Of a DNA stretch of 52,074 bases, positions 1 through 52,074 are shown in pieces (the stretch's first letter is position 1; every line of letters begins with the position of its first letter). Under the pieces are notes generated by a model, which worked only from the letters and a program-made list of their open reading frames with translations, was not told the DNA's origin and searched no databases. The stretch comes from Clostridia bacterium (GTDB lineage Bacteria > Bacillota > Clostridia > Christensenellales > CAG-138). The stretch lies in contig JAFXSG010000042.1 of assembly GCA_017525875.1 (NCBI GenBank), positions 1 through 52,074 on the forward strand, given 5' to 3'. Both the position numbers and the translations under genes were made by a program.

Positions 1-218
1 CCGCGCAGTACACCGAGAACGGCCTTGTAGTCACGCTCCTCGGCGACGTCGACCTTGACGGCGAAGTCACCGCGACGGACGCGCTGCTTGCGATGCGTCA
101 CGCGATGAGCATCACCGTGATAAGCGGTCAGGGCTTCGTGAACGGCGATATGGACGGAGACGGCCAGCTCACCTCCAGCGACGCGATCCTGATCATGCGC
201 GCAGTCATGGGTCTGTAA
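1..218 (+). CDS. C-terminal end of a dockerin-bearing secreted protein (5' truncated by window)
   Basis: The reading frame enters from outside the window (first full codon at 3) and stops with TAA at 216-218. The visible residues hold a type I dockerin: two EF-hand-like calcium loops, GDVDLDGEVTATDALLAMRH and GDMDGDGQLTSSDAILIMRA, each followed by a short helix. Such modules dock a secreted enzyme onto cohesin scaffolds or the cell surface. The catalytic part lies upstream and cannot be seen. The same dockerin style ends four other proteins in this window, so this is one member of a dispersed dockerin set. Confidence 0.85.
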   Translation, partial: AQYTENGLVVTLLGDVDLDGEVTATDALLAMRHAMSITVISGQGFVNGDMDGDGQLTSSDAILIMRAVMGL

Positions 219-298
219 AGTCTTAAATACGGAAAGAGCTCTCAAACGAGGGATCTTTCTTTTTGCGTGAAGCAGTATAATATATTTGAAGCCGACTG

Positions 299-326
299 CT
301 GACGGTACGGCTCTTTATGTTATAAT
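299..326 (+). promoter_or_regulatory. Probable promoter of the first metallopeptidase gene
   Basis: A perfect -10 box TATAAT lies at 321-326 with a weak -35 CTGACG at 299-304 (16-bp spacer). It is 37 bp upstream of the ATG at 363. The -35 is poor, so confidence rests on the -10 box. Confidence 0.5.
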
Positions 327-362
327 CTATCTATTGATTTGCTTTCGCGAAAGGAGACAAAC

Positions 363-2798
363 ATGAAACGATTCCTCTCTCTGGCAGTTGCAGTCGTGCT
401 TCTGTTCTCCGTGTTCGGTTCGTCCGTTTCCGCAAAGACGGAGACCGGCACCAAGCCCGTCACTTCAGGCGACGTCGTGATCGATGACGACGGCAGCGAC
501 GGCTACTCCGGCGACTACGTCGTGATCTACAACCCCTCGACAAGCGGCTACGGCACCGCGTCCACCGGCAATATGTCCGGCCTGATCGAGACCGAAGTCG
601 GCGAAGACGCCGTTCATCCCATGCCTGCCGAAATGGCCGACCGTCCGTACAGGATCGACGTGGATGGCGCAATGGCGGAGCAGGCAGCCGGGCTCGAAAA
701 GCCCGTTGGCGGCACTTCCGTCCGCACCAGCTTCAACGTTGGCGACACGCACACCTTCTCTCTCAACTCGTCCTACTGCCCGCTCCCGAGCTCGAGCGTC
801 CAGTTCAAGGTCCTCGCAAAGGGCGAGCACTGCTATATCTGGACTCCGACCTCCACCGCGAGCAACGTCTATCCCCTCGATCAGATCGATCCGACTTTTG
901 GCGACATCTGCGCGGCGGAGTTCGACAGCAAGTTCGACCTCATGCAGTCGTCTTTCGGCAACCATGAAAACGGCAGCCAGGGCGACGGCAGGCTGAATAT
1001 CCTCTATTACAACATCGATGACGGCTGGGAGCCCGGTCAGGGATACGTCGCGGGCTTCTTCTCCGCGTCCGACCTGTATTCGAACAATATGCCGATCCTC
1101 AATATCGACACCTATCCCGGCGTTTACTACGTCCGTCCGAGCGGGGAAGTCGTCATCGACGTCACGGGCACCTACAACACCATGGTGCATGAGTATCAGC
1201 ATCTGATCAACTATTCCGAGTGCGGCAGCGCCGATACCTGGATCAATGAATGCATGAGCGCCGCAGCGGAGGAGATCTGCTATCCCGGCTCCAGCGTGAT
1301 CCCGCGCATCCAGTCATGGCTGAACTACCGCTTCAACGACAACGACGATTGGCTCAACCCTCCTCAGGAGCACGAATACCAGTCCGGCTGGAGCCTGCAC
1401 AACGGCTATTCGATGTATGACTGGAGCAACTACCTCGAAATGGATGACAGGCTCGCACTGTACGCTCAGGTCTCGTTATTCGCGCAGTACATCTTCACAC
1501 AATACGGCAACACCACGTTCCGGAGCATCTTGCTGCAGCTCGCCCAGGGCCGCAGCTTCCCACAGGCGTTCCAGAACGTAACCGGGCAGGATACTTCCGA
1601 ATTCGTCGGCAATTTCCGCGTTGCGCTGACGGCAAACACCTCGCCCGATCTATACGAAGGCGTCTACGGCTTCGTGCCGCAGGAAGGCTACGATCCTTCA
1701 ATGTATCACGACGTTGAGAACCCCTTCAACCTGCTTGCTCCCGTAGTGTTCACCGGCTCAAGCTGCGCAATCTCCGCAGGCGGCGCGATCACCGTCAAGC
1801 CCGTAGACGGCGTTTACAATCCGCCCGCAGGCGCTGCGGGCACGCTTCGTTACTTCGGCGTATCGCTCAATGCCGAGCCGCCCGCACCCGTTGCGCTGAC
1901 GGACATAGCGCTCGCTCCGAAGACCGCGACCATCTACTCCGGCACGACCGTCAGCCTCTCCGCTGTCCGCGAACCCGCCGATGCGAACAACTACGAGCTT
2001 GAATGGACCAGCTCCGCGCCCGCCGTTGCGACAGTCGCCGGCAATAACAGAAAAGCAGTCGTGACCGGCGTTTCCGCAGGCGCCGCCACCATCACCGTCC
2101 GCGCCCACGACCTTCTGAACGACAGGTATTATACCGATACCGCCGTAATCACCGTGCTTGGCGCTCCGACCCTCGAGGACGCGCTGAACGTTGAAAACGG
2201 AACGCTGACCTTCGATAACACCGGCAGCAGCTACCCCTGGGCCGTCGATCTTGCCGACACTTCCGGCGGCAGGCTCGCAGCAAAGAGCACCAACGAGGGC
2301 GTTTCCTCCTCGCGCTCGAGCTTCAGCCTCACCGTCAACATGAACGCGGGCGATACGATGACCTTCGATTGGAAGGTCAGCAGCGAGTCCAACTACGACA
2401 TCCTCAAGTTCTTCGTTGGCTCGACCGAAAGGGAGCATATCTCCGGTTCCGTCGGCTGGACGACCGTCAGCTACACCGCGACGGCGACCGGCAGCGTGAC
2501 TTTCTCCTGGGAGTTCTATAAGGATTACTCCGTCAATACCGGCAGCGACTGCGGCTGGGTGGACAATATCTTCGTTCCCGGCTATGTCGAGGAGCCTGTG
2601 GATTTCCTGCCCGGCGATATAGATCAGGACGGTGAAGTCACCGTGACCGACGCGCTGCTCGCGATGCGTTATGCAATGGGTCTGATCACGCTGACCGATC
2701 TGCAGCTTGAGATCGGCAACGTTGACGGCGACGAAACTCTTACCATCAGCGACGCGCTCATGATCCTCCGCGCAGCAATGGGCCTCATAGAACTGTAA
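363..2798 (+). CDS. Secreted zinc metallopeptidase (M30/hyicolysin-like) with BIG2, beta-sandwich and dockerin domains
   Basis: 811 residues; ATG at 363 is chosen because AAGGAG (351-356) sits 6 nt upstream and the protein then starts with a classic signal peptide (residues 1-26, cleavage near VSA-KT). The peptidase domain has HEYQH at residues 276-280 and a likely third zinc ligand E296 in an NExxS context, as in gluzincins of the M30 type. A bacterial Ig-like BIG2 domain follows (about 510-598), then a beta-sandwich domain (about 601-740) that also occurs, repeated, in the protein at 32342-34456, and a dockerin (about 748-811). Predicted to cleave extracellular protein while anchored through its dockerin. 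The gene downstream is a close paralogue. Family assignment comes from the motif and context only. Confidence 0.8.
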   Translation: MKRFLSLAVAVVLLFSVFGSSVSAKTETGTKPVTSGDVVIDDDGSDGYSGDYVVIYNPSTSGYGTASTGNMSGLIETEVGEDAVHPMPAEMADRPYRIDVDGAMAEQAAGLEKPVGGTSVRTSFNVGDTHTFSLNSSYCPLPSSSVQFKVLAKGEHCYIWTPTSTASNVYPLDQIDPTFGDICAAEFDSKFDLMQSSFGNHENGSQGDGRLNILYYNIDDGWEPGQGYVAGFFSASDLYSNNMPILNIDTYPGVYYVRPSGEVVIDVTGTYNTMVHEYQHLINYSECGSADTWINECMSAAAEEICYPGSSVIPRIQSWLNYRFNDNDDWLNPPQEHEYQSGWSLHNGYSMYDWSNYLEMDDRLALYAQVSLFAQYIFTQYGNTTFRSILLQLAQGRSFPQAFQNVTGQDTSEFVGNFRVALTANTSPDLYEGVYGFVPQEGYDPSMYHDVENPFNLLAPVVFTGSSCAISAGGAITVKPVDGVYNPPAGAAGTLRYFGVSLNAEPPAPVALTDIALAPKTATIYSGTTVSLSAVREPADANNYELEWTSSAPAVATVAGNNRKAVVTGVSAGAATITVRAHDLLNDRYYTDTAVITVLGAPTLEDALNVENGTLTFDNTGSSYPWAVDLADTSGGRLAAKSTNEGVSSSRSSFSLTVNMNAGDTMTFDWKVSSESNYDILKFFVGSTEREHISGSVGWTTVSYTATATGSVTFSWEFYKDYSVNTGSDCGWVDNIFVPGYVEEPVDFLPGDIDQDGEVTVTDALLAMRYAMGLITLTDLQLEIGNVDGDETLTISDALMILRAAMGLIEL

Positions 2799-2815
2799 GA
2801 CCGGATCGCTTCAAA

Positions 2816-2857
2816 GCCACCCGTTCAGCGGTGCATACGCCGAACGGGTGGCTTTTT
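2816..2857 (+). terminator. Rho-independent terminator after the first metallopeptidase
   Basis: GCCACCCGTTC (2816-2826) pairs perfectly with GAACGGGTGGC (2842-2852), followed by TTTTT. It separates the two tandem peptidase genes, so they are probably independent transcripts. Confidence 0.9.
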
Positions 2858-2901
2858 CGTAGACTGCCTGCGATCACGGTGTTCCAATAAGCTTGCGGAT
2901 G

Positions 2902-2910
2902 TGATATAAT
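2902..2910 (+). promoter_or_regulatory. Extended -10 promoter of the second metallopeptidase
   Basis: TGATATAAT (2902-2910) is an extended -10 element with a TATAAT core. A -35 candidate TTCCAA at 2882-2887 is poor. It lies between the terminator of the previous gene and the ATG at 2986. Confidence 0.55.
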
Positions 2911-2985
2911 ATAGAATAACAAAAGGCGGCTGCCATCGCTCCGAAACCATGGGGGAGGCGCACGCCTGAAACGGAGGGAACCCGA

Positions 2986-4989
2986 ATGAAAAAACTGATC
3001 TGCATCATAGTCGTGCTTGCCATGACCTTGGCGGCAATGCCCGCTTCGCTTGCCGCGCCGGCAGCGGAGCCGAAGCTCATCGCGGATGACGCCGTGATCG
3101 ATACCGACGGCAGCGACGGCTACAGCGGCGACTACGTCGTCATCTACAACCCCGCAACGAGTGCGTCGGACAGCAAGTCCACGGGAAACATGTCCGGCCT
3201 TATCGAAACGGAGATCGAACCGCATCCGAGGACCGCGGAGGAAGCTTGCCCGGAACTTTACCGCATCGACGTCGACGCCGCTCTTATGCAGCAGGCAGCC
3301 GAAGCGGGCATCCCCGATAAACCGATCGCCGGCGAGGCCGTCAAGGATTCATTCGAAGTCGGCGACACCCGCAGTTTCATGATCCTCAACTATTCCCCGG
3401 ACGGTATGTTCATGCAGTTCAAGGTGCTCGCAAAGGGCGAGCACTGCTACATCTGGACGCCGACTTCGACCAATTCAAACGTGTATCCGCTCGATTCGAT
3501 CGATCCCGCGTACGCGCAGATGGCGGCGGATGAGTTCGACAGCAAGTTCCCGCTCATGCAGTCCTCCTTCGGCGAGCATTCCAACGGCACGTCGGGCGAT
3601 GGCAGGCTGAACATGCTCTATTACAACATCGACGACGGCTGGCAGCCTGGCCAGGGCTATATCGGCGGCTACTTCTACGCGCTCGATCTCTACCTGAACG
3701 GCATGCCCATCCTCAATATCGATACCTACCCCGGCGTGCATTACGTTGACGGGCAGGGCGTCGTTCATGACGACATCACCCGCTCCTTCGGCACGATGGT
3801 GCATGAATATCAGCATCTCATCCACTTCTCCGAGGTCGGAGCGACTGCCGAGACCTGGGAGAACGAGATGATGAGCGCCGCCGCGGAGGAGATCTGCTAT
3901 CCCGGTTCAAGCATATCGAGCCGCATCCAGAGCTGGACCAACTATTTCTATTCCGAGCATCAGGATTGGAACGATCCTCCTGCGGAGTTCGAATACATGG
4001 CGAATATGCAGCTGCATAACGGCTTCTCGATGTACGACTGGAACAACGATCTCGAGATGGACGACCTGCTCATCCTGTACGCACAGGTCTCCCTGTTCGC
4101 GCAGTACATCTACACGCAGTACGGAAACACGACCTTCCGCGGCATAATGCAGCAGATGAAAAACGGCAGCAGCTTCGTCCAGGGTTTTGAGAACGTGACA
4201 GGGCAGGGCATGGCCGAGTTCACCGGCAACTTCAGAACGGCGCTGACTGCGAACACCGCTCCGGACGTGCTCGGCGGCGTCTACGGCTTCCGCTTGCAGG
4301 AAGGCTACGATCCCTCCCAGTATCACGATATAGACAATCTCTACGATCTTCTCGGCCCCGTCGTTTTCACGGGCTCGAGCTGCTCCCTCAAGGGCGGCGG
4401 CGCGATCTGCGTCAAGCCCGTCGGCGGCGTATTCAACCCGCCCACAGGCGCGAACTCGGGCCTGCGCTATTACGGCGTGACCCGCACCGTGACCGAGCCG
4501 GAGCCCGTGCCGGTAGAGAGCGTCGATATCGATCTGCATGAGATAACGCTGCACGTAGGAGAAACGGCTCAGCTTACCGCCATCATCTATCCCGCAAACG
4601 CGAGCAGCTATGAGATCTTTTGGCAAAGCACAGCGGAAGGCGTAGCCACGGTGGAGAGCAGCGGCCTGAATGCCGTCGTGACGGCGGTTGCTCCCGGTAC
4701 CGCGCAGGTCTGTTTCGACCTGCACGATGCAAGCTATGAAAACGACATGCTGTTCTCAGCGTACTGCGTTGTCAATGTGGTCGAAAACGAGGATCATCTC
4801 CCCGGCGACGTAGACATGGACGGTGAAGTCACCATCTCCGACGCGCTGCTCGCGATGCGTTTCGCAATGGGCATCATAACGCTGACCGACCTGCAGCAGC
4901 AGATAGGCGACGTGGACGGGGACGGCGAGGTAACGATCTCCGACGCGCTGCTCATAATGCGCGCGTCGATGGGCATAATCGAGCTGTGA
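2986..4989 (+). CDS. Secreted zinc metallopeptidase (M30-like), tandem paralogue, with BIG2 and dockerin
   Basis: 667 residues; ATG at 2986 preceded by GGAGGG at 2973-2978. The signal peptide covers about residues 1-23 (after SLAA). HEYQH is at 273-277 and the probable third ligand is E294 (NEMMS). Long stretches are near-identical to the upstream protein, for example the segments around FKVLAKGEHCYIWTPTS and LNIDTYPGV, so this is a duplication. It keeps a BIG2-like domain (about 505-590) and the dockerin (about 603-667) but lacks the extra beta-sandwich domain of its neighbour. Role: extracellular proteolysis at a cohesin-type anchor; the substrate cannot be deduced. Confidence 0.8.
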   Translation: MKKLICIIVVLAMTLAAMPASLAAPAAEPKLIADDAVIDTDGSDGYSGDYVVIYNPATSASDSKSTGNMSGLIETEIEPHPRTAEEACPELYRIDVDAALMQQAAEAGIPDKPIAGEAVKDSFEVGDTRSFMILNYSPDGMFMQFKVLAKGEHCYIWTPTSTNSNVYPLDSIDPAYAQMAADEFDSKFPLMQSSFGEHSNGTSGDGRLNMLYYNIDDGWQPGQGYIGGYFYALDLYLNGMPILNIDTYPGVHYVDGQGVVHDDITRSFGTMVHEYQHLIHFSEVGATAETWENEMMSAAAEEICYPGSSISSRIQSWTNYFYSEHQDWNDPPAEFEYMANMQLHNGFSMYDWNNDLEMDDLLILYAQVSLFAQYIYTQYGNTTFRGIMQQMKNGSSFVQGFENVTGQGMAEFTGNFRTALTANTAPDVLGGVYGFRLQEGYDPSQYHDIDNLYDLLGPVVFTGSSCSLKGGGAICVKPVGGVFNPPTGANSGLRYYGVTRTVTEPEPVPVESVDIDLHEITLHVGETAQLTAIIYPANASSYEIFWQSTAEGVATVESSGLNAVVTAVAPGTAQVCFDLHDASYENDMLFSAYCVVNVVENEDHLPGDVDMDGEVTISDALLAMRFAMGIITLTDLQQQIGDVDGDGEVTISDALLIMRASMGIIEL

Positions 4990-5002
4990 TTTGACCAAAC
5001 AA

Positions 5003-5034
5003 AAAAGCCATCTGCTTCGGCAGGCGGCTTTTTT
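5003..5034 (+). terminator. Terminator after the second metallopeptidase
   Basis: AAGCC..CTGC, loop TTCG, GCAG..GGCTT with two weak central pairs, followed by TTTTTT. Confidence 0.8.
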
Positions 5035-5047
5035 CGTTTGCGTGCAT

Positions 5048-5073
5048 AAAAAACGGGGGAGCGCCGCTCCCCC
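5048..5073 (-). terminator. Terminator of pckA (minus strand)
   Basis: GGGGGAGC (5055-5062) pairs with GCTCCCCC (5066-5073). On the minus strand it is followed by a run of T, and it lies just past the pckA stop. It is convergent with the terminator of the peptidase gene. Confidence 0.85.
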
Positions 5074-5086
5074 TTGCTTATGTTCG

Positions 5087-6661
5087 TTATTTGGCCTTCG
5101 GGCCGGCGGCAATGATGTTCTCGGGCATGTTGGAATACTTGGAGAAGTTCTTCACGAACATGTTTGCAAGCTCCTGCGCCGCCTTGTCGTAGGCTTCTTT
5201 GTCAGCCCACATCTCGCGGGGGTTCAGCACCTCGTCGGGAACTTCGGGGCAGGTCTTGGGCACCCAAACGTTGAAGATCGGATGGAGCTCGTACTCAACG
5301 TCGTTCAGTGCGCCGGTGAGCGCCGCGGTGACCATCGCGCGGGTGTACTTGATCTTCATGCGGCTTCCGACGCCGTAGGGGCCGCTGGACCAGCCGGTGT
5401 TGATCAGGAACGCGTTGGCGTTGTGCTCATCCATGCGCTTGCCGAGCATTTCGGCGTAAACGGAAGGATGGCGGATGAAGAACGGCGCGCCGAACAGGGT
5501 GGAGAAGGTCGCCTGAGGCTCCTTGACGCCGCGCTCGGTGCCCGCGAGCTTCGCGGTGTAGCCGGTCACGAAATGATACATCGCCATGTTCTTGTCGAGC
5601 TTTGCGATGGGCGGGAGAACGCCGAACGCATCCGCGGTCAGGAAGATGACGGTCTTCGGGTGGCCGCCCATGCCGGGGATGACGCAGTTCGGGATGTACT
5701 CCACGGGGTACGCGACGCGGGTGTTCTCGGTGATGGAGTTGTCGTTGTAGTCGAGCACACGGGTCTTCTCGTCCATGATGACGTTCTCAACAAGAGCGCC
5801 GAACTTGATCGCGTCCCAGATCTGGGGCTCGTTCTCCTTGGAGAGGTTGATGCACTTTGCGTAGCAGCCGCCCTCAAAGTTGAACACGCCGTCCTGCGAC
5901 CAGCCGTGCTCGTCGTCGCCGATGAGCATGCGCTTCGGGTCGGCGGAAAGGGTGGTCTTGCCGGTGCCGGAAAGGCCGAAGAACAGCGCGGTATCGCCGT
6001 CGTGACCCATGTTGGCGGAGCAGTGCATCGGGAACACGCCGCGGTCGGGCATGAGGAAGTTCATAACGGAGAACATGCCCTTCTTGATCTCGCCGGAATA
6101 CATGGAGCAGGCTACCGTGACCCTGCGATACTCGAAATCGAGGATGATCGCCGCTTCGGAGTTGGTGCCGTCACGCTCGGGGACGCACTTGAAGCCGGGG
6201 CAGCAAAGCACGGTGAACTCGGGCTTGAAGGCTTCGAGCTGCTCCTTGCTGGGGCGGACGAATGCCTGAGTCGCAAACAGAGCAGAGGCCGCATTTTCGC
6301 AGATCACACGGATGGGGAGGCAGTAGGTAGTGTCGGCGCCGACAAAACCGTCCACGATGAACACTTCGCGGTTCTGCATATATGCGCACATCTTGCCGAA
6401 GATAGCGTCTGCCGCTTTGCGCTCGATCGGCATATTGATCTTGCCCCAGTCGACCTGGTCGTGGATATTCGGTGTATCGACGATGAAACGGTCGTTGGGG
6501 GACCTGCCGGTGTATTTGCCCGTGTTGATAACGAGCGCACCGGTCTCGGCAAGCTTGCCTTCGCCGCGCCGGAGTGCCTGTTCGGTCAGTTCGGCGGGGG
6601 AGAGGTTGCGATAGATCGCTTTGGGATCGATGATGCCCATTGCTTCGAGATACGCTTTCAT
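5087..6661 (-). CDS. pckA: Phosphoenolpyruvate carboxykinase (ATP)
   Basis: 524 residues, full family length. It interconverts oxaloacetate + ATP and PEP + CO2 + ADP in the cytosol; in fermentative anaerobes it often runs towards oxaloacetate. Visible landmarks are the N-terminal TGKYTGRSPNDRF segment, the kinase P-loop GLSGTGKTTLSADP (about residue 235) and the acidic metal site of IGDDEHGW. The start MKAYLEAMG at 6661 is chosen over a start 7 codons earlier because AAAGGAGC lies at the right distance only from this ATG. It follows degV on the same strand by about 60 bp with no terminator between, so the two may be co-transcribed. Confidence 0.97.
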   Translation of the reverse strand: MKAYLEAMGIIDPKAIYRNLSPAELTEQALRRGEGKLAETGALVINTGKYTGRSPNDRFIVDTPNIHDQVDWGKINMPIERKAADAIFGKMCAYMQNREVFIVDGFVGADTTYCLPIRVICENAASALFATQAFVRPSKEQLEAFKPEFTVLCCPGFKCVPERDGTNSEAAIILDFEYRRVTVACSMYSGEIKKGMFSVMNFLMPDRGVFPMHCSANMGHDGDTALFFGLSGTGKTTLSADPKRMLIGDDEHGWSQDGVFNFEGGCYAKCINLSKENEPQIWDAIKFGALVENVIMDEKTRVLDYNDNSITENTRVAYPVEYIPNCVIPGMGGHPKTVIFLTADAFGVLPPIAKLDKNMAMYHFVTGYTAKLAGTERGVKEPQATFSTLFGAPFFIRHPSVYAEMLGKRMDEHNANAFLINTGWSSGPYGVGSRMKIKYTRAMVTAALTGALNDVEYELHPIFNVWVPKTCPEVPDEVLNPREMWADKEAYDKAAQELANMFVKNFSKYSNMPENIIAAGPKAK

Positions 6662-6721
6662 TCTGTATGCTCCTTTCAGCATTTAGATGATATTTGTGCG
6701 ATGGCTGTGGTACGCTTGAGA

Positions 6722-7579
6722 TTATTTCCGGATGAACAGGATGCCGAGCGTGCGCGGGCCGCAGTGGCTCGCAACGGTGCAGCCGGCAGTGGTCGTTATG
6801 ACCTCGTCGAAATAGTTATACTCCTTAACTGCTTTGACCATTTCCTGAACGATCTCATCCGGAGTGTCGGTGTAGGTCACAAAGATACGGTGGGGACGGA
6901 TATCGGTCCGCCCGTCAAGCTTATCCTTGATGTAGTTTCTGAGGCAGCGCTCCCAGGATCCGCGATATTTCTTGAACACGCGCATCACGCCGTCCGCGAC
7001 CTCGATACCGGGGTGGAGCTGCAGCAGGTTCGCGCCGAGCGCGGAAACAGCGGAGCAGCGGCCGCCCTTGACCATGAAATCGAGCTTGTCAAGCACGAAG
7101 CTCGTTTCAACGTTGGGAACGATCTCTTCGTCGAGGACCTTTTTGATCTCCGCGGCGCTCATGCCCGCATCCGCCATATCACAGGCTTCGAGGACCACAT
7201 GGCCAACGCCGCTCGAAAGGTTCTTGGAATCAACAACGTACGCACCGGGAACGTTTTCGGCAGCGAGGCATGCATTGCCGAAAGAGGAGGAGAACCCGGA
7301 ACTGATGGTGATGAAGACGAGCTCGCTTCCGTCCGCCGTAAGCTCGGTGAAAAGCTCGGTCAGCCTTTCAACGCTCAGTGCGGCTGTCTGCGGGAGCTTG
7401 TTCGTCTCCTTACAGCGTTTGAGGAGCTCACGCATCGAAATATCGACGCTGTCGAGAAACTCCTCATCCTGGATACGGACGAAAAGAGGAACGACCGTGA
7501 CCCCGCGCTGCTCGTACAGATTGGTGCCGTAGACTTCATTGAGGAGGTCTGCGGTACTGTCGCAACAGACTTTTACCAT
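6722..7579 (-). CDS. DegV family fatty-acid-binding protein
   Basis: 285 residues, full length. It starts MVKVCCDSTADL, the usual N-terminus of the DegV fold, and has the SSGFSSSFGNA serine-rich lipid-head-group segment. Proteins of this family (FakB type) bind a single fatty acid and hand it to the kinase FakA for phosphorylation. No fakA is seen here, so the role in exogenous fatty-acid use is by family only. ATG at 7579 has CAGGAG upstream on the minus strand. First gene of a likely degV-pckA transcript. Confidence 0.9.
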   Translation of the reverse strand: MVKVCCDSTADLLNEVYGTNLYEQRGVTVVPLFVRIQDEEFLDSVDISMRELLKRCKETNKLPQTAALSVERLTELFTELTADGSELVFITISSGFSSSFGNACLAAENVPGAYVVDSKNLSSGVGHVVLEACDMADAGMSAAEIKKVLDEEIVPNVETSFVLDKLDFMVKGGRCSAVSALGANLLQLHPGIEVADGVMRVFKKYRGSWERCLRNYIKDKLDGRTDIRPHRIFVTYTDTPDEIVQEMVKAVKEYNYFDEVITTTAGCTVASHCGPRTLGILFIRK

Positions 7580-7621
7580 AAGATAACTCCTGAAAAATAA
7601 ATTGGTATAAGGCCATTTTTA

Positions 7622-7650
7622 ATTGTACCATAAACAAGAAAAAGTGTAAA
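7622..7650 (-). promoter_or_regulatory. Promoter of degV(-pckA)
   Basis: On the minus strand TTTACA (7650-7645), 17-bp spacer, TACAAT (7627-7622), about 43 bp upstream of the degV ATG. Confidence 0.75.
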
Positions 7651-7713
7651 GAGTGCAGTAACGAATTTGATGCGGAAAATGCTCAAAATAAGACTGTTTG
7701 CCGTTTTTAGGCG

Positions 7714-7743
7714 CAAAAAAAAGAGGCTTATCGCAAGCCCCTT
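7714..7743 (-). terminator. Terminator of larC (minus strand)
   Basis: A 9-bp stem (one G-T pair on the minus strand) around 7722-7743 followed by eight T on the minus strand, just after the larC stop at 7757. Confidence 0.8.
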
Positions 7744-7756
7744 TGCAGCCGCCGTG

Positions 7757-9013
7757 TCATTCAACGGCTTTACCGATCAGCTCCCGCGCTTCGCGCAGGG
7801 AGACGCCTCTTTCCTTCGCGATCCGCGCGGCGTCCTCATATTCGTATTTTTCCCTGCGCACGCCGAAACCCTCCGAGATCTTGCGGCTGACGGGGCCGAA
7901 CTCCGTCTCTTCCCGCTCGATCCTCCTTTCAAGCACGTGGCGGCGGCATTCCCTCTCGCGCACGCCCAGCGTGCTCGTGTGCCTGAACAGCGCACGGATG
8001 ACGCTATCGCGCATATCCCCGGCGCAGATGACCGTGATCAGCGTGCCCGGGCGGTTCTTCTTCATCATCACAGCGGTGGTGAACACGTCGCGCGCGCCGG
8101 CTTCAAAAAGCCTTTCGAAGGCAAAGCCGATCTCCTCGGCAGTCATATCGTCCACAGTGCAGCTGAGCTCGAAGATCGTTTCGCTGCTGCCCGCCTCGCT
8201 GCCGAGCATAGCGCGCACACAGTTTGCGCGTTCAAATTCCTTCCTGCCCATGCCGTACCCGACGGCGGAGACCGCCATCACGGGCTGAGGGCCGAACTCC
8301 CGCACGAAATGCCGCACGAGCGCCGCGCCGGTGGGAGTGCAGAGCTCGCTCATGATCGTTCCTCCGTAGGACGGGATCCCCCGCAGAATGTACGCCGCTG
8401 CAGGCGCGGGAACGGGCAGCACGCCGTGGGCGCAGCGGACCGTCCCGCTTCCAACGTGCACTGGCGAAGCGACGACGCGCTCCGGAGCAAGCTTTTCCAT
8501 CAGCAGGCACACAGCCGTGATGTCCGCAACTGCGTCAGCCGTTCCGACCTCGTGAAAATGTATCTCGGACACCGGCACGCCGTGCGCGCGGCTCTCCGCC
8601 TCAGCGATCAGTGCGTAGACAGCGAGCACGTCCTCACGCACCTTGTCGGAAACGTTCAGCTTCGCAGCGAGCGCAACGATATCACCCAGGCTCGTATGAT
8701 GGTGGTGCCCGCGGTGATGATGCTCGTGTTCATGCTCATGCTCGTGCTCGCGCTCGTGCTCATGCTCGTGCTCATGTTCGTGTTCGTGCATGCACTCGTC
8801 CTCTTCCTCACCGTTGACGGAGACGCGGAAATGCGTCCCGGTGATGCCGCAGCGGACGGCCTTTTCGGCGGTCACGGTAACGCCCGGGATGCCAAGCCCG
8901 TTGAGCCCGTCGATAAAGCCGGGCTTTTCATCTTCGGGGAGCAGCTCGAAAAGGGCGGCGGTGAGCATATCGCCCGCAGCGCCCATGCCAAGATCGAGAT
9001 ACAGCGTTTTCAT
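7757..9013 (-). CDS. larC: Nickel-pincer cofactor biosynthesis protein LarC (single-ORF form)
   Basis: 418 residues. LarC is the CTP-dependent nickel insertase that completes the nickel-pincer nucleotide used by lactate racemase and related enzymes. The N-terminus MKTLYLDLGMGAAGDM, the EIHFHEVGTADAVADI block and the C-terminal SCTVDDMTAEEIGFAFE block are family hallmarks. Residues about 74-104 are a His/Glu-rich run, a likely nickel-holding loop found in this family. In the founding Lactobacillus system larC is read through a programmed frameshift; here both halves are one continuous frame. No larA, larB or larE is in the window, so it appears as a stand-alone gene with its own promoter and terminator. 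Confidence 0.93.
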   Translation of the reverse strand: MKTLYLDLGMGAAGDMLTAALFELLPEDEKPGFIDGLNGLGIPGVTVTAEKAVRCGITGTHFRVSVNGEEEDECMHEHEHEHEHEHEREHEHEHEHEHHHRGHHHHTSLGDIVALAAKLNVSDKVREDVLAVYALIAEAESRAHGVPVSEIHFHEVGTADAVADITAVCLLMEKLAPERVVASPVHVGSGTVRCAHGVLPVPAPAAAYILRGIPSYGGTIMSELCTPTGAALVRHFVREFGPQPVMAVSAVGYGMGRKEFERANCVRAMLGSEAGSSETIFELSCTVDDMTAEEIGFAFERLFEAGARDVFTTAVMMKKNRPGTLITVICAGDMRDSVIRALFRHTSTLGVRERECRRHVLERRIEREETEFGPVSRKISEGFGVRREKYEYEDAARIAKERGVSLREARELIGKAVE

Positions 9014-9056
9014 GTTCGGTTCCTTTCGTGCCGCAGGGCATGGATCTTATAATGGA

Positions 9057-9085
9057 CTTATAGCATGAAACGGCGATAAAGTCAA
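9057..9085 (-). promoter_or_regulatory. Promoter of larC
   Basis: Minus strand: TTGACT (9085-9080), 17-bp spacer, TATAAG (9062-9057), 44 bp upstream of the larC ATG. Confidence 0.75.
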
Positions 9086-9144
9086 TCGCAAAGGAGCATT
9101 ATCGGCCCCGGAGCCCTGCCGTTCGTTAAAATTCTTTCATACTG

Positions 9145-9173
9145 TTTCTTTTTCCCGGTAAATATGTTATAAT
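9145..9173 (+). promoter_or_regulatory. Possible promoter for DUF368 gene and methyltransferase
   Basis: TATAAT at 9168-9173 with a weak -35 TTTCTT at 9145-9150 (17-bp spacer), about 70 bp upstream of the TTG start at 9243. Confidence 0.5.
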
Positions 9174-9242
9174 CAAACTGAGAAATGCCGTGCCTGCGTA
9201 TCCGGCACTGCGTTTCCGTTAAAACATTCGGAGGCTACAGGC

Positions 9243-10142
9243 TTGAACTTGTTCTTTGCAAAGATCCTCGCCGGTTTTGTCATCGGCGCAGGTGCGATAA
9301 TCCCCGGGCTCAGCGGCGGCATCCTCGCCGTTTCGATGGGCATCTATCAGCAGACGATCGAAGCCGTCACAGGCTTTTTCAAAGCGCCCAAAAAGAATTT
9401 CAGATTCCTGCTCCCGCTTGCCATCGGCGGCGGCATAGGCTGGCTCCTGTTCATGTTCCTGATCGATCGGACCTTCTCAAAGTTCCAAACGGAGGTCATA
9501 AGCCTTTTCCTGGGCCTCGTCGTGGGCAGCATCCCGAGCTTTATCCGTGAGGCAAACGACGATAAGCCCTTTGTGAAATCAAGCATCCTGTTTACAGTCC
9601 TCGGCTTTGTCTTCGCGTTTTCACTGATCCTGTTCTCCTTCTTCTCGAGCGGGACGCAGGTGGGCGAGCCGAGGGAGATGACGCCGCTCCTCGCAATGTT
9701 CTGCGGTGCGGTCGTCATGTTCGGCGTCGTCACGCCGGGCGTCAGCACCTCGTTCATAATCATGAATATGAACGCCTACGAGAGCTTTCTCAGCGTTTTC
9801 GCGCACTTCTTCGACGATCCTGCCCGCAATATCGTCTTCGTCGGCTGTGCGGCGCTGGGCTTTTTGATCGTTGCCGTGCCGATGCTCCTTCTCACCAGGA
9901 CGATGCTCAGGCGTTTTCACCGTCAAAGCTTCTATTTCCTCTTCGGCATACTGCTTTCAACGCTCGTCGGCTGCATAATCCAGGAGGTCATGAGGAATAT
10001 GGGCGGCATTTCCGCGCTTAAGATAGTGATCGTGATCCTGCTGTTTGCCGCGGGCGTCGCCTGCTCGTATTTCATGGAAAAAGCCATGAAGAATATCGAA
10101 CTGCGCAAGGAAGAGGAGCAGAAGCCGGCGGAATCGGAATAA
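9243..10142 (+). CDS. DUF368 membrane protein (PopT-type polyprenyl-phosphate transporter family)
   Basis: 299 residues with about eight hydrophobic segments. The N-terminal GxGAIIPGLSGGILAVSMGIY motif and a second related glycine/proline block (FGVVTPGVSTSFIIMNM) mark the DUF368 family. Members of this family were reported in 2022 to recycle undecaprenyl phosphate across the membrane for wall synthesis; function here is by family. The start is TTG at 9243, preceded by CGGAGG about 9 nt upstream; no ATG fits. A DNA methyltransferase gene begins 20 bp downstream, probably in the same transcript, with no evident functional link. Confidence 0.88.
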   Translation: MNLFFAKILAGFVIGAGAIIPGLSGGILAVSMGIYQQTIEAVTGFFKAPKKNFRFLLPLAIGGGIGWLLFMFLIDRTFSKFQTEVISLFLGLVVGSIPSFIREANDDKPFVKSSILFTVLGFVFAFSLILFSFFSSGTQVGEPREMTPLLAMFCGAVVMFGVVTPGVSTSFIIMNMNAYESFLSVFAHFFDDPARNIVFVGCAALGFLIVAVPMLLLTRTMLRRFHRQSFYFLFGILLSTLVGCIIQEVMRNMGGISALKIVIVILLFAAGVACSYFMEKAMKNIELRKEEEQKPAESE

Positions 10143-10161
10143 TCCTTGGGGGTAACTTAAT

Positions 10162-11340
10162 ATGCTAAGAAGGTCGATCGTTTCAGGCGAACACCACCGC
10201 TTCGGAGGCGGCGGCGCCGTTTTCGCTGCCCGCTCCGAAAGCCTCGGCGAAAGCGAGCTCTCCGAATACGTGGGCAGGGTGCAGCTCGTCTATCTCGATC
10301 CGCCTTTTCTTTCCGGCGGCGCTTACGAATTCAAGGATAAGGCCGCCGTGCGCGCATACAGCGACAGGCAGCAGCCCGATGAGTATATCGCCATGATGCG
10401 AAAGGTGCTTGCTCTTTCGCGCGATCTGCTGTCCGATACCGGCTCCATCTACGTCCACATCGACTACCGCATGAGCGGAAAGATCCGCCTGCTCATGGAC
10501 GAGCTCTTCGGCGAGGACAACCTCATGAACGAGATCATCTGGAGCTACAAGTCCGGCGGCCGTTCCACCAGGCATTATTCAAGAAAGCACGACACCATCC
10601 TCTTCTACCGCAAAACCAAAAAGGTCTATTTCGATATAAACGCGACCGGCGTTCCCCGCGGGAACACGAGGCGCAACCACATGAAGCGCCGCGCGGATGA
10701 AGACGGCAGGATCTATTTCTCCATAAAGTCCGGCGGCAGGGAATACCGTTATTATGAGGACGACCCGGTCTATCCGAGCGACGTTTGGGATGATATCGAG
10801 CACCTGCATCAGCGCGATCCGGAGCGTACGGGCTTTGCAACGCAAAAACCGGAGGCCCTGCTGCGCCGCGTGATCGCCGCTTCTTCGCGGGAGGGCGATA
10901 TCGTTGCGGACTTCTTCGGCGGCAGCGGCACGACCGCGGCGGTCGCCGCACAGCTCGGCAGGCGGTACCTAAGCTGCGACTGCGGCGAGGCTTCCCTCTT
11001 CGCCACAAGGCGCAGACTGATCGAAAACGCCCGCAGTACGGAGCTGTTTGCGAATGAAAAGCCCTTCGATATCCATTATCCCGTCCCCGGAGAGTTCGAG
11101 ACCCTGACCGAGCCCGAAAAGCTGATCGTCATCACCCCGGCGGACGGCGGCGTTTATGCGACCGTGCCTGCGTCCGGCGGCTGCGCTTTCATGGCGTCCG
11201 GGCGGATCGAAAACGGCGTTTTCACTGCGGAGGACTGCATCACACGGCCAAAGAAGAACGACGAGCTGTTCGTCCCGAAGGGCTGCGCGCTGCATCTCGT
11301 GAACGGCGAATGCAGGCAGGGCTTCTTCACCGTCGAATGA
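10162..11340 (+). CDS. DNA methyltransferase, beta-type N6-adenine/N4-cytosine family
   Basis: 392 residues. The catalytic motif IV DPPF (in VYLDPPFLSGG, about residues 42-52) precedes the SAM-binding motif I FFGGSGTTAAVAAQLGRRY (about 252-270), the beta-class order. The middle holds IYVHIDYRMSGKIRLLMDE, also typical. The enzyme would methylate adenine (or cytosine N4) in a specific DNA motif, which cannot be read from sequence. There is no adjacent endonuclease, so it is a probable solitary methylase. The ATG at 10162 has GGGGG 9 nt upstream. The C-terminal ~90 residues have no motif that I recognise. Confidence 0.9.
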   Translation: MLRRSIVSGEHHRFGGGGAVFAARSESLGESELSEYVGRVQLVYLDPPFLSGGAYEFKDKAAVRAYSDRQQPDEYIAMMRKVLALSRDLLSDTGSIYVHIDYRMSGKIRLLMDELFGEDNLMNEIIWSYKSGGRSTRHYSRKHDTILFYRKTKKVYFDINATGVPRGNTRRNHMKRRADEDGRIYFSIKSGGREYRYYEDDPVYPSDVWDDIEHLHQRDPERTGFATQKPEALLRRVIAASSREGDIVADFFGGSGTTAAVAAQLGRRYLSCDCGEASLFATRRRLIENARSTELFANEKPFDIHYPVPGEFETLTEPEKLIVITPADGGVYATVPASGGCAFMASGRIENGVFTAEDCITRPKKNDELFVPKGCALHLVNGECRQGFFTVE

Positions 11341-11363
11341 TCTCACAGCCAAATAAACAAAAA

Positions 11364-11399
11364 CGGCTCTCCCGGGCAGGGGAGAGCCGAAGCCGTTTT
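11364..11399. terminator. Bidirectional terminator between methyltransferase and MATE gene
   Basis: CGGCTCTCCC (11364-11373) pairs with GGGAGAGCCG (11380-11389), with A-run upstream and T-run downstream, serving both convergent genes. Confidence 0.85.
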
Positions 11400-11409
11400 T
11401 GGCAGGATC

Positions 11410-12807
11410 CTAATCCTTTACAATATTCACGACCCATTTTTCACTGCGCACAAAGAAGAACCCAAGCACGCATTTAACAAGCTCCAGCGAGCAGCAGATG
11501 ATGAACAGCGGCAGGATGGGCATGCTCGTGAACCTTGAAAGCACGAACGCGACCGGGATACAGACGCACCACACGTAGCAGCTGTCGAAGAGCATCGTGA
11601 TCTTCGTCTGCCCGCCGGAGCGCAGCGTGAAGTAGCATGCGTGCGTAAAAGCGTAAAACGGCATCATGCAGGAGGAAACGCGCAGGAATTCGGAGGCAAG
11701 CTTCATGACTTCCGGCTCCGTCTTGTAAAGCCGTGGGATGTACGGCGCTGCGAAGAACAGCATGAGTCCGAACAGGAAGCAGGTCGCGATGCTGAGCGCG
11801 ATGATCTTGCGGTCGGTGTCCTTCGCCTCTTCCAGCTTGTTTGCGCCAAGCAGGTTGCCAACGATTATGCCGATAGACGAACCGATTGACATGAACACGA
11901 TGTTGAACAGGTTCGAGACCGTGCTCGATATGTTCTGCGCCGCGACGACAGCGAGCCCGCGCGTTGAATAGCACTGGGTCATGGCCGTCATACCGAGCGA
12001 CCACAGCATTTCGTTCAGAAGCAGCGGAGCGCCCTTCTTTATGATATCGACGGCGAGGCTCCAGGGCAGGCGAAGCGAACGGTAAACGCCCGCAAAGAAC
12101 GGGAAGCGCTTCGTGTGCGTGTGCGAATAAACGGCGATGATGGCGAGCTCCGCAAAGCGGGAGACCACGGTCGCTATCGCCGCGCCGCGCACGCCGAGTT
12201 CGGGGAATCCGAATTTGCCGAAGATAAGCAGATAGTTGAGAACAAGGTTGATGAGAACGGCCGAACCGCTGCCGATCATCGGGATAAATGTTTCGCCCGT
12301 TTCGCGCAGGGCGGAAGCGTAGCACTGCGCGATCGCATAAGGCGCAAGCCCGATCAGCATGATGAGCGTGTACTCGCTGCCGAAGCGCAGCGTTGCCGCA
12401 AGGTCGCCCTCTGCGCTGCCCTCATGCAGGAACAGGTTCAGCAGAGGCGCGTGGAAAAAGCCGAGCACGATCAGCGCGATCACGCTAATCAGTGCGGTCA
12501 CGATCAGCTTAAAGCGCAAAACGTGCCTTATGCCGTCGTTATCGTTCTTGCCCGCGAACTGAGCGCCGAAGATGCCCGCGCCCGAGAGTCCGCCGAAAAC
12601 GGTGAGATTGAACACGAATACCAGCTGATTGGCGATCGCAACGCCGCTCATCTGCTCCGTACCCATGCGCCCGACCATCAGGTTGTCGAGCACGCCCACG
12701 AACTGCGTGATGCCGTTCTGAATAACGACCGGCACCGCGATCGCGAGCACGAGCCGGTAAAACTCCCTGTTTCCTATGAACTTGCTGAAAAACGAGTTCT
12801 TCCTCAT
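11410..12807 (-). CDS. MATE family multidrug/sodium antiporter
   Basis: 465 residues with about twelve hydrophobic helices. The N-terminal half contains the MATE signature around PVVIQNGITQFVGVLDNLMV followed by GVAIANQLVFVFNL, and the second half repeats it (GAPLLLNEMLWSLGMT). Members export cationic drugs or metabolites using a Na+ or H+ gradient; substrate unknown. The start at 12807 has only a weak AGCAGG-like site. Monocistronic on the minus strand. Confidence 0.92.
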   Translation of the reverse strand: MRKNSFFSKFIGNREFYRLVLAIAVPVVIQNGITQFVGVLDNLMVGRMGTEQMSGVAIANQLVFVFNLTVFGGLSGAGIFGAQFAGKNDNDGIRHVLRFKLIVTALISVIALIVLGFFHAPLLNLFLHEGSAEGDLAATLRFGSEYTLIMLIGLAPYAIAQCYASALRETGETFIPMIGSGSAVLINLVLNYLLIFGKFGFPELGVRGAAIATVVSRFAELAIIAVYSHTHTKRFPFFAGVYRSLRLPWSLAVDIIKKGAPLLLNEMLWSLGMTAMTQCYSTRGLAVVAAQNISSTVSNLFNIVFMSIGSSIGIIVGNLLGANKLEEAKDTDRKIIALSIATCFLFGLMLFFAAPYIPRLYKTEPEVMKLASEFLRVSSCMMPFYAFTHACYFTLRSGGQTKITMLFDSCYVWCVCIPVAFVLSRFTSMPILPLFIICCSLELVKCVLGFFFVRSEKWVVNIVKD

Positions 12808-12958
12808 CCTGCTTTTCCCGTTGTTTCACGTTTTGCGATATGATACCATATTTCGCTGTTTTTTGGAACGGGTTGAGCCGAAACAGCCGAAATATACTTG
12901 AAAATCGGACGCTTTTGCGTTATCGCGTCAAACGGCTTCAAAATATGTCGTTTACGGC

Positions 12959-12987
12959 TTGAGAGAGAGCGGCACTTGTGATATAAT
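12959..12987 (+). promoter_or_regulatory. Promoter of ireB
   Basis: TTGAGA (12959-12964), 17-bp spacer, TATAAT (12982-12987), 46 bp upstream of the ireB ATG. Confidence 0.8.
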
Positions 12988-13032
12988 ATAAATGAGCCAC
13001 TATGCTGGCATTCAGGCAAGGAGGTTTTTGCA

Positions 13033-13326
13033 ATGGACGAAAAGAACAACAAGAACCAGCAAAATCTTGGCAATACTATCACTTTTGACCGCACCACCGA
13101 AAAGAAAACGGCGCACGAGGTGCTTCTCAGCGTGTACTCATCCCTTCGTGAAAAGGGCTACGACCCGCTCAATCAGCTCGTGGGCTACCTGCTTTCCGGC
13201 GATCCCACCTACGTCACGAGCTACAACAACGCAAGGTATTTGATCCGCACCCTCGAACGCGATGAGCTCATCGAGGAGCTCGTCCGTGCATACATCGATC
13301 AGTACGGCGACGGTGAGTCACTTTGA
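13033..13326 (+). CDS. IreB family regulatory phosphoprotein (UPF0297)
   Basis: 97 residues. The core [20 protein letters not shown] and [28 protein letters not shown] match the family very closely. In enterococci IreB is phosphorylated by the Ser/Thr kinase IreK (PASTA kinase) and modulates cephalosporin tolerance; the cognate kinase is not in this window. A strong AAGGAGG at 13018-13024 precedes the ATG. The stop overlaps the TTG start of the next gene (TTGA), implying translational coupling. Usual neighbours (alaS, ruvX-like gene) are absent. Confidence 0.93.
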
Positions 13327-14270
13327 TCTATCATGAACTCGGGCGGACGGGGATAACCGTTTCCAAACTCTGCTTCGGCTCCCTCACGATGGGGCCCTTC
13401 CAGCGGGATCTGACGCCCGCGCAGGGAGCGGTCCTGTTTGAGCGCGCCTTCGAGCACGGAGTCAACTTTATCGACACCGCTCATATCTACGAGACCTATC
13501 CTCACGTGCGCGAGGCCGTCCGCATCAAGCCGGATGTTATCGTCTGCTCCAAAAGCTATGCGTACGACCGCGCAGGCGCCGAGGAAACGCTTCGCACCTG
13601 TCTTGAAGGCATCGGCAGGGACTATGTGGACGTGTTCCTGCTTCACGAGCAGGAGAGCATCCACACCATCCGCGGCCACCGCGAAGCCCTTGAGTATTAC
13701 ATCGAAATGAAGAAAAAGGGCTATATCCGTGCCGTCGGCCTTTCCACGCACTACGTTGCCTGTATGGACGGAGCGCTGCGCCACCCGGAGCTCGACGTGC
13801 TGTTTCCGCTCATCAACAAAAACGGCATAGGCATTGCGGACGGCACGACCGACCAGATGCTTGAAAAGATCCGCGCCGCACATGAGCTGGGACACGGCAT
13901 AATCGCCATGAAACCGCTCGGCGGCGGGCATTTGATCGCGGAACGCGAGGCCTGCCTCGATTTCATCCTCGGGCTCGACGACTGTGTGGACACGATCGCG
14001 ATCGGCATGCAGAGCATTGCGGAGGTGGACTACAACTGCGCGCGCTTCAGCGGTGAAACGCCTGACCCCGCCGCTGCGGAGGAGCTCAGGCAAACCAAGC
14101 GTCGCCTGCTCATTCAGGATTGGTGCGAGGGCTGCGGCGCATGCGTTGCCGCCTGCCATAATCACGCGCTGCGCCTCGAAAACGGACGAGCCGTAGTCGA
14201 CCCCGATAAATGCGCGCTCTGCAGCTACTGCGCGCGCGTTTGCCCGCAGTTCACGATCAAAGTCATCTGA
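13323..14270 (+). CDS. Aldo/keto reductase fused to a C-terminal 2x[4Fe-4S] ferredoxin domain
   Basis: 315 residues. The AKR barrel starts [19 protein letters not shown] and shows the catalytic Asp/Tyr in [11 protein letters not shown], a Lys in CSKSY and the His in LLHEQES. Two clusters of the CxxCxxCxxxC type close the protein ([11 protein letters not shown] near 267-277 and [11 protein letters not shown] near 299-309). Such fusions occur widely in Clostridia and are thought to couple carbonyl reduction to ferredoxin-level electron transfer; the substrate is unknown. The start is TTG at 13323 overlapping the ireB stop by 4 nt, a coupled start. Confidence 0.9.
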
Positions 14271-14287
14271 ACCACCCGCTTTTTATG

Positions 14288-14338
14288 GCCCGGAACTCTC
14301 GGCGTCTCCTTATGCGGATGCGCCGTCCCGGGCTTTTT
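14288..14338 (+). terminator. Terminator after the aldo/keto reductase
   Basis: GCCCGG (14288-14293) and inner CGGCG pair with CGCCG and CCGGGC (14328-14333), followed by TTTTT. Confidence 0.75.
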
Positions 14339-14351
14339 CTTTCGGCAGCAA

Positions 14352-14380
14352 TTGCAAAACAAATCGATATGTGCTACAAT
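14352..14380 (+). promoter_or_regulatory. Promoter of the ECF sigma operon
   Basis: TTGCAA (14352-14357), 17-bp spacer, TACAAT (14375-14380); vegetative-type promoter about 95 bp upstream of the sigma gene. Confidence 0.7.
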
Positions 14381-14474
14381 ACAATAATCCGGACGTTCAT
14401 CGGCGTTCGAATGAAAATGTTTGATTTAATTATAAAATAACGCAACCGAAAAGCCGGATGCCGCGTTATTATAA

Positions 14475-15011
14475 ATGGAGAAGGAATTGTCAGACCTTAG
14501 CTTCGACAATATCTATAGCGAGTATTCCCGCCTGGTTTACTGGGCGGCATACAGGGTCGTCGCTCAAAAGGAGGCCGCGGAGGACATCACTCAGCAGGTT
14601 TTCGAGCGTGCGTACCTCAACATGGATAAACTGTCGGAGCTTGCGGATGCGCAGCTCAAGAGCTGGCTGTACCGCGTGGCGACCAACCTCGCGCTCGACA
14701 GCGTCCGCAAAGGCAAGCACGAACTTCTCAGCGACGAACCTGTCGGCGCCGAAATAGCTGATACCGATCCGCTGCCGGAGGCCGAGCTGATCAAAAAGCA
14801 AAGGCAGGAAGCCGTTCAGCGGGCTATACAGCAGCTCGATGAAACGAGCAGGACGATCATAATGCTCCACTATTTTTCGGAAATGACCGTTAACGAGATC
14901 GCCGCTCAGACGGGCATCAGCCAGGGAACGATCAAATCAAGGCTCGTTCGCGCAAGAAATATCATCAAGGAACTGCTCACCGCGGAGGCCGATGGCAATG
15001 AAGAAATATGA
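14475..15011 (+). CDS. ECF (sigma-70 family group 4) RNA polymerase sigma factor
   Basis: 178 residues. Region 2 (about residues 10-80) contains EDITQQVFERAY and the region-2 end WLYRVATNLALDSVRK; region 4 (about 115-165) contains the helix-turn-helix MTVNEIAAQTGISQGTIKSRLVRAR. It would direct RNA polymerase to stress promoters. The ATG at 14475 has no ribosome binding site; an alternative TTG at 14487 has GGAG 6 nt upstream inside the annotated start, so the true protein may be 4 residues shorter. The next gene overlaps its end and probably encodes the membrane-bound partner. Confidence 0.92.
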   Translation: MEKELSDLSFDNIYSEYSRLVYWAAYRVVAQKEAAEDITQQVFERAYLNMDKLSELADAQLKSWLYRVATNLALDSVRKGKHELLSDEPVGAEIADTDPLPEAELIKKQRQEAVQRAIQQLDETSRTIIMLHYFSEMTVNEIAAQTGISQGTIKSRLVRARNIIKELLTAEADGNEEI

Positions 15012-15828
15012 TCACATTCGTCCGGTAACGGACAACACAGCGGCGGAGCCCGCACCCGTCCCGCCGGGGGGATACACAGGCGTTGGACCGCTTCCCGAAG
15101 ATGCCGAGATAGATTGCATTTTGAAGCTCACAGCGGATGAACTCACCGCCGAGGTCGACTTTGCGGGCATTCGCGAGCGCGCGCTCAAGTCCGCCAAGGC
15201 AGCTAAAGCAAAGCGCGGCAAGCTGCGCCGAGCCGTGTCCTACGGGCTGTTCGCAGCCGCGTCCGTGTTCTTCGGATTCGCTCTTTTCACTGTACTCGGC
15301 AAGATCCACACCGCGCCTCACGGCAACGTCGACGTGCTGAACACTCAGCCCGCGGATACCGACGAGGGTATTTTCCGCGGGATGACGCCCGGCACCGATC
15401 CCAACTTTGTCCGCAGGACGACCGTCGGCACGGTGTCCGAAGAAGAGGCGGAGGAGATCGTGAATTCCGTTTCGGAACTCCTGCCCGACGCTCTTCCCAA
15501 CAGCATGACCACGTTGGTCGATCAGGGATCCAGCAGGGTCTGCGCCAGCGGCGTGGATGACGAGGGGACGGAGGTCAGCTACGTCTGCTCGATCGAGAAC
15601 AGCTCTCCCATCGCGCTTGCGGTCGGTCAGGTCGGCGCGATGACCGACGGGGAGGACACCACCTATTACTGGCAGGTGGCCGACGGGCAGTTCATCTCTA
15701 TGCACTTCATCGGGTTCGAGGTCAAAGACGCAGACTCCATGTTCGAATCGATCGCAAAGCGCATCACCGAGGGCGAAGCTCCGGCCGAAACCACAGCGCC
15801 TGCGGAGACCGCAGACAGCGCAAACTGA
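14998..15828 (+). CDS. Single-pass membrane protein, probable anti-sigma or sigma-regulated partner
   Basis: 276 residues from ATG 14998, chosen because GGAGG (14984-14988) is 9 nt from it but only 3 nt from the ATG at 14992. A cytoplasmic ~80-residue N-terminus with a basic stretch (KSAKAAKAKRGKLRRA) leads to one membrane helix (about residues 80-98) and a ~175-residue exported domain ending in a Thr/Ala-rich tail. The overlap with the ECF sigma gene and this topology match an anti-sigma factor. No zinc-binding ZAS motif (HxxxCxxC) is visible, so this assignment rests on context. Confidence 0.6.
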   Translation: MKKYDHIRPVTDNTAAEPAPVPPGGYTGVGPLPEDAEIDCILKLTADELTAEVDFAGIRERALKSAKAAKAKRGKLRRAVSYGLFAAASVFFGFALFTVLGKIHTAPHGNVDVLNTQPADTDEGIFRGMTPGTDPNFVRRTTVGTVSEEEAEEIVNSVSELLPDALPNSMTTLVDQGSSRVCASGVDDEGTEVSYVCSIENSSPIALAVGQVGAMTDGEDTTYYWQVADGQFISMHFIGFEVKDADSMFESIAKRITEGEAPAETTAPAETADSAN

Positions 15829-15841
15829 ATCAGGCAAACCG

Positions 15842-15867
15842 AAAGCCGCACGATGAGTGCGGCTTTT
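15842..15867 (+). terminator. Terminator of the ECF sigma operon
   Basis: AAAGCCGCAC (15842-15851), loop GATGA, GTGCGGCTTTT (15857-15867). Confidence 0.85.
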
Positions 15868-15893
15868 AACATGGAACAGTGGACTGTGAACAC

Positions 15894-15925
15894 AAAAAAA
15901 CACCCCGAAGGATCGGAGTGTTTTT
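15894..15925 (-). terminator. Terminator of tRNA-Thr (minus strand)
   Basis: On the minus strand AACACTCCGA pairs with TCGGGGTGTT (one G-T), followed by TTTTT, immediately downstream of the tRNA. Confidence 0.8.
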
Positions 15926-15927
15926 GT

Positions 15928-16003
15928 TGGAGCTGGTGACGAGATTCGAACTCGTTACCTCGTCATTACCAATGACGTGCTCTACCTACTGAGCTACACC
16001 AGC
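15928..16003 (-). tRNA. tRNA-Thr (anticodon GGT)
   Basis: 76 nt including encoded CCA. On the minus strand: acceptor GCTGGTG/CACCAGC, D arm GCTC...GAGC, anticodon stem CGTCA/TGACG with loop TTGGTAA (anticodon GGT, reading ACC/ACT), T arm ACGAG-TTCGAAT-CTCGT, discriminator T then CCA. All arms pair perfectly. Confidence 0.97.
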
Positions 16004-16178
16004 GCACCGAACGAACTGTATTATAGCGGACTTTCATCCACTTTTCAACCCCTTTTTTCAAAAATTATTATATATTTTAGGAGCTGCGCCAAACGGGGAA
16101 GGGGAAGAGCCCGCAAAAAACCTGCGGGCGTCTGTGCAAATATATTGAGCTAAACCTGAAAATACGGGCTTCCCGGTG

Positions 16179-16207
16179 TTGAAGTTTTGAACGGTTTTCG
16201 CTATAAT
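16179..16207 (+). promoter_or_regulatory. Promoter of the VanW-domain gene
   Basis: TTGAAG (16179-16184), 17-bp spacer, TATAAT (16202-16207). Confidence 0.75.
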
Positions 16208-16273
16208 GTATAAGTTGTATTCTGCGCCGCCGGCCGGGCGGCAGCAGCTGCGCAATATTGCGGAGGTATGCAA

Positions 16274-17965
16274 TTGGAAAGCAATACTACTTTTAACAAC
16301 GGTTCCGTTTTCAGCGGATCCGGAATAGATAGAGTTTCGGGAAAGGGCTTCGGTTCGGGCCGCGTTATCGGCATGCTTGCCGCGGTAGGCGCCGTGCTTC
16401 TCGGCGTGTGCGTAGGTCTTGTCGGCGTGCGCAAAGCGTACGACAAGGCGGAGAAGGACTATGCCGCGAACAATTATTCCACTGTCACGACTCAAGCTGA
16501 CGGGACCATCAAGGTCTCGGGCATCGCAAACGGCGAACCCTACGAATACGTCGAGGACGGAAGGATCCTTCCCGGCGTCAAGGTCGCGGGGATCGATCTG
16601 GGCGGAATGAACTACGATCAGGCCCGCGAAGCCCTCATCAACGATATCGCCGACCGTGTTTCCGGCATCAACATCTGCGCAACGGTAGAGAACAGAACGC
16701 TCGTTCTCACCTCCACCGATTTCAACATCTCCTGTGCGCAGGACGTGAACGAGCTGATCTATCAGGCACTGCGCGTCGGCAGGGGCGAGGATAAGGACTA
16801 TTATTCCGTCTATAAGGACCGTCAGCGCATCGCAGAAGAGGGCGTTGACGTTGGCGATTACGATCTCGTTATGGACGTTGACAGCATGCGCGGCATCGTG
16901 GAAGATATCAGCCACGTTGTCGACAAAGCGCCGGTCGAGCCCTATATCACGCTGCTCAACCGTCTGGGCGGCGGCAAACCCGGCGTTGGCGTAGGCGGCG
17001 ATGCATCCGATATTTTCACCACCAGGACCGTCAAGGCGCCGGACGGCACCACGATGGCGGAGATCCAGTTCCACGAGGGCAAAAACGGCTACGTGCTGGA
17101 TCAGGAGGATATGCTGAACAAGATCGTCAGCGCTTTCAATTCCGGCAGCTACAAAGCCGAGCTTGAGCTCGCGCTTCAAGAGACCGAGCCGGAGCATACC
17201 GCGCAGGAGCTTGCCGATTCCATCGAAGAGATCTCAAGGTTCAGCACGCGCTTTGCGTCATCCAGCGATTACCGCGCGCGCAACGTCCAGAAGGCAGCGG
17301 GCTTGCTGCACTGCATGATCATGTCCCCGGGCGTTGAATACAGCTATAACGAGACCCTCGGCCCCCGTTATGAATCCGACGGCTGGCTCCCCGCTCCCGG
17401 CATCGCCGGCGGCAAGGAATACATCGACAGTCCCGGCGGCGGCATCTGCCAGGTCAGCTCAACGCTGTATAATTCTCTGCTGAAGCTCGGTCCCGAGATC
17501 CAGATCGTCCGCAGGTCCCACCATTCGATCCCCGGCAGCTATATAGACATGGGCCTCGACGCGACCGTTTCCTACGGCGGGCCGGACCTCGTCTGGAAGG
17601 TGAACGGCGACACGCCGATGCTGCTCTTCTCCTATGCGGACATGAGCCATCGCACCGTCTACGAGATCATCTACGGCGTGCCGAATCCCGAGGGCTTTAC
17701 TTACCGCATCTGGTCAGAGACCGTCGAGACCATCGATCCTCCCGAACCGCTTCACATCGAAGAACCCATGTGGCCCAGGGGCTACAGCAAAATGGTCATC
17801 ACCGCGAGGACCGGCTACAACGTGAACGTCTATCGCCAGAAGTACGATGCTGACGGCAACGCGGTCGGCGAACCCGAAGTGCTTTATATGGACAGATACG
17901 CCGCTGTCCGCGGCGAGCTCCACGTCGGCACCGGCAGTCCCAGCCTTCCCATCCCGCAGGGCTGA
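16274..17965 (+). CDS. VanW family cell-wall protein with peptidoglycan-binding-like domains
   Basis: 563 residues from a TTG start at 16274; GGAGG (16262-16266) is 7 nt from the TTG but only 1 nt from the ATG at 16268. An N-terminal membrane helix (about residues 32-52) anchors an extracellular part. A YoaR-type peptidoglycan-binding domain (LPGVKVAGIDLGGMNYDQAREAL, about 97-120) is followed by the VanW domain (FSTRFASSSDYRARNVQKAA to SPGGGICQVSSTLYNSLLK, about 317-405). A beta-rich tail ends the protein. VanW is named for vancomycin clusters, but such proteins are common in Clostridia without resistance and are thought to act in wall or spore envelope. No van genes are nearby. Confidence 0.88.
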   Translation: MESNTTFNNGSVFSGSGIDRVSGKGFGSGRVIGMLAAVGAVLLGVCVGLVGVRKAYDKAEKDYAANNYSTVTTQADGTIKVSGIANGEPYEYVEDGRILPGVKVAGIDLGGMNYDQAREALINDIADRVSGINICATVENRTLVLTSTDFNISCAQDVNELIYQALRVGRGEDKDYYSVYKDRQRIAEEGVDVGDYDLVMDVDSMRGIVEDISHVVDKAPVEPYITLLNRLGGGKPGVGVGGDASDIFTTRTVKAPDGTTMAEIQFHEGKNGYVLDQEDMLNKIVSAFNSGSYKAELELALQETEPEHTAQELADSIEEISRFSTRFASSSDYRARNVQKAAGLLHCMIMSPGVEYSYNETLGPRYESDGWLPAPGIAGGKEYIDSPGGGICQVSSTLYNSLLKLGPEIQIVRRSHHSIPGSYIDMGLDATVSYGGPDLVWKVNGDTPMLLFSYADMSHRTVYEIIYGVPNPEGFTYRIWSETVETIDPPEPLHIEEPMWPRGYSKMVITARTGYNVNVYRQKYDADGNAVGEPEVLYMDRYAAVRGELHVGTGSPSLPIPQG

Positions 17966-18019
17966 TGCTCTGCATCAAACAGCTATCTTTTCCGGCAAAA
18001 GCGCCGCAATACCTGTGTA

Positions 18020-18048
18020 TTGACAAAACGGCCGCATGCCGTTAAAAT
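18020..18048 (+). promoter_or_regulatory. Promoter of the PrsA-like lipoprotein gene
   Basis: TTGACA (18020-18025), 17-bp spacer, TAAAAT (18043-18048). Confidence 0.85.
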
Positions 18049-18091
18049 AGACCGGAGTTTTGATTCTAACAAAAGGAGAATGAAACCAACA

Positions 18092-19504
18092 ATGAAAAAA
18101 CTCGTCAAAATCTGTGCGCTCGCTATGGCAGCTCTCATGCTCATGGGCGTCTGCGCCTGCACCGCGACAGACAACAATCCCGGGATCGGCAGAGTCGGCA
18201 AGGTCCGTTTCAAGCTTTCCGACTATATGTCTTTCTATCAGCAGTATCAGAGCTACGCAAGTTATATAACCGACCTGAACGGCATGATCAAGAATCAGCT
18301 GATCAACTATGGCGTCACCCTTAACCGCTGCTATGAAGAAGGAATCACCCTTGACGAAACCGAAGAGGCAGCACTCAAGGCAAAGGTCGACGAGACCATC
18401 GACGGCGCAATCGAATCGATGACTGCGGACAGCAGCCTCACCGACGAGACCGAGATCTACAACGCGAAGCTCAACGTATTCCTCGAGCAGCTCAAGGCCG
18501 CCGGTTATAAGTCTCTCGACGCGTACCGCAAGGTAGTCGAGGATGACAACCGCAAGTCCATGCTGATCACCAAGCTCCAGGATAAGGTCAAGGCAGAGGT
18601 CGAGTTCGGCAACGATCAGATCCAGGAATACTTCGATAAGAACAAGGACACCGATAAGGAGAAATACGAGGACGATCCTTCCGCATTCTCCGATGCCTAC
18701 AACAAGTTCATCAGCGACCAGGGCGTCATGCCCCTCTATATCCCCGCCGACATGTTCACCGTGAAGCACTGCCTCATCCAGTATGAGAACCAGGACAAGG
18801 TGTCCGACACCGTTCCCGGCGAATTCAACGACGAACTGAACAAGAAGATCCAGGACATCCGCGATGCGCTTGAAGACGGCATCACCCTTGAGGACTTCAT
18901 CAAGGACTACGTTGAGAGCGAGGATTACAACAACGACACCGTTCTCATCCCCAAAGAAGCCGAAGAAGGCGAAGATGCAGAGCCCGTTACTCAGTCCGGC
19001 TATATCGTGCACGGCTACATCATGAACGAGAAGCTGATCAACAAGTACTACGACGGCTTTGGCGCGGCAGCCTGCATGCTCTACTACGGCGAGGACTGGA
19101 CCGTTCCCGCTGAGGAGAAAGACGCGGATGCGACCGAAGCACCCGAAGCCACTCCCGCTCCCGACGATTCCGATGATACCGAGGAGCAGAGCCTCGTCGA
19201 TAAGTACAGCATGAAGTTCTACGAGACCACCGACGGCCACAAGATCGCGGAGGTCAAGACCAGCGTTGCCGGCGGCGGCATCCACTTCATCTACGTCAAC
19301 GAAGAGCTGCCCGAAGGCGCTGTGGAACTCGATCTGACCGACACCGAGAGCGACGTCTACAAGACCATCGCGAAGTTCTACCGTCAGGAGCTCGAGACCA
19401 ACCACTTCAACGAAGTCTTCGAAGGTTGGAAAGCCAACACCAAGATCGCTCTGAACGACAGCTACATCGACAACTACGCTAAGAACTATCTCGGCCTCAG
19501 ATAA
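18092..19504 (+). CDS. PrsA/SurA-like lipoprotein foldase (parvulin-type, divergent)
   Basis: 470 residues from ATG 18092, where a signal peptide MKKLVKICALAMAALMLMGV runs into a Cys-rich lipobox (VCAC). AAAAGGAG at 18071-18078 also precedes an in-frame ATG at 18080, but only 1 nt away. A SurA-N-like helical region (about 30-180) is followed by a weak PPIC rotamase-like region with FTVKHCLIQY (about 220-300) and a second at the C-terminus (GGGIHFIYVNEELPEGA). Extracytoplasmic folding of secreted proteins is the expected role. The rotamase motifs are degenerate, so it may be a chaperone without isomerase activity. An acidic Ala/Pro/Asp linker lies at about 345-370. Confidence 0.7.
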   Translation: MKKLVKICALAMAALMLMGVCACTATDNNPGIGRVGKVRFKLSDYMSFYQQYQSYASYITDLNGMIKNQLINYGVTLNRCYEEGITLDETEEAALKAKVDETIDGAIESMTADSSLTDETEIYNAKLNVFLEQLKAAGYKSLDAYRKVVEDDNRKSMLITKLQDKVKAEVEFGNDQIQEYFDKNKDTDKEKYEDDPSAFSDAYNKFISDQGVMPLYIPADMFTVKHCLIQYENQDKVSDTVPGEFNDELNKKIQDIRDALEDGITLEDFIKDYVESEDYNNDTVLIPKEAEEGEDAEPVTQSGYIVHGYIMNEKLINKYYDGFGAAACMLYYGEDWTVPAEEKDADATEAPEATPAPDDSDDTEEQSLVDKYSMKFYETTDGHKIAEVKTSVAGGGIHFIYVNEELPEGAVELDLTDTESDVYKTIAKFYRQELETNHFNEVFEGWKANTKIALNDSYIDNYAKNYLGLR

Positions 19505-19530
19505 GCTCTTAACTGCAAAATCGAAGCACG

Positions 19531-19555
19531 GGACCGGCCCTCGGGCCGGTCCTTT
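19531..19555 (+). terminator. Terminator after the PrsA-like gene
   Basis: GGACCGGCC and GGCCGGTCC pair around a CTCG loop, followed by TTTCTC. Confidence 0.8.
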
Positions 19556-19629
19556 CTCTGCCCGAAAACCGAATAATGTATCTTTTTTTGAGTATCGGCA
19601 AACACTTTTTCCGAAAGGAGGGAAGAAGT

Positions 19630-20361
19630 ATGCCGACTCTTTTTGTCAGGGCTGTAATCATCTATTTGATGATGTTCACAGTTCTGCGCCTTATGGGCAA
19701 GCGCCAGATAAGCGACATGCAGCCCTTCGATCTGACAAACACTCTGCTCATAGCAAACCTTGCTTCGCTTCCGATGGCGGATCCGTCGATCCCGCTGCTG
19801 TACGGCGTGATCCCGATCGTTGCACTGTTCGTCGTGCATCTGCTCGTAGCAAAGCTTTCGCTCGCGAGCGAAGGCGTCCGTACCGCCGTCTGCGGCAGTC
19901 CGCTCGTCGTGATCGAGCGCGGGGTGCTGAACGAGGACGTCATGCGCGCAGCAAATTACAGCCTGACGGATCTTCATGAACAGCTCCGTCTCAAGGACGT
20001 GTTTTCAATAGCGGAGGTAGAGTTTGCGATCCTTGAAACGAACGGCAGCCTCAGTGTGCTGCTGAAGGAACGGTACCAGCCCGTAACGAACGAAAAGCTT
20101 GGAGTAAAGAGCGCGGACGTCCATCCGGAGCTTCTCCTCGTTTCAGATGGAAAGCTGCATAGGGGCGCGCTTTCTCAGGCGGGGGTGGACGAAGCCGGGC
20201 TAAGGAAGGAACTTAAAACGCTCGGCATAGATTCGTTCCGGGACTGCCTGTTCGCGTCGCTCGATGACAGAGGCACGCTTCACGCGCAGCAAAAAATGAA
20301 GAAAAACGCAAAGCCGGTCGCTCTCTCTGCGAATATTTTAAGTAAAAACTCGGATTTGTGA
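19630..20361 (+). CDS. DUF421 (YetF-type) membrane protein
   Basis: 243 residues. ATG 19630 is preceded by AAAGGAGGG about 7 nt upstream. Three N-terminal membrane helices contain RLMGKRQISDMQPFDLTNTL, the DUF421 signature, followed by the cytosolic domain with SLTDLHEQLRLKDVFSIAEVEFAILE. Homologues (YetF, YcaP) are linked to spore coat or envelope function but have no firm biochemical role. A DUF4363 gene follows 6 bp downstream, a frequent pairing in sporulating Clostridia. Confidence 0.9.
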   Translation: MPTLFVRAVIIYLMMFTVLRLMGKRQISDMQPFDLTNTLLIANLASLPMADPSIPLLYGVIPIVALFVVHLLVAKLSLASEGVRTAVCGSPLVVIERGVLNEDVMRAANYSLTDLHEQLRLKDVFSIAEVEFAILETNGSLSVLLKERYQPVTNEKLGVKSADVHPELLLVSDGKLHRGALSQAGVDEAGLRKELKTLGIDSFRDCLFASLDDRGTLHAQQKMKKNAKPVALSANILSKNSDL

Positions 20362-20367
20362 GGAACG

Positions 20368-20826
20368 ATGCAGGAAAAGACAGGATCACGGAATATTTTC
20401 AAAAAGGCAGGCCGCGGCAGGGCAGCCGCGCTCAAAGCGCAGACCGCCGCGTCGTGGATCGCGCTGATCGTTTCGGCGTGCGTGCTCACGGCTGCGATGA
20501 TCTATTCGTCGCGCACGCTGAGAAGCCTCGATAAAAAACTGACTCCGCTTGTGAACGAGGCGTTCGCTGCCGTATATGCTGATCACGGCGCCCGTACCGC
20601 GGAGCTGAGCGAACGCATAAAGCTCATCGTTCACGAAGCCGAAATGAAGCTCACTATCGTCGCCGGGCACAGGGATATCGCCGAGCTCAAGCGCTGCGCG
20701 GGCGAGCTTGCCGCCCTCGGGGAACGTGGCGACATGGAAAGCTATGTCTCGTGCCTGAACGGCATACGCTCGATACTCAGCATGCTGATCGAGAACGACA
20801 GACTGACCATCCGCAACGTGCTTTGA
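20368..20826 (+). CDS. DUF4363 family small membrane-anchored protein
   Basis: 152 residues. One membrane helix (about 27-47, ASWIALIVSACVLTAAMIY) follows a basic N-terminus, then an all-helical extracytoplasmic domain. It begins 6 bp after the DUF421 stop with AGGA as ribosome binding site, so the two are one operon. DUF4363 proteins commonly accompany DUF421. Function unknown. Confidence 0.7.
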   Translation: MQEKTGSRNIFKKAGRGRAAALKAQTAASWIALIVSACVLTAAMIYSSRTLRSLDKKLTPLVNEAFAAVYADHGARTAELSERIKLIVHEAEMKLTIVAGHRDIAELKRCAGELAALGERGDMESYVSCLNGIRSILSMLIENDRLTIRNVL

Positions 20827-20992
20827 CGGTGAAACAATATATTCGCTCCCCGGTATCAAACTTCGCAAATGCGATGCAGGATATTTCGCTTTCGTGTCGT
20901 ATTATAGATTTACATAAAGAGCGACTCGCATCATATTAGCTTGTTAAACAGTCAATTCTTGCGATGGCTTAATTACTTCAGGCGGTGTTTGA

Positions 20993-22774
20993 TTGGCTTT
21001 CCCCGATGCATGGATGAATGATCTGATGTCCCGGAACGAGATCGTTTCGGTCATTTCGGAGTATACGCATCTTGCGCCGAAAGGCGGCAGGATGTGGGGC
21101 CTTTGTCCTTTTCATCCGGAAAAGCAGGCGTCGTTCTCCGTTTCACCCGATAAGCAGCTCTTTCATTGCTTCAGCTGCAAGGCGGGCGGCAGCGTGATCC
21201 AGTTCATAATGCAGGCGGAGAAGCTGACCTACGTTGAAGCCGTGCGATTCCTCGCTCAGCGCGCCGGGATGGAAATGCCGGAAGAAGTGAACGACGAAAA
21301 GCTCCGCGCCGAAAAAGCCCTGCGCGACAGGCTCTATGCCGCCAATCTCGACGCCGCCAGGTTCTTCCGCGAAAAGCTGCTCGCGCCCGAAGGCCTCTCA
21401 TGCAGGCAGTACCTGATCCGCCGCGGCATCGACGGCAGCACCGCGACCCGCTTCGGCCTTGGGTACTCTCCCAACGACTGGGACGCGCTGTACAAGCACA
21501 TGAGCGCCCTCGGCTACAAGCGCGACGAGCTCATTGCCGCAGGCCTTTGCGTCAAGGGCAGGCAGGACGAGAGCAAAACCTTCGATTTCTTCCACGGGCG
21601 GCTGATGATCCCGATAATCGCCGCCAACGGGCGCGTGCTCGCGTTCGGCGGCCGCGTCATCGAGGGCGATGACGGCGCGAAATACATGAACACCGGTGAT
21701 ACCCTCATCTATAACAAGCGCCACAACGTGTTTGCTATCAATATGATGAAGGGCAAAAAGCTCGACGAGCTCATCATGGTGGAAGGCTATATGGACGTTA
21801 TCAGCCTCCATCAGTACGGCGTAGATAACGCCGTTGCGTCGCTCGGCACCGCGCTCACAAAGGAGCAGGTCCGCCTCATGAGCCGCTTTGTAAAGCGCGT
21901 GCTCTATGCATACGACGGCGACGCCGCGGGCCAGACCGCGATGCTCAAGGGCGTCGACGTCCTCTCTGCGGGCGGCGTGGAGCCGCGGGTCATAGTGATC
22001 CCCGGCGGTGACGATCCCGACGAGTTCATCCGCAAATACGGAAGAGACGCTTTTATGAAGCTGCGCGATTCGTCAATCACCGCCGTGCAGTTCAAGCTTG
22101 AGAGCATGGCAAAAGCCGTAGACCTCAACACTGCTGACGGCAGGCAGGCATTTGCCCAAAACGCCTGCAGGCTGCTCGCTTCGCTCGAACCCGTCGAGCG
22201 GGAGCGCTACGTTCGCCTCGTCTCGGAGAAGAGCGGCATCCGGCTCGATACGATCCGTGAGCAGGTCGGCGTCGCAAAGCCCGATAGGTCCGGCGAACAG
22301 GATGCGAGGTCTCTTAATCCGGGCACTTATCGCCGCCCGGTCAGCACCGAAAAGCGAGTGCGTTCCGAAATAATGCTGCTCGCCTGCATGATGGTCTCGC
22401 GCAGCGACTGTGCCGCGATCGAGCAGCTTGAAGGCTTCGGTGACGAGCTGTTTTCCGATCCGGCGCTTGCCGATTTCTCCAGGAAACTGCGCAGCGCCAA
22501 TTCCAAAGGAAAGGGAGCGGATCTGAAGCTCATGATCGCGTCCATCGAGGACGACGAAGCGGAGTCCGTTTCGAGCGCCGCGGCGGCAGCGGCCGACATA
22601 GAAGACCCGGTCGAGACCGCGAGGGATTGTATCCTTGCGGTACGCCGTGAAAAATACGAAGCGGAGGTGCGCGACATTTCGGCCCGCGCGGGGGAGGAGA
22701 CCGATCCCGCCAAGCGTGCCGAGCTCATCAAAAAGCAAATGGAGCTTTTGATGAAACTGCGCTCTCTGAGATAG
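20993..22774 (+). CDS. dnaG: DNA primase
   Basis: 593 residues. It makes RNA primers for replication and interacts with the replicative helicase. The N-terminal CHC2 zinc finger (CPFHPEK...HCFSC, about residues 38-63) is followed by the catalytic core and the TOPRIM domain ([16 protein letters not shown] about 259, [10 protein letters not shown] about 304). The start is TTG at 20993, matching the usual [12 protein letters not shown]-terminus; the Shine-Dalgarno is weak. It is followed 29 bp later by rpoD, the classic macromolecular-synthesis pair, here without rpsU. Confidence 0.97.
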
Positions 22775-22803
22775 ATCGTAAAACTACCAAGGAGGTTCAA
22801 AAT

Positions 22804-23889
22804 ATGACCAACGAAGAAAAAACCAACCCGATGCAGAAAGTGGACGAGCTGATCGAGCGCGGTAAGAACAAGGGCGAACTGACCTACAAGGAGGTCATGG
22901 ACACCCTCGAGGGCGACATTCTCGACGTCGCCCAGATGGAGATGGTCTATGACCGCATCGAGGACGCCAACATCGACGTCGTCGAGGAAGTGGATCAGGC
23001 GGAGCTTAATTCCGATGAAGCGATCGAGATAAGCCCCAAGCTCGCCGCGTCCGAAGGCATCGCGATCGACGACCCTGTGCGCATGTACCTCAAGGATATC
23101 GGCCGTGTCCCGCTGCTCTCCGAAAGCGAGGAGAAGGAGATCGCCCAGCGCATGGCGGACGGCGACGAAGAAGCCAAGAAAGAGCTGACCGATGCGAACC
23201 TCCGTTTGGTCGTCAGCGTTGCAAAGCGCTACGTGGGCAGGGGCCTGCACTTCCTCGACCTCATCCAGGAAGGCAACCTCGGCCTCATCAAGGCGGTCGA
23301 TAAGTTCGACTACCGCAAGGGCTACAAGTTCTCCACCTACGCCACCTGGTGGATCCGTCAGGCCATCACCCGCGCGATCGCCGACCAGGCGAGGACGATC
23401 CGCATCCCGGTCCACATGGTCGAGACCATCAACAAACTCGTCCGCGTGAATCGCCAGCTCCTGCAGGAGCTCGGCCGCGAGCCCCGTCCCGACGAGATCG
23501 CGGAGGAAATGGGCTACAGCGAGGAGAAGGTCCGCGAGATCATCAAGATCGCTCAGGAGCCCGTATCCCTCGAGACCCCTATCGGAGAGGAGGAGGACAG
23601 CCATCTGGGCGACTTCATCCCCGATGACGACGCTCCCGCACCGGACAGCATGGCGACCTATGCGATGCTCAAAAAGCAGCTCACGGAGGTGCTCAACACC
23701 CTAACTCCCCGCGAAGCACGCGTTCTCCGTCTGCGCTATGGCCTTGTGGACGGCAAAAACCGCACCCTTGAGGACGTCGGCAAGGAGTTCAATGTCACCA
23801 GAGAGCGTATCCGCCAGATCGAAGCGAAGGCTCTGCGCAAGCTGAAGCATCCCTCCAGGAGCAAGCGCCTGCGCGACTACATCGACTGA
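22804..23889 (+). CDS. rpoD: Primary RNA polymerase sigma factor SigA/RpoD
   Basis: 361 residues. Region 1.2 ([16 protein letters not shown]), region 2 ([38 protein letters not shown]), region 3 and region 4 ([20 protein letters not shown]) are all intact. It directs RNA polymerase to housekeeping promoters with TTGACA/TATAAT, the kind seen throughout this window. A strong AAGGAGG precedes ATG 22804. The N-terminal region is short and acidic, as in other Clostridia. Confidence 0.98.
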
Positions 23890-23905
23890 TAACGAAGAAA
23901 AAGAG

Positions 23906-23934
23906 ATCAGCCTCCCTCAAGGGGGGCTGATTTT
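23906..23934 (+). terminator. Terminator of dnaG-rpoD
   Basis: ATCAGCCTCCC (23906-23916), loop TCAA, GGGGGGCTGAT (23921-23931) with T-run. Confidence 0.9.
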
Positions 23935-23977
23935 CAATTCGGGATTAAATTATATCAAAAATTGTTTGCCCAAGGTA

Positions 23978-24006
23978 TTGAATTTGCTTTGGAATTAAGG
24001 TACAAT
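23978..24006 (+). promoter_or_regulatory. Promoter of the L,D-transpeptidase gene
   Basis: TTGAAT (23978-23983), 17-bp spacer, TACAAT (24001-24006). Confidence 0.75.
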
Positions 24007-24086
24007 ATGATGTGTGTGCTTAAATGCATAAATATGTGTATAATTCATCTGTCGGGTCTTTACGCCCGGCAGAAAAGGGGATAAAT

Positions 24087-25496
24087 ATGCGTCGTTTAAT
24101 CTGTTGCTTCCTTTGCATCGCGATCGTGCTCGGCATGACCGCCTGCATTCGCAACAACCCGCCTGACAACCCGGTCCCGATACAGCCCGAGGCTACGAAC
24201 ACAGCCAACCCGGATCAGACCGAAGGCGCCGACCCTCAGTTCACCGATGTGCCCGCAACGGACTACGTCACCGATCCCGCCTTTACGGACGATCCTTCGA
24301 CCGGCGGCCCGGAGACCGACGTACCGGAAACACCGTCCGGCGATACCGCGCTGCCCGAGACCGAGGCTCCGACCGCTGACGTGTCTTCCGCTCCCACGCC
24401 GACGCCCACGCCGAAACCCACGGCGGCGCCCAACGTGGAGACCCATCCCTATCCCACCGATCCCACCGAGATCCGTTATGCGGAAGCCGGCAAGGCACTT
24501 TTCCGCAGGCTGCGGTCCATGCCGGAGTACGCGAACCTCAGCATTGCCGCGCGCCGCGGTTACCCCTACCTGATCGCGATCAACACCGCGCAGTACAAGT
24601 GCACCGTGACCGTATACTGCGTCGATGAAGAGGGCAACTATACCCGTCCCTACCTTGCGATCGTTTGCTCTACCGGCCGTGTGTACGATAACCTGGCAAC
24701 TCCGCTCGGCGTGTTCAACACCCGCGCCAAATACAGCTGGCACACGCTTGCAGGCCCCTGCTACGGTCAGTACTGCACCAGGATCACAGGCAGCGTCCTG
24801 TTCCATTCCGTGCCGTATTACACCCTGCATAAATACGACCTTGAGTACAAGCAATACAACAAGCTCGGCCGTCAGGCTTCTATGGGCTGCGTCCGCCTGC
24901 CCTGCAGCGACGCAAAGTGGATCTACGATAACTGCCCGGTCGGCACGACCGTCGTCATTTACTCCGACTCCTCCAGCGCCGGCCCGATGGGTCAGCCCAC
25001 TCCGCTCCGCCTGAACGTAGACGATCCCGTGTGGCGCGGCTGGGACCCCACCGATCCCGACAGGTACAATCCCTGGGGCGATGAGTATAAATCGGGCTAC
25101 ACGATCCGCTCTCAGATCGCTCAGGCCGATTATGAATACGCCATGGCGCACGGCCTCTGGAACAGCACGATCAATCACTCGGAGCAGCCCACGCCCACGC
25201 CCGAGGGCTTCACAACGCCTACGCCCACGCCGGCTCCTACCGATACGCCCGCGCCCACGCCCGAACCCACGCCCACTCCGATCGAAACGCCGGTCATAAC
25301 CTCACCGCCGACGGACGAACCGACGCCGACGCCCGCTGTGCCCACCGTGCCTCCGACTGATACGCCCGCGCCGACTCCGGTCCCCACTCCGGCGCCGACT
25401 CCGGTGCCGACTCCGAAACCCACTCCGGAACCCCCGCCGACTGTCGATCCCGGCACCACGAAACCTCCCGAAGGCAGCATCCATATTTGGGACTGA
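24087..25496 (+). CDS. L,D-transpeptidase (YkuD domain) lipoprotein with Pro/Thr-rich linkers
   Basis: 469 residues from ATG 24087 (AAAAGGGG 6 nt upstream). A lipoprotein signal peptide ends at a TAC lipobox (about residue 20). A low-complexity Pro/Thr/Asp linker (about 25-125) leads to the YkuD domain (about 145-295), whose HSVPYY..SMGCVRLP block carries the catalytic His and Cys268. The last ~110 residues are a repeated Thr-Pro rich tail. The enzyme would form 3-3 peptidoglycan cross-links or attach proteins to the wall, which confers beta-lactam tolerance in some bacteria. The tail probably spans the wall or is glycosylated. Confidence 0.9.
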   Translation: MRRLICCFLCIAIVLGMTACIRNNPPDNPVPIQPEATNTANPDQTEGADPQFTDVPATDYVTDPAFTDDPSTGGPETDVPETPSGDTALPETEAPTADVSSAPTPTPTPKPTAAPNVETHPYPTDPTEIRYAEAGKALFRRLRSMPEYANLSIAARRGYPYLIAINTAQYKCTVTVYCVDEEGNYTRPYLAIVCSTGRVYDNLATPLGVFNTRAKYSWHTLAGPCYGQYCTRITGSVLFHSVPYYTLHKYDLEYKQYNKLGRQASMGCVRLPCSDAKWIYDNCPVGTTVVIYSDSSSAGPMGQPTPLRLNVDDPVWRGWDPTDPDRYNPWGDEYKSGYTIRSQIAQADYEYAMAHGLWNSTINHSEQPTPTPEGFTTPTPTPAPTDTPAPTPEPTPTPIETPVITSPPTDEPTPTPAVPTVPPTDTPAPTPVPTPAPTPVPTPKPTPEPPPTVDPGTTKPPEGSIHIWD

Positions 25497-25520
25497 CCTT
25501 TCGGAACGAACAGCGTTTCA

Positions 25521-25549
25521 AAGAGCAGCCTTTCGGCTGCTCTTGCTTT
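25521..25549 (+). terminator. Terminator after the L,D-transpeptidase
   Basis: AAGAGCAGCC (25521-25530), loop TTTC, GGCTGCTCTT (25535-25544), then GCTTTT. Confidence 0.85.
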
Positions 25550-25583
25550 TGCAGGCGATCATCTGTAAGAAAAGAAAAAACTG

Positions 25584-25612
25584 TTTACATTTGTTGGATT
25601 TCGCGGTATGAT
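25584..25612 (+). promoter_or_regulatory. Promoter of the exonuclease-like gene
   Basis: TTTACA (25584-25589), 17-bp spacer, TATGAT (25607-25612), 52 bp before the ATG. Confidence 0.65.
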
Positions 25613-25663
25613 AATCACAAGAAAGAGCATCCGAATGCTCACAGTACGGATGGAGATGGATTT

Positions 25664-26623
25664 ATGCCGGATACCGAAATGAAGAACCGCTGCGATCTTG
25701 CCGATAGGTACGTCGCCATAGATATTGAATATGCCGGAGCGGGACCCGGGCAGGACGGCATCGTTATGCTGTCGGCAGTGAGGGTCGTCGGCGGACGCAG
25801 CATCGGGAAATTCAAATCGTTGATCGCGCCGCAGCCGGAAGCTGTCGATAAAGCTTCAAAGAAAACGGGGATCGACAGCGCGACGCTCGAAAAAGCCCCC
25901 AAGCTCGAAACTATGCTCCCGGTATTCCTCAGCTTTATCGGCAGCGATACTGTCGTGGGTCACGATATCGGTTTCGTCGGTGATTTCATTGACGGGCTGT
26001 ACCGCGATCTGCTCGGCGATGATGCCGGCGCCGACCGTATCGATACCCAAACGCTTGCGGCGGAGCTCTACCCGGAGCTCGGAAGCTGCGGTCTCGATAA
26101 GCTCTCGGAGCATCTGTTCGGCAGCAGCGCCGCGCCGCGGAATGACTCCAAGGCGGAGCTGACCGCACGCTGCTACGAGTACATGAAGCGGCATCGCCGC
26201 AGGAACAACACAGAGCAGGCTGACAGAGTGCAAGCGCCGCAGCCCGCTCCGGAACGAGCGCTTACACCCGAAACCGAAGCCGAACCCGAAGGCGAGATCC
26301 CGCAAAAGCCGCAGCAGGCGGTCGTGCCTCAGCGCCCGACCGTATCCGAAAGACCGGAGCCAAAGGTACGCAAACAGGTGGATCTTGAAAGCGCATTCAC
26401 CGCGGGGATCCCTCTGGAACCTGCTCGGGAGCAGGACAAGGGCAGCGGGAAAGCGCGGCAGACTCTGCTCAAGATCGCGCTCGCAGTGCTCGCTGTCGCG
26501 ATATGCGTCGGGCTCGTGATGTACGTATTCAAGCAAAAAACCTTCTGGCTGATAGGCGCTCTCATAATGATCCCGTTTTATCTCGGCGTGATAATCGCCC
26601 TCGGGAAAAAGAAAACCAAGTAA
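25664..26623 (+). CDS. DnaQ/RNase T-like 3'-5' exonuclease domain with C-terminal membrane anchor
   Basis: 319 residues from ATG 25664 (GGAGATGGA upstream). The DEDD fold is visible: motif I AIDIEYAG (Asp/Glu near residues 20-22), motif II VVGHDIGFVGDFI (about 99-111) and motif III with Asp in NDSKAELTARCYEYM (about 159-173). The His normally found just before that Asp is replaced (PRND), so activity is uncertain. A proline/glutamate-rich linker (about 185-245) leads to two C-terminal membrane helices (about 268-288 and 292-312) ending GKKKTK. A membrane-tethered member of this nuclease family is unusual. It stands alone with its own promoter and terminator. Confidence 0.75.
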   Translation: MPDTEMKNRCDLADRYVAIDIEYAGAGPGQDGIVMLSAVRVVGGRSIGKFKSLIAPQPEAVDKASKKTGIDSATLEKAPKLETMLPVFLSFIGSDTVVGHDIGFVGDFIDGLYRDLLGDDAGADRIDTQTLAAELYPELGSCGLDKLSEHLFGSSAAPRNDSKAELTARCYEYMKRHRRRNNTEQADRVQAPQPAPERALTPETEAEPEGEIPQKPQQAVVPQRPTVSERPEPKVRKQVDLESAFTAGIPLEPAREQDKGSGKARQTLLKIALAVLAVAICVGLVMYVFKQKTFWLIGALIMIPFYLGVIIALGKKKTK

Positions 26624-26630
26624 AAATAAA

Positions 26631-26660
26631 AACTCCGGGCTTTTTCAGCCCGGAGTTTTC
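26631..26660. terminator. Bidirectional terminator between exonuclease and pullulanase genes
   Basis: AACTCCGGGCT (26631-26641) pairs perfectly with AGCCCGGAGTT (26647-26657), with A-rich and T-rich flanks. Confidence 0.9.
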
Positions 26661-26673
26661 ATTTCCAAAGCAC

Positions 26674-29283
26674 TCAGTTTGCTTTAACGAGCAGCACGGA
26701 TTTGCCCTCGACGCTCACGCTGCCGCTTGCAATGCCGACCGGCGACGCACCGGCGTTCCAGCCTTCGAGCAGGACGCTCCAGCTGCCTGCGGGGAGTTCA
26801 TAGCTCATTGCGTCGGTATTCGGATTGATCACTGCAACGGCAAGGGTGTTCCCACCCTCGGAATACACGACCTCGATCGAGTTGTCGTCGAGCACCGTGC
26901 AGGTGACGTCGGCATTCAAAATGAACGGGTTTGCCTTGCGCATCGCGATCAGCGCGCGGTAGAAATCGCGCATCTGCATCACGGGGGTACCGGTCTTGAG
27001 CGCATCCCAATCGATGTTGTTGATCTCGTCGGAGGAATTATAGCTGTTGTGATCGCCCTGCTTTGTGCGGAGCATCTCTTCACCGGCAAGGAAGAACGGG
27101 ACGCCCTTTGAGACCATCAGGATACCTGCGCCGAGTCGGTTCATCAGCAGGCGCGCTTCGTCGGATTCGTCGCCGTTCGATGCGATCAGCTTGTCCCAAA
27201 GCGTGTTGTTGTCGTGGCAGGCCATATAGTTGATGACAGCATTATCCTGAACGCTCCAGCTCGTGGACGGATACCTTGCGCCGCCGATGATGCCGAAGAT
27301 GACCTTGTCAGCGGTGCCCTTGCTTGCGCTGCCGTTGATATAGCCTTTGTCCTTTGCATCGAACACGCTGCCCTTAAGGCCGTCACGGATCGCGTCGTTG
27401 AAAACGGCGATCGCACCGATCCCGCCGCCGGTCGCTGTGACTTTGCCGATGTTCGCCTGATTAGCCTGCTTGTTCTGATTAAGCGGCGTGGTGCCGCCGG
27501 TCCAACCCTCGCCGTAGATGATCGCCTTCGGGTTGATCGTGTGCACGGCGGCTTCAACCTCCTGCATCGTCTCAACATCGTGCAGCGCCATCAGATCGAA
27601 GCGGAAGCCGTCGAGATGGTACTCCCTTGCCCAGTAGGAAACGGAGTCTACCATGAACCTGCGGAACATCACGCGGTCGGAAGCGGTCTCGTTGCCGCAG
27701 CCGGACCCGTTCGAAAGCTCAGCGCCGTTGTAGCGGTAATAGTAGTAGGGAACGATCTTGCTGAAATTGGAGTTCGCATCATAGGTATGGTTGTAAACCA
27801 CGTCCATGACCACTCCGATGCCTGCTTCGTGCAGAGCCATGACCATCTGCTTGAACTCATTGATCCTCACTTCACCGTGATACGGATCCGTCGAATAACT
27901 GCCCTCGGGCACGTTATAGTTCTTCGGGTCATAGCCCCAGTTGAACTGCGGCTTGTCGCTGCTTTCATCCACTGTTGCGTAGTCGTAGACCGGCTGCAGG
28001 TGAACGTGTGTGATACCGAGATCCTTCAGATAGTCCAAACCGACTGCCTCGCCGGAAGCGTTCTTGAGCCCTGTCTCGGTGAAGGCAAGGTATTTGCCGG
28101 GGTGCTCACAGCCCTCGATCCTATTGGAAAAGTCGCGAACGTGTACCTCCCAGATGACTGCCTCGTTATATGCGTCGATACCGTCATAGAAGGTGTCGTC
28201 AGCCCAGCCCTCGGGCTCAGCCATTGAGGTATCCACCACCATGCCGCGGTTGCCGTTCACGCCGACAGCCTTTGCATAGGGGTCCACCACTTCATTCGTG
28301 CCAAGCCCGGTCGTCACGGTGAAGGTGTAATAGGTGCCGTGCCAGCAGTTGGCTTCAACGCTCCAAACACCCTTGTCACCCTTGACCATATCGATAGTCT
28401 CGTACGCATTGCCGCCGTCGCCTGCTTCATACAGGTTGACCTTCACGGAGCTTGCCGTAGGCGCCCAAAGCCGGAAAACAGTCGCGTCCGGGAAGACCTG
28501 CGGCCCAAGCTCGCCGTCATAGGTGTAGTTCGCGATGAACTCCTCGCTGTCGAACACCTGCGTGGGGACGGCGGTCTGCGGCTCATAACCTTCGATGCGG
28601 ACGGTATATTTCTTGCCGATGTCGAGTTCTTCGCCAACGGTGATAACGCCTGTCACGACCTCATTGTCAAGGCTCGAAATGCTCTTGATCTCAAGCTCGC
28701 GGTCGCCGTCGAGCACCTTGACCTGATCGAGCGAGGTGATTCGCATCGCCGGCGTGATGTTATATTTGATCTGATCGAGGGCAACGATGCCCGCAAGGGT
28801 GAAATTCTTAGCCTGATACAAGGACTTTCCTCCGTCGTCACTCAGATACATCGCGCTGTCGCCGCTCCTCAGGTAAACAAAGGTCTCTTCGCCGGTGATC
28901 TGCGCGTAACGGTCGCCGTCATAGTCCTTCGTCGCGTCGCCCCAACTCGATCCGCCGGGGTCGGAACAGTCCCTGCGCACGATGAAGCCGACCTCCGAAA
29001 CGTCTTTGGGGACGTTCAGAACGACCTTTGCGCCGTATTCGCAGGGGTGGAACAGATAACCGTGCCCGTCGGCGTTCGGGTACCAGATCCACATGTCGCA
29101 TTTGTCATAGTCAACGCCGTCCGCGTGCCAGTAGAAGGTGAGCTGATTTGTGCCTTCTTCACGCTCCAGCGTGTATTCGTCGACCGGCGCTTTTGTCTCG
29201 CCGTCGCTGCCGCCCTTAGTGCAGCCGCTCACAAAAGTGAACAGCATTGCAAAGAGCAGCAGAAATGCTAATGATCGTTTCAT
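26674..29283 (-). CDS. pulA: Type I pullulanase, extracellular lipoprotein
   Basis: 869 residues. It hydrolyses alpha-1,6 links in pullulan, starch and glycogen. The lipobox is VSGC (about residues 18-21). A CBM41/pullulanase-associated domain follows (LTFYWHADGVDYDKCDMWIW, about 46-150), then a CBM48-like domain and the GH13 barrel. Type I hallmark NWGYDPKNYNVPEG (about 450) and catalytic residues Asp near 562 (FRFDLMAL), Glu near 591 (YGEGW) and Asp near 690 (ACHDNN) are present. ATG 29283 has GGAGGATGATGAT upstream on the minus strand. Unlike the other secreted proteins here it has no dockerin but a lipid anchor. Confidence 0.94.
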   Translation of the reverse strand: MKRSLAFLLLFAMLFTFVSGCTKGGSDGETKAPVDEYTLEREEGTNQLTFYWHADGVDYDKCDMWIWYPNADGHGYLFHPCEYGAKVVLNVPKDVSEVGFIVRRDCSDPGGSSWGDATKDYDGDRYAQITGEETFVYLRSGDSAMYLSDDGGKSLYQAKNFTLAGIVALDQIKYNITPAMRITSLDQVKVLDGDRELEIKSISSLDNEVVTGVITVGEELDIGKKYTVRIEGYEPQTAVPTQVFDSEEFIANYTYDGELGPQVFPDATVFRLWAPTASSVKVNLYEAGDGGNAYETIDMVKGDKGVWSVEANCWHGTYYTFTVTTGLGTNEVVDPYAKAVGVNGNRGMVVDTSMAEPEGWADDTFYDGIDAYNEAVIWEVHVRDFSNRIEGCEHPGKYLAFTETGLKNASGEAVGLDYLKDLGITHVHLQPVYDYATVDESSDKPQFNWGYDPKNYNVPEGSYSTDPYHGEVRINEFKQMVMALHEAGIGVVMDVVYNHTYDANSNFSKIVPYYYYRYNGAELSNGSGCGNETASDRVMFRRFMVDSVSYWAREYHLDGFRFDLMALHDVETMQEVEAAVHTINPKAIIYGEGWTGGTTPLNQNKQANQANIGKVTATGGGIGAIAVFNDAIRDGLKGSVFDAKDKGYINGSASKGTADKVIFGIIGGARYPSTSWSVQDNAVINYMACHDNNTLWDKLIASNGDESDEARLLMNRLGAGILMVSKGVPFFLAGEEMLRTKQGDHNSYNSSDEINNIDWDALKTGTPVMQMRDFYRALIAMRKANPFILNADVTCTVLDDNSIEVVYSEGGNTLAVAVINPNTDAMSYELPAGSWSVLLEGWNAGASPVGIASGSVSVEGKSVLLVKAN

Positions 29284-29318
29284 ATCATCATCCTCCGTTC
29301 GGATTTGATCACGACTAT

Positions 29319-29347
29319 ATTTTACTTAATCACGCTTGATTTTGCAA
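29319..29347 (-). promoter_or_regulatory. Promoter of pulA
   Basis: Minus strand TTGCAA (29347-29342), 17-bp spacer, TAAAAT (29324-29319), 36 bp before the ATG. No catabolite-response element is obvious. Confidence 0.7.
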
Positions 29348-29388
29348 CAGGGGTATTGCTTTTAGGCTATAGAAAATCAAAACCCGGT

Positions 29389-29417
29389 TTGCCGCAAAGA
29401 GCAGATCATGCTATAAT
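29389..29417 (+). promoter_or_regulatory. Promoter of the DNPH1-like gene
   Basis: TTGCCG (29389-29394), 17-bp spacer, TATAAT (29412-29417), 35 bp before the ATG. Confidence 0.8.
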
Positions 29418-29451
29418 AGTGCCGAACGAACAGAAACAAGAGGTCAGGGTC

Positions 29452-29862
29452 ATGAACAAAAAGATCTATTTCGCGGGCTCGATCCGCGGCGGACGTATCG
29501 ACGCGTCGCTTTACAGAAGGCTGATCGAGTTTATGCAGCAGACCGATATCGTCCTCACGGAGCACATCGGGAACGCCGGGCTGAACGTCCTTGAAAGTGC
29601 GCTGGACGGGGAGATCTATGCCCGGGACACCGCCTTGATAGGGGAGTGCGATATTCTGATCGCGGAATGCACCTGCCCCTCCCTCGGCGTCGGGTATGAA
29701 CTCGCTTTCGCCGAGAAGCTCGGGAAACCCTGCTATATCTTTTATAATAAGGAAAGGGCAAATCTTTCGGCGATGCTCAAGGGGGATCCATACTTCAAAG
29801 TGATCCCCTATACCACAGAGGAAGAACTTTTTGCATCTGTACGGGAACTGCTGAACGATTGA
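29452..29862 (+). CDS. DNPH1/Rcl-like 2'-deoxynucleoside 5'-phosphate N-hydrolase (nucleoside deoxyribosyltransferase fold)
   Basis: 136 residues from ATG 29452 (AGGTCAGGG upstream); an in-frame upstream extension lacks a start signal and precedes the promoter. IYFAGSIRGGRIDASLY and the catalytic-Glu block CPSLGVGYELAFA closely match the mammalian DNPH1 pattern rather than typical lactobacillar deoxyribosyltransferases. The expected reaction is hydrolysis of the glycosidic bond of 5'-deoxynucleotides, cleaning the nucleotide pool. VLTEHIG is also characteristic. Monocistronic, divergent from pulA. Confidence 0.85.
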   Translation: MNKKIYFAGSIRGGRIDASLYRRLIEFMQQTDIVLTEHIGNAGLNVLESALDGEIYARDTALIGECDILIAECTCPSLGVGYELAFAEKLGKPCYIFYNKERANLSAMLKGDPYFKVIPYTTEEELFASVRELLND

Positions 29863-29928
29863 CGAACAGCGTACACAAATCCCGATCCCACGTCAAATAA
29901 TATATTTGCATAGAGACGCATAACTGTA

Positions 29929-29957
29929 TTGACAGTATTTGCAAAAAATGCTATACT
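29929..29957 (+). promoter_or_regulatory. Strong promoter of the leader-RNA/AAA+ gene
   Basis: Perfect -35 TTGACA (29929-29934), 17-bp spacer, TATACT (29952-29957). The predicted start near 29965 leaves a leader of about 265 nt before the coding region, much longer than for other genes here. Confidence 0.88.
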
Positions 29958-30010
29958 GAACATCTCTCAGCTTATTTACCCAACATCAAAACCTAAATCA
30001 AAAGTCAGGC

Positions 30011-30060
30011 GAACACGGCAATAATTTTGCCGCGTTTCAAGCCTTGTGTTCTTCTTTTCG
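30011..30060 (+). ncRNA. Leader hairpin I (terminator-like) in the 5' UTR of the AAA+ gene
   Basis: GAACAC (30011-30016) pairs with GTGTTC (30046-30051) and encloses a perfect GGCAA/TTGCC hairpin (30017-30021/30027-30031). The outer stem is followed by TTCTTTTC, so it could act as an attenuator. It precedes the second structured element by about 40 nt. Confidence 0.5.
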
Positions 30061-30092
30061 CTCTAAATCGGATCGAACCTTGAAAACTGAAT

Positions 30093-30184
30093 CCGCAAAC
30101 GCCTGCAGGCGGCCGGCCCGGGGAAGTACGCCATGAACCGCGTAAGCGGCGAGCGTGCCAAGGGAATAGCCTGAACGTTTGCGG
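30093..30184 (+). ncRNA. Structured leader RNA element II (unidentified, riboswitch-like)
   Basis: A 92-nt element closed by a perfect 9-bp stem CCGCAAACG (30093-30101) with CGTTTGCGG (30176-30184). Inside are CAGGC/GCCTG (30106-30110/30169-30173), GTACGC/GCGTGC (30126-30131/30153-30158, one G-U) and a GTAA-capped hairpin CCGC/GCGG (30138-30141/30146-30149). Unpaired purine-rich segments GGGGAA and AAGGGAATA flank the inner arm. I do not recognise it as any common riboswitch class. It ends 46 nt before the ATG, so it could be a cis-regulatory RNA or a processed small RNA. Confidence 0.6.
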
Positions 30185-30230
30185 GGAAATGATCTATTTA
30201 TGTTAATTATGCAGAAAGCGAGGTATGCTT

Positions 30231-32093
30231 ATGTGTAACAATAACAGATCAACGGCCGCCGAAATGTCGGCGATCGTAGCCCTTTCCGTCCGTCCGACGG
30301 ATTTCTTCTCGCACCAGGGTGACAAGGCTGCGGCAATAACCTGCGCCAGGTTCCTCAAATCCGCGGAGCTCCTTCCGGAGGGCAGCTATCTCAGCCTTCA
30401 GTTGGATCCTGAAAAGGACGGGAAAGTACCCGTGCATGCATTCGCAGGCGCGGGAGCGCGAACTACGATGAGCGACTTCAACTGGGTCTTCGGGCAGACA
30501 GCCGACGTCAGCGATCCGTCAGAGCCCCCGGCACTCGACCTGTTCGCGGATGACCGCCGTGTGTATGCCCTGCTCGATAAAACGCATTGGGACGGCACGG
30601 CGGCGGGGGAGGATGCGTGTCCTCAAAACTACGAGGAATACTTCAACAAATGGCTGAACCGCACCAATTGGCGCGACGACGTGTATTCGGAGCTCGTGAA
30701 CGGCGGGGCGATCATCCGCTTCACGCAGGAAGCCGGTCCCGGCAGGAGGGGAAGCATCCTCGTCAGCCTCCCGGGTGAAATGCCTCTCAGGATCCGCGCG
30801 ATGCTTTCGCTCGCGATCCCCAACATCACCGAAATGGAGCTCGCTTCCGCAGAGGAGATCAGCTCGGACACTATCCTGCTCCCGTTCAGGACGATGATCT
30901 TCGGCATGACCGGCATGCTGGCGTCAATGGGCGACAGGGCGGCGGAGAAAGAAGAGGAGCTCCCGTTCTGCGCCGATGACGACGATGACGATGAGATCAT
31001 CATCCCTATGGTCGACTCTGCGGACGATGAGAACAAAACGACCCGCGTGCCCAGGAGCGCTTTTGCTCCGCTTGAGGATCTCGAACTCAGCATCAGGTCA
31101 TACAATGCGCTCAAAAGGGCGGGCGTCAACACCTTGGGTGAGCTCTCCAAAATGACCGACGAGCAGCTGTTCGCTATCCGCAATATCGGCAGAAAGAACA
31201 TTGAGGAGATCCGCGCCAAGCTGGCCGGCGTCGAACTGCAGGAGACCGTAACGGAAACCGCCGCGGAAACTCTCGATGAGCTTATCGGTCTTTGCGAGGT
31301 CAAGGAGCAGGTGAGAAAGATCTCCGCTTTTGCGAGGATGCAGAAGCACATGGCCGAGCAGGGAAGGCCTGCCGCGCCGGTCGTGCTGAACATGGAGTTC
31401 GTCGGCAACCCCGGCACCGCAAAAACCACCGTTGCGAGGATCCTTGCCCGGATGCTCCACGATATCGGGCTCCTTCAGAGCGACGAGCTCGTTGAAGTCG
31501 GCCGCGCTGACCTCGTCGCCAGGTACGAAGGCCAGACCGCGGACAGGGTCAAGCACATCTTCGAATGTGCCAGGGGCAAGCTCCTTTTTATCGACGAAGC
31601 GTATTCGCTCGTTGAAAACGTGGACGGAGGTTTCGGCGACGAAGCCATCCACACCATCGTCCAGGAGATGGAGAACAACCGCGCTCACACGGTCGTGATC
31701 TTCGCCGGATATCCGGACAAAATGAAGGAATTCCTCACGAGGAACCCCGGCCTCAGGTCGCGCATCCCCTTCACCATCAGCTTCAGCGATTATTCGGTGG
31801 ATGAACTCACCGAGATCGCCGTTCTCGAGGCGAAGAAGCGCGGCTTCTCGGTAAGCGGCGAGGCTGCCGAAAAGGTCCGCCTCATCTGTGAGAAGGCGAA
31901 GCAGCACGCCGAAAACGGCAACGGCAGGTTCTGCCGCAACCTTGTTGAGAACGCGGTACTCAATTACGCGCTCAGGATGTTCGGCGCCTCCATCCCCGAA
32001 AACGCGGATTTCGTTCTCTCGGCGGAGGACTTCACCGTACCGAACACGCTCAGGGAAAACAAGAAGAACAAACCCATCGGCTTTGCCGCATAA
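30231..32093 (+). CDS. AAA+ ATPase (CbbX/SpoVK type) with an RNA polymerase alpha-CTD-like domain
   Basis: 620 residues from ATG 30231; GAGG ends 7 nt upstream, whereas the ATG at 30225 is too close. Residues 1-270 match nothing I know and end in an acidic run (DDDDDDE). Residues about 280-338 (LEDLELSIRSYNALKRAGVN to RNIGRKNIEEIRAKLAG) are a close copy of the RNA polymerase alpha C-terminal domain; R289, N292, G320 and K322 align with the DNA-contacting R265, N268, G296 and K298 of E. coli alpha. Residues 345-610 form a CbbX/SpoVK-type AAA+ module with Walker A GNPGTAKT (392-399), Walker B LLFIDEAY (D455, E456) and arginine-finger region NPGLRSRIPF. A DNA- or transcription-linked remodelling ATPase is inferred; the target is unknown. 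Confidence 0.85.
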   Translation: MCNNNRSTAAEMSAIVALSVRPTDFFSHQGDKAAAITCARFLKSAELLPEGSYLSLQLDPEKDGKVPVHAFAGAGARTTMSDFNWVFGQTADVSDPSEPPALDLFADDRRVYALLDKTHWDGTAAGEDACPQNYEEYFNKWLNRTNWRDDVYSELVNGGAIIRFTQEAGPGRRGSILVSLPGEMPLRIRAMLSLAIPNITEMELASAEEISSDTILLPFRTMIFGMTGMLASMGDRAAEKEEELPFCADDDDDDEIIIPMVDSADDENKTTRVPRSAFAPLEDLELSIRSYNALKRAGVNTLGELSKMTDEQLFAIRNIGRKNIEEIRAKLAGVELQETVTETAAETLDELIGLCEVKEQVRKISAFARMQKHMAEQGRPAAPVVLNMEFVGNPGTAKTTVARILARMLHDIGLLQSDELVEVGRADLVARYEGQTADRVKHIFECARGKLLFIDEAYSLVENVDGGFGDEAIHTIVQEMENNRAHTVVIFAGYPDKMKEFLTRNPGLRSRIPFTISFSDYSVDELTEIAVLEAKKRGFSVSGEAAEKVRLICEKAKQHAENGNGRFCRNLVENAVLNYALRMFGASIPENADFVLSAEDFTVPNTLRENKKNKPIGFAA

Positions 32094-32128
32094 AGGCGGG
32101 GCAGGCGGGCGGCAGCAGAACCACAGCG

Positions 32129-32166
32129 AAGGAGCAGCGCAGACAGTTCGTCTGTGCTGCTCCTTT
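32129..32166 (+). terminator. Terminator after the AAA+ gene
   Basis: AAGGAGCAGC-G-CAGAC pairs with GTCTG-T-GCTGCTCCTT around a short loop, then TTTC. Confidence 0.75.
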
Positions 32167-32208
32167 CAGTTTGCGCCGCACCGTGCTGCGCAGGATGCCT
32201 GCTGCAGC

Positions 32209-32237
32209 TTGAAAGCCGCACAGGTATATGATATAAT
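32209..32237 (+). promoter_or_regulatory. Promoter of the dockerin/beta-sandwich gene
   Basis: TTGAAA (32209-32214), 17-bp spacer, TATAAT (32232-32237). Confidence 0.8.
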
Positions 32238-32341
32238 AAAACAAGCTCCCGGATGATCCTCCTTTCGGGTCAACGGCGGGGGAGCCGGTAAAGGCGGGCA
32301 GCAGACAGCCCGCAAATCAAGCTTATCAAGGGGTGAAAAGA

Positions 32342-34456
32342 ATGCTGAAAAAGATCATTTGTGTTTTAACAGCCGCACTGTTGGCGTTTGTGCTGCCGGC
32401 AAATATGTCCGCCGGCACGAAGGACGCCGATCTTGACAGCGCGCTGAACGTCTCCGGCGGTGAGCTGGCCTTCGTAACTGAGGGCAGCTATCCCTGGGCT
32501 GCCGTAACATCCGACGAAGAGGGCCACGAGGCCTTCGGCAAATGCGGCAACTCGGGCGTCGCATCCTCGACTTCCGTCATGTCGCTGACCGTCACCGTCG
32601 GCGAAGACGCCGGCCTTTCCTTCGACTATCAGGCGTTCGGCGAAAGCAGCAACTACGGCTACGTCTTCGACCATTGCGTGTTCAAGATCGACGGCGTCTC
32701 CCGGTTCGACAAGGGCAGCGAATACGACGCCGGATGGCAGACCTTCACCGCAAACCTCACCGCCGGCCAGCATACCCTGGAGTGGTCGTACACCAAGGAC
32801 GGCTCCGTCAACGGTCAGGGCGACTATTTCGCGGTGGACAACGTCTCCATCGGCGAAGTGATCCCGGAGCCCACGCCCGAGCCTACTCCGGAGCCCACGC
32901 CGGCGCCTGAGCCTCCGACCGATGAAGAGCTCGACAACGCGCTCAACGCCGAGGGAGGCAGCATCCACTTTATAAACGACGAGACCTATCCCTGGACGGT
33001 CATCGAGGCCGGAGACAGGCTCTATGCAAAGAGCGGCAACGCCGGTGTGGAAAGCTCCACCTCCTCCGTCAGCGCGGAAGTCACGGTCGAGGACGAGGGC
33101 ATGATGGTTCGCTTCGACCTGATCGCCATGGGCGAAGGCTACGACACCGTCGATTGGGACACCTGCCGTTTGTTCGTCGACGGCGAGATGGTAATGAAGT
33201 ACGGCGCTCATTCCGAGGAGTGGGAGAGCTTCGAATACGCGCTCGAGCCCGGCGGGCACACGCTCATGTGGCAGTATAAGAAGGACCATTCCACCAACCC
33301 GCAGGGCGACTACTTCGCTGTAGACAACGTGGAGATCCTCGAAGGCACTCCGGTCGTTCCGGAAACGATCGACGAGATCTGCATCGAGGGCTTCTCGTCC
33401 CCGCTTTGGGGCCAGCACCCGAACTATAACGTCACCGTTCCCGAGGGTGCGAATTATTACATCGGCGAGATCATGTGGCAGTATGCCGACGAGCTGAACG
33501 AGGACTACGGCCAGCTCTACGAGGACGAGTATTTTGACAACGAGTTTGCGGCTTACAACCTCCTCGTCCGCATCTACCCGAACGAGGGCTACGTCATTGC
33601 GGACGGAGCCACGGCCCTCATCAACGGCTCCACGGTCGCCGTCGGCTCATACGGCAACAGCATCTTCGGCTATTTCTATATCTACTCCAAGGAATACGAG
33701 GTCGATCCCTCCGTTGTAGAGCCCACTCCCGTTCCTCCGGAACCCGTCAGCCCTATCTGGGATTTCGAGTCCGATCCCGAAGCACAGGGCTGGACCTTCG
33801 TCGATTCCGACGGCGACGGCAAAAACTGGAGCTGGATGGTGGACTGGTACGGCGAATACAGCTTCCACGAGGGCTACGGCTTCCTGATGTCCCTGTCATA
33901 CGATAACGATATCGGCCCCCTGACCCCCGATAACTGGGCGATCACTCCGGAGTTCGAGGTCCCCGAAAACGGCCTGTTCACCTTCTGGGCGCAGGGGCAG
34001 GATCCGGACTATCCCTATGAGGTGTTCGGCGTGTACCTCAAGACCGCCGGCGCGACCGTTTGGGAGCAGATCGGTGCGGACGATTACACCTGGGGCGTTG
34101 ATTATCAGTTTGAATACGATATCTCCGCGTTCATGGGGCAGACGGTGCAGGTCGCGATCCGCCATTACAATACTACCGATATGTTCGAGATCAACGTGGA
34201 CTACGTCGAGGTAACGAGCGCAGAACCGCCCGTGCCCACCGTCATTTATGGCGACGTCAACGGAGACGGCGAGGTCGATATCGCCGATGCGCTGCTGACG
34301 CTGCGCTACGCGATGGGCCTTCTGCCGGATGACGCGCTCGACCTCACCGCCGCCGAGGTCGACGGCGACGGCGTCGTTTCGGTCTCCGATGCGCTTCTTA
34401 TCCTGCGCTGCTCAATGGACCTGATCGGCGAGTTCCCGATCGAGCAGCAGGATTGA
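32342..34456 (+). CDS. Secreted multidomain protein: two related beta-sandwich domains, MAM-like domain, dockerin
   Basis: 704 residues from ATG 32342 (AAGGGG about 8 nt upstream), signal peptide to about residue 23 (MSA). Two homologous ~140-residue modules (about 27-170 and 200-340), each starting L-x-x-ALN and containing GQGDYFAVDNV or PQGDYFAVDNV, are separated by a Pro-Thr-Glu linker. The same module is present once in the metallopeptidase at 363-2798. A choice-of-anchor J/MAM-like domain (about 475-625, WDFESDPEAQGWTFVD...NWAITP) and a dockerin (about 637-704) follow. No catalytic residues are evident, so adhesion or substrate binding is the best guess. Confidence 0.75.
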   Translation: MLKKIICVLTAALLAFVLPANMSAGTKDADLDSALNVSGGELAFVTEGSYPWAAVTSDEEGHEAFGKCGNSGVASSTSVMSLTVTVGEDAGLSFDYQAFGESSNYGYVFDHCVFKIDGVSRFDKGSEYDAGWQTFTANLTAGQHTLEWSYTKDGSVNGQGDYFAVDNVSIGEVIPEPTPEPTPEPTPAPEPPTDEELDNALNAEGGSIHFINDETYPWTVIEAGDRLYAKSGNAGVESSTSSVSAEVTVEDEGMMVRFDLIAMGEGYDTVDWDTCRLFVDGEMVMKYGAHSEEWESFEYALEPGGHTLMWQYKKDHSTNPQGDYFAVDNVEILEGTPVVPETIDEICIEGFSSPLWGQHPNYNVTVPEGANYYIGEIMWQYADELNEDYGQLYEDEYFDNEFAAYNLLVRIYPNEGYVIADGATALINGSTVAVGSYGNSIFGYFYIYSKEYEVDPSVVEPTPVPPEPVSPIWDFESDPEAQGWTFVDSDGDGKNWSWMVDWYGEYSFHEGYGFLMSLSYDNDIGPLTPDNWAITPEFEVPENGLFTFWAQGQDPDYPYEVFGVYLKTAGATVWEQIGADDYTWGVDYQFEYDISAFMGQTVQVAIRHYNTTDMFEINVDYVEVTSAEPPVPTVIYGDVNGDGEVDIADALLTLRYAMGLLPDDALDLTAAEVDGDGVVSVSDALLILRCSMDLIGEFPIEQQD

Positions 34457-34531
34457 TAAACCGAACAGGCAACTGAAAAACGGGGGAGGGCGCAAGCTCT
34501 CTCCCTGATGCAAAAGCCGGAGGAGAAAAGC

Positions 34532-35557
34532 ATGAGCAGAAATCGTGAGGTAGTCGAATGCCATCCGCTGCTCGATGAGCACGGAGAGCTGCTTGAACCG
34601 GGCTGGTCCCGTTCCCTCGTTCAGCAATACGACAGAAGAAAGATAAAGGCGCCGAAGTGGAGGATAAAGGAATGGGATTATTATCTCGTTCTCGGCAATG
34701 ATTTCGCCGGCGCGTTCACTATATCGGACGACGGCTATATCGGCCTGCAATCCGTCTCCCTGCTCCGCTTCGGAGAAAGCCCCTGGGAACACACGGAGAC
34801 CGTTCTGAACGCATTCCCGCTCGGGAAGCTCCGCCTCCCGCCGGACTCCTCATCGGGCGTTACCGGGTATTCGGACAGGCGCCTTCAGATGAAATTCGAA
34901 GCAGGGAACGGCAAACGGCATATAACCTGCCATTTCGAGCGCTTTTATGAGGGAAAGCCCTTCGACTGCGATATTGTCCTCGCCCAGCCGGAGATGGATT
35001 CCATGGTGATCGCCACGCCGTGGGATAAAAAGCATGCGTTTTACTATAATCAAAAGATCAACTGCATGCGTGCGTCGGGCTATATGGAGTTTGACGGCGT
35101 GCGGTATGAATTCGATCCCAAAACCGATTTCGGAACGCTCGACTGGGGCAGGGGCGTATGGACCTATGACAACACCTGGTTCTGGGGTTCCGGCAACGCG
35201 GATATCGACGGCGCCGCTTTCGGCTTCAATCTGGGCTATGGCTTCGGCAACACGTCAGCGGCTTCGGAAAACGTGCTGTTTTATAACGGACGCGTCCATA
35301 AGCTGGACGACGTGACCTTCCATATTCCCGAGGGCTCGTATATGGATCCGTGGCGGTTCTCCTCATCCGACGGGCGGTTTGAAGCGGATTTCGTCCCGGT
35401 GCTCGACCGCGCGGCAAAGCTCGATTTCAAGCTGCTCGTATCCGACCAGCATCAGGTCTTCGGGAAGATGAGCGGCAAAGCCGTTCTCGACGACGGCACG
35501 GAGATTGCCTTCCGCGACCTGATGTGCTTCGCCGAAAAAGTGCATAACCGCTATTGA
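34532..35557 (+). CDS. DUF2804 domain protein
   Basis: 341 residues from ATG 34532 with GGAGGAG 6 nt upstream. The pattern WRIKEWDYYLV, FGTLDWGRGVWTY and NTWFWGSGN fits DUF2804, a family of all-beta proteins without a known biochemical role. It has no signal peptide or membrane helix, so it is cytoplasmic. It is separated from the upstream dockerin gene by only 75 bp with a weak hairpin, so read-through is possible. Confidence 0.85.
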   Translation: MSRNREVVECHPLLDEHGELLEPGWSRSLVQQYDRRKIKAPKWRIKEWDYYLVLGNDFAGAFTISDDGYIGLQSVSLLRFGESPWEHTETVLNAFPLGKLRLPPDSSSGVTGYSDRRLQMKFEAGNGKRHITCHFERFYEGKPFDCDIVLAQPEMDSMVIATPWDKKHAFYYNQKINCMRASGYMEFDGVRYEFDPKTDFGTLDWGRGVWTYDNTWFWGSGNADIDGAAFGFNLGYGFGNTSAASENVLFYNGRVHKLDDVTFHIPEGSYMDPWRFSSSDGRFEADFVPVLDRAAKLDFKLLVSDQHQVFGKMSGKAVLDDGTEIAFRDLMCFAEKVHNRY

Positions 35558-35575
35558 TGCAGTATACGCCATGGC

Positions 35576-35759
35576 GCACCTGCCGGGATTTCTTTTTCGC
35601 GCATCGGGACTCGTGCTTGCTCACTCCGCTTCGCACTCGCCCTGCGACGAAAAAGCCGGCCCTGCGAAACGCTCCACCGGAGCCTTTCGCGACGGGCTTC
35701 GAATCCCTTTGATTATATGGCGGAATAAAAGAGAGGCAAAAGCCTCTCCTTTATTTTGG
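35576..35759 (+). repeat. Tandem structured repeat, copy 1
   Basis: First of three ~185-bp units whose shared TGCCGGGA start lies at 35581, 35766 and 35950. The unit holds a strong hairpin GCGAAAcGCTCC/GGAGCcTTTCGC (35664-35690) and ends in a terminator-like GAGAGGC-AAAA-GCCTCTC (35731-35748) with a T-rich tail. No long convincing protein is encoded; open frames across it are due to composition. Confidence 0.85.
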
Positions 35760-35943
35760 CGTACCTGCCGGGATCCCTTTTTCGCGCATCGGGACTCGTG
35801 CTCGCTCGCTCCGCTTCGCACTCGGCCTGCGACGAAAAAGCCGGCCCTGCGAAACGCTCCACCGGAGCCTTTCGCGACGGGCTTCGAATCCCTTTGATAT
35901 ATGGCAAAATAAAAGAGAGGCAAAAGCCTCTCCTTTATTTTGG
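35760..35943 (+). repeat. Tandem structured repeat, copy 2
   Basis: Very similar to copy 1, with the same hairpin (35849-35875) and terminator-like hairpin (35915-35932). Differences are scattered single bases, e.g. GGATCCC instead of GGATTTC near the left end. Confidence 0.85.
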
Positions 35944-36080
35944 CGTACCTGCCGGGATTCCTTTTTCCCGCATCGGGACTCGTGCTCGCTCACTCCGCTT
36001 CGCACTCGCCCTGCGACGAAAAAGCCGGCCCTGCGAAACGCTCCACCGGAGCCTTTCGCGACGGGCTTCGAATCCCTTTG
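35944..36080 (+). repeat. Tandem structured repeat, copy 3 (different 3' hairpin)
   Basis: Same core with hairpin at 36033-36059 and closing pair GGGATTC/GAATCCC at its ends. The tail diverges after CCCTTTGAT and is replaced by a different terminator (36090-36126). Confidence 0.85.
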
Positions 36081-36089
36081 ATCGTATGC

Positions 36090-36126
36090 AAAAGGAACGA
36101 GGGGTTTGCCCCCTCGTTCCTTTTGG
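36090..36126. terminator. Bidirectional terminator at the end of the repeat array
   Basis: AAAAGGAACGAGGGG (36090-36104) pairs with CCCCTCGTTCCTTTT around a TTTG loop, perfect 15-bp stem, and marks the end of the GC-rich region before the island. Confidence 0.85.
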
Positions 36127-36140
36127 ATGCTGTGATCAAT

Positions 36141-36194
36141 TTTGATACAATCGGCGCTTTGTATCAAGGGGTGTTCAAAAATAAACGATTACAG
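36141..36194 (+). repeat. Left imperfect direct repeat bounding the redox island
   Basis: About 52 bp ending GGGGTGTTCAAAA..TAAACGATTACAG; the same sequence with a few changes recurs at 44360-44411 in the same orientation, 8.2 kb away. Confidence 0.8.
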
Positions 36195-36223
36195 GTCATT
36201 CAGTATAGATCAACCTTTGGTGT

Positions 36224-36437
36224 TTACAAACACAAAGATAGACCAAACAAATCGCAGATGGCTTTCTGAATGCTTTTGTCTGAAATGCCAAAGCGTTTTA
36301 ACTGTATTGCGTATACAACGTATTGCATGATAATTACAGCAGTTAACGAGTATCCTTCAAACTTTCTTCTTAGACTACCATGCGCAAAGTTATTGCGTTG
36401 AAGGATAAAAGCTTTTGAAATCTCTTCAGTACAGAGC
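36224..36437 (-). pseudogene. C-terminal fragment of an unrecognised protein (possibly transposase-like)
   Basis: On the minus strand an open frame without a start runs from about 36437 to the stop at 36224-36226. It reads like real protein (KAFILQRNNFAHGSLRRKF, then a hydrophobic stretch and KRFGISDKSIQKAICDLF). It sits just inside the left repeat and its open end abuts the pglX fragment, suggesting a rearrangement junction near 36435. I cannot assign the family; a transposase C-terminus is a guess. Confidence 0.3.
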
Positions 36438-36886
36438 TTCTGCTTCCCGATTATCTCCTACGCGAAGGTAGCGTTATAGAGCAGATGGTCACCACCATCC
36501 CGGAAGAGGACTGGGCGGATCAGGTGCAGATCATCGGCTGGCTGTATCAGTACTATAACACCGAGCCGAAAGAGAAGGTCTTCGAAAATCTCAAGAAAAA
36601 CATCAAAATCACCAAGGAGAATATCCCTGCGGCCACGCAACTTTTCACGCCGGACTGAATCGTTCGTTACATGGTCGAGAACAGCCTCGGTCGTCTGTGG
36701 CCGGAGGGTCACCCCAACGACACTCTGAAATCGCAATGGAAGTATTATCTTGACGAAGCTGAACAGGAGCCGGAGGTGCAGGCGCAGCTTGCCATCATCC
36801 GGAAGGAGTATGCTGCCCAGAGACCGGAGGAGATCAAATGCATCGAAAACTGCACTACGTCTTTGATACGGATTGCGGAAGCATAA
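36434..36886 (+). pseudogene. pglX: Fragment of BREX methyltransferase PglX with internal stop
   Basis: The frame starting about 36434 reads [11 protein letters not shown], then [20 protein letters not shown] and [20 protein letters not shown], the N-terminal signature of PglX, the BREX phage-defence methyltransferase. A TGA at 36656-36658 replaces the Trp codon of the TPxWIVRYMVENSLGRLW motif, and the frame continues to 36886 (RPEEIKC) where the sequence departs just before the catalytic DPACGSGH region. So only ~150 of the expected ~1200 residues remain, broken at both ends. No other BREX gene is in the window. Confidence 0.8.
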
Positions 36887-36978
36887 TGGGGAGGGCTCGT
36901 TTTTTCGGGCAAAAAGGGCTCGTTCGAGCCTTCATGTGAAGTCGGGTGTGGACCCGGCTGTTTTCATGCAATGAGTTA

Positions 36979-37024
36979 TTGACTTATGTCATAAACATGC
37001 GTATAATGGTATTTGACATATGTC
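36979..37024 (+). promoter_or_regulatory. Promoter with two palindromic operator-like sites before the DUF134-NifX gene
   Basis: TTGACT (36979-36984), 17-bp spacer, TATAAT (37002-37007). TGACTTATGTCA (36980-36991) overlaps the -35 and a perfect palindrome GACATATGTC (37015-37024) lies past the -10. Their centres are 34 bp apart, a repressor-like arrangement; the DUF134 domain encoded downstream is the obvious candidate ligand (inference). Confidence 0.7.
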
Positions 37025-37038
37025 GGAAAGGAGGGCTT

Positions 37039-37767
37039 ATGCCAAGACCTATCAGATGCCGTAGAATAGAGCGGTTGCCGGTTTATCGCAGTTTCTCACC
37101 TGACGACATAACAGCTGCCGAGAATGTACAGATGACCGTAGATGAGTTTGAGGCCTTGCGTCTTCTTGATGATGAAGGACTCACTCAGGAAGCATGTGCT
37201 TCCAGAATGAATATTGCTCGTACCACAGTTACAGCAATCTATGACGGCGCGAGGAAGAAGGTCGCGGATGCTCTTGTTCATGGAAAAAGGCTGCTGATCA
37301 CAGGAGGATGCTGTGAATTTGAGCCTGTTGAGCTTCATCAAATCATTATGGAGAAAGGAAGTAACACAATGAGAATCGCAGTCACTTATGAAAACGGAGA
37401 GGTTTTTCAACACTTCGGGCATTCCGAACAGTTCAAGCTGTATGACGTGGAGGATGGGAAAATCGTCAATGAACAGGTCGTTGACACCAACGGCAGCGGC
37501 CACGGCGCACTGGCCGGTTTTCTGCAGGCCGCGAAAACAGATGCCCTGATCTGCGGCGGAATCGGCATGGGCGCACAGATGGCGTTGTCAGATGCAGGTA
37601 TCAAGCTCTATGCCGGCGTTCAGGGGTCGGCAGACGAAGCGGCAAAAGCGTTGGCCGAGGGAAAACTGGAATATGATCCCGAAGCCCGCTGCGACCATCA
37701 TGGCCATCATCATGATGGCGACTGCGGCCACGACCACTGTGCAGATAATCATTGCCACGGGAATTGA
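37039..37767 (+). CDS. DUF134 DNA-binding domain fused to NifX/NifB-type (FeMo-co) domain, His-rich tail
   Basis: 242 residues from ATG 37039 with GGAAAGGAGGG just upstream. Residues 1-100 are a DUF134 helix-turn-helix (MPRPIRCRRIERLPVY, MTVDEFEALRLLDDEGLTQE, ASRMNIARTTV). Residues about 113-220 are a dinitrogenase iron-molybdenum cofactor domain (MRIAVTYENGEVFQHFGHSE, CGGIGMGAQMALSDAGI). The tail is His/Asp/Cys-rich and probably binds metal. This is not nitrogen fixation: such proteins accompany Fe-S and metal homeostasis in anaerobes. Likely a metal- or redox-responsive autoregulator of the island. Confidence 0.85.
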   Translation: MPRPIRCRRIERLPVYRSFSPDDITAAENVQMTVDEFEALRLLDDEGLTQEACASRMNIARTTVTAIYDGARKKVADALVHGKRLLITGGCCEFEPVELHQIIMEKGSNTMRIAVTYENGEVFQHFGHSEQFKLYDVEDGKIVNEQVVDTNGSGHGALAGFLQAAKTDALICGGIGMGAQMALSDAGIKLYAGVQGSADEAAKALAEGKLEYDPEARCDHHGHHHDGDCGHDHCADNHCHGN

Positions 37768-37785
37768 ATTTATTTATGGAACGGC

Positions 37786-38340
37786 GTGAACAACATGAAA
37801 CGAAAAACTGCCAAAGAAATTCTAGCAGAGTCATTCCGAGAAGTAGCGGGGCTAAAATCAATAGACAAGATCACCATCCAGGATATCGTGGATAACTGCG
37901 GGTATTCTCCGGCAACCTTTTACCGCAACTTCAAGGACAAATACGATTTGATCGCGTGGGAGCATACGAGAGGCGTTGCGGAGATCATGGGCAGGATCGA
38001 TCCTTCCCATACCTGGAAACAGGCAATGATTGACGCCGCAGAATGGTATCACACAGAAAAGGAGTATCTTGCGAACCTGTTTCAGCACACATCCGGACAC
38101 GATTCTTTTATACGGTACATGACGGAGATCAGCTGCGATGCAGTGAAAAAATATATCCTGGCATCAGGCAACATTGAAAAACTGACCCGGCAGGAGGAAT
38201 TGTACGTCCGAACGTATTGCTTGGGCGCCGTCAGCATGACCTGCGAGTGGATTCTTGGACTGTATGAAGCTACAACCGGAGAAATAGCAGACGTCTACGT
38301 CCATTCGCTTCCAGCGCCGCTGCGATATTATCTGCTCTGA
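37786..38340 (+). CDS. TetR/AcrR family transcriptional regulator
   Basis: 184 residues if started at GTG 37786; ATG 37795 (MKRKTAKEIL) is an equally good start 3 codons later. The helix-turn-helix is at about residues 25-55 (KITIQDIVDNCGYSPATFYRNFKDKYDLI). The C-terminal domain (TetR_C-like, WILGLYEATTGEIADVYV) resembles those of DhaS/YbiH-type regulators; no ligand can be inferred. It starts 18 bp after the DUF134-NifX gene, probably co-transcribed, and ends before a long perfect hairpin. Confidence 0.85.
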   Translation: MNNMKRKTAKEILAESFREVAGLKSIDKITIQDIVDNCGYSPATFYRNFKDKYDLIAWEHTRGVAEIMGRIDPSHTWKQAMIDAAEWYHTEKEYLANLFQHTSGHDSFIRYMTEISCDAVKKYILASGNIEKLTRQEELYVRTYCLGAVSMTCEWILGLYEATTGEIADVYVHSLPAPLRYYLL

Positions 38341-38350
38341 TAATTACGAT

Positions 38351-38397
38351 AGAATACCGCTTGCATCTCTCATAATGAGAGATGCAAGCGGTATTCT
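38351..38397. terminator. Perfect 22-bp inverted repeat with 3-nt loop (possible terminator or cruciform)
   Basis: Bases 38351-38372 are exactly complementary to 38376-38397 around TAA. It lies right after the TetR stop, so it may end that transcript, but no T-run follows (GAATTGAAAAG), and the stem is much longer than other terminators here. Confidence 0.7.
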
Positions 38398-38400
38398 GAA

Positions 38401-38473
38401 TTGAAAAGACTATCTCCCTGGATATAATTAGTTATAGTTGTTGTGCGCAATATAACGGTGCACAATCAACAAC
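38401..38473 (+). promoter_or_regulatory. Promoter with downstream operator-like dyad before the ferritin-like gene
   Basis: TTGAAA (38401-38406), 16-bp spacer, TATAAT (38423-38428). An imperfect dyad GTTGTTGTGCGCA...TGCACAATCAACAAC spans 38437-38473, over the expected transcription start, including the near-palindrome TTGTGCGCAA. This fits a repressor site, possibly for the OhrR-like protein downstream (inference). Confidence 0.6.
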
Positions 38474-38504
38474 ATCACGAAATCAGTAACGGAGGTAGGC
38501 TGAA

Positions 38505-38954
38505 ATGACGAAGATCGAATTTTTGAAGGAACTGGCAAAGGGCTGGTTTGGCAACTCCCAGCAGCACTCCATCCATGCCCAGCTTCTGAAGGCGCGCGGC
38601 CTGAATAAGCTGGCGGACAAGATCATGGCGGAGTCCGACGAGGAATGGGAAGAGGCCAAAAAGGTCAATGCCCGCCTGATCGAGCTGGGTGAAACCCCTG
38701 CGGTTGTGCTTCAGGAGTACCCTGTCATCACCGACATCAAGGAGATGCTGGAATATGACTGCAAAGACGCCGCCGAGGCGCTGCCCATGATGAGCAAGGC
38801 TCTGGCGCTGTTTGACGATGACTATGTGACCAAACACATGATCGAAGAATTCATCATTGACGAGCAAGATCATTTCAACTGGGTCAAGGGTCACCTCTGC
38901 CTGATCGAGCAGATCGGCATGGAGAACTACATCATCGAGATGCTGGGCGACTGA
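38505..38954 (+). CDS. Ferritin-like four-helix protein, divergent (bacterioferritin-related)
   Basis: 149 residues; ATG 38505 with GGAGG 9 nt upstream. Helical throughout, with QHSIHAQLLKARGLNKLADKIMAESDEEWEEA aligning to helices A/B of bacterioferritin and FIIDEQDHFNWVKGHL giving the helix-D ExxH-like pair. Several usual di-iron ligands are not conserved (no helix-A Glu in the NSQQHS segment, no helix-B His), so ferroxidase activity is doubtful. It opens a run of closely spaced redox genes (next start 17 bp on). Confidence 0.75.
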   Translation: MTKIEFLKELAKGWFGNSQQHSIHAQLLKARGLNKLADKIMAESDEEWEEAKKVNARLIELGETPAVVLQEYPVITDIKEMLEYDCKDAAEALPMMSKALALFDDDYVTKHMIEEFIIDEQDHFNWVKGHLCLIEQIGMENYIIEMLGD

Positions 38955-38970
38955 TAGAGGAGGTTAGCAG

Positions 38971-39480
38971 ATGAAAATTGCGATCCTAAACGGAAGCCCC
39001 CGGAAAGAAAACACTGCCGCTATGGTGGATGCCTTCAAAGCGGGCGCTGAGGAGGCCGGCAACGAGGTTTGCGTGCTGCATGTGGGCAGGATGAAGATCA
39101 ATGGCTGCCTCGGCTGTGAATACTGCCACAGCAAGGGCGAGGGCCAGTGCGTCCAGAAGGACGACATGGGGCAGGTCATTGACGCCTACAAGTGGGCGGA
39201 CATGGTCGTCTTTGCGTCTCCCATCTACTATTCTGCCATGACGGCCCAACTGCACGCCGCAATCCAGCGTGTGTACTGCATTGGAAAGCCGGCAGCGAGC
39301 AAGGCCGTTCTGCTTCTGAGCACCGCGTCCGGTCAGACCGACGCGGCGGAAGCCTACTTCAAGCAGATCACTGCTTTTATGGGCATGGAAAACTGCGGCG
39401 TCTGCAAGGTCGTTGGCGAGGATAATAAAAAGGCCGAAAAGATGGCAGAGATCAAGGCCTGGGCCGCCACGATCAAATAA
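38971..39480 (+). CDS. Iron-sulfur flavoprotein / NAD(P)H-dependent FMN reductase family
   Basis: 169 residues; GAGGAGG precedes ATG 38971. Flavodoxin-like fold with the FMN phosphate loop GSPRKENTAAM (about 8-18), a compact cysteine motif CLGCEYCHSKGEGQC (about 47-61) for a [4Fe-4S] cluster, and SPIYYSAMTAQ. Such Isf-type proteins pass electrons to O2 or H2O2 in anaerobes. Its place between a ferritin-like gene and regulators supports an oxidative-stress role. Confidence 0.88.
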   Translation: MKIAILNGSPRKENTAAMVDAFKAGAEEAGNEVCVLHVGRMKINGCLGCEYCHSKGEGQCVQKDDMGQVIDAYKWADMVVFASPIYYSAMTAQLHAAIQRVYCIGKPAASKAVLLLSTASGQTDAAEAYFKQITAFMGMENCGVCKVVGEDNKKAEKMAEIKAWAATIK

Positions 39481-39494
39481 GGAGGATGGTAGAA

Positions 39495-39677
39495 ATGGAA
39501 GAGAAAACCATGATCCTCGAAGCAATGAAAAAGGCGGGCGAGCCTCTGAACGCGGGAAAGATCGCGGAACTGACCGGCCTGGACCGCAAGGTTGTGGATA
39601 AGGCCATGGCCGCGATGAAAAAAGATGGCAGCATCGTATCCCCGGTCCGCTGCAAGTGGGAACCTGCGGAGAAATAA
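39495..39677 (+). CDS. Small winged-helix DNA-binding protein
   Basis: 60 residues from ATG 39495; AAGGAGG (39479-39485) is 9 nt upstream and directly touches an earlier ATG at 39486. The sequence (EAMKKAGEPLNAGKIAELTG, DRKVVDKAMAAMKKDGSIVS) is a minimal helix-turn-helix with a wing. It overlaps the region just after the flavoprotein stop and is probably co-transcribed. Partner and target unknown. Confidence 0.7.
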   Translation: MEEKTMILEAMKKAGEPLNAGKIAELTGLDRKVVDKAMAAMKKDGSIVSPVRCKWEPAEK

Positions 39678-39692
39678 GGAAGCCACAAACGA

Positions 39693-39725
39693 CCGGTACA
39701 CCTCATATGTGCTGAGGTGTACCGG
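39693..39725. promoter_or_regulatory. 13-bp perfect inverted repeat upstream of the OhrR-like gene
   Basis: CCGGTACACCTCA (39693-39705) is exactly complementary to TGAGGTGTACCGG (39713-39725). It lacks a T-run, so it could be an operator for the adjacent MarR regulator or a weak terminator. Confidence 0.5.
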
Positions 39726-39757
39726 CATGTGTATATAAAGGCAAAGGAAGTTCTTTG

Positions 39758-40216
39758 ATGGAACATTCAAAAACGGCAAATAAATATGACTGCATCCGCC
39801 TTGGAAACCAGCTTTGCTTTCCGCTGTATGCCTGCGCCAAGGAGGTCATAAGGCAGTATAGGGAGCCGCTGGAAGAATTGAATCTTACATACACGCAGTA
39901 TGTTGTCATGATGGTTCTCTGGGAACACGGTGGGATGACGGAGGGTGAGTTGGGCAAAATCGTGCACCTCGACTCCGGCACCCTCGCCCCGCTGCTCAAA
40001 CGCCTTGAGAAGCAGGGATATATCAATCGAGTACGGCTGGAGAACAACGAGAGAAAGCTGTTTCTTTCTCTTACGGAGACAGGCGAAGCTCTCAAGGAGA
40101 GAGCCATCTGCGTTCCCGCAGCCATGCAGGGCTGCATCAATCTGCCGAAGGAGGATCTGCTTTTGCTGAAACAGCTTCTGGATAAGGCCTTGATCCGAAT
40201 GGAGGCACATACATGA
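39758..40216 (+). CDS. OhrR-like MarR family regulator
   Basis: 152 residues from ATG 39758 (AAAGGAAG upstream). Matches the OhrR subgroup: NQLCFPLYACAKEVI with the peroxide-sensing Cys (C20), YTQYVVMMVLWEHG, and the winged helix HLDSGTLAPLLKRLEKQGYI and RLENNERKLFLSLTETG. OhrR proteins release DNA when the Cys is oxidised by organic peroxides. It lies upstream of a glutathione peroxidase gene, a natural target. Confidence 0.88.
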   Translation: MEHSKTANKYDCIRLGNQLCFPLYACAKEVIRQYREPLEELNLTYTQYVVMMVLWEHGGMTEGELGKIVHLDSGTLAPLLKRLEKQGYINRVRLENNERKLFLSLTETGEALKERAICVPAAMQGCINLPKEDLLLLKQLLDKALIRMEAHT

Positions 40217-40415
40217 GTAATATGGATACCAAAGTTTTGATCTACACTGTGCAGGCTCCTATTCCCGCTGTAATCACGCGACAGACGCCCTTCACTCACC
40301 GCTTTTTATGGCGCTGCGCGACGGAGGCGTGCTGACGGATGACCATGAGGGCGGCTGCGTCCTTTATGAGAAACGTGAACTTGTAGAAAGTATTTTGGCC
40401 GGAAAGGCTGATTAA
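40213..40415 (+). pseudogene. Short frameshifted coding remnant, unrecognised
   Basis: An ATG at 40213 overlaps the OhrR stop; that frame (MSNMDTKVLIYTVQAP...) ends at a TGA near 40335, while a second frame (FMALRDGGVLTDDHEGGCVL...ILAGKAD) continues to TAA 40413-40415. The two look like halves of one broken gene. No family recognised. Confidence 0.4.
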
Positions 40416-40429
40416 GGAGGATATGTTTT

Positions 40430-40588
40430 ATGAAACCCGGATACATTGTTCTGATTGTCGTCTGTGTACTTCTGCTCTGCTGCTGCTTCACCCACCGGCG
40501 TGTCATACGGGCTTTGATCAAGCATGAACCCATGCCCAAGGCGCCCAAGTGGCATTTCTGGGTGAAAAAAGAAGGCAGAAGAAGCTGA
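40430..40588 (+). CDS. Small membrane protein (52 residues)
   Basis: ATG 40430 with AAGGAGG (40414-40420) 9 nt upstream. MKPGYIVLIVVCVLLLCCCF is one hydrophobic helix, followed by a basic tail (THRRVIRALIKHEPMPKAPK). No family recognised; the strong ribosome binding site and operon position support it as real. Confidence 0.6.
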   Translation: MKPGYIVLIVVCVLLLCCCFTHRRVIRALIKHEPMPKAPKWHFWVKKEGRRS

Positions 40589-40613
40589 AATCAAGCGAAA
40601 TGGGGGTAACGAA

Positions 40614-41153
40614 ATGATATACGATTACAAAATCACAACCGGAACCGGCGAGGAGCTGGATTTGGCGGATTATCGCGGCAAGGTCGTTATGGTCGTGAAC
40701 ACCGCCACAGGCTGTGGCTTTACGCCTCAGTATGAACCTATTGAGCAGATGTATCGAGATTACCACGATCAGGGATTAGAGATCCTGGATATCCCCTGTA
40801 ATCAGTTCGGAGGTCAGGCTCCCGGTACCGACGAGGAGATCCATGAATTTTGTACCATGCACTTCAACACCACCTTTCCGCAGATGAAAAAGGCGGATGT
40901 CAACGGCGAAAACGAGCTGCCTCTTTATACTTATCTCAAATCTCAGAAGGGCTTTGAGGGATTCGGCGAGCACCAGTACAAGGCACTTCTGGAGAAAAAG
41001 TTCTCTGAGGCCGATCCCGATTGGGCCAAGAAGCCGGATATCAAGTGGAACTTCACCAAGTTTATTATTGACCGGGAAGGAAATGTTGTGGCACGGTTTG
41101 AGCCTACCGCGGATATGGCGGAGGTAGAAGCCTGTGTGAAGGCGCTGCTGTGA
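40614..41153 (+). CDS. Glutathione peroxidase family (thiol peroxidase)
   Basis: 179 residues; ATG 40614 with GGGGGTAA upstream. Contains NTATGCGFTPQYEPIEQMY with peroxidatic Cys34 (Cys instead of selenocysteine), DIPCNQFGGQAPG with a second Cys, and WNFTKFIIDREGNVV. Reduces H2O2 and organic peroxides, in bacteria usually with thioredoxin. It follows the OhrR-like regulator, the probable controller. Confidence 0.95.
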   Translation: MIYDYKITTGTGEELDLADYRGKVVMVVNTATGCGFTPQYEPIEQMYRDYHDQGLEILDIPCNQFGGQAPGTDEEIHEFCTMHFNTTFPQMKKADVNGENELPLYTYLKSQKGFEGFGEHQYKALLEKKFSEADPDWAKKPDIKWNFTKFIIDREGNVVARFEPTADMAEVEACVKALL

Positions 41154-41156
41154 ATC

Positions 41157-41548
41157 ATGAGCGCAAAGTCTCGTGTTACGACGGCGGACGAGAACTATCT
41201 GGAAGCCGTGCTGATGATACAAAACCGTGCAGGTGCGGTGCGTTCAGTGGATCTGGCAGAACAATTGGGCGTAACCAAGGCAAGCGTCAGCGTAAAAGTA
41301 CATGCGCTGATATCTGCGGATCTTCTTTGTAAGGACGCGCAGAATTACCTGCATCTGACGGATCCGGTCTTCAGATTGCCGAGCGGATTTATGACAGGCA
41401 CCGTTTCTTGACGGATGCCTTGATCAGTTTGGGCATCGACCCTGAGACTGCGGAGGATGACGCCTGTCACATGGAGCACCATGTGAGCGATGAGACTTTT
41501 TCAGCCATGAAGGCTTATTGCGCCGGGAACAGGCAAATGTCTGTGTGA
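41157..41548 (+). pseudogene. DtxR/MntR-family metal-dependent repressor, frameshifted
   Basis: The first frame (from ATG 41157) encodes an intact winged helix (SRVTTADENYLEAVLMIQ, RSVDLAEQLGVTKASVSVKV) but leaves the family pattern after HLTD and stops at 41411. The following domain (IAERIYDRHRFLTDALISLG, DACHMEHHVSDETFSAMKAY) continues in another frame to TGA 41546-41548. A frame slip near 41362-41375 explains it. If real, only the DNA-binding half is made; a sequencing error is possible. Overlaps the Gpx operon end by context (3 bp apart). Confidence 0.85.
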
Positions 41549-41632
41549 AGTGCCGGTACTGTGCGGAATCTTGGGAGCGGAGAGGGCTTCTGGCAGAGTG
41601 AAGTACAGCGACACGTGGAAGGAACAGAAGTT

Positions 41633-42058
41633 ATGAAGATTCGCGCGCGTCTGGAAGCTTATGTGAAAGCAACATATGGAGTAGAGAGCGAGCAGCTTCC
41701 GTTCAGGCAGGAAGATTACGCTGTCCTTCGCCATGCGGACACCGGAAGATGGTTTGCGGTTTTCATTGTGAAGCCTAAAAAAGCTTTCGGCATGGACGGA
41801 GAGGGCAACACAGAGATCGTGAGTCTGAAGATAAGGGATCCTCTGTTGGCTGACTTGCTGGTACAGCAGACAGGCTATCTTCGCGGCTATCCCAGCAGCA
41901 AATGGAACTGGGTCTCGATCATATTGGACGGAACAGTCCCATTGGAAGAAGTGTGCCGATGGCTGGACGAGAGTTACGCAGCGACAAAAACAAAAGCGAA
42001 GAACCAGATCGTTCCTCTGGCCAAGCGAAATGCAATTTTAAATTTTAAAGGAAGGTAA
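41633..42058 (+). CDS. MmcQ/YjbR family protein
   Basis: 141 residues from ATG 41633. The core DYAVLRHADTGRWFAVFIV and WNWVSIILDGTVPLEEVCRW are typical of MmcQ/YjbR, a CyaY-like fold with a possible DNA-binding role but no settled function. The ribosome binding site (GGAACAG) is modest. Its stop overlaps the start region of the next gene, so they are coupled. Confidence 0.85.
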   Translation: MKIRARLEAYVKATYGVESEQLPFRQEDYAVLRHADTGRWFAVFIVKPKKAFGMDGEGNTEIVSLKIRDPLLADLLVQQTGYLRGYPSSKWNWVSIILDGTVPLEEVCRWLDESYAATKTKAKNQIVPLAKRNAILNFKGR

Positions 42059-42064
42059 ATGAAG

Positions 42065-43018
42065 ATGAAAATCAAAGCAGTCAAATATTTTGAAAAAGGC
42101 TTTCATGCACAGGGCTTCGCCTTTGGCGGCGAGGACGGTATGGAGCACTTTGACAACAATGTGAAATACCGTGCGTCCCTTCAGAACTATGTGATCGATA
42201 CAGGTGACGACGTCATCCTGGTCGATACGGGACTTCCCAAAGAAACGCCCGGCGCTGTATGGGATGGAAAAGCCCACTCGTACATGGGCAGATGGATCGA
42301 GGACTATGTATCCGCCCTGAAAACAGCGGGCTACGAGCCTTCTCAGGTCACCAAGATCGTTCTGACTCACAAGCACAGTGATCATTCCGGTGAGATCAGA
42401 AGCTTTCCGAATGCAAAGTTCTATGTGAACAGAGTGGAACTTGAGACGGACGAAGTAAAAGCACTGAAGGATCATCCCGGCCTGACCCCGGTTGACTTCA
42501 CGGACGGCCCATACTACAACTTCACCAGAAGCCAGATCATTGCTCCGGGCGTCCGTATGCTTCCCGCACCCGGCCATACATATGGAAACAGCATCGTGAT
42601 CGCGGAGGATGAGGGGCTGTTCTATATGCTGCACGGAGATATTTCCTACACGGATGAAGCTATTTACGCCGATAAGCTTTCCACTGTGTATGATGATATC
42701 TACATGACGAGAAGTACACAGAATACGATCCGTGAATTTATCCGCAATCATCCGACTGTATATTGCGGAACACATACACCTTTGGGATATGAAAATCTTG
42801 AAGCAAAGAGAGTCATGGATCTGGACAACCCGCCAAAGACAATTTGGCCCAGCGAAGACTATTTTGTCCAAAAGGAAGGAACCGGAAAGTATATCTGCTC
42901 CATATGCGGATATGTTTATGATCCCGCCGAGCATGATGGAGTGGCGTTTGAAGACCTTCCCGATGACTGGAAATGCCCGCGTTGCAAACAGGGGAAGGAC
43001 AAGTTCGGTAAGGCGTGA
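42065..43018 (+). CDS. Metallo-beta-lactamase-fold hydrolase fused to rubredoxin
   Basis: 317 residues from ATG 42065, 9 nt after AAAGGAAGG; the ATG at 42059 is too close. The hydrolase part has the zinc/iron motif [10 protein letters not shown] (H102, H104, D106, H107) and later PGHTYGNS and GTHTPLGYE histidines, resembling AHL-lactonase-like members. Residues about 275-317 are a rubredoxin ([12 protein letters not shown]...[13 protein letters not shown]) with four Cys for one iron. The fusion suggests an electron-transfer reaction rather than simple hydrolysis, in line with the redox neighbours. Confidence 0.9.
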
Positions 43019-43030
43019 GGCATTGAGATC

Positions 43031-43238
43031 ATGCTGGAAATTGGAACAAAAGCGCCGGAATTCTCCCTGCCGGATCATAACGGGCAGTTGCACAGCCTTT
43101 CAGATTACAGAGATAAAAAGGTTATCCTGTACTTTTATCCGGCGGATATATCTTATTGATGAGGAAGGAACAATCGTTAAGACATTTGCTAAAGTGAAGC
43201 CTAAGGAGAATGCAAGGCAGATGCTAAAAGAGCTGTAA
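43031..43238 (+). pseudogene. Bcp-type peroxiredoxin, internally deleted
   Basis: The start MLEIGTKAPEFSLPDHNGQL...VILYFYPAD is a clear Bcp N-terminus, and YLIDEEGTIVKTFAKVKPKE...MLKEL is the C-terminus, but the ~80-90 residues between, including the peroxidatic Cys, are missing at about 43143 and the frame changes there. Non-functional remnant. Confidence 0.88.
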
Positions 43239-43274
43239 AAGGCACGACGAATTCCAGTTTCACAAGTTGAAAAA

Positions 43275-43311
43275 GCTCCCGGTCACCGGCCATAAACCGA
43301 TGATCGGGAGC
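43275..43311 (+). terminator. Terminator at the end of the redox cluster
   Basis: GCTCCCGGTCA (43275-43285) pairs with TGATCGGGAGC (43301-43311, one G-T); followed by GTTGTATTT. Confidence 0.65.
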
Positions 43312-43340
43312 GTTGTATTTACCCGGCTCAGCCCTCGAAG

Positions 43341-43760
43341 GTGGAGCCGGGGCACACTGCGCCGTCCGGCGAAAAAACAAACGAACCCGCGCCCCCTACG
43401 GGGCCCTCATATACCGCGGTCGATGTTGACCTGACCCCACTTTCGAGCACGATGGTCTATTCCGAGGTCTACAGTATGATGACCTCACCCGACGTCTATA
43501 TCGGTAAGACGGTGAAGATGAGCGGCTCCTTTGCCGTTTATCATGACGAGGCGTCGGATAAGTACTATTTCGCCTGCATAATAAAGGACGCGACCGCTTG
43601 CTGCTCGCAGGGGATCGAGTTCGTGCTGCGAGGCGAATATGCTTACCCTGATGATTATCCCCCCGTTGGAAGCGACATAACCGTTACCGGCGTGTTCGAT
43701 ACCTATACGGAGGGCGATAATATGTATTGCACGCTCAAGGAAGCCGTGATGGAAGACTAA
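43341..43760 (+). pseudogene. C-terminal part of a secreted/lipoprotein-like protein, 5' end lost
   Basis: About 139 codons from GTG 43341, but no ribosome binding site, and the open frame begins upstream inside the terminator region. After a Pro/Thr-rich linker comes a compact domain (VYSEVYSMMTSPDVYIGKTV, IKDATACCSQGIEFVL, SDITVTGVFDTY) that resembles an OB-fold-like lipoprotein domain. It lacks signal peptide and start, so it is probably a truncated gene cut at the island junction. GC-rich like the surrounding chromosome. Confidence 0.55.
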
Positions 43761-44271
43761 TGATTATCGCACAAATTAATAAGCAAACAACGGCAGTAAA
43801 AAACACAATCATTGAAGCAACAATAAGTCGAGCTCGCTTATCATTGTTCTTCTTTTTGCTGTTCTGTATTACTGTCAATTGATCGATCCATTGGTAATCA
43901 TATTGCGACTGATTTACATGGTTATCCTTGCCCGATTTGGCTATTCAGTTGTCAAGGTGCGTGAGGGTGCTGTGAAAAAGTCCCCTCACTTATACCTGGC
44001 AAAAAAACAGGGGGGTGTCCGAAAGAAAATGGCCTTTTTGAGAAAATATATTTTGCTTGCGTGTAAAACAGCTAAATGTAATAGAAAATATGCAGGGACC
44101 CTGAAACGCAAAAGGTCTTTCATTATCAGCGGTTTGAGCCTATCTATTTCAATAAGTTGTAAAGAAAATGTAGCATAATGCAGCATATTTGCCCAAAAAC
44201 AAGAAAACGACGATCATAAAACCGCCGTTTTAGGACCTACATATCGAGGATGTCGCCGTTTGAGAACAAAA

Positions 44272-44293
44272 AATGTAGTATGAATGTAGTATG
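44272..44293. repeat. Tandem duplicated 11-mer
   Basis: AATGTAGTATG occurs twice back to back (44272-44282, 44283-44293), just before a terminator-like hairpin and the right-hand direct repeat. Such short tandem motifs often flank recombinase sites, but none is proven here. Confidence 0.7.
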
Positions 44294-44306
44294 CGCTGAA
44301 GAAAAG

Positions 44307-44343
44307 AAAGCCTTGAAAAACACAATGATTTCAAGGCTTTTTT
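44307..44343. terminator. Bidirectional terminator-like hairpin at the right island edge
   Basis: AAAGCCTTGAAA (44307-44318) pairs perfectly with TTTCAAGGCTTT (44329-44340), T-run following. Confidence 0.75.
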
Positions 44344-44359
44344 GGAAAACGTGATAGGA

Positions 44360-44411
44360 TTTGATACAATCCGCGTTTGTGTCAAGGGGTGTTCAAAATA
44401 AACGATTACAG
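44360..44411 (+). repeat. Right imperfect direct repeat bounding the redox island
   Basis: Matches 36141-36194 in the same orientation with a few substitutions and one fewer A in the A-run. Beyond it a short frame to TAA 44484-44486 (RLQFFKTDRAADYFKKLALE...) resembles the end of a small CopG/BrnA-like antitoxin, too short to call. Confidence 0.8.
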
Positions 44412-44442
44412 TTCTTCAAGACTGATCGCGCAGCCGATTATT

Positions 44443-44955
44443 TTAAGAAGCTTGCACTTGAGATTGGTTACCAGACAAAGCTCTAATTGTAGTGCCGATA
44501 AATGTGCCTACTGGTTCGGCAAATGTATTTAATAAGGTGTTAATAGTCTTCAGTCTCGTTTCACTTGGTTGCCGTTTTAGTCCCTCATAGAATGTTGCCC
44601 CTTGCGGCGAAAGCTCCAAATACTGAACTCCAGATTCGGTGTCTACACGGCGGAGATAACCATGTTCTACAAAGAGATCAATATAGTGTACTGTGGTTTG
44701 TTCTGGAATGCATGGAAACATGGAAGGGAAGACGGAGCAACAATGCATTGCCGCATCGAGCAACTTCAATGATAGTTTATCTACACGAGAAACACGCTTG
44801 TCAGCGGCATAAGGAACCGGTGTGCTGCGATGAATATTATAAACGCGTTTGGTTTCGTCGTAGGTAGCATTTCCAAAGTAACCAGAATCGTATAGCGCTT
44901 TTAAATTGCGGGGACATTTCATGCCTTTGCTTTTGTAGAACTCTTTGGCGTTCAT
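44443..44955 (-). CDS. Unrecognised protein, possibly winged-helix
   Basis: 170 residues from ATG 44955 (AAAGGAACG upstream on the minus strand, slightly far). An in-frame extension to 45084 lacks a start signal and overlaps the promoter. The middle (SLKLLDAAMHCCSVFPSMF, TTVHYIDLFVEHGYLRRVDTESGVQYLELSPQG) looks like a winged helix with a beta wing; the tail (GTFIGTTIRALSG) is weakly hydrophobic. Lower GC than the chromosome. No family recognised. Confidence 0.6.
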   Translation of the reverse strand: MNAKEFYKSKGMKCPRNLKALYDSGYFGNATYDETKRVYNIHRSTPVPYAADKRVSRVDKLSLKLLDAAMHCCSVFPSMFPCIPEQTTVHYIDLFVEHGYLRRVDTESGVQYLELSPQGATFYEGLKRQPSETRLKTINTLLNTFAEPVGTFIGTTIRALSGNQSQVQAS

Positions 44956-44988
44956 AGCGATGAAGCGTTCCTTTCGATAATTTTTGTC

Positions 44989-45017
44989 ATTATACCACAG
45001 ATTAGGAACAAATTGAA
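44989..45017 (-). promoter_or_regulatory. Promoter of the 44443-44955 gene
   Basis: Minus strand TTCAAT (45017-45012), 17-bp spacer, TATAAT (44994-44989). Confidence 0.65.
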
Positions 45018-45148
45018 TAGAACAGGAGTAAAAATGTGAATACCAAATGGAGGGAACGCATTTTTCAGCGTCACCCTCCATCAAACTCAGCCGTTATTTG
45101 ATCAAACTATATTCATCACTTTGTGAAGCTCGAAAAGCGCATGCTAGG

Positions 45149-45484
45149 CTAATACGTAATTTGTATGGATGCCTCACCTATCTGCTCACCCGTAGATACA
45201 ATGTATATCTTTACTGTCATTGTTCCTGTAGTAACGTTTGATGGATTGGTAAAGCCTTTCTCCCATTCCGCACTTAATGGCCAACCATTCCCATAATCAT
45301 CCCAATACCAAGTTGATTTCCAAACATCCCCGCTAGGCCAGTATATGCGATGCATAAGTGTGATACGTTCACCCGGAGGGCCTCCAGAGAGTTCGAATTG
45401 AAAATGTAGATAGTTACAGTGCCGACTAAATGAAGACAGTTTTGTTGTATAATCGTCTTTAGTAGTGTTGAATGCAACAAGTCT
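45149..45484 (-). pseudogene. C-terminal fragment of an unrecognised beta-rich (secreted-type) protein
   Basis: A minus-strand frame open from about 45484 to the stop at 45149-45151 has no start. It reads FQFELSGGPPGERITL, YWPSGDVWKSTWYWDDYGNG, TGTMTVKIYIVSTGEQIGEA, a beta-sandwich style seen at the ends of secreted or lipoprotein domains. Upstream part missing. Confidence 0.4.
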
Positions 45485-45486
45485 TC

Positions 45487-45530
45487 AAGGGCAGTTGCAT
45501 TAGCATTAAGCTAACTCGCAACGCCCTTTT
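45487..45530 (+). terminator. Hairpin with T-rich tail in gene-poor stretch
   Basis: AAGGGCAGTTGC (45487-45498) pairs with GCAACGCCCTT (45518-45528) with one bulge, followed by TTCTCTC. Nothing else is recognised between it and 45600. Confidence 0.6.
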
Positions 45531-45626
45531 CTCTCTCGCAAACATATCCGTGCGAATTGTACCATGCCTATTTCCCCGGAGTATGATACAATCCCATTGT
45601 AAAGAATGGCGTATGGAGGCGCCGCT

Positions 45627-46193
45627 TTGGATTTCGGTAAGAAGATAGCGGATGCGAGGATGGCGGCGAATATGACTCAGCAGGAGCTTGCGGAGAAGCT
45701 CTTTGTTTCGCGCGAGCTAATTTCCAAATGGGAGAACGGTCTGCGCCGTCCGAACTACGGAAGGGATAATCCTCCAAGCGGCGATCCTGTACCTGCAGAC
45801 TATATGCTCCGTCCGGTATCATACTATATCCCGTTGTTTTCTGGAGATGATCAATGGTCCAGGATGGCATTTGCCCGCGGCACGGATAAAGAGGGCATAA
45901 GAATAACCATACAGGAAGAATACAATTTGGACGAGATAGACCATTCGGTCGTTTCATCAACCGTCCGATATGATAACGTGGATAAGCTCAAGATATCCGA
46001 TCCCATATGGCAGCCCATGACTCTAAGCGAAGCCGAGGCTCGGAAGCTGGCGGAGAGCTTTGTCCAAAGCGCCGGACTTTCCGATTACGTACTGTATCGT
46101 GTGACTCCCAGATACGCCGATAATATGGGTGTTGCAGTTTTTTACAGTACAACAGAAGATCAAAAGCACATTGGCTATACAAAATTATTTTGA
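45627..46193 (+). CDS. XRE-type helix-turn-helix N-terminus joined to an unrelated C-terminal segment
   Basis: 188 residues from TTG 45627, with GGAGG (45615-45619) 7 nt upstream. Residues 1-45 are an intact XRE domain (FGKKIADARMAANMTQQELAEKL, SRELISKWENGLRRPNY). The normal continuation of the domain is missing; the sequence switches at about residue 46 to a region (NPPSGDPVPADYMLRP, ITIQEEYNLDEI, TLSEAEARKLAESFV) resembling the extracytoplasmic end of another protein. Most likely a deletion fused two genes in frame. It may still make protein, but function is doubtful. Confidence 0.55.
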   Translation: MDFGKKIADARMAANMTQQELAEKLFVSRELISKWENGLRRPNYGRDNPPSGDPVPADYMLRPVSYYIPLFSGDDQWSRMAFARGTDKEGIRITIQEEYNLDEIDHSVVSSTVRYDNVDKLKISDPIWQPMTLSEAEARKLAESFVQSAGLSDYVLYRVTPRYADNMGVAVFYSTTEDQKHIGYTKLF

Positions 46194-46200
46194 AAAGTTA

Positions 46201-46229
46201 TTGACAGGGACCACGTACAACGATATAAT
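46201..46229 (+). promoter_or_regulatory. Consensus promoter of the large dockerin gene
   Basis: TTGACA (46201-46206), 17-bp spacer, TATAAT (46224-46229): perfect housekeeping consensus, 60 bp before the ATG. Confidence 0.92.
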
Positions 46230-46288
46230 AGATGCATGCGTAATGAACACTTGCATATACGCGTAATTTAGACGGGAGGTTCGCTCTT

Positions 46289-49200
46289 ATGATGATCGGC
46301 AATCACACTTTCAAAAAAGCAGTATCGCTGTTTATTGCGGCGTTCATGCTTTGCACATGCTGTATGGGAGTTTTCAGCGGCATTGTAAACGCTGAAAGCG
46401 TTCACGAAAAGGATGCGGGTACAGTGCTGTATGCATTTCGCTCCTGGAGCGAGATCGCAGAGGAACAGCGCGATTTCGTGACCTTTTCAACCAACGATCT
46501 TGAAAACGTAACATCGCTTTGGCCTTATTCCGCAGGCATGATGGCCGCGGAATATTATGACGGCACGCTCTATGTTGTGGATGAGAACCTTGGATTCTCC
46601 GCAGTAAATGTGGATGACGGCACTGCTCAAAGCATCCGTTCACTCGATGTGCTTGTGAACGACATGACCTATGATTACACATCCGGAAATATGCTGTTTC
46701 TTACATTCAGCTATGCCGTGAATGCCAAGCAGATTGGGCGGATCGACCTTGAAACCGGCGAGACCACCGTGCTCGGCACCTTCCCCGCAAACATCAACAT
46801 GACTACCATCAGCGCCGGTCGCGAAAGCGGCGTGCTTTATGGCGTCGACGGCTCCGGCGCTGTGTATTCATTTGATGTTTACGGCAACTGCACGCAGATC
46901 GCCGACACTGGTTTTACCACGGTCTACGGCTCTTCTTCAACATACTGCTATGCGGACGACAAACTCTACTGGGAGCATAACCCCGGACAGGATATCGTCT
47001 GCATCGATCCCGCGACGGGGGACGTGAACGTGCTCGGTTCCATGCCTCACTACACCACTCTGACCGGCATCACCACGATCCCGGACCCGGAGGATCTTCC
47101 GGAGCTCGACGCAGGCCATTCCGTGACCGACGTTATTCTGAATGTAAACGAACTGCTGCTTGCTCCCGGGGTTTCCAAACCGCTCTCCGTTACGATCGTT
47201 CCTTTTGACGCCGAGAACCAGGAGGTCACATGGGCAAGCAGCAATGAAAACGTTGCTTCCGTAAATGAGAACGGCGTTGTGACGGGCGTTTCCGCAGGTG
47301 AAGCGACAATCACCGTTACGAGCGTGGACGGCGGCTGCACCGATGCTTGTTTTGTACGCGTAACGGATGAAACGATAGATTTTCTTGCATACAGGCTCTA
47401 TGCGGAGAACGGCCCTTATGGAGACTATATAGCATTTACCGACGTTCAGCCCGAAGTCGTCCAGAGCAAATGGCAGGGCGCTTTCGAGCTGTACGGCTCC
47501 GAGTATGTGAACGGTGTGCTCTACGGTTCGGACTATATCAACAGTCGTTTCGTTACCATTGATGTGGAAACGGGCGAGATGACCGCCGTCGGCTACTGTC
47601 CGTATGCGTTTACCGCCTTGAGCTATGACTATGAGGCGCAGGTGATGTACGGCATCGCTTACGCCAACGGAATGAATCAGACCATATTTGCGATCGACAC
47701 GGATACGGCCGAACTCACAACAATCTGCACCGTTCGCGGGGATGAGAGTTTCTACGCCTTTATACATGCGCGAAACGGCAATTTTTACGGCATAAACGGC
47801 AATGGACAGCTTTGCATCATTGACGATCATGGTTTTGTGGAGGCAGTCGGTCAGACTCCCTATGAAAACATCTTTTCCGTACAGTCCATGACCTATGATT
47901 ACAGGACGGACAGTATCTACTGGGCGAACGCTCCCGGCGGAGAGCTTTTGAAGGTGGATCCGGAGACCGCCCAGTGCGCTTCCCTTGGCATCATCGGCAG
48001 TGGCATCCAGTTTACTGCGCTCACGATCGTTCGTGATGAAGCATATTCGCCCGCTCCTGTGAACAGCTTCCCCGTAACCGGCGTACGTGTTGAGCCGACC
48101 GCAATAACGCTTGCACCCGGCGTAGGCGAACAGCTGAACGCGCTTGTCTATCCCTGGAATGCGGACAACAATGCGGTCACATGGACAAGCTCCGCGCCTT
48201 CCGTCGCCACAGTCGATGAAAACGGTTTCGTGACCGGCGTTAACGGCGGTACCGCGATAATCACCGTTACGACTGTTGACGGAGGCTTTACCGCCACGGC
48301 GGAGATAACCGTGCTTGCGGACGGCATAGAGCTTCGCGGTTCCCGTGTTTATTCAAACGGCTCATACGGCGATCTCGTCAAGTTCACTGATTACGAGCTT
48401 CCGGCAATCATAAGCCTCGGCTATCCCAGATCGGAAGTGTACGCGGGAGAATACTTTGATGGCGTATATTATGCTTTTGCGCAGCAGACACGCCTGCTCT
48501 TTGCCATTGACCAGGCGACCGGCACCAGCCGTATCGTCGGCCCCTGCTACTACGATATTTACGAGATGGCATACGATTACACGACCGGAAACATGTACTG
48601 CATGGTGCTTGTTGATGGCATAAAGCAGCTTGCAAGGCTCGATATCAACACCGCGGAGATCACACTCGTCGGCGCATTCGATGCCCCAAGCGAGATAATC
48701 ACCCTGTCGGGCAGCAGGAGCGGATGCTTCTACGGCATCAGCTTCAACGGCGACCTCTACCGCATTGACGCGAACGCGCACTGCGAGCTGGTTGGCCCCA
48801 CCGGCTTTGTCGCTAACTTCCTGCAGTCCATGACCTATGATTACCGTACCGACAGCATATATTGGGCGCAGTATCCGGACGGATTGCTGGTTAAGGTGGA
48901 TCCCGAAACCGGCGCAGGCGTGAGCCTCGGCGCGATGCAGGACGCGCCTGAGATCGGCGGCCTTTATACCGTTTGCCGGGAGCAGGATCTGCCGGAACGC
49001 CTGCCCGGCGTACCGGTAAGCGGCATTCATTCCACGCTCGACTCCGCAAAGCTCGCTCCGGGCGGCGTGACGCTGCTTGCGGTCACAGTTGAGCCCTTCA
49101 ACGCGGAAAACAGAAATGTGATCTGGACGAGCAGCGATGCAAGCGTTGCTTCCGTAAACGGCTCTGGCCTTGTTACCGCCTATTCCGAGGGAGAAGCCGT

Positions 49201-50161
49201 AATCACCGCAGCGACCGAGGATGGGGGATACGAGCTCTCATTCCGCATCACAGTCACAAACGACGGAACGACTCTCTACGCTTACAGAAACAACGGCATC
49301 GAGAAAGCAAACGACTGGATCCGCTTCTCAGATGTTACTCCCGCTCAGCTTACATCACTTTGGGATGCGCAGCAGGAGATCTACGGCGCGGCCTATTATG
49401 ACGGCGGCCTGTACATATCCTACCGCTTCGGCGGGCTTGTGAGGGCGGATATCGAAACGGGTGAATACACAGTTATCGGTATCCCACAGAGCGGCTATCA
49501 GGCATGGGGCATGACCTATGACTACAGCCTGAACGCCATGTTCGCCCTGGTCTATAACGAATCGACCGGCGGGCTGTGTCTTGCAAAGGTGGATCTTGAA
49601 ACCGCGCAGTACTATGATTTCGCGGAGTTCACTGGCGCATCCAACATAAAGACGATCGCTGCGGGACGCGACGGACTCTATGCGTTGGACGATACCGGCA
49701 GACTGCTGACGGTGGACGAAAACGGCGAGTGCACCGCCGTGCTTTCACTCGGTATCGAGCTGCCGTTCCTGACTGCGCTTGCCTACGATTATTCAACCGA
49801 TACATTCATCTGGTGTCAGAACTGCTGGGGCTTCAATCAGGACAGCTATCTGGTGCGCCTCGATCCCGAAAGCGGTGCTCGCGAGTACCTCGGTGTAATC
49901 GGCGAAGGCGGCAACCAACCCATTATGACTGCGCTCACGCTGATACCGAATGAAGGCGATCTGCCGGGCTCCGTTCTTCCCGGCGACAGTGACCTTGACG
50001 GCACTGTCACGCTTATCGATGCTCTGCTTGCAGCAAGGCATTCGATGGGCCTTATCGAGCTTGAGGGCGATGCTTTCAGGGCTGCGGACGTCATTACAAA
50101 CGACATTGTAAACATGGATGATGCTATGACTATCATGAGAATGGCTTTGGGACTGATCTGA
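46289..50161 (+). CDS. Giant secreted repeat protein: four propeller-like segments, three BIG2 domains, dockerin
   Basis: 1290 residues; ATG 46289 (GGGAGG 9 nt upstream; ATG 46292 also possible). Signal peptide to about residue 35. The body is a ~316-residue unit repeated: a segment with blade-like motifs (MTYDYRTDSIYWA, VDPETAQCASLGI, ITTISAGR), then a BIG2 domain. BIG2 domains start near residues 277, 594 and 908 (VTWASSNENVASVNENGVVTG); propeller-like segments lie at about 40-265, 360-585, 680-900 and 985-1220. A dockerin (LPGDSDLDGTVTLIDALLAA, about 1230-1290) ends it. Likely a surface-attached binding protein; no catalytic motif is evident. Confidence 0.8.
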   Translation: MMIGNHTFKKAVSLFIAAFMLCTCCMGVFSGIVNAESVHEKDAGTVLYAFRSWSEIAEEQRDFVTFSTNDLENVTSLWPYSAGMMAAEYYDGTLYVVDENLGFSAVNVDDGTAQSIRSLDVLVNDMTYDYTSGNMLFLTFSYAVNAKQIGRIDLETGETTVLGTFPANINMTTISAGRESGVLYGVDGSGAVYSFDVYGNCTQIADTGFTTVYGSSSTYCYADDKLYWEHNPGQDIVCIDPATGDVNVLGSMPHYTTLTGITTIPDPEDLPELDAGHSVTDVILNVNELLLAPGVSKPLSVTIVPFDAENQEVTWASSNENVASVNENGVVTGVSAGEATITVTSVDGGCTDACFVRVTDETIDFLAYRLYAENGPYGDYIAFTDVQPEVVQSKWQGAFELYGSEYVNGVLYGSDYINSRFVTIDVETGEMTAVGYCPYAFTALSYDYEAQVMYGIAYANGMNQTIFAIDTDTAELTTICTVRGDESFYAFIHARNGNFYGINGNGQLCIIDDHGFVEAVGQTPYENIFSVQSMTYDYRTDSIYWANAPGGELLKVDPETAQCASLGIIGSGIQFTALTIVRDEAYSPAPVNSFPVTGVRVEPTAITLAPGVGEQLNALVYPWNADNNAVTWTSSAPSVATVDENGFVTGVNGGTAIITVTTVDGGFTATAEITVLADGIELRGSRVYSNGSYGDLVKFTDYELPAIISLGYPRSEVYAGEYFDGVYYAFAQQTRLLFAIDQATGTSRIVGPCYYDIYEMAYDYTTGNMYCMVLVDGIKQLARLDINTAEITLVGAFDAPSEIITLSGSRSGCFYGISFNGDLYRIDANAHCELVGPTGFVANFLQSMTYDYRTDSIYWAQYPDGLLVKVDPETGAGVSLGAMQDAPEIGGLYTVCREQDLPERLPGVPVSGIHSTLDSAKLAPGGVTLLAVTVEPFNAENRNVIWTSSDASVASVNGSGLVTAYSEGEAVITAATEDGGYELSFRITVTNDGTTLYAYRNNGIEKANDWIRFSDVTPAQLTSLWDAQQEIYGAAYYDGGLYISYRFGGLVRADIETGEYTVIGIPQSGYQAWGMTYDYSLNAMFALVYNESTGGLCLAKVDLETAQYYDFAEFTGASNIKTIAAGRDGLYALDDTGRLLTVDENGECTAVLSLGIELPFLTALAYDYSTDTFIWCQNCWGFNQDSYLVRLDPESGAREYLGVIGEGGNQPIMTALTLIPNEGDLPGSVLPGDSDLDGTVTLIDALLAARHSMGLIELEGDAFRAADVITNDIVNMDDAMTIMRMALGLI

Positions 50162-50280
50162 TAAACTGATTTGGCCGGTGCATTTACCTGCTCCTGTCAG
50201 ATCCGAAAGGCTTATATTGACGTACGCAAGCCCCATCGATACGCTCGCCGGGGCTTGCATACGGATTAGAGCTATCGTTA

Positions 50281-50309
50281 TTGCTAAAAATCAGCAAAAG
50301 GATTATAAT
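50281..50309 (+). promoter_or_regulatory. Promoter of the ArsR-type regulator gene
   Basis: TTGCTA (50281-50286), 17-bp spacer, TATAAT (50304-50309), 40 bp before the GTG start. Confidence 0.75.
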
Positions 50310-50348
50310 CGAATGGTAAAACCATTGTTTATAAACGGAGGTGCTCTT

Positions 50349-51458
50349 GTGGTCACCATTGTTAACGAGCCGATAATTGCGGCTGAAACAGTCGAACTGC
50401 TTTACCGGTATGCCAACGGTATCGGCTTCGGCGGAACAATGAACGATTTCATACGTAAACACTCCTCGAAAAAGGACGAAGCATGGCCTGCTTACGTTGC
50501 AGCCAAGGCGGAAATGCTTTCCGGAATATCGGATCGCGTTTGCGCAGGGCTTGATCCAAAGGACCCAATGCTGCAGTATTATTTTAACGGTTACAGCTAC
50601 GCTTCTTCCTCGGATAAATGCTGCCTCGCTCAGCTAATGATTTGGATCCTCTCCGCATATAAGCCGGATTTTGACGAGCACATGCTGGCCTTGAAGTCCA
50701 AATGGCGCTCAAAGCTTGAAGATCGGGATTCGGTGATGCTCTCTCCTGGCATCTCCTTTGAATGCGATAACGGCGACAAATGGCACGCGGAGCTTGTGGA
50801 AAGGATAGATGCGCTGCAGTATCCGGAGGACTTCCGCTGGCGGCTCTTCAAACTGATATCCAACCCGGAGCTGTATATTGACGAGCTCGCCGCGCTCATC
50901 CGTCCAGTCGCAATGCGCCTTGACGCGGAGCTTAAAAAGCTCACCGGTGAAGCGCATGCTTTTGAAACGTACTGGAACGGCTATTTTGACCGGCATCCGT
51001 ATTCGGAGTTCTCTCGCGTTTTTTGCCATGTGGATTCACAGTTCGCAGCAGATCAACATCTTTTTATCTATATGGGGCTTATGAATCCCACGTCCGTGAT
51101 ATCCGAAATGAGTGCGAGCGGAGCGGAAAAATGGTACGCACAGGTGGGTTGGATGCTCGATGAGGATATAGCAAGAACCTCTGAAACTATGTTGTCTGAC
51201 GAGGTCTGCGATATTCTCAAGGTGCTGAGCGATAAAAGCAAGTTTGCGATACTCCGTGAGACGGGCGATTCTCCCCGCTACGGTGTTGAGCTCGCTGAAA
51301 AGCTCGGGCTGACCGGCGCAACGATATCAAGGCATATGAACACCCTGTTTAACTGCGGCTTTATAACCGCGGAAAAGACAAATACCAAGGTATTCTACCG
51401 TGCAAACAAGGAACGTATAGCGGAGTTTTTGCGAACACTGCAGGATGAACTTTTATAA
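50349..51458 (+). CDS. Large ArsR-like transcriptional regulator
   Basis: 369 residues from GTG 50349, with GGAGG (50337-50341) 7 nt upstream; longer starts are upstream of the promoter. The C-terminal ~85 residues form an ArsR-type winged helix (LSDEVCDILKVLSDKSKFAI, GVELAEKLGLTGATISRHMN, FITAEKTNTKVFYRA). The ~280-residue N-terminal part is helical, with no recognised ligand motif; this long-N architecture is found among uncharacterised clostridial regulators. It has no partner gene adjacent, so targets are unknown. Confidence 0.8.
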   Translation: MVTIVNEPIIAAETVELLYRYANGIGFGGTMNDFIRKHSSKKDEAWPAYVAAKAEMLSGISDRVCAGLDPKDPMLQYYFNGYSYASSSDKCCLAQLMIWILSAYKPDFDEHMLALKSKWRSKLEDRDSVMLSPGISFECDNGDKWHAELVERIDALQYPEDFRWRLFKLISNPELYIDELAALIRPVAMRLDAELKKLTGEAHAFETYWNGYFDRHPYSEFSRVFCHVDSQFAADQHLFIYMGLMNPTSVISEMSASGAEKWYAQVGWMLDEDIARTSETMLSDEVCDILKVLSDKSKFAILRETGDSPRYGVELAEKLGLTGATISRHMNTLFNCGFITAEKTNTKVFYRANKERIAEFLRTLQDELL

Positions 51459-51620
51459 TAACGGTGCACTTTTTGCGCATTCTGCCTCGAAAAGGCGTGC
51501 TTTTCACCTTTCTTCGGGCGATATTAGACCAGCAATACAGGCTCCGGAGCGGTCAAAATGCCGCTTTAGGGCCCTTTTATATGTAAAAAACGGCTGAAAA
51601 AGCCCATTTTTCCGGTGTAC

Positions 51621-51657
51621 TTTTTATCTATCTTTACGGCGCAAGGATAGATAAAAA
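51621..51657. terminator. Bidirectional terminator with 12-bp stem
   Basis: TTTTTATCTATC (51621-51632) pairs exactly with GATAGATAAAAA (51646-51657). It lies between the ArsR gene and the tRNA fragments and could serve either direction. Confidence 0.8.
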
Positions 51658-51661
51658 AGGG

Positions 51662-51680
51662 GCGGGCAAGAGGACTTGAA
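51662..51680 (-). other. tRNA 3'-end fragment, copy 1
   Basis: On the minus strand TTCAAGTCCTCTTGCCCGC has a T-loop (TTCAAGT), T-stem half and the 3' acceptor strand TGCCCGC of a tRNA. GAGG upstream completes the T-stem. No D or anticodon arm follows, so it is a fragment, possibly left by an element integrating at a tRNA gene. Confidence 0.6.
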
Positions 51681-51753
51681 CCTCAAAAAGCCTGATAATC
51701 ATTGACTTTTTTGAACCGACGGAAAATCTTGTAATAATCCAATCAAACATTGC

Positions 51754-51772
51754 GCGGGCAAGAGGACTTGAA
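51754..51772 (-). other. tRNA 3'-end fragment, copy 2
   Basis: Exact 19-nt copy of the fragment at 51662-51680, 92 bp away. Between the copies I see no gene, only AT-rich sequence. The pair looks like att-site debris. Confidence 0.6.
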
Positions 51773-51797
51773 TGTAGGATAAACAACATTGAACATT

Positions 51798-52074
51798 TCA
51801 CGCCTGTCCCTCTCTTATGCCGGCTATGATGCCGCAGCAGAGCGAAGCCATGCTTTCGGGCGGCTCCTTCTTGCCGCCCTTTATCCACCTTTGGATTATC
51901 GAGAATATGGCGGAGATGCAGGCCGTATTCATGTAGGCGGAGGAGGGATTCTCGTCGCCTATGATGGAGTCCACCTGCTCGTCCGTCAGCAGGGGATGCC
52001 CGATGTTTATAAGCCAGCCGAGCTCCACGCTGTTCTTACCCGCTTCGGTAAACGCCTGCGTCATCCACTCCATC
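51798..52074 (-). CDS. C-terminal part of a TetR-like regulator (start beyond window)
   Basis: The frame runs off the right edge. Its last ~91 residues (EWMTQAFTEAGKNSVELGWL, CISAIFSIIQRWIKGGKKEPPESMASL) resemble the ligand-binding C-terminal domain of TetR/AcrR regulators (RWIKGGKKEPPE is a common ending). Nothing upstream is visible, so the DNA-binding part is not shown. Confidence 0.55.
   Translation of the reverse strand, partial: MEWMTQAFTEAGKNSVELGWLINIGHPLLTDEQVDSIIGDENPSSAYMNTACISAIFSIIQRWIKGGKKEPPESMASLCCGIIAGIREGQA

Follow-up and report, generated by a model that had tools for sequence, protein, structure and literature searches.

The window is a stretch of 52,074 nt of DNA from a Clostridia bacterium. 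A gene on its + strand (30231–32093) encodes a protein of 620 aa, from ATG 30231, with an RNA polymerase alpha-CTD domain and a SpoVK/CbbX-like AAA+ part. The region upstream, positions 29929–30231, raises the question of what class of RNA precedes this gene and what it does there. The region is an evolutionarily conserved folded leader RNA, with coordinates verified base by base. By analogy, there is about an even chance that it represents a compact, chromosomal antitermination leader resembling canT of Tn916, in a class defined by a boxA and a kink-turn. This reading is based on the presence of both elements in the window class and in canT. All features described are on the + strand.

Layout of the leader

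The region starts with a predicted sigma-70-type promoter with a TG extension (29929–29957). TTGACA is at 29929–29934 and TATACT at 29952–29957, with a 17 nt spacer and a TG preceding the -10; the match of 11 out of 12 consensus bases agrees with the consensus promoter of the original prediction. The fold displays a terminator-like hairpin and U-rich tract at 30007–30060 (stem 30007–30044, U-rich segment 30045–30060). It is followed by a boxA-like element, CCTTGAAAACTGAATCCG, at 30078–30095, which begins 38 nt before the core. The 92-nt element closed by a perfect 9-bp stem was predicted exactly. This stem, P1, consists of CCGCAAACG (30093–30101) and CGTTTGCGG (30176–30184), and both arms were assessed by an own-versus-swapped duplex test. 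P1b pairs CAGGC (30106–30110) with GCCTG (30169–30173).

The core, at positions 30116–30167, matches models R1 (72.1 bits) and R2 (68 bits), both trained on sets that include the window sequence. Covariation delineates three helices in it. P2 pairs 30117–30119 with 30162–30164, and a conserved unpaired GGGGAA (30120–30125) faces CAA (30159–30161). P3, the putative C-helix of the kink-turn, pairs 30126–30131 with 30153–30158. The bulge CAU plus G1b and A2b (30132–30136) and G2n and A1n (30151–30152) flank hairpin P4, CCGC-GUAA-GCGG (30138–30149, arms 30138–30141 and 30146–30149), the putative NC-helix. P1b, P2, P3 and P4 thus account for the inner helices proposed at the outset, and the proposed GNRA-type loop is the GUAA that caps P4. 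A ribosome-binding site, AGCGAGG (30217–30223), is present 5' of the ATG. The class had not been recognized originally, and no Rfam 15 family matches the leader (0 matches at E up to 10 in 29850–30300); at the class cores there is no Rfam match above cut-off.

Conservation of the secondary structure

Folding energy alone is without significance (z of -0.24 for 29965–30231 and -1.72 for 30080–30190) and was dropped as support for the structure. The window RNA stands above chance because of comparison, i.e., the covariation and the pairing of its own P1 arms, and not because of folding energy.

Pattern scans gave at least 118 plus 19 stretches; of the 137 obtained, R1 matched 62 with E of 0.1 or less, and further examination was confined to these. 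The core alignment, A4, has 70 rows, 51 from pattern scans and 19 found otherwise. It leaves out the weak L173, L216 and L218 as well as L124, L143, L189, L190, L200, L207, L221 and L231, which share a contig or local sequence with a retained locus. The search pattern requires GGGGAAG, GCC, GAGC and RCCAA; therefore, the invariance of alignment columns, including the 3' GA of the kink-turn, is partly chosen, as is the conservation of GGGGAA, which the pattern demanded in 51 of the 70 rows. The pattern places no demand on P2, P4, the 5' GA or the 19-105 pair of P3. The rows were also filtered by the model, which favors pairing. The tails were misaligned in a whole-leader MAFFT alignment, which was dropped, and the core alone was therefore modeled.

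In 69 distinct 53-nt cores, 95.6% of 841 paired cells are standard pairs and two-sided changes occur in 11 of 13 core pairs. The covariation score is 0.497, compared with 0.159 in shuffled and at most 0.114 in slid alignments, where the alignment is one fitted to the model. RNAalifold, run on 20 rows aligned freely with MAFFT, recovers P2, P3 and P4, with two-sided changes in 10 of 12 pairs. These two-sided compensatory changes, together with the GA/GA kink-turn, the boxA and the single-copy chromosomal member among non-mobile genes, argue against an element that acts as DNA (a recombination site, an origin or a repeat) in place of an RNA. Many copies on ICE/IME-like elements adjoin recombinases, which favors such an element, but we give it almost no credence.

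P1 behaves differently from the core helices. When arms are exchanged between members, less than 1% of the resulting pairs equal or beat the pairing of the window P1 arms. Nine of 62 members, none of them mobile, have own P1 arms that rank in the top 5%; the number falls to just 4 of 61 once a longer downstream stretch is permitted. P1 as a class-wide stem was rejected by this test; it is a feature of window-like members. The original prediction had looked to a covariance search for compensatory changes in the 9-bp stem and inner helices before the same gene family. Such changes are present in P2, P3 and P4 across the class, and the leader does precede that family; the 9-bp stem is confined to window-like members. 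The division into mobile and non-mobile members is our own, made from neighboring genes.

Judged by its sequence, the core carries a textbook kink-turn signature. A 3-nt bulge and predicted G.A and A.G pairs lie between the C and NC helices, as in the standard simple kink-turn (PMC4316175). The strict GA/GA is present in 68 of 70 core rows. G1b and A2b on the 5' side, which the search pattern does not demand, are present in 70/70; G2n and A1n on the 3' side were required in the 51 pattern-derived rows and are found in 17 of the other 19.

The boxA-like element

A boxA-like sequence, CCTTGAAAACTGAAT, is found in 42 of 68 members, starting 31–44 nt upstream of the core; the boxA counts take in 68 of the 70 core rows. 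It resembles the boxA of rRNA operons, the NusB-S10 site. The reference was taken from a relative, G132; the window's own genome gave no 23S match for comparison. The corresponding G132 sequence, CATTGAAAACTGAATA, is 126 nt before 23S rRNA; all 3 rRNA operons of G132 have the spacer sequence ahead of 23S rRNA, and this genome also has a core. Matches to the rRNA-spacer boxA at 12 or more of 18 positions occur in 43/68 members compared with 3.6% of shuffles and 2/65 downstream controls, and in 42 of these 43 the boxA starts 31–44 nt before the core. The window element has 14/18 identity to the G132 spacer sequence CATTGAAAACTGAATAGT. Unlike the rRNA operons, the window class has a kink-turn RNA next and not rRNA, and binding of NusB-S10 is putative.

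Terminators upstream and downstream of the core

The hairpin with its U-rich tract is slightly more 5' (30007–30060) than the 30011–30060 originally proposed, and its status as a terminator is doubtful. A simple terminator scan does not call it; a separate scan returned -19.0 kcal/mol, but this value applies to a longer stretch around it. In 19 of 23 non-mobile relatives, a strong terminator hairpin (-27 to -49 kcal/mol) ends 13–69 nt before the core; the window hairpin is a weak counterpart of these. An apical motif recurs in 18 of 23 called hairpins compared with 3.7% of shuffles, with the window counted by a loose match; the motif was derived from the same sequences that were counted, and its regular expression was shaped after viewing them.

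Both observations favor a conditional attenuator, in which the upstream hairpin would be a terminator with a protein- or ligand-binding apical loop, the boxA and kink-turn would serve as sensor or platform, and the polymerase would not be made processive. Several riboswitches contain kink-turns (PMC4316175), which is also in its favor. Against it, the window's own hairpin is weak, and among the other 45 members an upstream terminator of -16 kcal/mol or better is found in only 7. The boxA/kink-turn element is downstream of the terminator, while riboswitch aptamers are usually upstream of it, and so varied a set of gene contexts sits poorly with a single ligand. We regard this attenuator as rather unlikely. 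In the original reading as a riboswitch or structured RNA, the structured RNA is borne out by the covarying leader, but nothing points to a ligand; the boxA and kink-turn held in common with canT suggest antitermination instead.

In the 350 nt downstream of the core there is no clear enrichment of terminators, with 11/65 compared with 27/195 shuffles at -16 kcal/mol or better and 22/65 compared with 46/195 at -8. Downstream enrichment was accordingly abandoned as an antitermination signature, and its absence counts against the canT-like reading. The result agrees with a boxA complex that would shield or mature the leader, as in rRNA (against Rho or RNases, or in folding), without read-through of intrinsic terminators. 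The similarity of the boxA to the rRNA spacer and the role of a Bacillota kink-turn RNA as a protein platform (PMC9723947) point the same way. However, canT, which has the same module, passes intrinsic terminators in B. subtilis (PMC11658703), and a purely protective complex seems improbable.

The downstream gene and the spread of the core

The alpha-CTD/AAA+ protein has Pfam domains PF03118, PF00004 and PF17866. It stays below the NCBIfam cut-offs for SpoVK (251.7/423 bits), CbbX (197.8/459) and EccA (191.8/467). Defense-system labels were rejected; the matches, at best 24.3 bits, were weak and partial and lay over the alpha-CTD and AAA regions. In 103 family genomes, the leader RNA precedes 6 of 6 alpha-CTD/AAA+ genes that match over most of their length, and R1 has no match at six AAA-only homolog loci (L043–L048).

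This linkage would fit autogenous control, with the alpha-CTD/AAA+ protein binding its own leader. The core, however, is found on chromosomes, plasmids and ICE/IME-like elements, where it also precedes excisionase-like and integrase-like genes, Cys-rich VLP/RepA/MobV genes, an AAA_2 ATPase and a small gene family without a Pfam hit; the excisionase-like and integrase-like neighbors of some mobile members were recognized by eye. Because the same core precedes unrelated genes, including mobile-element operons, the earlier proposal that the encoded protein binds the RNA is unsupported as the purpose of the leader, and autogenous control is very improbable. The window member itself is single-copy, chromosomal and beside non-mobile genes. 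A search of phage records with one mobile-form query (L062) found nothing. Weak R1 hits L082–L084 were taken as chance, as the core was not visible there (sequences viewed unoriented).

A proposed mechanism

On the canT-like reading, transcription would start at about position 29964 and proceed into the weak terminator-like hairpin. Polymerases that pass it would transcribe the boxA and then the kink-turn hairpin. The boxA may recruit NusB-S10, and the kink-turn a protein of the L7Ae family such as YlxQ or YbxF. Host elongation factors so loaded on the passing polymerase would confer terminator resistance through the 1.9-kb alpha-CTD/AAA+ gene.

An extension of this reading, possible but on balance doubtful, is that boxA plus kink-turn hairpin form a general loading site for processive antitermination in Bacillota, used widely by mobile elements and, in compact form, by chromosomes for the control of AAA+ genes like that of the window, with NusB-S10 and YlxQ/YbxF. 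The mobile users would be canT, the pemK RNAs and the ICE/IME leaders; YlxQ is encoded beside nusA. The orphan pemK RNA and YlxQ would then have a common function.

Should the canT-like reading be correct, an unexplained RNA class becomes testable, and the host-factor hypothesis can be tested directly in B. subtilis.

Comparison with known RNAs

OLE RNA is a Bacillota kink-turn RNA bound by the L7Ae-family protein YbxF (OapC) (PMC9723947). The window RNA differs in that it has no OLE match and in that binding of an L7Ae-family protein is proposed. PMC11109978 describes the MRSC-65-2 motif as a single long stem found across diverse phyla, and on this description it was set apart. Also compared was conAn2 of pLS20, a leader antiterminator RNA from a Gram-positive mobile element (PMC8955417). 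It was rejected as a relative, with no R1, R2 or Rfam match in the conAn region (conAn2 at 3082–3466, a position taken from a gene gap), a result that counts against the canT-like reading.

The Tn916 canT is a proven processive antiterminator RNA. In B. subtilis it needs no other Tn916 gene to carry transcription past intrinsic terminators (PMC11658703). R2, which was built without canT, has its best match across 50 kb of pCF10 at canT (15.6 bits, E 0.045), where the second-best match is 9.1 bits; the score is weak, as 50 kb of pLS20 gave 13.8 bits in a partial match outside conAn2. In the canT homologs L253, L254/L255 and L257, R2 also hits the kink-turn hairpin; it has no match in the canT-type element L256. 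Part of canT is covered by RF02913 (Rfam "pemK RNA", 55.0 bits), which is also found in L253, L254, L256 and L257; the Rfam model does not extend over the kink-turn hairpin. In the window leader RF02913 has no match (threshold 34.8 bits), and the window RNA is therefore not filed as canT itself.

The kink-turn hairpin is present in 15 of 16 canT/pemK elements compared with 3.0% of shuffles, by a regular expression shaped after viewing the sequences counted. The 16 are 11 pemK loci, where the hairpin is upstream of the pemK part, and 5 canT-type elements; L266, which has no pemK start in the stretch covered, is omitted, and the near-identical pairs L273/L274 and L275/L276 are included. A boxA ending in GAAT is found in 11 of the 16 and only a looser match in 5, and in the 15 elements the hairpin CGCCNNGA / GAGCG is 60–93 nt from the boxA. 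One genome, G075, has a 58-bit core, then a boxA, then a pemK-like RNA 90 nt on. Open-license PubMed Central papers yielded no published link between the Tn916 antiterminator, pemK RNA and Clostridia leader RNAs.

Mutations in Tn916 speak against the canT-like reading. A 162-bp deletion that begins downstream of the kink-turn hairpin abolishes activity although boxA and hairpin both remain; the shared module is therefore insufficient in Tn916. The inactivating S3 mutation changes the bases with which the pemK part begins, and had little effect within a 400-bp canT fragment (PMC11658703). The same authors call a structure-based interpretation "complicated".

The window RNA and canT differ in length, parts and place. 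canT is 452 nt and has a pemK-RNA part (AUAAUGAUAC...) that is absent from the window, whereas the window element is ~107 nt (30078–30184) and has a GGGGAA/CAA loop, P2 and a perfect P3; the GGGGAA/CAA loop is not found in canT. The window RNA is also chromosomal. Its terminator-like hairpin is upstream and not downstream of the proposed antiterminator, an order that, like the missing pemK part and the lack of the loop in canT, speaks against the canT-like reading. The likenesses are in the module itself. The active 452-bp canT fragment starts with boxA-like TTGAAAACTGAAT, and the window leader has such a 5' element. A kink-turn hairpin, CGCCAUGACC..GCGAGCG, follows 62 nt after the canT boxA; in the window, CGCCATGA (30130–30137) is 52 nt from 30078, within the ~50–95 nt of canT-like RNAs. 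By eye, canT has a possible closing stem, CGATAAG/CTTATCG, and some mobile members of the window class precede excisionase-like genes as canT does. If the canT-like reading is correct, one short RNA module joins the antiterminator of Tn916, the pemK RNA of Rfam and leaders from the chromosomes of gut and rumen Clostridia, and canT gains a concrete anatomy of boxA, kink-turn hairpin and pemK part.

The leader and its genomic setting

The gene starting at ATG 30231 encodes a 620-aa product in which domain and family profile searches identify an RNA polymerase alpha-CTD domain and a SpoVK/CbbX-like AAA+ module. The structured leader originally predicted upstream of this gene is borne out. A promoter (29929–29957) is followed by a terminator-like hairpin with a U-rich tract (30007–30060), a boxA-like element (30078–30095) and a 92-nt structured element (30093–30184). 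Folding energy by itself is not remarkable for this leader. An Rfam scan, proposed with the original prediction, gives zero matches across 29850–30300 even with E up to 10. The sole above-cut-off Rfam match in the window is a tRNA-Thr (GGT) at positions 15928–16003 on the minus strand. Five flanking genes were scanned and none is mobile (exonuclease, pullulanase-like amylase, nucleoside deoxyribosyltransferase, dockerin/adhesin protein and DUF2804). The leader occurs once in its own genome, where the other matches of R1, a covariance model of four cores, reach only E 0.48 and 0.70.

Secondary structure of the core

The 92-nt element contains a conserved core of about 53 nt (30116–30167) with helices P2, P3 and P4. 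In an alignment of 69 distinct core rows, which is fitted to the model, 95.6% of 841 cells are standard pairs, 11 of the 13 pairs show two-sided changes, and covariation scores 0.497 versus 0.159 for shuffled and at most 0.114 for slid alignments. Because of this fitting, 20 of the 69 rows were also aligned freely with MAFFT and passed to RNAalifold, which gives P2, P3 and P4 again; 10 of the 12 pairs carry two-sided changes. This is a genuine RNA class, and no Rfam 15 family could be matched to it.

The junction between P3 and P4, the GUAA-capped hairpin, displays the standard kink-turn signature as defined in PMC4316175, i.e., a 3-nt bulge followed on one strand by G and A in 70/70 rows, with GA on both strands in 68/70; the invariance of the 3' GA, GGGGAA and CCAA is partly selection, since the scan pattern requires these letters in 51 of the 70 rows. 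GA/GA is present in 17 of the 19 rows from outside the scan pattern. The 9-bp stem P1 (30093–30101 with 30176–30184), predicted to close the element, is borne out in the window and in some close relatives, but it does not extend to the class (9/62, or 4/61 with a longer downstream stretch).

Phylogenetic distribution

A DNA search of 11 genus genomes finds the inner part of the element immediately 5' of the orthologue in two relatives, G006 and G009. A protein search of 103 family genomes shows six genes matched over most of their length (the window, G006, G009, G073 in two pieces, G076 and G079). The covariance model search of Clostridia genomes suggested by the original prediction yields homologues with covarying helices, and the core is present at 6/6 of these alpha-CTD/AAA+ genes, ending 53–143 nt 5' of the gene. 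Six AAA-only homologue loci (L043–L048) have no R1 match. Among the family genomes, R1 locates 13 places in 12/103 at E below 0.001, and relaxing E to 1 brings the count to 26/103; in the order set, with E up to 0.1, 10/396 genomes match, part of them by chance. R2, a model of 70 cores, matches 15/391 class and 8/398 phylum genomes with E no higher than 0.01, and both counts include the window's genome.

Scanning genome and viral contigs with a sequence pattern added further members. Among the matches listed, those kept belong by record title to Bacillota; most come from Lachnospiraceae, Oscillospiraceae or other Clostridia, and one is from Paludifilum. A Campylobacter jejuni plasmid carries one core copy, and a weak match in an Erythrobacter MAG was excluded. 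Many members are on mobile elements, 5' of genes for Cys-rich VLP, RepA, MobV or recombinase, and other mobile members are 5' of genes that, judged by eye, are excisionase-like and integrase-like. The Paludifilum core and one Oscillospiraceae core each turn up again, in the same local sequence, on IMG/VR contigs (L231 4970–5020 and L122 6803–6853; L221 and L193), and such copies may be located on prophage-like or other mobile DNA. Small proteins of a similar kind, 149–208 aa where complete and starting like PTISVYIRGEIADIGYYRNW, are encoded 3' of the core in loci L088, L092, L160, L170, L196, L201 and L214; the two tested have no Pfam match. Their genes give the non-mobile RNA a second gene context.

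boxA-like element and terminators

The 18-mer CATTGAAAACTGAATAGT is from the rRNA spacer of G132, a genome that carries a core too, and is 126 nt 5' of 23S rRNA in 3/3 operons. It is matched at at least 12 of 18 bases within 90 nt 5' of the core in 43 of 68 members, versus 3.6% of shuffles and 2/65 downstream controls, and 42 of the 43 matches begin 31–44 nt 5' of the core. A search of the window's own genome and of five others gives no 23S match. The putative boxA is named by resemblance; boxA binds NusB and S10 (PMC12691694). A second boxA-like sequence of the ACAACTGAATA type was seen by eye shortly 3' of the promoter and 5' of the terminator hairpin in L196, L088, L139, L054, L058 and L059.

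An excess of downstream terminators, expected under antitermination, is not clearly seen at -16 kcal/mol (11/65 vs 27/195 shuffles) or at -8 kcal/mol (22/65 vs 46/195). Strong terminators sit upstream of the RNA, at -16 or better in 28/69 members vs 23/207 shuffles, and at -27 or better in 19 of 23 non-mobile relatives. An apical motif, chosen after the fact, recurs in these upstream hairpins (18/23 called vs 3.7%). The loop, of the type GGGAGRAGUNURYCC / GGGAUAACUGUAUCC, is found in non-mobile L040, L085, L139, L147, L177, L184, L196, L214 and others, and the motif-bearing hairpins of non-mobile relatives end 13–69 nt 5' of the core. This loop may form a separate binding site for a protein, and the motif points to regulated attenuation ahead of synthesis of the RNA.

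The most likely reading is a two-step leader, in which a regulated or leaky terminator would be followed by a boxA/kink-turn RNA that would modify the polymerase over the remainder of the transcript. A candidate kink-turn partner would be YlxQ, and its coupling to the leader kink-turn is hypothesised. YlxQ and YbxF are reported to bind kink-turns (PMC9723947 and a title it cites), and an L7Ae-family gene directly after nusA and ylxR in the window's genome narrowly misses the Pfam cut-off (20.9 against 22.1 bits).

Comparison with canT and pemK RNA

Tn916 canT, which lies between orf8 and xis, has been proven to be a processive antiterminator RNA and is active in B. subtilis when other Tn916 genes are absent (PMC11658703). 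Plasmid pCF10 carries a Tn916-type element, and its counterpart of the active 452-bp canT fragment starts TTGAAAACTGAAT and later has CGCCATGACC-TATCTT..AAGATA-GCGAGCG. canT resembles the window class in its boxA-like start followed by a kink-turn hairpin. The best match in 50 kb of pCF10 to R2, which was built without canT, is this hairpin stretch (15.6 bits, E 0.045; second best 9.1). At the same hairpin in canT homologues, R2 gives E 0.0025 in L254/L255 (C. difficile) and E 0.01 and 0.13 in L253 and L257 (E. faecium); canT-type element L256 has no R2 match. A partial R2 match of 13.8 bits is present in 50 kb of pLS20.

The Rfam family pemK RNA (RF02913) is part of canT (55.0 bits; pCF10 locus L235 41922–41822, minus strand) and scores 68.9 bits in L253, 55.1 in L257, 45.3 in L256 and 34.8 in L254. 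The canT loss-of-function site S3 coincides with the first three bases of the match; among the open-licence PubMed Central papers searched, none was found saying that pemK RNA lies inside canT with S3 at its start. A CGC[C/G]NN[A/G]A .. GAGCG hairpin, a pattern partly shaped on the sequences counted, is upstream in 15/16 (11 pemK loci drawn from genomes with a core, and 5 canT-type elements) vs 3.0% of shuffles. It lies 60–93 nt 3' of a boxA-like match, and boxA ends GAAT in 11/16.

pemK RNA is above cut-off somewhere in 19 of the 35 core-bearing genomes compared, and G075 is the only one with a pemK match less than 500 nt from a core: a 58-bit core, then boxA, then, 90 nt on, a pemK-like RNA that at 32.3 bits falls slightly short of the 34.8-bit cut-off. 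The RNA with these three parts heads a G075 cluster (L085 3453–13501) that encodes an ATPase of the HerA/DUF87 type and a 1807-aa protein combining two AAA domains with a trypsin-like domain. The cluster looks like a defence or conflict locus.

The 162-bp canT deletion, which starts 3' of the kink-turn hairpin, is inactive (PMC11658703), and therefore in Tn916 boxA and kink-turn together do not suffice. The same source reports little effect of the S3 mutation in a 400-bp fragment, and fragments of 291 nt (inactive) and 341 nt (active). The pemK part is present in canT but absent from the window leader, and none is found in the window. The place of the RNA in the canT kind derives from a shared module; since this defining part is absent, it is filed not as canT itself but as a variant that probably works like an antiterminator.
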